IMG/VR virus record: IMGVR_UViG_3300027730_000145
Location: 1 to 24,067 of that record
Direction: 5' to 3' (one strand)
From: a virus
Length of the DNA: 24,067 nucleotides
A program made the translations under genes and the position numbers. Below are positions 1-24,067 of the stretch, piece by piece; within the stretch, counting starts at the first letter, position 1, and each line of letters begins with the position of its first letter. Under the pieces are notes generated by a model. The model was not told the origin of the DNA. It saw only the letters and a program-made list of their open reading frames with translations, and ran no database searches.

Positions 1-390
1 ACTTTCACATTTACTTCTAAACACTTTTATACCAAAATTTGCATTAGGTTTTCGAAGTGGTTTTAATTGTCTTTCTTCTTTCTTAAATGTTCTAATTCCA
101 AAAAGATTATTCGCCTCTACCGCAAATCGACTAGTACCATAATCACTTTCTACGATAGCTTGAGCGATGATCATTTCGTCAGGTATTTTTTGATTTTTAG
201 GAATAAATTGATTATGATAATCTATACATCTTTGAAGCTCAACAATAAATTCTCTATTGTTTTTATACTGAAAGGCGGGTTCTTTTAAAGTCGCTGAAAA
301 GTTTAAATAAATAAAAATAGTCAGCCATAGTAGTATATGGATATAGACTAAACCGTGTGAATAAAGAGCTTTAAATGAGCTTTTTTTCAT
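1..390 (-). CDS. Bax-like peptidoglycan hydrolase (glucosaminidase type), N-terminal part, cut by window edge
   Basis: The minus-strand frame from the ATG at 388-390 stays open for 130 codons to the window edge, so the C-terminus is missing. Residues about 14-30 form one hydrophobic helix (signal anchor or uncleaved signal). After it, residues 74-98 read IIAQAIVESDYGTSRFA followed by a NNLFGIR stretch. This is the catalytic region of the Bax/FlgJ-like glucosaminidase family (GH73-like), with E81 in the position of the general acid, and the NNLFG signature follows as in E. coli Bax. It would cut peptidoglycan glycan strands, either at entry as a virion-linked enzyme or at lysis as a membrane-tethered one. 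It is the last gene of the long minus-strand series and follows a hypothetical gene after a 44-bp gap. The family call is from motifs, and the role is inferred. Confidence 0.75.
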   Translation of the reverse strand, partial: MKKSSFKALYSHGLVYIHILLWLTIFIYLNFSATLKEPAFQYKNNREFIVELQRCIDYHNQFIPKNQKIPDEMIIAQAIVESDYGTSRFAVEANNLFGIRTFKKEERQLKPLRKPNANFGIKVFRSKCES

Positions 391-434
391 AGAATTTCGT
401 ATTATTTTAAATATTAGAATTTTTAAGTATACAA

Positions 435-734
435 CTAATGTATAGTAAATTCAGTTTCAAAGTTCTCTACATATTTAGGAACTTCTTTTAGATAAGGTAC
501 AATTTCTAAATCTATAAACTCAAAGTTTTTCATTTTAGCTTTTAGAAAATTAAACATTCTATAACTCCTAGGAAAGAATGGATCATTATCAAATTGAGCA
601 AATTCTAATTTAAGTAATTGTTTTGGATTTTTCTTTTCATAATAACTTATTTCCACCCAATAATTACGTGTAGGCGTTGAATGAAAATCATTTAATAACT
701 TTTCTATCTCGTCTTTAATATCAAACATATGCAT
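435..734 (-). CDS. Hypothetical protein, 99 aa
   Basis: I do not recognise this protein. It has a charged N-terminal helix and then a mixed aromatic-rich sequence (many F and Y), with no signal peptide or membrane segment. Codon use is AT-rich like its neighbours. The two possible starts (Met1 and Met3, ATG CAT ATG) have no clear Shine-Dalgarno sequence in front, and a 25-bp AT-rich spacer separates it from the metallopeptidase-like gene upstream. It is probably a real gene because it fills the space between two supported genes on the same strand, but no function can be given. Confidence 0.55.
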   Translation of the reverse strand: MHMFDIKDEIEKLLNDFHSTPTRNYWVEISYYEKKNPKQLLKLEFAQFDNDPFFPRSYRMFNFLKAKMKNFEFIDLEIVPYLKEVPKYVENFETEFTIH

Positions 735-759
735 AACACTATAAATATTATTTTTTAAA

Positions 760-1086
760 TTAACAGTTAGAAATTAATTTTTTTATTTTTGGATTATCTT
801 GTAATAATGTAATAAAACCATTAGTTAATTGATTAACTAATAATTCTTCTTCCTTTTCTTTATCAAATAAAAATCCGCCATCTGCACTTAATCCTCTTTC
901 AAAAAGAATTGCGTGAAAACATTCGTGAAGTAATGTATTAAATTTTTCTAAATCTGAAATTGTATTTGAAATTGTAATTTTTTTAGTTTCATGATCGAAC
1001 TCTCCGTAGTCTTCAGTGGACGTAATCTTCACGTCCACTGTAAAATACCCTACTTTAATTTGAGATATATCCTCTAGCATTCGCAT
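760..1086 (-). CDS. Small HExxH putative zinc metallopeptidase
   Basis: The 108-residue protein has HECFH at residues 54-58, the zinc-binding HExxH signature, after a hydrophobic lead-in (TLLHECFHAI). An acidic stretch at about 77-81 (KEKEEELLVNQL) could supply the third metal ligand. The layout resembles the minimal ImmA/IrrE- or SprT-like peptidase cores that many phages encode. A preceding beta-rich part (YGEFDHETKKITIS) fits the usual fold. No DNA-binding domain is fused to it. Its substrate is unknown. The start overlaps the end of the DUF2786 gene by 32 bp, and Met3 (at 1080), nearer the usual distance from an AGGT, is an alternative start. The catalytic family is fairly likely from the motif. 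The biological role is not known. Confidence 0.6.
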   Translation of the reverse strand: MRMLEDISQIKVGYFTVDVKITSTEDYGEFDHETKKITISNTISDLEKFNTLLHECFHAILFERGLSADGGFLFDKEKEEELLVNQLTNGFITLLQDNPKIKKLISNC

Positions 1087-1795
1087 TTACCTGAGTATTT
1101 AGTCCAATATCGTTGGCTTTTGCTGAGCCACGACTAAAAGCTACTCTATCTCTAACACTAAATCTACTAGATTTTGTTGTTAATCTTATTCCATTATCTT
1201 CTAGCCATTTTACTACTGCTTTTTCTTCGTTTTGATAAGATAAAGGTAAATTATTTGGATTATCAATTCCAGTATATTCTACTGGTTTATTTGATTCTAA
1301 ATATTTATCCTTTAATCTTCGAGATAAGCGGCTAGCACAACCTTGGCTAAAAGCATGTTTCATTTTATTTACTTCATTTCTATTACCTGGAACATTTTCA
1401 AATTCTTTATCTGCTAAACGTTCAATTGTTTCGATAAAATAATCTGACATATGTTTAGCGACTATTCGATTTGATTCTCGGCCAACGAAATAAGTCACTT
1501 TTACTTTTTTATATAACTCATCTAATTTAGATGAACTATAGGTAGTACAATAATAAAGTTGAGCAGTTGAGTTTCGTATCCAACCTTTCCATACGTCACG
1601 TTCAACTTCGTAACTTTCTTTATTGATAGGTTCTATATTCTCATTATTCTTAATCTCACCAAGAGAAAGATTATGAGCTTGTAAAAGTTTTTGAGCCATA
1701 TCTGCAGCAAACATTGCTTCGTTCTCAGAAGCACCTTTATCTTTAGATACCGCCAAAAGCTTTTGTATCTTTTTTATTATTTCTTCTTTTGACAT
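1055..1795 (-). CDS. DUF2786 domain protein
   Basis: From the start chosen here the protein has 246 residues. Residues 1-48 (MSKEEIIKKIQKLLAVS, then KGASENEAMFAADMAQKLL and HNLSL) match the DUF2786 domain, a helical unit found in many phage and bacterial proteins of unknown role. The remainder is helix-rich and basic near the middle (RLSRRLKDKYLE) and ends in a Gly/Asn-rich tail. The frame is open further upstream to an ATG at 1876, but that would overlap the nuclease-like gene by 46 bp. The ATG at 1795 is preceded by AGAAAGG at 1801-1807 with 5-nt spacing, so I prefer it. No catalytic motif is visible. Confidence 0.7.
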   Translation of the reverse strand: MSKEEIIKKIQKLLAVSKDKGASENEAMFAADMAQKLLQAHNLSLGEIKNNENIEPINKESYEVERDVWKGWIRNSTAQLYYCTTYSSSKLDELYKKVKVTYFVGRESNRIVAKHMSDYFIETIERLADKEFENVPGNRNEVNKMKHAFSQGCASRLSRRLKDKYLESNKPVEYTGIDNPNNLPLSYQNEEKAVVKWLEDNGIRLTTKSSRFSVRDRVAFSRGSAKANDIGLNTQVNANARGYISN

Positions 1796-1800
1796 TTCTA

Positions 1801-1807
1801 CCTTTCT
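1801..1807 (-). promoter_or_regulatory. Shine-Dalgarno deciding the DUF2786 start
   Basis: AGAAAGG on the minus strand lies 5 nt before the ATG at 1793-1795. The upstream in-frame ATG at 1876 lies inside the preceding gene, so this site favours the shorter product. Confidence 0.55.
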
Positions 1808-1830
1808 TGTTAACTTACTTATAGTATATT

Positions 1831-2229
1831 TTATTCTAATTTCTTTTGCGACAATATTATTTTTATTGTGTTCCAATCTTTAGCGAGTGCACGTTTTTCA
1901 AATTCTTCTTTAGATATTCCTATTGCTAAATCGTTTCCATCACTACTATTAAATAAATAAACTTCTCTATCCTTTTTAACTAAAATAAAAACTTTACCAC
2001 CATAAATACTATAAGCTCTATGCCAAGCTAATTGTTCTACACTTATTTTTAATTTAATTTTAGTGTTATCTCGTTTAGGTGTTTTAAGATACTTACCCTC
2101 AATCCAACCTGATACACCATTAACACAATAATGAACGTCAGGGATTCCACGTTCTATTTGTGTTTCAATACGTTGAATAAAAAAATTATTTAATTTATTT
2201 CTTATTTGTTTCCAAAGTAGTTTTTCCAT
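1831..2229 (-). CDS. Putative PD-(D/E)XK / VRR-NUC-like nuclease
   Basis: The 132-residue protein (start MEKLLWKQ) has IERGIPDVHY at residues 25-34 and GWIEGKYLK at 41-49. This is an acidic residue after GxP followed by E-x-K on a beta strand (D31, E44, K46), the arrangement of small phage PD-(D/E)XK nucleases such as VRR-NUC proteins, which cut branched or flapped DNA. Length fits a single-domain member. The frame also opens at an ATG four codons earlier (2241). I chose the ATG at 2229 because related small phage nucleases usually begin with ME(K/R)xLW, but no strong ribosome site separates the two. Its start overlaps the methyltransferase gene. The nuclease assignment is by motif. The role in recombination or DNA processing is inferred. 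Confidence 0.55.
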   Translation of the reverse strand: MEKLLWKQIRNKLNNFFIQRIETQIERGIPDVHYCVNGVSGWIEGKYLKTPKRDNTKIKLKISVEQLAWHRAYSIYGGKVFILVKKDREVYLFNSSDGNDLAIGISKEEFEKRALAKDWNTIKIILSQKKLE

Positions 2230-2935
2230 TAATATCAACACATAAATGAGACATATTTCTAAATTTTTTAATTCCTAAAGTTTCAAAATAGTTATATAGT
2301 TCATCATCAATTTTTCTACAATGTACTTCACCATCTGCGGAAATAGGATGATATGTTAACCAATTTGTAATTATAAAATAACCTTTAAAATTTTTTATCA
2401 TATTATCTAAAAATGGTTTAAAATCTTCTTCTAATATATGTTCTATTGATTCAACCATAATAATAGTATCATAATTATTTAAATTTAAATTTACATCTGT
2501 TATTGATTTGTTAATTAAATTAATTTTAGTTTGATCAAACTTGTTATTAAAATATTTATTAGCTGTTTCTTTATAAAATTCATGAGCAAAATCAGATACT
2601 TCTATACTTGTTATATTTGTATTCATATAAGCTAAAGCACAAGATAATTCTCCTCTTCCTCCTCCAATTTCTAAAACATTTTTAGGAATTCTTTTTTTAT
2701 TTTTTTCTAAAAAATTAATTTGATCGTATACGGTATATGATCCACTATAATTTCTTCCGATGATTTCTTTTATATCTGGAAAATAATTTAATATTTCTTT
2801 TGAATAATCTATATCATGAGCATAACAAAGTGCGGCAAAAGCATCTCCAAACTTTAATATATTATTTTTCCACTCATGTATTCCGTCAGACCTATAAAAA
2901 AAATCTTTATTATATAATTTTTTATAATTAATCAT
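2195..2935 (-). CDS. Class I SAM-dependent methyltransferase
   Basis: The 246-residue protein has the SAM-binding motif I NVLEIGGGRGELSCAL at about 86-101, then an acidic strand end (SIEVSD) as motif II, and TIIMVESIEHI as the post-motif segment. This is a Rossmann-fold methyltransferase of the Methyltransf_11/23 type. There is no DPPY or PPC motif, so it does not look like a DNA base methyltransferase. Small molecules, sugars or sugar nucleotides are more likely substrates. It follows NAD synthetase and a UDP-sugar dehydrogenase-like gene with 8-13 bp overlaps, which suggests the three work on a common product such as a modified sugar. The fold is secure; the substrate is unknown. Confidence 0.8.
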   Translation of the reverse strand: MINYKKLYNKDFFYRSDGIHEWKNNILKFGDAFAALCYAHDIDYSKEILNYFPDIKEIIGRNYSGSYTVYDQINFLEKNKKRIPKNVLEIGGGRGELSCALAYMNTNITSIEVSDFAHEFYKETANKYFNNKFDQTKINLINKSITDVNLNLNNYDTIIMVESIEHILEEDFKPFLDNMIKNFKGYFIITNWLTYHPISADGEVHCRKIDDELYNYFETLGIKKFRNMSHLCVDINGKTTLETNKK

Positions 2936-3671
2936 TAAATTTACACACAGGGATTGACTTCATCTTATGTAAATTCTTAATTCTAAGTTCTAAATATTTA
3001 GTGTAGTTTTTATCAGAAGGATCTTTCATTGCTATTTCTAATTCTTTATAGCTCATTCCTAATTGATCAACGTCAGTTCTACCATCTGACCATAAGCCAT
3101 CTGTTGGATCTGCCATAATAATATCTTCTAATATTTTTAATTCTTTACCCATTTTCCATACATCTGTTTTTAAACAATCACCAATTGGAGAAATATCAAC
3201 GCCTCCATCTCCATACTTAGTAAAGAATCCTACACCAAAATCTTCTATTTTATTTCCAGTACCTACTACTATTCCATTTGTAGATGCAGATATTTGATAA
3301 AGACACATCATTCTTAATCTAGCTCTTGAATTAGCAAATCCTAATTGAGATGTGAATTTTAAATCAGTTAAACTATTTTCAAAAGCATTAAAACTATAAG
3401 TTAAATCTACTTCTACATCATAAACATTTTTAAATTTATTAATAAGCCAATTTTTATGTGCTATAGATAAATCATGTTGTTCTGGTCTTTGATGTATTGG
3501 CATACAAACAACTAAAGTTTTTAGTCCAGTCATTGCTGATATTGTACTTACAACAGAAGAATCAATACCACCTGAAATACCTACAACTAAACAATTAGCT
3601 GGATTAGGCATTTCAACTACATAATTAAAAATCCAATTCTTAATGTATTCTATTCTATCTATTGGTTGCAT
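2928..3671 (-). CDS. nadE: Ammonia-dependent NAD+ synthetase
   Basis: The 247-residue protein has the ATP pyrophosphatase P-loop GISGGIDSS at residues 31-39 and the NadE signatures GTGNKIEDFGVGFFTKYGDG and DISPIGDCLKTDVW, followed by PTDGLWSDGRTD and DQLGMSY. It would amidate nicotinic acid adenine dinucleotide to NAD+ with ATP and ammonia. No glutaminase (nitrilase) domain is present, and the length is typical of the bacterial ammonia-dependent form. The gene overlaps the dehydrogenase-like gene by 13 bp and the methyltransferase by 8 bp. In a phage it may refill NAD+ pools used by the adjacent NAD-linked dehydrogenase or emptied by host NAD-depleting defences. The enzyme family is clear; the benefit to the phage is inferred. 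Confidence 0.9.
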   Translation of the reverse strand: MQPIDRIEYIKNWIFNYVVEMPNPANCLVVGISGGIDSSVVSTISAMTGLKTLVVCMPIHQRPEQHDLSIAHKNWLINKFKNVYDVEVDLTYSFNAFENSLTDLKFTSQLGFANSRARLRMMCLYQISASTNGIVVGTGNKIEDFGVGFFTKYGDGGVDISPIGDCLKTDVWKMGKELKILEDIIMADPTDGLWSDGRTDVDQLGMSYKELEIAMKDPSDKNYTKYLELRIKNLHKMKSIPVCKFND

Positions 3672-4921
3672 ATTCCTATAGGTATATATTTAACATCGTC
3701 TTTAAGTTTTAAATACCTAAATGGATCAATGATTACTGAATCTTTATAAAAATAAAAATGATGAAATGCTTCATGTTTAGTTCCTATAAAAAATAGTTGT
3801 GCTCTATCATTCCATCCATATTCTTTTGCATTTGCTTCTACATTACCATCAATGTATGGATCCCATATTTTAGCTGTAATATTTTTTTCTTCTAAAATAT
3901 TTTTAAGTAATAATGATGGACTTCCTAAAGTTAAATTTGTTTCAGGTTTAAAAGATTTACCTAAAATATTTATTTCTAAGTTATTTTGATTTTCTAAAAT
4001 TAATTTAACAAGCCATTCTGTTTGATGCTCTCGTTGTTTCATAATCATATCATACCAATTAAAAGATAAATTTAATTTATTTGCAAGATATGATAGAGCT
4101 ATATTATCTCTAGGATGACAACCACCGCCATCTCCCATTCCTCCTTGTAGATATCTATTACTTACAATTCTTTTTGTGCAAAGAGATAGAGCTTTAGACA
4201 CTTCGTCTATGTTAGTATTAGGAAGATAATGACATGTCTCCATAACTGTATTAATCATAGAAATTTTAGTTGAGATAAACGTATTATAAACTACTTTAAT
4301 TAACTCAGCATTTTCCAAAGTAGTTTTAAAGAAAGGACTATTATTTATAGTCTTATAAAATTCTTCAGCTTTCTTTGCTGCTTCTTCGTCTTCAACACCA
4401 AATAATATAATTTCACTATTTAAAAAATCTTCAATAGTAGTTCCCATTGCTATAAAAAATGGATTATAACAAAGTTTAACATAATTATTTAATACTGGTA
4501 TTATTTCTCTACGAATAGTTCCCGGTAGAACAGTTGAAATTATAATAACTACAATTTCTTTTCTATGAACCATAGCTTCTATTGCTAAATCTCTTAATCC
4601 ATTTCTTAAATGTTCGTAATTAAAATCAGCTCTTTCTTGAGGTATTCTTGTAATACCTTCGTACTTTTCTTCGTGAGGCGTTTGAATTGGAACAAAGATT
4701 ATATCACAATCTTTAACTATATTGCTTATATTTTTTATTTGAATATTAGATTTATTAAGTAGTTCTTGTGCTCCTTCTTCTCTATAATTGAGGGTTTTTG
4801 TTCTTATTCCTTTTAATGTAATTGGACTAATATCAGTACCACAAACGTTATGTCCTTTTTCTTCTATCGCAAGAGCTACTGGAAGCCCTAACTTTCCTAA
4901 TCCTAAAAATCCTATATTCAT
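3659..4921 (-). CDS. UDP-glucose/GDP-mannose dehydrogenase family protein
   Basis: The 420-residue protein has an N-terminal NAD-binding Rossmann motif (GFLGLGKLG, residues 4-12), a middle domain with AELIKVVYNT (K209, N213), the catalytic cysteine motif GDGGGCHPRD (C268, D272) and a C-terminal UDPG_MGDP_dh_C domain (ILGKSFKPET). Family members oxidise a nucleotide sugar such as UDP-glucose to its uronic acid with two NAD+. The usual NPEFL glutamate is absent: residues 153-157 read NPFFI, followed by AMGTTIEDF. It is therefore a divergent subfamily, and its substrate cannot be fixed. It lies between DNA polymerase (TAATG overlap) and NAD synthetase. It could make a sugar donor for the glycosyltransferase-like gene of the same operon, or alter a surface sugar. 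Confidence 0.82.
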   Translation of the reverse strand: MNIGFLGLGKLGLPVALAIEEKGHNVCGTDISPITLKGIRTKTLNYREEGAQELLNKSNIQIKNISNIVKDCDIIFVPIQTPHEEKYEGITRIPQERADFNYEHLRNGLRDLAIEAMVHRKEIVVIIISTVLPGTIRREIIPVLNNYVKLCYNPFFIAMGTTIEDFLNSEIILFGVEDEEAAKKAEEFYKTINNSPFFKTTLENAELIKVVYNTFISTKISMINTVMETCHYLPNTNIDEVSKALSLCTKRIVSNRYLQGGMGDGGGCHPRDNIALSYLANKLNLSFNWYDMIMKQREHQTEWLVKLILENQNNLEINILGKSFKPETNLTLGSPSLLLKNILEEKNITAKIWDPYIDGNVEANAKEYGWNDRAQLFFIGTKHEAFHHFYFYKDSVIIDPFRYLKLKDDVKYIPIGICNQ

Positions 4922-6762
4922 TATTTAGCAGTGCCCCAACTATCTCCTTTCTCAATATCTATTTTAAGAGGCACTTTAATATCTACACAGTTTTTCATTA
5001 TTTGTATAGCTTCTTCAAAACATTTTTGTTTAGACTTATCAACAGAAAAATCAAGTTCATCGTGTATAGTTAATTTTAAATCTATTTCATTTAAAAGACC
5101 TGATTCATATATTTTAAGCATTGCTGCTTTAGTAATATCTGCAGATGAACCTTGTATTAATGCATTTAATGCAGTATGAGTATAAGCTCTTTTAAGTTCA
5201 GTATCTGGATATCTTTCCATTGCTTCTATTTTAGAATAAGCTAAACTTTGAAAACTATCTTTAGGTTCCCATTTATCAAATCTTCTTTTACGTCCTAATA
5301 AAGTTTTAATATATCCTCTTGTACTTGCAACATGTGCTACTTGTTTAGATAATTCTTTAACAAAAGGTACTCTACTGTGATATTTATTAAATAATTCATA
5401 AGCTGAATCATCATCTAGTCCTAATTCTCTTGCTAATTTTTTATTACCCATTCCATAAAATAAACCTAAATTAATAGTCTTAGCTTGTTTTCTTTCTATA
5501 CTAGCCATTTTAGCAACCATATCATGAAAGTCAGTATCATTATTATTTACAAATTCTTCTTGTACTTTTATTGCTGAATCCATATTTTTAATTACAGCAT
5601 AATGAACTAACACTCTAGGTTCTTGTTGAGAATAATCAGCACAACACCAATCTTGATTTTCTTCTGGAATAAATAAACTTCTGATCAACGGTCCAAGCTC
5701 AGGGTCTCTTGCCGGCACTTGTTGTAGATTAGGATTACTAGAGCTAAATCTACCTGTAACTGTACCCATAGAATTAAATTGACAATGAATACGACCACCA
5801 ATTGCTTTTTCTAGTATCATATTCTTTATAAATGTATTTCTAATTTTATCCAACTTTCTAATATCTAAAATTGTTTTAGATATTTTATCACGCTGTTGCT
5901 CAAGCCAATCTTGAGTAAAAGACGCAGTTCCTTTTTCTGTAAAATTATATTTAATTTGATTTTTATCATATGCTTCTTTTAATGACGCATTTGCCCAAAC
6001 ATTTACGTTATGTCCTCCTGCTTTATTTAGCTGATCTTGAAGCACGAATTGTTTTTTTTCTAATTCATTATAGAGTTGTTCAGCTTTTTTAAGATCAATT
6101 CTTACTCCACGTTTTCTTATTTCAAATAAACATGGTATTAATCTCATTTCAATATTAACTATATTTTCTATATCTTCAGTTTTTATTTTAGGTAATTGCT
6201 TTTGAAATATTTGAAGTGTTAACAAAGCATCTTCTTTAGCATATTCTCTTACACTATTTGCGTGTAACTTCCATAAATTATCTTTTACTTTTGCTTTTTT
6301 ACCAAAGTTAAATTGTATAGCTTGTTGTAATTCAGCTTCATATTTAGACTTTTTTAAATAATATTGACTTAATGATTCAAGTGAGTATTTTAGCTTGTTT
6401 TCATCTAATAAATGCTCTATAACCATTATATCGTATATAGAATGGTACTTAGTAAAGGCCAGTCTTGAATCGTGTGAATTTAGCCATTCCATGTCATATA
6501 AAGCATTGGCAAATACGAGCTTTTTATTTAATTTAAGCAATTTATCAATAAAATCAATAACTTGATCATTATTAAGATTTCCACCGCCTTCGTGTCCTAT
6601 TGGAAAATATTCATTATAACCACTATCTGTAGCTATAGATATACCTACTAATTTACCGTCTTTTCTAAAACCGCCTGGTCCTAAAGATTTAAGATTAGGA
6701 TCATAGGTCTCAGTATCAATTGCTATAATATTTGATTTTTCTAATTCAGAGAACTTGAACAT
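4921..6762 (-). CDS. polA: Family A DNA polymerase with 3'-5' exonuclease domain
   Basis: The 613-residue protein is the replicative polymerase of the phage. The proofreading domain shows IAIDTET (D16, E18), FANALYDMEWL (N86, D90) and REYAKEDAL (Y174, D178). The polymerase domain has TGRFSSSNPNLQQVP, motif A ADYSQQEPRVL (D376), motif B RKQAKTINLGLFYG (K428, Y436) and motif C TIHDELDF (H567, D568, E569). The residue matching E. coli Phe762 is Leu432, the Leu762 type common in marine viral PolA. The 5'-nuclease domain of bacterial Pol I is absent, as usual for phage enzymes, and no DnaJ-like insertion is seen. It starts inside the end of the dCMP deaminase gene (22-bp overlap) after an AGGA. 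Confidence 0.95.
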   Translation of the reverse strand: MFKFSELEKSNIIAIDTETYDPNLKSLGPGGFRKDGKLVGISIATDSGYNEYFPIGHEGGGNLNNDQVIDFIDKLLKLNKKLVFANALYDMEWLNSHDSRLAFTKYHSIYDIMVIEHLLDENKLKYSLESLSQYYLKKSKYEAELQQAIQFNFGKKAKVKDNLWKLHANSVREYAKEDALLTLQIFQKQLPKIKTEDIENIVNIEMRLIPCLFEIRKRGVRIDLKKAEQLYNELEKKQFVLQDQLNKAGGHNVNVWANASLKEAYDKNQIKYNFTEKGTASFTQDWLEQQRDKISKTILDIRKLDKIRNTFIKNMILEKAIGGRIHCQFNSMGTVTGRFSSSNPNLQQVPARDPELGPLIRSLFIPEENQDWCCADYSQQEPRVLVHYAVIKNMDSAIKVQEEFVNNNDTDFHDMVAKMASIERKQAKTINLGLFYGMGNKKLARELGLDDDSAYELFNKYHSRVPFVKELSKQVAHVASTRGYIKTLLGRKRRFDKWEPKDSFQSLAYSKIEAMERYPDTELKRAYTHTALNALIQGSSADITKAAMLKIYESGLLNEIDLKLTIHDELDFSVDKSKQKCFEEAIQIMKNCVDIKVPLKIDIEKGDSWGTAK

Positions 6763-7223
6763 TTTCCTAATATAATTTCTTTATTAATATAAGTCCAAGA
6801 TTTACCGCCGTTATCCATCCAAAAGTTTCCAACTGTTTCGAAGTCAACATATTTTTCAAAAGTTATAATTCCTTCTGCTGAAGTGTTTAATAAAAGTTTT
6901 ACACAATGAATACAAGGACTAACGGTTGTATAAACAAATTTTATTTCATGTACATTTCTACACTGAAGTAATGCGTTTTGCTCAGCATGAATAGCTTTAC
7001 AAATATCTAAACCTTCACCTGATTTTAAATGAGCACCAGGACATGGCTTATCTATACAATGTTCAGTGTGAGCAGGTCCTCCATTATAACCTGTCGCTAG
7101 AACATGTCCTCTTTCATTTATTAAAATACAACCTACTTTTCTTCTCGCACACGTTCCTCTTTCAGAAACAAGATTAGCCATTTTTAAAAAATACCAATCT
7201 TTTGGAATTCTATAATTATCCAT
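6741..7223 (-). CDS. Deoxycytidylate (dCMP) deaminase
   Basis: The 160-residue zinc enzyme converts dCMP to dUMP. The catalytic core is HAEQNAL (H79, E81) with SPCIHC (C104, C107). The C56/C61 pair in HCIDKPCPG with C25 resembles the extra zinc-binding region of T4-type dCMP deaminases, and ATGYNGGP at 43-50 is the conserved substrate loop. It overlaps the thymidylate-synthase-like gene by 8 bp and the polymerase gene by 22 bp. In a phage with ordinary DNA it would feed dTTP synthesis. If the neighbouring enzyme makes hydroxymethyl-dCMP, the deaminase would balance dUMP against modified dCMP as T4 Cd does. Confidence 0.93.
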   Translation of the reverse strand: MDNYRIPKDWYFLKMANLVSERGTCARRKVGCILINERGHVLATGYNGGPAHTEHCIDKPCPGAHLKSGEGLDICKAIHAEQNALLQCRNVHEIKFVYTTVSPCIHCVKLLLNTSAEGIITFEKYVDFETVGNFWMDNGGKSWTYINKEIILGKCSSSLN

Positions 7224-8049
7224 TTTTAATTATTTGTAACTTATCAGAAAGTGTAAGTCCATCTTCTTTTCCTATTTTTATATCAGCAGCTTGATATAAA
7301 GTTTCTACTATTCTCATAGGATTTAATTTATATTTTTCTATAAGATCATTAAAAGAAAAATCACATTCGTAGTTTTGAATTCCTGCTCTTACAATATCAG
7401 CGTCTTTTGAATTTGTATCGTATAGATGACGACTTCCAGCATTAATATGTAATTTTCCTAATTTACATATTATACCTAAATTATTTAAATAACAAGCAAT
7501 TACGAAACTAATTGCACTAAAATTAAAACTATCATAGGGAAGACCTAACCATACATCGTTACTTCTCATTGTAGTAATACAATGTAAATATAAATTATTT
7601 TCTCTAGGTCTTAAAAAAAATTGCATAGCTACAGTACATGGAATATCTTTACTTGATCTAGGATTCTCTCTCCATATAGTAAGTACCGCTTGTCTTGAAT
7701 CTTTATCTTTTTTAAGTGTATCTACAATATAACTTATTTGAGTTATAATTTTAGGACCATATGCTCCAAAGAATGTTACACCATCATCACTAAATCTTTT
7801 AATATTTTTCATGTACTTAGAAATAGTTAAAAGATCATTTCTACCATCTAGTATCCATGCTGCTTCACCAAACATAAAACTATAATTTAAATTTCTTTCT
7901 CGAATACTTATGATAGGTAAATTCATATCTACTTGAAAAGTATGATTTAATTTTTCGTAAATTTTTAATTGACGAGGCGCACATTCATAGTCAAATTCTC
8001 TTATTAATTCAACTATAAAATTTTTATAATCTTGATCTATTTGATTCAT
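7216..8049 (-). CDS. Thymidylate synthase-fold enzyme, probable dCMP hydroxymethylase
   Basis: The 277-residue protein has the thymidylate synthase / dCMP hydroxymethylase fold. Visible residues are E62 (FGEAAWIL), the phosphate-binding R119 (DSRQAVLTIW), catalytic C138 (KDIPCTVAMQFFLR), MRSNDVWLGLPYD at 161-173 and NAGSRHLYD at 203-211. The base-recognition position, Asn177 in E. coli ThyA (GLPFN), is Asp173 here (GLPYD). T4 gp42 dCMP hydroxymethylase also has Asp at this position, and known Asn-to-Asp variants of ThyA prefer dCMP. The GSxHxY order also resembles gp42. I infer a dCMP hydroxymethylase or dCMP methylase using methylene-tetrahydrofolate. An ordinary thymidylate synthase is the alternative. 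It sits between a nucleotide kinase and dCMP deaminase, overlapping both by a few bases. Confidence 0.8.
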   Translation of the reverse strand: MNQIDQDYKNFIVELIREFDYECAPRQLKIYEKLNHTFQVDMNLPIISIRERNLNYSFMFGEAAWILDGRNDLLTISKYMKNIKRFSDDGVTFFGAYGPKIITQISYIVDTLKKDKDSRQAVLTIWRENPRSSKDIPCTVAMQFFLRPRENNLYLHCITTMRSNDVWLGLPYDSFNFSAISFVIACYLNNLGIICKLGKLHINAGSRHLYDTNSKDADIVRAGIQNYECDFSFNDLIEKYKLNPMRIVETLYQAADIKIGKEDGLTLSDKLQIIKNG

Positions 8050-8621
8050 ATACTATTTACAAAAGCTGTTTCTTCTATTTTTTGTACTACTCTTTCTAAA
8101 TCATGGCCTTCTTTAAACATATCATAACGAACAAAATCTTTACGATTTTTTAAAGGACATAATAAAGATAAAAAACTATTTTCATGTGGATGTTTATCTT
8201 CCCAACAATTTAAATATATTTCTATTACTTTATCAATATCATTATATTCTTCGTGTCTAATTTTTTTATTATTATTATGATTTTCTTTTACTTTTTTAAT
8301 ATCATCAGGTATACACCAAACGTATATTGCACCTTCTCGACTTAAATATTTCCAAAGATTATAAGCATCGTAAGAAGGTTCACCTCTATAAATATAAGAA
8401 TAACATTGTTCAGATGGCCAATGTCTATCTATAATTACTAATTTACCTTTTTCTTTCATTTTAACAGCAAGTCTTGCAGCTGCTGTATGCCATAACTCCA
8501 TATTCTTATGTACTCTTAAATGAATATAATAAGATTCGGAATATAATTCTTTAAACTTTTTAGCAAGAGTAGTTTTACCAACTCCATCTGGTCCTTCTAA
8601 TATTATTATTCTAGCAAGCAT
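8046..8621 (-). CDS. Deoxynucleoside monophosphate kinase, thymidylate kinase-like
   Basis: The 191-residue P-loop kinase has IIILEGPDGVGKTTLAKKF with the Walker A at 10-18 and the DRH motif in LVIIDRHWPSEQ (D65, R66). This matches thymidylate kinase-like phage enzymes that lift a dNMP to a dNDP. A lid region is less clear and asparagine-rich (ENHNNNKKIR). It overlaps the thymidylate-synthase-like gene by 4 bp and the glycosyltransferase-like gene by 16 bp. By position it may phosphorylate the unusual nucleotide made by that enzyme, as T4 gp1 does for hydroxymethyl-dCMP. Its base preference cannot be read from sequence, and plain dTMP kinase is the alternative. Confidence 0.8.
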   Translation of the reverse strand: MLARIIILEGPDGVGKTTLAKKFKELYSESYYIHLRVHKNMELWHTAAARLAVKMKEKGKLVIIDRHWPSEQCYSYIYRGEPSYDAYNLWKYLSREGAIYVWCIPDDIKKVKENHNNNKKIRHEEYNDIDKVIEIYLNCWEDKHPHENSFLSLLCPLKNRKDFVRYDMFKEGHDLERVVQKIEETAFVNSI

Positions 8622-9631
8622 TTAAAAAATTCTTTAGTCCTTTCTTTCGTCCAAAACTTTTTCTTTAATATATAAGCTTGACTACTTATTAATTCTTTCA
8701 ATTCGTCATTACTACCGTTTTCTATAATTTTTAAATCAATATTTAATCCTAAAATTTTAGCTTCTTCCGGATGTGCATATATAATATTACCAGCATCGTT
8801 TGCTATTTTATATCTAACTCTCCACCAACCACTTCCTTTCATAGTATGATAATGTGGAGGACTAATCATTCCCCATACTTTTTTATATTCTTCAAATAAT
8901 TCATGTTCTTTTAAACGCACTTGTTTTTCTTTTACATTTCCAAATCGTTTAACATTCCAATTAAATACTTGTTTAGTAAACCAACTATTTTTACTTACTA
9001 AACTTGCAAGTATCCATGCTCTTTCTTTTTCATTATTTTCTTTTAAAAATAAATTATTATTATCAGTATGATTTAAATATGTATCAGTATAAGGTGTAGG
9101 ATCCCAATTAATAATTTTATTTGCTTTCATTCCTAATTCGTCATAATTACCGCCATCATAAGCTGGTACTAATAAAGTATGTGGCCATTTATCAAATGCA
9201 AATGTATCAACTAAATCTTCAATTTCTTTTTTAAAAGGTTGTGCTTCGTCCCAATAAACTTTACCAACAGGGTTTCCAGCTTGACTTACTTTTTTCCATA
9301 TTCTCCAATGGCCTCTACTAAACGTTCCAAATCCTTGAACTGAATCTTTAGTTTGCCAATCATCTATTGAAATAATAGCATCAGGTCTTTTAATTATAGT
9401 ATATGCTGCTCCATACCAATATCTTGCTGATAAACTGTTAGGACCAAATACGAATACAAATACTTTATCATACATTGAAACATCTTCTCCCGGGATGATC
9501 GCTTTATGAGTTACATCGTGTCCTAATTCTTTTAGAACAGTAGGAAGTATTCTTGCAGAAGTCGCTATATTTAATGGACTACGTGCAGTACCAATTGATA
9601 ACGCATTAAATCCTGTTACTAAAATTTTCAT
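8606..9631 (-). CDS. GT-B-like glycosyltransferase, candidate DNA glucosyltransferase
   Basis: This 341-residue protein looks like a GT-B glycosyltransferase. It opens with MKILVTGF, a Rossmann strand and loop, then a helix ending VLKELGHDVTHKAI, and has YDKVFVFVFG and AIISIDDWQTKDS in the N-terminal half. The C-terminal half has WWRVRYKIANDAGNIIYAHP at 269-288 followed by a helical end (DELKELISSQAYILKKKFW). This order resembles the donor-binding region and tail of T4 beta-glucosyltransferase, which has a similar R-x2-N-D-A segment and closing helices. Overall similarity is weak and judged by eye. Its place between a dNMP kinase and a MazG-like gene, next to a hydroxymethylase-like gene, favours DNA base glycosylation. 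A sugar transferase for another acceptor cannot be excluded. Confidence 0.5.
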   Translation of the reverse strand: MKILVTGFNALSIGTARSPLNIATSARILPTVLKELGHDVTHKAIIPGEDVSMYDKVFVFVFGPNSLSARYWYGAAYTIIKRPDAIISIDDWQTKDSVQGFGTFSRGHWRIWKKVSQAGNPVGKVYWDEAQPFKKEIEDLVDTFAFDKWPHTLLVPAYDGGNYDELGMKANKIINWDPTPYTDTYLNHTDNNNLFLKENNEKERAWILASLVSKNSWFTKQVFNWNVKRFGNVKEKQVRLKEHELFEEYKKVWGMISPPHYHTMKGSGWWRVRYKIANDAGNIIYAHPEEAKILGLNIDLKIIENGSNDELKELISSQAYILKKKFWTKERTKEFFKCLLE

Positions 9632-10025
9632 TTATTTCTCTTTCTTCTTCTATAATTTTTTCTATATTAGGTGCTTTCCAATCTTTAGGTTTTACAACGT
9701 CAAATTTAGTTCCACGTTTTCCTGTTTTATCTTTAGCTCTAATCTTACTCATATTAGCTTTTTGTACTTCGTTCCAAGCTTTTTCAAATGGTAAATTAAA
9801 TAACCAAGCTGTTCCTAAAGCTATATAAACTATGTCGACTAAAGCATCTAAAGCTCCAGCTGCATCTTTTTTAGTTATAGCATTAGTATATTCAGCTAAT
9901 TCTTCCATTAAAAAAGCAGTTCTAAAATTAATAAGTTCATTATTATCAGGTATATCAACTTTTTCATTTTTTTCAAAGCCATATTTTTTATGGAAGTTGT
10001 CTATATCTTTTAATATATCTGTCAT
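9606..10025 (-). CDS. MazG-like all-alpha nucleotide pyrophosphatase
   Basis: The 139-residue protein has the metal-binding signature of the all-alpha NTP pyrophosphatase group: MEELAEY (E41, E42, E45) and, one helix later, DALVDIVYIALGTA (D60, D64). Members hydrolyse (d)NTPs to monophosphates and include MazG, dUTPases of this fold and the T4-type dCTPase. A C-terminal basic part (KIRAKDKTGKRGTKFDV) follows. It overlaps the methyltransferase by 4 bp and the glycosyltransferase-like gene by 26 bp. It may remove an unwanted nucleotide such as dCTP, or lower ppGpp as suggested for cyanophage MazG. The substrate is not known. Confidence 0.8.
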   Translation of the reverse strand: MTDILKDIDNFHKKYGFEKNEKVDIPDNNELINFRTAFLMEELAEYTNAITKKDAAGALDALVDIVYIALGTAWLFNLPFEKAWNEVQKANMSKIRAKDKTGKRGTKFDVVKPKDWKAPNIEKIIEEEREINENFSNRI

Positions 10026-11080
10026 AATAATCTTTCTTGTTCAGGTGGTTTTCTAAAATCAACCACTTGATGTAATTCTTTATTTTCTTTTTTATTTTCT
10101 ATACTACTTTTAATTATCCTTGCTACATATTCAGCTACAGGTGGCATAACACTTCTCGCAATTTGTGAACCTATTGTAGAAGCTGGTCCTTCCCATATAT
10201 AATCATGAGGATAACCTGCCATATAAGCTAGTTCTTTATGTCCAAATAATCTATCTTCTGTAGGATGTATATAAAAACCTCCAGCTATAACTGGTATGTG
10301 TTCATCACTTTTTAATCTCCATTTCATAAATTGAGGTCTACCTTTTACTCCGCCTCTCATTCCACCACGTTTCCAAGTTTCTGGTGGATTAAATCTTTCC
10401 CATGTTACTCTTAAACTTTCTCCTTGTTTACAATGTTTTAAATAAGGAATTTCGTTTTTTCCTAACTTCATTAAATGTCCAATATCTTTTTTATGTTCTA
10501 ATTTAAAATTTTTAAGAACTTCACCAGCTGTTGGTAATGGAGAAAAGTTTAATGGTTTAACACTTAAATGATATTTAGTTGCTATAAAGAAAAATCTTTT
10601 ACGACTATGATTTAATCCAGTATAACCACCATCAATTAATAAATGAGTGGTGTAATAACCTAATTCATTAGCTTCTTTAGTTAATTGTTGAATCATTTCA
10701 TATCCACCATTCTTACTATAAACTCTAGGAACTGATTCAAGTACGATAGCTTTAGGTTTTAAATCTTTTAATAAACTAAAAGCATTTCTCCAACACGCTA
10801 TTCTAGGGTCGTCTTTCCAAGCCATCGCACCTTTTTGAGTTGATCCTAAATTAGACCAAGGAGCACATGGAGGATTACAATAAATAAAATCTACTTTATT
10901 TTTAAACTTATCTTTAGGCCAATTTTCTTCTCCTTCGTAATATTCTATATTTGGAAAATTAGCTTGAAAAGTTTTTTTATAAACTCCAGGTTTCATTTCA
11001 AAATGTGCTAAGATATCAAAATGTTTTTTAACGCCTAAAGCAAATCCACCTGCGAATATGTATGCTCCTAATGCTTTCAT
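10022..11080 (-). CDS. DNA (cytosine-5)-methyltransferase family protein
   Basis: The 352-residue protein follows the C5-cytosine methyltransferase order: motif I IFAGGFALGVKKHF (8-21, shorter than usual), motif IV CNPPCAPWS with catalytic C72, motif VI VLESVP (E115; Ser where ENV is usual), motif VIII NHSRKRFFFIA (R160, R162), motif IX-like FGHKELAYMAGYPHDY and motif X IGSQIARSVMPPVAEY. Between VIII and IX lies a Trp- and Gly-rich target-recognition region. It would methylate C5 of cytosine in DNA, perhaps against host restriction. No partner nuclease is next to it, so it is an orphan enzyme. It is joined to the UvrD-like helicase gene by a 1-bp overlap. The family is clear; the target site is unknown. 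Confidence 0.85.
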   Translation of the reverse strand: MKALGAYIFAGGFALGVKKHFDILAHFEMKPGVYKKTFQANFPNIEYYEGEENWPKDKFKNKVDFIYCNPPCAPWSNLGSTQKGAMAWKDDPRIACWRNAFSLLKDLKPKAIVLESVPRVYSKNGGYEMIQQLTKEANELGYYTTHLLIDGGYTGLNHSRKRFFFIATKYHLSVKPLNFSPLPTAGEVLKNFKLEHKKDIGHLMKLGKNEIPYLKHCKQGESLRVTWERFNPPETWKRGGMRGGVKGRPQFMKWRLKSDEHIPVIAGGFYIHPTEDRLFGHKELAYMAGYPHDYIWEGPASTIGSQIARSVMPPVAEYVARIIKSSIENKKENKELHQVVDFRKPPEQERLL

Positions 11081-12591
11081 TAATGTATTGTATAACTATA
11101 CTTCGTTTCAGGTTGTAGTATGAACAAATTCTTTTTAGCTCTAGTTACAGCAACATAAAATACTCTATGTTCATCGTCAGGTTCTGTATTCAATTTCTTC
11201 CAAGTTTTATATGATATATCACTTATTACAACTACATTATCACTTTCTCCACCTTTAATTGCGTGTATAGTAGATAATCTAATTCTTGCTTTATTTTTAA
11301 ATATATCTCCAGATTTAACTAAAGATTCAAACATTAATATATCTTCTGGATCAAGTCCATGAATAACTTCTTGCCATTCTCCCTCTGCTAATAACCCACA
11401 ATTTTCTTTTAAATATTGTAAAGTAAATTCTAAATTTGTATCTATATCTTTTAAAGTTTTAAATCCACGTTTAATTCCTATATTACTTCTTAAACAAGAA
11501 TATAATTTTTGTACTTCTTCAAAAGTAATAGTTTCTCCTCTACTTAATTTGATCCATGATCTAATGGCTATGACAAATTTATTCGCTTTAAATTCTTGAT
11601 ATCCTCTTTCATAAAACCAACCCATACGTTTACAATAAGATTCAGCTCTATGTAATTGATATCCTGATCTTGCTAATACTAACCATTCTCCTGAATTCAT
11701 ATTCACTTCTTCTATAGAAGATATTTCAGTTATAGTTCCTTCTTCATCTTTAGATGTCCATTCTTTAGATTGTCTTAATGAAATTTTATTAGTAATATTA
11801 CAAGCTAATTTATGAATTACTTTAGGAAGTCTATGACTCTTTGGTAAAACTTTAACGTCACCTTTTATATTTAAAAAATTAGTTACATCTGCACCTGACC
11901 ATTTATATATAGCTTGATCATCGTCACCTGCTATATATCTTAATTTACATTTTTGAGTAAGTTTCTCAATTACTTTCCATTGCTTTATAGTTAAGTCTTG
12001 TGCCTCATCTACAAATACGATATCTAAATCAGGTATATAATCTTGATTTAAAAATACATCTAACATATCAGTAAAGTCAAGAAGATTTTTAGATTTTTTA
12101 AAACTAGAATATGATTTACTAAAGTAATCTTGTTCTTCCCAACTATGTTCACACTCTAATTCTTTCCATACTGACTTTAAATCTCTTTCACTTGATCTTG
12201 CAACTTCATCACAGAATAATAATAAATCACCTTTTTTACTTCCTATAATAAGACCTGAGTTATCTTCTTCTGATACTCCTGACATTTCTACTCTTACTAA
12301 TTCACTAAATTCTTTTATACGTTCTCCTTTAAATACTTGACCACTATTTATGTTTAAAGCTCTATAACATAAACTATGTATAGTTCTAAAATATTCTAAG
12401 TCATCTTCTGTTAATTTAAATTTTTTAATAACTCTTGATCTTGCTTCTTTAATAGCTCTACGTGTAAAAGAAAAAAATCCAATTTTATTGGCTTGAAATC
12501 CTTCTGCTATTTTTTCTTCTAGTATTCTTAATAGTTCTGTAGTTTTACCAGTACCAGGACTTCCAAATATCTTTAAAGTTTTATTGTCCAT
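11080..12591 (-). CDS. Superfamily 1 DNA helicase, UvrD/Rep-like
   Basis: The 503-residue protein has all main SF1 motifs: Q/I region and Walker A FGSPGTGKTTE (9-19), Ia GFFSFTRRAIKEAR, Ic YFRTIHSLCYRAL, II FVDEAQDL (D195, E196), III YIAGDDDQAIYKWSGAD (219-235), V TIHAIKGGESDNVVV and VI HRVFYVAVTRAKK. It is a 3'-5' or Dda-type helicase for replication, repair or recombination. At about 500 residues it is shorter than bacterial UvrD, as is usual for phage forms with reduced 1B/2B subdomains. It overlaps the exonuclease gene by 11 bp and ends at the methyltransferase start. No DnaB/gp4-type replicative helicase is in this window, so this or the SNF2 protein may support the fork. Confidence 0.93.
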   Translation of the reverse strand: MDNKTLKIFGSPGTGKTTELLRILEEKIAEGFQANKIGFFSFTRRAIKEARSRVIKKFKLTEDDLEYFRTIHSLCYRALNINSGQVFKGERIKEFSELVRVEMSGVSEEDNSGLIIGSKKGDLLLFCDEVARSSERDLKSVWKELECEHSWEEQDYFSKSYSSFKKSKNLLDFTDMLDVFLNQDYIPDLDIVFVDEAQDLTIKQWKVIEKLTQKCKLRYIAGDDDQAIYKWSGADVTNFLNIKGDVKVLPKSHRLPKVIHKLACNITNKISLRQSKEWTSKDEEGTITEISSIEEVNMNSGEWLVLARSGYQLHRAESYCKRMGWFYERGYQEFKANKFVIAIRSWIKLSRGETITFEEVQKLYSCLRSNIGIKRGFKTLKDIDTNLEFTLQYLKENCGLLAEGEWQEVIHGLDPEDILMFESLVKSGDIFKNKARIRLSTIHAIKGGESDNVVVISDISYKTWKKLNTEPDDEHRVFYVAVTRAKKNLFILQPETKYSYTIH

Positions 12592-13378
12592 GTTTTTTAT
12601 GGATATTAACTAGCACTTGATGTTGCTTAGTAGATAATAAAATATGTTCGTCATACTTATCTAATTTCTCTATTACACTATTACAAAATTCTAATTCCCA
12701 ATCATTTAATTTAGTTGAATCAATATCTTTTAAAAACTTAACTAAATTTTTATATTTTTCTCCGTCAATTCTTTTTAAAAGTCTTGTAGGTATTTCTTGC
12801 GGAGATACTTTTGCTATCTTTAAATTTAACATATGAAAATATATCATACGACATACGTTCACATCAGTTAAAGCATCGTGCCAATCGTGATAACCAACAT
12901 TAAAAAAGAATTCATGGCACTCTTGTAATTTAGGAAATTTATAATCTTTAAATTGACCTTGTAATTTCATTTGATCTTTTGCCATCATCATCGTACAATA
13001 AATATTATCTGGCTTTTTAAATTTTATATGAAATATATTAAATGCTCTTTCTATTATTTGTAAATCAAAAGCTGTATTATGAGCTACGAGTGTATCAGCA
13101 CGACCTAATAGTTCTCCAAAAACTTCTAAAGCTAATTTCATAGATATACCTGTGCTTTCAGCTTCTTCTGTAGTTATTCCATTTATGTCAGATGCTTCTT
13201 TTGGAATTACAAAAGGAATACAACTAGGTTGTATTCTAAAAGATATTTGAGATACTACTTTTTCTTTATCATCACAAAGTTGTGCTGCTAAACTAACTAG
13301 ATGAGGTTGATCACTATGATCTGATTTTAAATCTCTACGCCAAAGTCCATTTGTTTCTGTATCAAAAAATAATATCAT
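12581..13378 (-). CDS. DEDDh 3'-5' exonuclease, DnaQ/RNase T-like
   Basis: The 265-residue protein carries Exo I LFFDTETNG (D6, E8), Exo II VAHNTAFDLQII (D105) and Exo III WHDALTDVNVC (H167, D172), the five DEDDh residues of the DnaQ exonuclease fold. The C-terminal 80 residues are helical and lysine-rich, with no known domain that I can see. Because the polymerase has its own proofreading domain, this enzyme more likely trims DNA ends, processes recombination intermediates or degrades host DNA. It starts at an ATG that overlaps the TGA of the 57-residue gene (ATGA) and ends inside the start of the helicase gene. Confidence 0.9.
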   Translation of the reverse strand: MILFFDTETNGLWRRDLKSDHSDQPHLVSLAAQLCDDKEKVVSQISFRIQPSCIPFVIPKEASDINGITTEEAESTGISMKLALEVFGELLGRADTLVAHNTAFDLQIIERAFNIFHIKFKKPDNIYCTMMMAKDQMKLQGQFKDYKFPKLQECHEFFFNVGYHDWHDALTDVNVCRMIYFHMLNLKIAKVSPQEIPTRLLKRIDGEKYKNLVKFLKDIDSTKLNDWELEFCNSVIEKLDKYDEHILLSTKQHQVLVNIHKKHGQ

Positions 13379-13548
13379 GATCCTTTTCTTAATGCTAATT
13401 CAACACCTTTAACTTGAACTTTATTATCTATTTTATTTTTATCTCTTTCATTTTCTAAAAATAAAATTGCAGAAGTTAAAGCATCATTACTTACTTCTTT
13501 TTTATTAGCATAGTCAAGTAATATATTTATAGCTTGTTCTTTATTCAT
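13375..13548 (-). CDS. Small hypothetical protein, 57 aa
   Basis: A 57-residue frame begins MNKEQAINILLDYANKKEV and ends ELALRKGS. It is helical, charged and has no membrane segment. Three things support it as a gene: a near-perfect Shine-Dalgarno (AAAAGGAGGT) directly upstream, an 8-bp overlap with the primase end, and an ATGA overlap with the exonuclease start, so it fills the only gap in the operon. I do not recognise a family. Its position between primase and exonuclease suggests a role in replication, but that is only context. Confidence 0.7.
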   Translation of the reverse strand: MNKEQAINILLDYANKKEVSNDALTSAILFLENERDKNKIDNKVQVKGVELALRKGS

Positions 13549-15049
13549 AGACCTCCTTTTCTATTTTAGGTTGTTTAAATTCTTCAGTTTGATTTGGAAA
13601 ATTTATTATTGACCATACGTTTACAAATTTTCCTTTAATCTTTCTACCTATATGATTAGCACCTAAATTTTTTAAATAAGCTGTTATTTCGTGTAATTTA
13701 AATTCTTTAAATCTATGTCTATCTAAAAATTCCATAAAATCATTAATTCTAAACTCTGTATTAGTTTCTAATATAATAGCTTTACCTCTAAGTAAATCTT
13801 CAGGTTCAGTAGATGAACTTGATCCAGTACAAAATCTTTCTAATAATTCATATAATCTACCTTTATTACTTGAATCAGCTGGAGCATCTACTTCTTCTAA
13901 TCTTTGCATTAAATCATTAATAGTTTCTACCCATAGCTTTTCATTAATTTTAGGAAGCAACATATTAATATTCTCAAATACAACTTTTCTAAAATCTAAA
14001 AAACTATAGATATGATTACTTTCTAATGGACCTATTCTTTTTTCATTAAGGGTTAAGTAATAAGTAGGAGGATCTGTTAATATCTTAGTAACTCCATTTA
14101 ATGATGGCATTTCTCCATTATCATTAATTCCAAATTTACATGTTATACACTTAGGTCTATTACATACAGAATTTATAGGTGATTCATTACATCTATAATT
14201 ATAATTTTTAGTTTTTAAACTTTCTAATGTATTTGTAAATTCTCTAGGTTTAAGTGGTGGTATTAAATATTTTTCATTATAATCTTCTAATTCTTCTTCC
14301 CAATTCTCTGGATCTTTTTTTCTTAAATAAACTCCTAGATTAAATAATCCATTATTTCTACCACCTTCGCTTATACCACCTAAAGCTATTAGATGTTGTA
14401 AACAAGGAGGTCCTCCTGGAAGTTTATCTTCAGAACTATCTATTTTTTTTATAAAACTTAAATCAATTTCATCTAAATTATTTACTGAAAACTTATAAAC
14501 CCATTTAATAAAATTTTCTGGTGATAGTACTTTACCATCATATAAAGCATAACGTTCAGTTTCAGATCCTCCGAAGTAAGGCATATTAAGCCAATTACCT
14601 ACATCTTCTAGTGTTAATATTTTATCTTGTAACGGTCTTAAATCATACTTATTAAAACCAAATGCTTTAGCAATCTCTTTTAATTTTTTAATCATAAGTG
14701 ATGCTTGAATAAAGTTTTTAGTAAATATAAATATGTGTCCTCCACCACTTTTAGAACGACATATAATTAAATTCTTTTTAACAAATAATTTTGAAATCTT
14801 TTCTAAATCTACACCCGCATAATCATCTACATCAAGACAGGCCCACTTACACTTACTATCTTCATTTATTGGAACTACACCTAGACCTATCTTACCTTCT
14901 AGGTGTAATTTCCATAAATCTTTTGTATAAGGTTCTCTAATAGTATTTCCAAATCCGTCAAGCTTTACTCCTTTAGTTTGAGTAATGGTAAATTTACCAT
15001 AAGCACGAGTTAGACCTGGAAATACATTAAAGAAATCGTCAGATAACAT
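13541..15049 (-). CDS. Archaeo-eukaryotic-type primase (PrimPol) with zinc-binding C-terminal region
   Basis: The 502-residue protein has the AEP catalytic signatures: WACLDVDDY at 69-77 (D73, D75), RSKSGGGHIFIF at 98-109 (S101, H105) and NWLNMPYFGG at 152-161. A PriCT-like helical region follows (about 211-285), then four cysteines (C287, C296, C301, C304) in the pattern YRCNESPINSVCNRPKCITC, a probable zinc site seen in related phage and mobile-element primases. It would make primers for the family A polymerase. There is no fused helicase domain. It is flanked by the SSB-like gene (3 bp apart) and the small 57-residue gene. Confidence 0.87.
   Translation of the reverse strand: MLSDDFFNVFPGLTRAYGKFTITQTKGVKLDGFGNTIREPYTKDLWKLHLEGKIGLGVVPINEDSKCKWACLDVDDYAGVDLEKISKLFVKKNLIICRSKSGGGHIFIFTKNFIQASLMIKKLKEIAKAFGFNKYDLRPLQDKILTLEDVGNWLNMPYFGGSETERYALYDGKVLSPENFIKWVYKFSVNNLDEIDLSFIKKIDSSEDKLPGGPPCLQHLIALGGISEGGRNNGLFNLGVYLRKKDPENWEEELEDYNEKYLIPPLKPREFTNTLESLKTKNYNYRCNESPINSVCNRPKCITCKFGINDNGEMPSLNGVTKILTDPPTYYLTLNEKRIGPLESNHIYSFLDFRKVVFENINMLLPKINEKLWVETINDLMQRLEEVDAPADSSNKGRLYELLERFCTGSSSSTEPEDLLRGKAIILETNTEFRINDFMEFLDRHRFKEFKLHEITAYLKNLGANHIGRKIKGKFVNVWSIINFPNQTEEFKQPKIEKEVYE
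13551..13560 (-). promoter_or_regulatory. Strong Shine-Dalgarno inside the primase end
   Basis: The minus strand reads AAAAGGAGGT just before the ATG of the 57-residue gene. These bases also encode the last residues of the primase (EKEVYE). It is one of the best matches to the anti-Shine-Dalgarno sequence in the window and shows that the small frame is translated. Confidence 0.7.
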
Positions 15050-15052
15050 AAC

Positions 15053-15853
15053 TTAAAAAGGTGCTTCTTCGTTATCGTCAGATTCATCAGTTACAGGTTG
15101 ATCAACTTCTACAGGTTCAGATGCTTTAACTTTGCCTTTGTCCACTGATTCAGCTAGACCTTCAGCTTGACTAAATACATCTTTACTATCAATTTGACCT
15201 ACTTCTTCTATTTTATATTTAAACCAACTACCTAAGTCATTCTCAGCTTGAACGGTAGAAAGATTAAATTTATATAGAAAACTAGGTGGATCAATAGTTT
15301 GACCTTTTACATTAATCTTTTTCATTTTAAGAAGTGTATTCCACTTTCTTGAAACTGAAAGATTACTAGAAGTCATATTTAATACAGCAGGTTCATATGT
15401 CTCATCTTCTTTTTTAAGAAGTACAAAGTGTTCTGCAGTATCAACTATTTGATTTTTACCTAATAAAGATTTTCTAGTTTTAGGATCAGTCTTAGTATTT
15501 GCAGGTTTCATATCATGAACTGCTACTAATCCGCCACCATCTTCTCTAGGTACCCATTCTACATAGGTTTTTCTATATCCACAAGGAATAACTTCAATAG
15601 TGCTACCATATAAAGTATTAGTAACAGTATTAAAAATCATACCTTCTTCAGCTCCCTCAATATACTTTTCATCTTTTTTCTTTCTTTGAGGTGAACCGGA
15701 CTGAACGATAGCTAATCTAGGAATAGTAATGTCATCGTTAGTGACATTTTGTAATCCTTTACCAGCATTTTTCAGAATTGAATCAGCATTAATGTTACCA
15801 ATTAAAGCTCCATTACTTGCTGCTTTCTTTACTACTTGTTTTACTTCAGCCAT
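15053..15853 (-). CDS. Probable single-stranded DNA-binding protein
   Basis: This 266-residue protein lacks an obvious catalytic motif. Its C-terminus is a disordered, strongly acidic tail that ends in Phe (DQPVTDESDDNEEAPF), the hallmark of SSB proteins such as E. coli SSB and T7 gp2.5, where the tail binds replication partners. The core (about 60-215) has alternating hydrophobic strands and several aromatic residues that fit an OB-like fold, but I cannot prove the fold by eye. It lies just before primase with a strong AAAGGAG site. It is most likely the phage SSB. Another replication accessory factor remains possible. Confidence 0.6.
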   Translation of the reverse strand: MAEVKQVVKKAASNGALIGNINADSILKNAGKGLQNVTNDDITIPRLAIVQSGSPQRKKKDEKYIEGAEEGMIFNTVTNTLYGSTIEVIPCGYRKTYVEWVPREDGGGLVAVHDMKPANTKTDPKTRKSLLGKNQIVDTAEHFVLLKKEDETYEPAVLNMTSSNLSVSRKWNTLLKMKKINVKGQTIDPPSFLYKFNLSTVQAENDLGSWFKYKIEEVGQIDSKDVFSQAEGLAESVDKGKVKASEPVEVDQPVTDESDDNEEAPF

Positions 15854-15855
15854 TT

Positions 15856-16437
15856 TTATTTCTCCTTTCCGAGTTTTACTTTTGCTATACTGGCTTCGTA
15901 TACACTAAAGTATTCTTCAGGTAATGTTTCACCTAAAGAATATCTTTCTTTAGCAAAAGCTTTTAATGTACCAGGATGTACGGTTGACTTTTCTTCATAT
16001 GGGATATTCTTAAAATTTTTATTAAGAAGTCCTATAAGTTTATCAGCTTCATCGTACTCTCCTTTTGCAAAACTAACTTTAACATCATGTTTAATTAGTT
16101 CCGCATGACCATTTTCTTCTAACCATTTAAGAGCACCTGCTCTTTTATCATCTGGTATAGAACAAAATAGTTCGTCTTTAACTGCGATTTGACTTCCATC
16201 TGCAAGATCAAATCTAGTCATATTATTACACGCTGCCATAGCATCGGGTAATTCTTTTTCTTCTATTTCTCGAATTTCAGATTTTAAGACTTTTAATCTT
16301 TCTTCCTCTTTTTCAAGAACTTTCTTTTTTTCTATTAACTTATTACCAATTGCTGTAACTATTTCTAATCCACCCTTTGGTAATGTTTTCTTTTTCTTAT
16401 GCTTTTCTACTGCGTCAAATATCCATTTATCCGACAT
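15856..16437 (-). CDS. Conserved phage protein of unknown function with coiled coil
   Basis: With the start at MSDKWIFDAVEKHKKKK the protein has 193 residues. Residues about 35-70 form a charged heptad-like coiled coil (KKKVLEKEEERLKVLKSEIR), and the second half is a mixed domain with DGSQIAVKDE and GTLKAFAKER. It resembles a family of unknown role found beside SSB and primase genes in small marine phages, so a replication role is plausible. The frame opens up to an ATG at 16470, but AGAAAGGAG at 16448-16456 sits 10 nt from the ATG at 16437 and 4 nt from one at 16443. One of these two is the likely start, and I chose 16437. It lies 2 bp from the SSB-like gene. Confidence 0.7.
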   Translation of the reverse strand: MSDKWIFDAVEKHKKKKTLPKGGLEIVTAIGNKLIEKKKVLEKEEERLKVLKSEIREIEEKELPDAMAACNNMTRFDLADGSQIAVKDELFCSIPDDKRAGALKWLEENGHAELIKHDVKVSFAKGEYDEADKLIGLLNKNFKNIPYEEKSTVHPGTLKAFAKERYSLGETLPEEYFSVYEASIAKVKLGKEK

Positions 16438-16768
16438 AGTCATCATTCTCCTTTCTGTTATTATAAACATCTATCTCAACTGGATAGTAAGCTCTATGCT
16501 CTCTATCCCATTTAAGTATTTTAAGTCTACCATTATTTATATCAGAGGCAACTATTGAAGCAATTGCAATAGCTACAGGGTCACCCATTGCGAGTAAAAA
16601 ATCAGAATCACTAAAGTCTTTTAGTTTCTGTTTCATTAAACGTACAACAGGATCAGACGAAAAAGTTATTTGCTTATACGGTCTTAATAAAGCTATTAAC
16701 TCGCCGTATCGACCGGCTGCAAGAACATTTACATTAGGATTCTCTTGCACTATAAACACTTTCGCCAT
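16427..16768 (-). CDS. Conserved phage hypothetical protein, 113 aa
   Basis: The 113-residue protein begins MAKVFIVQENPNVN and contains FLLAMGDPVAIAIASIVASD and LKILKWDREHRAYYPVEIDV. It resembles a small protein of unknown function that sits at the head of replication operons in marine podovirus-like phages. No catalytic or DNA-binding motif is clear. It has a strong AAAGGAG ribosome site 5 nt before the ATG and is the first gene of the minus-strand replication series, facing the SNF2 gene across 84 bp. An early expressed regulator or replication accessory role is possible but not shown. Confidence 0.65.
   Translation of the reverse strand: MAKVFIVQENPNVNVLAAGRYGELIALLRPYKQITFSSDPVVRLMKQKLKDFSDSDFLLAMGDPVAIAIASIVASDINNGRLKILKWDREHRAYYPVEIDVYNNRKENDDYVG
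16448..16456 (-). promoter_or_regulatory. Shine-Dalgarno deciding the start of the coiled-coil protein
   Basis: AGAAAGGAG on the minus strand lies after the frame's first ATG (16470) and before ATGs at 16446, 16443 and 16437, so the true start is one of the inner ones. The site lies within the end of the preceding gene. Confidence 0.55.
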
Positions 16769-16852
16769 TTCTTCTCCTTTCTATTTTTGATTTACTTTAG
16801 AATTAAAAAGTTTATATTTTAAAAAACTAAATTAGAAAACAGAAAGTTTTAA
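16769..16852. promoter_or_regulatory. Divergent intergenic region with probable promoters for both strands
   Basis: This 84-bp spacer is the only place where two genes point away from each other, so it should carry promoters for both. On the plus strand TTTACT (16791-16796) and TATATT (16813-16818) with a 16-bp spacer make a reasonable sigma70-type match, 34 bases before the SNF2 ATG. On the minus strand TATAAA facing the replication operon has only a weak -35. The centre holds the self-complementary TTTTAAAA within AGTTT/AAACT arms, which might be an operator. All of this is judged by eye in very AT-rich DNA. Confidence 0.4.
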
Positions 16853-18328
16853 ATGCAAGTTCAATTTGTAGATGAAAAAGATTTTGTAGAATACAAGTTT
16901 AAAACTAAACCATACAAACATCAATTTGATGCTTTTATGATTAGTAAAGATAAAGAAAGTTATGCTCTTTTTATGGAGCAAGGAACTGGTAAATCTAAAG
17001 TTATAATAGATAATATCGCTTATCTATTTCGTAAAGGTAAAATTGATACTGTTGTAATAGCAGCACCAAAAGGTGTTTATCGTAACTGGATAGCTTCAGA
17101 GTATGAAACTCATATGCCAGATGATGTAAGAGAATTCACACGACTTCAAATATGGTCACCTAATGAAACTAAATCTAATATAGATGAATTAGTTGAATTT
17201 TTTAAAGAGAGTGATAAATTAAGATTTTTTGTAATTAACATAGAAGCTTTATCTACAGAAAAAGGAACTAATTATGTTCATAGATTATTAAATACTGGAA
17301 AATCTTTTTTTGTAATAGATGAAAGCTCTAATATAAAAAATAGAAAAGCAAGAAGAACTAAAGCTTGTCATAAATTATATAAGCTTGCTAAGTATAGAAG
17401 AATATTAACTGGAACTCCAGTGACTCAAGGTCCATTAGACTTATGGTCACAAATGCATTTTTTAGATCCATATATATTACAAAATAGTTTTTTTGCATAT
17501 CGTAATACGTTTTGTGTAATTAGAAGAAGAAGATTAACTACTCATACTTTTGACGAAGTCGTAGGTTATCAACGATTAGAAGAACTTCAAGAAATTTTAA
17601 AGCCATATAGTTTTAGAGTCACTAAAGATGAATGTTTAGATTTACCTCCTAAAGTAAAATTAATTAGACATGTAGAAATGACACCTGAACAAAAACGAAT
17701 GTATGTAACTTTAAAAAAAAGAGCTATATTAGAGCTTGAACGTGAAAAGATAGTGTCAGCACCTCTTATCATCACACGAATTTTAAGATTACAACAAATA
17801 TTATGTGGTTATATTAAACACGATGATGGAACTGAAGCAGTAATAGAAGGCGAAAATCCTCGTATACAAGAACTTTTAGATGTTATTGAAGAAACTCAAG
17901 GTAATATAATTATATGGGCTACTTTTAGAAACTCAATTAAATTGATCCGTGATTCTTTAGCTAAAGTATATGGAGCTAGTAAAGTTGCAACTTTTTTTGG
18001 TGATACTGAATCTGAAGAAAGACAAGAGATAGTTAAGAACTTTCAAAGTGGAGAAATAAGATTTTTTGTAGGTCAACCTAGAACAGGTGGTTATGGTATA
18101 ACATTAACTAATGCTAAGACTGTAATTTATTTTAATAATACATATGATATGGAAGTAAGACTACAATCTGAAGATAGAGCACACCGAATAGGTCAAAAAG
18201 ATAAAGTTACTTATATAGACTTCGTGTGTCCTAATACTTTAGATGAAAAGATTATTCAAGTATTAAATAATAAGAAAAAATTAGCTGACGAAATAACTGG
18301 TGATAAGTGGAAACAACTATTTGCTTAA
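16853..18328 (+). CDS. SNF2-family (superfamily 2) helicase/translocase
   Basis: The 491-residue protein is the only supported plus-strand gene. It has YKHQFDAFMIS (Q-like region), Walker A MEQGTGKSKV (G44-S48), motif II FVIDESSNIKN (D156, E157), motif III ILTGTPVTQGPLDLW, and in the second RecA domain IIWATFRNSI, GYGITLTNAKTVIYF (V) and QSEDRAHRIGQ (VI). The DESS and RAHRIGQ forms are typical of SNF2-like ATPases in phages and mobile elements. Such proteins move along duplex DNA and may remodel forks or displace proteins. It is set apart from the operon and faces the lysis genes, its stop codon overlapping the end of the 70-residue gene. The ribosome site is weak (AGAAAG). Confidence 0.93.
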   Translation: MQVQFVDEKDFVEYKFKTKPYKHQFDAFMISKDKESYALFMEQGTGKSKVIIDNIAYLFRKGKIDTVVIAAPKGVYRNWIASEYETHMPDDVREFTRLQIWSPNETKSNIDELVEFFKESDKLRFFVINIEALSTEKGTNYVHRLLNTGKSFFVIDESSNIKNRKARRTKACHKLYKLAKYRRILTGTPVTQGPLDLWSQMHFLDPYILQNSFFAYRNTFCVIRRRRLTTHTFDEVVGYQRLEELQEILKPYSFRVTKDECLDLPPKVKLIRHVEMTPEQKRMYVTLKKRAILELEREKIVSAPLIITRILRLQQILCGYIKHDDGTEAVIEGENPRIQELLDVIEETQGNIIIWATFRNSIKLIRDSLAKVYGASKVATFFGDTESEERQEIVKNFQSGEIRFFVGQPRTGGYGITLTNAKTVIYFNNTYDMEVRLQSEDRAHRIGQKDKVTYIDFVCPNTLDEKIIQVLNNKKKLADEITGDKWKQLFA

Positions 18329-18537
18329 TTCTTAATTTCTTTAATACGTTTAACTCCGTGCTTATCTACTTCTACAATCGCTTCAATTTGTTTACATTCC
18401 ATTCGTACAGCATCTGTTGTACCATTACGTTCTATTCTTCTTTTTTGTTCTAAGCAATCAGCAAGATTAGCTTTAGGAGAATAGTTTTCTAATTTTCCAT
18501 TAAGAAACATTAATAAAGCAAATATTATTTCACCCAT
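18325..18537 (-). CDS. Small hypothetical protein, 70 aa
   Basis: The 70-residue protein starts with a short hydrophobic segment (MGEIIFALLMFLNG) and has two cysteines (C28 and C48) in a charged helical body (LADCLEQKRRIERNG, MECKQIEAIVEV). A similar small protein accompanies lysis genes in other marine phages, but its role is unknown. An exported or membrane-edge protein is possible; I see no lipobox for an outer-membrane spanin. Its ATG overlaps the stop of the coiled-coil membrane protein (TAATG), and its stop overlaps the end of the SNF2 gene on the other strand. Confidence 0.6.
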   Translation of the reverse strand: MGEIIFALLMFLNGKLENYSPKANLADCLEQKRRIERNGTTDAVRMECKQIEAIVEVDKHGVKRIKEIKN

Positions 18538-18887
18538 TACTTACCTCGTAATGTATCTAATTCTTTCTCTAGTTTATCTACTTTTTTTTCTAATTGAGCT
18601 ATTAAAACTTTAGTGTGCACATTTTCTTCTAATTGTTTAGAATGTTTTTCTAATGCTTTAGCTTGATACTCAATCAACATATACATTTCTTGATTCTTAG
18701 GAGTTTGTTCAGCTTTTTTTAATAAATCTTGTGCCATTAATTTTTCATTAGTTTCAATTCTATTTAATCGCTCAACAATTCCAAAATAAGTCCATACCGC
18801 TACAACAATAGCTGATACTATAGCTACTATATTTTTAATTGGTAAAGCTACACTTGTTTGATCACTAACTTTAAATTCGCTACTCAT
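18537..18887 (-). CDS. Membrane-anchored coiled-coil protein of the lysis block
   Basis: The 116-residue protein has one transmembrane helix at about 18-37 (IKNIVAIVSAIVVAVWTYFG) and then a long charged coiled coil to the end (NRIETNEKLMAQDLLKK, LEKKVDKLEKELDTLRGK). This shape fits an inner-membrane spanin or another membrane-tethered lysis factor. The two residues after the holin stop separate the genes, and AAGGAG lies 6 nt before the ATG. No outer-membrane spanin partner was found, so a spanin role is only a possibility. Confidence 0.6.
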   Translation of the reverse strand: MSSEFKVSDQTSVALPIKNIVAIVSAIVVAVWTYFGIVERLNRIETNEKLMAQDLLKKAEQTPKNQEMYMLIEYQAKALEKHSKQLEENVHTKVLIAQLEKKVDKLEKELDTLRGK

Positions 18888-18889
18888 AA

Positions 18890-19300
18890 TTACTCCTTAG
18901 GTTTATTTGCCATAGTACGTGCAACTGATTCAGCTGATCGTCCTACTACATAACCTCCTAAACCTATTTGGAGTAAAGTCCAAACATCACCTGGAAGATC
19001 AATAGTGATTGCAGCACCAAAAAAGAATTTAACTATTGGACCAAATATATAATTCCAAACTAGTATAAATATAAGTACATACATTAATAATGGTCTCCAT
19101 GATGATGCAAACCAACCTGCTTTTGCTTCAGCTTCTATAATTTTAGCAGCCGCCTGTAGTTCTTGTGTATTAGACTGTAATAATTGTGTCTGTAAATCTG
19201 ATTTTAATTTAGCTTGTAAATCTTTATCAGGTACAGATTTTTCAATTGTACTAAATAATATTTTAGCTAATGGTGCTACTGCTCCTAACATTTGTAACAT
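18890..19300 (-). CDS. Holin, GTA-type with three transmembrane helices
   Basis: The 136-residue protein (start MLQMLGAVAPLAKILFSTI) has a hydrophobic N-terminal helix, a charged helix (DLQAKLKSDLQTQLLQSN), the conserved link KAGWFASSWRPL, and two further membrane helices (LLMYVLIFILVWNYIFGPI; LLQIGLGGYVVG). This matches the three-helix holin family of gene transfer agents and alphaproteobacterial phages, which releases or activates the endolysin. A TTG codon at 19309 opens the frame three codons earlier. The ATG at 19298-19300 is the likely start because AAGGAG lies 9 nt upstream and its A is also the last A of the lysozyme TAA. Confidence 0.85.
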   Translation of the reverse strand: MLQMLGAVAPLAKILFSTIEKSVPDKDLQAKLKSDLQTQLLQSNTQELQAAAKIIEAEAKAGWFASSWRPLLMYVLIFILVWNYIFGPIVKFFFGAAITIDLPGDVWTLLQIGLGGYVVGRSAESVARTMANKPKE

Positions 19301-19734
19301 TACGCACAACTCCTTATTACATTTGATAATTCTTCACAACGTTTTGGTGTTTGTTTATGCCAATTAGAATCAATCATTTGATTTGCAGCTTCATTATAAT
19401 CTTGATTTTCTAAAGCTATAAAAAACTTTTTAAATTTACTTACACCAGTTTTACCTAATTGAAATACCATTTCTACTATAACTCCTTTTACTGTAGCTAA
19501 AACTAAACTTAAATGAGAAGTTAATTCATTAGCTCCATCTACAGCTTTATTAAAATCTTGATTAAATACTTCTTCTAATTCTTCTTTACTATATTCTACG
19601 CCTTCTTGAAAGTTGTCTTTTTCTGTAATTAAATGACCATAGCCAATAGTGGCTTTTCCTAAAGAATCAAGATACATTTTAGGCACAAAACCTTCATGTT
19701 TTTTTATGCGTGCTTTAATTTCTTCGTAGTCCAT
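19300..19734 (-). CDS. Endolysin, T4-type lysozyme (GH24)
   Basis: The 144-residue enzyme shows the catalytic triad of phage lysozymes: E14 in KKHEGF, D23 in MYLDSLG and T29 in KATIGYGHLIT. The C-terminal half (VIVEMVFQLGKTGVSKFKKFF, HKQTPKRCEELSNVIRS) follows the T4 lysozyme helical lobe. It cuts the N-acetylmuramic acid to N-acetylglucosamine bond. There is no signal peptide, so it needs the holin next to it (genes overlap by 1 bp). It is the cytoplasmic-type endolysin of the lysis block. The start overlaps the nuclease-like gene by 31 bp. Confidence 0.93.
   Translation of the reverse strand: MDYEEIKARIKKHEGFVPKMYLDSLGKATIGYGHLITEKDNFQEGVEYSKEELEEVFNQDFNKAVDGANELTSHLSLVLATVKGVIVEMVFQLGKTGVSKFKKFFIALENQDYNEAANQMIDSNWHKQTPKRCEELSNVIRSCA
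19310..19315 (-). promoter_or_regulatory. Shine-Dalgarno deciding the holin start
   Basis: AAGGAG on the minus strand lies 9 nt before the ATG at 19298-19300. It would be too close to the alternative TTG at 19309 to serve it, so the ATG start is preferred. Confidence 0.6.
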
Positions 19735-20018
19735 AGTAATCTCTTTTGGACTATTCTACACTTTTTTGTATGTAAATCTACTTTTAAAATAAAAATTCTT
19801 TTATTATCTACTCTTGCCATTCTTCCTATTTCAGTTCCTGACTTTCTTCTTGAAACTTTTTTAACATCTATAAGTATTGTCTCTAAAGTTTTAGGATCCA
19901 CGGCAACTAAATCTATAGCCGACTGAGTTTGACACCCTTTATACACGAAGTAACCTTGCTCTTGAAGCCAACAGATTGCTATATTTTCGCAAAGACAACC
20001 GATATTTTTTTTTATCAT
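19704..20018 (-). CDS. PD-(D/E)XK-like endonuclease
   Basis: The 104-residue protein has GCLCENIAICWLQEQGYFVY (E11 on the first helix), SAIDLVAVD (D36) and ILIDVKKVSRR (D51, K53), the E...D...(D/E)xK order of small PD-(D/E)XK nucleases such as Hjc-like resolvases and group I homing-type enzymes. It could resolve junctions or trim DNA before packaging. It overlaps the endolysin start by 31 bp and is joined to the XhlA-like gene by an ATGA overlap, so it lies inside the lysis block. Nuclease family by motif; exact role unknown. Confidence 0.7.
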   Translation of the reverse strand: MIKKNIGCLCENIAICWLQEQGYFVYKGCQTQSAIDLVAVDPKTLETILIDVKKVSRRKSGTEIGRMARVDNKRIFILKVDLHTKKCRIVQKRLLWTTKKLKHA

Positions 20019-20248
20019 TTACTTAATAACATTATAACTAAAGAAGCTAATCCAATGATTATTCCTCCAGCTGATGTTATTAAGATATATTCTAAACGTT
20101 TGATTCGAAAACAAATATTATCTATTTTCGCATGCGTTTCTTTTTGCATGATTCGACATAGCTTTTCATGATTATCAATTCTTATATTAGCTATATCAGC
20201 TTTATTATAACTTCCATTAATTGCTCGTTTTCTTTTTTTTATTTTCAT
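20015..20248 (-). CDS. XhlA-like small membrane protein
   Basis: The 77-residue protein has a basic N-terminus (MKIKKRKRAINGSYNK), a helical middle with KIDNICFRIKRLEYIL, and one C-terminal membrane helix at about 54-75 (YILITSAGGIIIGLASLVIM). The arrangement of a short coiled helix followed by LITSAGGIII resembles haemolysin XhlA, a phage membrane protein that works with a holin in lysis. It is joined to the 1152-residue gene and to the nuclease-like gene by ATGA overlaps. The family match is by shape and a short motif, so the lysis role is likely but not proven. Confidence 0.6.
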   Translation of the reverse strand: MKIKKRKRAINGSYNKADIANIRIDNHEKLCRIMQKETHAKIDNICFRIKRLEYILITSAGGIIIGLASLVIMLLSK

Positions 20249-23200
20249 CTTTGTAATCTTTCTTTTAATTGTTCTCTTCCTTTTTTTTCTTTAGTGGTAA
20301 GTTTTTCTTTTGTAGCTTCTCCTTCTGAGGAAGTTAAAGTTTTTAATATTTTATATAAACTTCTAGTTAATGTGATTGGAGAAGAATATACTTCTTTTAA
20401 TATAGGAATATTAGGTTGACCATAATCTTGCATAAAATATTCTTTTCCAAATTCTTGACCTCCTTCTCCAGAAATACCAGCAACTGTTCCTGTGTAAGCT
20501 TTTTGAGTTAATCCAGAATCATATTGATTAAATCTACTTAAATATTTTTTATCATTTAAAGCTGGAGCATATTTAAATGCATAAGAATTTTTAAAACTTT
20601 CAACAAAAAAATCATAATCTAAAAGTTCTTTTCCTAATTTTTTATCTAACTTTTCAGCAAAAAATAAAACACCTTTAATAAATAAATTTTCATGAGATAA
20701 AGGACCATAGACCATTCTTGTTGCTGTTTGTCTTACTGCGTCAGCTTCTGCCCCACTCATAGTTTTACCAATATATGATGTTTTATTTTGCATAAAATCT
20801 AAAGCTGCTGCAACTGTTTTCATATTTTTTAATTCTTTTTTTCCAAAAACATTTGCAAATACTTGTTCACCTGCTCCTCCGTCAGAATCAAAATATTTTA
20901 ATAAAGCAGAACCATCTAAAGTTTCTCTATTTAAAATTGGACTAAATTTTTTAGATTGATCAAAAACTTGTTTTAAATAAAAAGTTTGTACTAATTCTTT
21001 TTGTTCCTTATTAATAGAATTAAAAAAAGAATTTACTTGTTTAGATGTAATTTTAGGATCAAATAAAGCTTTAGATATAATAAATGGATTAATATTATCT
21101 ATATCTGTTCCTTGAAGTATTGAAGGAAACGCTTCTCTTGCTTTTTGATTTAATGATTTAGAATTTATTTCTATAAATTCTAACCCACTTCTAGCATTTT
21201 GAATGCTTGTTAATTTTTTCATTTCTTCTTTATTAAAAATATTAGCATATGAATCTTGATATTTTTCCATCCATTTTTGAATAGGTATTGCGTTTGGATT
21301 ATCTGGAGATACATCATCAATAAATTTTTGAAACATTATTTTTTTAAGTTGATCAGCTTGAGGTTTAATTAAATTACTACCTTTAGAATTAATATAACTA
21401 CCTATATAATTTGTAGCATAAAGTTGTTCTTGAGAATTTCCAAATAAAATATTAAATTGATCTTTTGTAGATAAAGCCTTTGCTTTTGCAACTGATCCTT
21501 TTACTCCACTTAAATTATTTACAATTTGTCCTATAACACCATCTTTAGTAGAAGAATTAGATACAGCAATTTGATTATCTAATTTTAAAATTTCATCAGC
21601 TTGTTCTTTTGGTAATTTATTAATAGCTGTTGATTTTGCATTTCTTAATGAAACTAATAATTTTAAAACAGGTTGATTTACTGTTGGATTTTCTGCAGCT
21701 ATATTATCTAAAAGATTTAAAGAATTTTCTAAAGTTTGAAAATTAAAACTTTTTCCACCTTTATATTGTCCTTTTAATTGCTCTAATACTATTTTTGCTT
21801 CTTCTAAATTACTTAAAACTCTTTCTCCAGTTTTACCTGTAATTTTTTGAGCTTGTTTAATTTGTCCATCTAATGATTTAATACTATCATCTAAAGTTTT
21901 ATTTACATTAGGAATACCAGGACTTGCCGTTTTAGGTATTGTTACTTTTATATTTGTAGTTTTATCTGAAAAAATTTTACTTAATTTATTTGCATCAGCA
22001 AAAGATTGCGTTTTAATTGGATCTATTAAATCTTGTATAACAGTATTAAAATTTTGTGCTTCTGGATTTATTTTAACTGTATAATCTTTAGTTAATTTTT
22101 TCCAAGCTTCTTGATATTTTTTATCAAATTTTGCATTTAAAATAATATTATTTTGAACTTTTGTTTCAGCATTTTTATAAATAGGATCAAATACATCAAA
22201 TAGAGTTAAATCCTTATCAATTTTAGTAGGAGAAATTCCTAAATTTTCTGTAAATACATTATCTATAATTTTTAAAGTTTCTCTTTCAGCATCCCTAACT
22301 GCTGTTTGACCAGCTTCTCCTACAAGTGGTGCTTTTTTCATACCAACACCCTGTGGTAAAGTTTTATTTAATTCATCAATTACTGCTAAATTTGTACCTG
22401 GTAAATTATTTCCAAATGTTTTTCCAATAAGAATATCTACAGTTTTTTCATCAAAACCAGGACCTCCCTCTGATCTTGGAGTCATTAACTTTTCTTTTAA
22501 TTTTTCTCTCGCAGGACCTGTTAATTCATCTTTATTAAGTCCCTTTTTATAAGCATCAAGAGTTGTTTCTAATACTTTTCTTCCTAAAAAATTTTTATCA
22601 ATTCCAGTTTTTTCAGCAATTGATTGTGGAATTGTAGTTTTTAAAATTCTAGCCACTCCGTTCATTATTGGAAAACTTACATAAGTTAAACCTCCAGTAA
22701 CAGCAGCACGTTTCATTCCTTCTGCTACTATATCTTCTATAGTTAAATCTTGATTTACTCCAAAAGCAGCTTGACCTATTATTAATTTAGTCATTTCTGC
22801 AATTCCTCCAGATAGACCTGTAGCCACTGCAACACCAGCAGGTCCAGTTGGAGTTGCTTTTATACCAGCTACTATTTCAGCAGCAAAAGGAAGTATTTCT
22901 CCAGTGTAACTAGCTAAATCTTTAAAATCAACTCCTTCATTATTAAATACATTAAATTTATCATCTCCACCTAATTCTTTTGGAATTTTATAAACTATTC
23001 TTTTTTGTTGATCAGCAAATTTATCTGAATTTAAAACTACTATTGGTGGTCCTGCGTAATTTAAATCAAAATATTTTTTTCTAGCTTTATCATCTAAAGA
23101 AAAAATTAAAGCATCTTCAGCTTGTTTTAATACATTATTATCATTTATTGCTGCAAAAGAAAAAGCTTGTCTAGCATTAGCAGGTGCTCCTTTATTTTCT

Positions 23201-23703
23201 ACACCTTCTAATTTAACTATGTCCTCTCCATCTACAAAATTTTCATATTTTTTAAAATTATTTATTAAATCTGTGTATTTAATATTTTTAGCTTCATCTG
23301 GATAAACTTTAGCAATTTTATCTCTTACTTTAAAAAAAGAATCAGCTGCTAAACTAATATCATTTCCTTCTTGAGAATATTTTGTAATAGCTTCTAATCT
23401 TTTTCTTACATTATTTGTAACTTTATTAATTACTAAAGAATCATAATTACTATCATAAATTTGTTTAGATTCATCAAAAGTAACAGCATAACCTATATCT
23501 TTTTGAAGTGCTTTACGAACATTTAAAATTTTTTCAGTTGTACTATCTTCTTTTGTATCTGTAAAATACATTTGAGTTTCAGCAAAATCGCTTACACCTC
23601 TTGGATCAGTTGGTAATGGAATTATAGTATCTTTTGATTTAGGAGCTTTATCTAAAAAAACATTTTCTTTAACAGGCTGTTCGTTAAGTATTTCTTCAGC
23701 CAT
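20245..23703 (-). CDS. Large probable internal virion / DNA-ejection protein, 1152 aa
   Basis: The 1152-residue protein is almost entirely helical, Lys/Asn/Gln-rich and without a known enzyme motif. A small-residue hydrophobic region at about 264-350 (ILPFAAEIVAGIKATP, GPAGVAVATGLSGGIAEM, AAVTGGLTYVSFPI) could insert into membranes. Coiled segments follow at about 600-720. Large size, a central membrane-active part and a place just before the lysis genes and after another probable virion protein fit internal virion proteins that leave the capsid and form a channel for DNA entry. I do not recognise a named family. It starts 1 bp after the upstream stop codon with only a weak ribosome site and ends in an ATGA overlap with the XhlA-like gene. 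Confidence 0.65.
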   Translation of the reverse strand: MAEEILNEQPVKENVFLDKAPKSKDTIIPLPTDPRGVSDFAETQMYFTDTKEDSTTEKILNVRKALQKDIGYAVTFDESKQIYDSNYDSLVINKVTNNVRKRLEAITKYSQEGNDISLAADSFFKVRDKIAKVYPDEAKNIKYTDLINNFKKYENFVDGEDIVKLEGVENKGAPANARQAFSFAAINDNNVLKQAEDALIFSLDDKARKKYFDLNYAGPPIVVLNSDKFADQQKRIVYKIPKELGGDDKFNVFNNEGVDFKDLASYTGEILPFAAEIVAGIKATPTGPAGVAVATGLSGGIAEMTKLIIGQAAFGVNQDLTIEDIVAEGMKRAAVTGGLTYVSFPIMNGVARILKTTIPQSIAEKTGIDKNFLGRKVLETTLDAYKKGLNKDELTGPAREKLKEKLMTPRSEGGPGFDEKTVDILIGKTFGNNLPGTNLAVIDELNKTLPQGVGMKKAPLVGEAGQTAVRDAERETLKIIDNVFTENLGISPTKIDKDLTLFDVFDPIYKNAETKVQNNIILNAKFDKKYQEAWKKLTKDYTVKINPEAQNFNTVIQDLIDPIKTQSFADANKLSKIFSDKTTNIKVTIPKTASPGIPNVNKTLDDSIKSLDGQIKQAQKITGKTGERVLSNLEEAKIVLEQLKGQYKGGKSFNFQTLENSLNLLDNIAAENPTVNQPVLKLLVSLRNAKSTAINKLPKEQADEILKLDNQIAVSNSSTKDGVIGQIVNNLSGVKGSVAKAKALSTKDQFNILFGNSQEQLYATNYIGSYINSKGSNLIKPQADQLKKIMFQKFIDDVSPDNPNAIPIQKWMEKYQDSYANIFNKEEMKKLTSIQNARSGLEFIEINSKSLNQKAREAFPSILQGTDIDNINPFIISKALFDPKITSKQVNSFFNSINKEQKELVQTFYLKQVFDQSKKFSPILNRETLDGSALLKYFDSDGGAGEQVFANVFGKKELKNMKTVAAALDFMQNKTSYIGKTMSGAEADAVRQTATRMVYGPLSHENLFIKGVLFFAEKLDKKLGKELLDYDFFVESFKNSYAFKYAPALNDKKYLSRFNQYDSGLTQKAYTGTVAGISGEGGQEFGKEYFMQDYGQPNIPILKEVYSSPITLTRSLYKILKTLTSSEGEATKEKLTTKEKKGREQLKERLQR

Positions 23704-23704
23704 T

Positions 23705-24067
23705 TTATTTTCTCTTTTGTTTTTCTATAACATCATTTAAATTTGGAGTATTCATAATAGAAGGTTTATTTATAATATCTCCACTACTTGTTCTTGTAAC
23801 TCCACTATCAGTTGAACCAACTGCTGATTTTCTTAAAATAGGATTATATTTATCAACTCCTCCTAAATCTAAAGAAGCTTTTGCTTCTGCTAAAGCAAAT
23901 GGAGAAAAAGTATCTCTTTTATCTACATATCTTCCATAGTCTGCGGAGTATCCTAATTTTTTAGCTTCATTAAATAAACTATCCGGAGCATATCCTGAAT
24001 TTTTTAAAAGATCATCTCTTAATTTAGTAGCTCCTGTTGTTAAAAAATATTCATCAAAAGAAGGTCC
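23705..24067 (-). CDS. Probable virion protein, C-terminal part, cut by window edge
   Basis: A minus-strand frame enters at the window edge and runs 120 codons to a TAA at 23705-23707. The visible part is polar and helical at first (GATKLRDDLLKNSGYAPD, ALAEAKASLDLGG) and then loops with many Ser, Thr, Asn and Pro before a basic end (NDVIEKQKRK). I do not recognise the family. By composition and its place directly before the large internal virion-like gene it is probably another structural or internal virion protein. Confidence 0.6.
   Translation of the reverse strand, partial: GPSFDEYFLTTGATKLRDDLLKNSGYAPDSLFNEAKKLGYSADYGRYVDKRDTFSPFALAEAKASLDLGGVDKYNPILRKSAVGSTDSGVTRTSSGDIINKPSIMNTPNLNDVIEKQKRK

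Follow-up and report, generated by a model that had tools for sequence, protein, structure and literature searches.

In phage T4, gp56, gp42, gp1, cd and the alpha- and beta-glucosyltransferases form the pathway that leads to glucosylated 5-hydroxymethylcytosine (5hmC) in DNA. Other phages combine a modified base with a different sugar supply. In RB69/NP, which carry 5-arabinosyl-dC, phage-encoded sugar-nucleotide genes feed a cytosine glycosyltransferase, and arabinose is linked via 5-hydroxy-dC (PMC13390438). In Bacillus phage SP-15, a UDP-glucose dehydrogenase was proposed as the source of glucuronate for DNA (PMC5977210). DNA of Stenotrophomonas phage AXL3 resisted 35 of 37 restriction enzymes and was cut solely by enzymes with A/T-only sites (PMC7504290); these are the nearest wet data on DNA protection for the system described here.

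We analysed a 24-kb fragment (24,067 nt) of IMG/VR record IMGVR_UViG_3300027730_000145, hereafter the window. Its source appears to be a marine-type phage. We propose, with a probability of roughly 0.72, that the window encodes a cytosine-hypermodification operon in which 5hmC is formed and then receives a sugar from a transferase with the fold of T4 beta-glucosyltransferase (BGT), the donor probably being UDP-glucuronate or a sugar derived from it. The locus is real and would be a variant of T4-type cytosine hypermodification, with a glycosyltransferase (GT) from an uncharacterised family. The operon would carry out the same functional steps as the T4 pathway, its thymidylate synthase (TS) homologue having the gp42 signature and its GT the BGT fold. 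It differs from T4 in a thymidylate kinase (TMPK)-like kinase, a MazG-like dCTPase, a GT that is unrecognisable by sequence, and a compact, overlapping layout with PolA and a phage sugar dehydrogenase; the sugar, too, is probably not glucose.

Table 1. Genes of the operon and its extensions in the window
Feature	Position	Strand	Evidence and remarks
Class I SAM methyltransferase	2195..2935	-	PF13489 5.1e-09
NadE-type NH3-dependent NAD synthase	2928..3671	-	TIGR00552 162 bits; accessory
Nucleotide-sugar 6-dehydrogenase (UDP-glucose DH type)	3659..4921	-	TIGR03026 197 bits, above cut-off; PF03721/PF00984
PolA-type DNA polymerase	4921..6762	-	phrog_17 1.2e-129; proposed to incorporate hm-dCTP
dCMP deaminase	6741..7223	-	PF00383 1.1e-18
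TS-superfamily dCMP 5-hydroxymethylase (predicted)	7216..8049	-	PF00303 2.6e-17, 63 bits
TMPK-like P-loop kinase	8046..8621	-	PF02223 4.7e-07, above cut-off
GT-B glycosyltransferase, 341 aa	8606..9631	-	phrog_14998 (unknown function) 1.6e-24; BGT-like predicted fold
NTP pyrophosphatase, MazG/PRA-PH all-alpha family	9606..10025	-	PF01503 4.3e-12; phrog_671 1.1e-28
Divergent C5-cytosine methyltransferase fold protein	10022..11080	-	PF00145 2.4e-31; conserved first gene of cassette

A sequence-only reading had described a five-gene cassette at positions 6741-10025 of a small-genome phage. All five overlapping genes are present there on one strand (Table 1); the limits of the cassette do not hold, as overlapping genes continue upstream with the C5-methyltransferase and downstream with PolA, the dehydrogenase, NadE and the SAM methyltransferase. 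Genome size could be confirmed only in part, since the window is a fragment without end repeats and the contigs of its relatives reach 56 and 64 kb. The order Dcm-MazG-GT-TMPK-TS-dCMP deaminase-PolA recurs in about 30 other IMG/VR contigs with GT identities down to about 50%, so the arrangement is not due to chance. PolA directly follows the deaminase gene in nearly all relatives whose contigs extend that far, and the SAM methyltransferase was detected, among relatives, only in the window and L052. Across 26 sequences, the C5-methyltransferase motifs PPCAPWS, ESVPR and HxRKR and the pyrophosphatase motif EELxE...LDALxD are conserved, as are the zinc motifs HAE and PCxxC of the deaminase in relatives. 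A Megablast comparison of the window with named phages gave no match.

The glycosyltransferase matches no Pfam family. Its AF2 model (pLDDT 88.4, pTM 0.87) has T4 BGT as its best PDB match (Foldseek E 7.5e-6; VIA-align Z 17.9, rmsd 3.8 over 284 residues); the sequence-only reading had suggested this structural comparison as a check. Invariant R273 aligns with catalytic R269 of BGT; invariant D91 is located where the corresponding strand ends, yet is not paired with catalytic D100 in the MAFFT alignment. We do not assign the protein to the T4 BGT sequence family, given the absent Pfam match and a profile comparison that was not significant (hhalign probability 6%). The phrog_14998 family, with 459 relatives matched in IMG/VR, is proposed to comprise 5hmC-DNA glycosyltransferases.

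The neighbourhoods of 54 further GT loci, whose counts are not independent because the loci are related to one another, extend the argument for a joint pathway beyond local gene order, bearing out the earlier proposal. A TS gene accompanies the GT at 44 of them, with the T4 gp42 signature in all 43 complete TS sequences, and a TET/JBP dioxygenase at 5. Sugar genes at these loci include UDP-galactopyranose mutase (24), the UDP-glucuronate decarboxylase UXS (8) and the UDP-glucose dehydrogenase-type enzyme, UGDH (6), all three of which are absent from 17/17 TS loci without the GT. In phage C48C1, a homologous GT (28% identity) is flanked by a TET/JBP dioxygenase, a family making 5hm-pyrimidines, and a UDP-galactopyranose mutase; the dioxygenase is an independent route to a 5hm-pyrimidine that, unlike the proposed route in the window, acts on polymerised DNA and is paired with a furanose-type sugar enzyme. 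A TET/JBP-dependent route was rejected for the window lineage, with no Tet_JBP match in the (fragmentary) records of 18 relatives or, by Pfam, among 20 window ORFs scanned. UDP-galactopyranose mutase was found in 0/18 close relatives, and carbamoylation was set aside with a carbamoyltransferase in only 1 of 25.

The sugar donor is suggested by the dehydrogenase gene of the operon. The enzyme has the active-site motif GDGGGCHPRD, including the catalytic Cys; it reaches no equivalog cut-off for UDP-glucose specificity, and the sequence does not tell which hexose is its substrate. UGDH is kept in window-lineage relatives with contigs extending that far, while a sister lineage keeps UXS (299 bits to human UXS1) and lacks UGDH in contigs of up to 64 kb; at two loci, L121 and L129, both genes are present and adjacent. 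These three arrangements make UDP-glucuronate, or a sugar derived from it, the probable donor; glucose, the sugar of the T4 pathway, is not borne out. SP-15 offers a parallel in its dehydrogenase as proposed sugar supplier for DNA, although its base is a uracil derivative that bears phosphodiester-linked glucuronolactone plus glucose. A bolder reading, less probable than not, is that the virion DNA carries a uronic acid, as glucuronosyl- or galacturonosyl-5-hydroxymethylcytosine made via the phage UDP-sugar dehydrogenase and the BGT-fold transferase. Position 27 of the GT is Arg or Lys in 11/11 aligned sequences of the UGDH lineage, Asn in the 4 of the UXS lineage and another non-basic residue in nearly all others; with a uronic acid donor, the basic residue would bind the carboxylate, and each modified base pair would gain an extra negative charge.

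Two other sugars were weighed. It is somewhat doubtful that the donor is a pentose, with phage UDP-glucuronate converted to UDP-xylose by a host enzyme to give xylosyl- or arabinosyl-5hmC; RB69/NP and Thanatos provide known examples of pentoses on DNA, and UXS occurs in the sister lineage and at L121 and L129, but window-lineage contigs of up to 56 kb hold no UXS, and a short SDR in three relatives, considered as a candidate, is GalE-like and lacks the TSTSEVYG and CYDEGKR motifs. Glucose from host UDP-glucose, as in T4, is unlikely. The best fold match of the GT is a glucosyltransferase, and related UGDH genes are also found within apparent phage glycan clusters, so that the dehydrogenase might serve, for example, a surface glycan. 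UGDH would, however, deplete UDP-glucose; the operon retains the gene, other GT lineages either have UXS in its stead or carry the two together, and the window ORFs scanned included no further recognisable glycan gene.

NadE adjoins a UGDH homologue at all 15 of its matches in named phage records. A role as uronamide synthetase was nevertheless rejected: among 62 more distant NadE loci from IMG/VR, only 15 have UGDH within 2.5 kb, NadE occurs at 0/80 bacterial UGDH loci, and it is missing from some relatives of the window (L050, L053, L065 and L118). In other settings, NadE gives the impression of a free-standing metabolic gene. We take NAD supply as its default role.

For the acceptor base, the residues of the TS homologue support a dCMP 5-hydroxymethylase resembling T4 gp42 in its predicted action. 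Its best PDB match is the CMP 5-hydroxymethylase MilA (72 bits, against 37 for ThyA), its catalytic Cys aligns with C146/C148, and its signature D143 C146 T147 D169 G173 D177 Y209 is that of gp42. The dCMP-type Asp noted earlier is indeed found at the position of EcThyA Asn177. A second Asp, in KDIPC, stands three residues ahead of the catalytic Cys, at the L143 position and that of T4 Asp145, the water-activating residue of gp42 (PMC6400193). Of the T4 pair Ser94/Tyr96, Tyr is kept and Ser94 is replaced by Gly (GAYG), likewise in AXL3 and HTVC200P. This is the sole tested residue at which the protein departs from the dCMP hydroxymethylase set, and on its account we file the TS homologue as hydroxymethylase-like, in a clade separate from gp42. 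The other enzyme assignments are confirmed at the level of families: the kinase is TMPK-like, related to HTVC200P and AXL3 kinases that adjoin their own TS genes, and the pyrophosphatase is MazG/PRA-PH-like, and we name both after these families rather than after T4 gp1 and gp56. AXL3 shares a TS-kinase-MazG-deaminase cluster with the same neighbours, and its TS agrees at the key residues (46% identity across the 71% that matched), but a search of an 18.6-kb region revealed neither the phrog_14998 GT nor UGDH.

These residues also bear on two readings of the locus that we consider improbable. That a 5-hydroxy-dCMP synthase of RB69 type provides 5-hydroxycytosine is very unlikely; the arabinose linkage in RB69/NP sets a precedent, and one homologue of the GT, encoded by Morganella phage Rgz1, is accompanied by an RB69-like set, but RB69 and Rgz1 have Glu143/Asn169/Val173/Phe209 where the window and 43/43 complete GT-linked TS sequences have Asp/Asp/Gly/Tyr. 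The window further differs from RB69/NP in having UGDH in place of arabinose genes. Ordinary dTTP biosynthesis by deaminase, ThyA, TMPK and MazG in a phage with unmodified DNA, as these families are widely annotated and as the AXL3 authors read their set, is hardly tenable against the replacement of ThyA Asn177, His147 and Leu143 by Asp, Thr and Asp, the linkage to a BGT-fold protein and the refractoriness of AXL3 DNA to restriction enzymes.

A predicted 5hmC-plus-glycosyltransferase pathway is thus well supported, because the TS signature, the BGT fold and the co-occurrence of TS or TET at GT loci all point to it. Enzyme families, active-site residues, fold and conserved linkage are supported by sequence or structure; from them we infer the order of reactions, DNA as the acceptor, full replacement of cytosine and the identity of the sugar. 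The MazG-like enzyme, proposed as a dCTP (and dUTP) hydrolase, would yield dCMP, which the TS homologue would convert to 5-hydroxymethyl-dCMP, while the deaminase would divert spare dCMP to dUMP and dTMP. The TMPK-like enzyme, a proposed hm-dCMP kinase, would phosphorylate the product, and PolA would incorporate the hydroxymethylated nucleotide, through which genomic cytosine is proposed to become 5hmC. The BGT-fold transferase would then add a sugar to the hydroxymethyl group on DNA, its donor supplied through the dehydrogenase of the same operon. Complete replacement of cytosine fits poorly with the presence of a C5-methyltransferase in that operon. The modification would be expected to protect phage DNA from restriction and CRISPR.

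Our data give phrog_14998, a family of unknown function, a likely and testable role as DNA-5hmC glycosyltransferases. They also suggest a modular build with a constant acceptor part (dCMP hydroxymethylase or TET) and a sugar-donor part that varies among galactopyranose mutase, UGDH, UXS and arabinose genes. Should the donor prove to be a uronic acid or a pentose, the product would be a new decorated base with the potential to escape restriction, CRISPR and type IV enzymes that are glucosyl-specific, and the GT would be a new enzyme for 5hmC tagging in DNA.

The five adjacent, overlapping genes proposed from sequence alone to form a cytosine hypermodification cassette all lie on the minus strand at the coordinates claimed, with their overlaps confirmed. 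Pfam and PHROGs bear out the family calls of MazG/PRA-PH pyrophosphatase, thymidylate-kinase-like protein, thymidylate synthase (TS) homologue and dCMP deaminase, and the proposed 5hmC-DNA glycosyltransferase (GT) falls in phrog_14998, a family of unknown function. The five-gene extent was too narrow, however, as overlapping genes continue on both sides: a C5-methyltransferase-fold gene upstream, and PolA, a nucleotide-sugar dehydrogenase of UDP-glucose dehydrogenase type (UGDH), NadE, and a SAM methyltransferase downstream. For a 1152-aa ORF elsewhere in the window, Pfam gave no match and PHROGs none that was convincing.

Features of the window and of two related contigs
Feature	Location	Strand
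C5-cytosine methyltransferase	10022-11080	
MazG	9606-10025	-
GT	8606-9631	-
Kinase	8046-8621	-
TS homologue	7216-8049	-
dCMP deaminase	6741-7223	-
UGDH	3659-4921	
NadE	2928-3671	
1152-aa ORF	20245-23703	
Nol-like carbamoyltransferase, contig G001	L096:15627-17066	opposite strand
C5-methyltransferase, contig G014 (two parts)	L093:9129-9743 and 9745-10182	

Using the GT, dehydrogenase, and TS proteins as queries recovered ~35 relatives, in which the order C5-methyltransferase-MazG-GT-kinase-TS-deaminase-PolA-dehydrogenase is unchanged down to 67% GT identity. The presence of NadE and the SAM methyltransferase varies between relatives, and three relative contigs carry a GalE-like SDR further downstream. 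The 24,067-base IMG/VR record has no end repeats, and no named phage is a near match. The 56 kb contig G001 encodes a partial large terminase, portal, and major head protein, so the virus is a tailed phage, its genome ~56 kb or larger. In this one relative, a carbamoyltransferase gene lies amid the structural genes. In GTDB, the nearest bacterial dehydrogenases belong to Pelagibacteraceae (61%); this fits the 28% GC of the window and is weak evidence for a host of that type.

The best solved relative of the TS homologue is the CMP 5-hydroxymethylase MilA (72 bits, versus 37 for ThyA). Alignment with E. coli ThyA, T4 gp42, and RB69 ORF048 (E. coli numbering) shows the catalytic Cys kept and Asn177 replaced by Asp, His147 by Thr, and Leu143 by Asp. 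The gp42 Asp at this last position (T4 Asp145) has been linked to water activation and termed a hydroxymethylase signature (PMC6400193), and MetaGPA associated positions 177 and 147 with modified contigs (PMC8670742). The Mosigvirus enzyme (RB69, NP), a reported 5-hydroxy-dCMP producer (PMC13390438), differs from the window protein at 143, 169, 173, and 209, where the latter matches T4. All 43 GT-linked TS proteins whose sequence is complete over the sites of the gp42 signature DCTDGDY carry it. The window, AXL3, and HTVC200P proteins have Gly where T4 has Ser94, so the window enzyme is placed in a clade separate from gp42. The closest experimental backing comes from phage AXL3, which has similar TS, kinase, MazG, and deaminase proteins; only 2 of 37 restriction enzymes cut its DNA, both with A/T-only sites, and its authors interpreted the cluster as dTMP synthesis (PMC7504290). 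The key TS residues favour dCMP hydroxymethylation.

An AlphaFold2 model of the GT, built from a 50-sequence alignment (pLDDT 88.4, pTM 0.87), has T4 beta-glucosyltransferase (BGT) as its top three PDB matches in Foldseek (E 7.5e-6 to 7.7e-5). VIA-align gave Z 17.9 against 1NZD (284 residues, rmsd 3.8), compared with ~15 for T4 alpha-glucosyltransferase and 13-16 for unrelated GT-B enzymes; the predicted GT-B fold is therefore firm, and a particular likeness to BGT beyond it moderately supported. GT and BGT share no significant sequence similarity. Invariant R273 aligns onto BGT R269 (MAFFT), and we read invariant Asp91 as probably lying at the strand end corresponding to the catalytic Asp100 of BGT.

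A profile scan found 459 GT relatives in IMG/VR, 80 of whose loci were examined. Among the 54 new ones, whose kinship makes the counts a description rather than independent trials, 44 have a TS homologue within ~10 kb, 5 a TET/JBP dioxygenase, 24 a UDP-galactopyranose mutase, 8 a UDP-glucuronate decarboxylase (UXS), and 6 a UGDH; the last three genes occur in 0 of 17 TS loci without GT. Named phages agree: the order is TET-GT-mutase in C48C1, mutase-GT pairs occur in Erwinia FBB1 and Aeromonas phiAS4, and DSL-LC01 combines the TS set with GT-mutase. Morganella phage Rgz1 (L008) has its GT homologue flanked by arabinose-5-phosphate isomerase on one side and a nucleotidyltransferase on the other. 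Because the Rgz1 TS has RB69-type residues, the GT family may serve 5-hydroxycytosine as well.

The C5-methyltransferase is the conserved and constant first gene of the cassette, and is divergent (24% to the nearest phage protein); in G014 it is interrupted by an in-frame stop. Hydroxymethylated cytosine cannot be methylated at C5, and full hydroxymethylation of the DNA would block that position throughout. The enzyme may target residual cytosine, or replacement may be partial. A UGDH homologue lies within 1 kb of window-type NadE in 15 of 15 named phage records having NadE, but of 62 IMG/VR NadE loci just 15 have UGDH within 2.5 kb; NadE may simply supply NAD. A carbamoyltransferase adjoins the NadE-UGDH pair of HTVC008M.

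The window dehydrogenase exceeds the general nucleotide-sugar dehydrogenase cut-off and falls under every substrate-specific one. Its place in the operon is constant throughout the window's lineage. The dehydrogenase is absent from sister-lineage contigs (GT ~50% identical) of up to 64 kb, where the operon holds in its place a protein scoring 299 bits to human UXS. In two more distant loci (L121 and L129), UGDH and UXS are neighbours and would together form a complete route from UDP-glucose to UDP-xylose; GT, TS, deaminase, and MazG genes in the same loci give it a DNA-modification context. UDP-glucuronate would be the element common to loci with UGDH, UXS, or both. At GT position 27, proteins of the UGDH lineage have Arg/Lys and those of the UXS lineage Asn, a difference that may only mark descent. 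There is a precedent in phage SP-15, whose UDP-glucose dehydrogenase has been suggested to function in DNA modification (PMC5977210). Because the window's lineage yielded no UXS and the SDR carried by some of its members, considered as a UXS, lacks UXS motifs, our first guess for the sugar on this phage's DNA is a uronic acid, ahead of a pentose produced with host help and, third, glucose.
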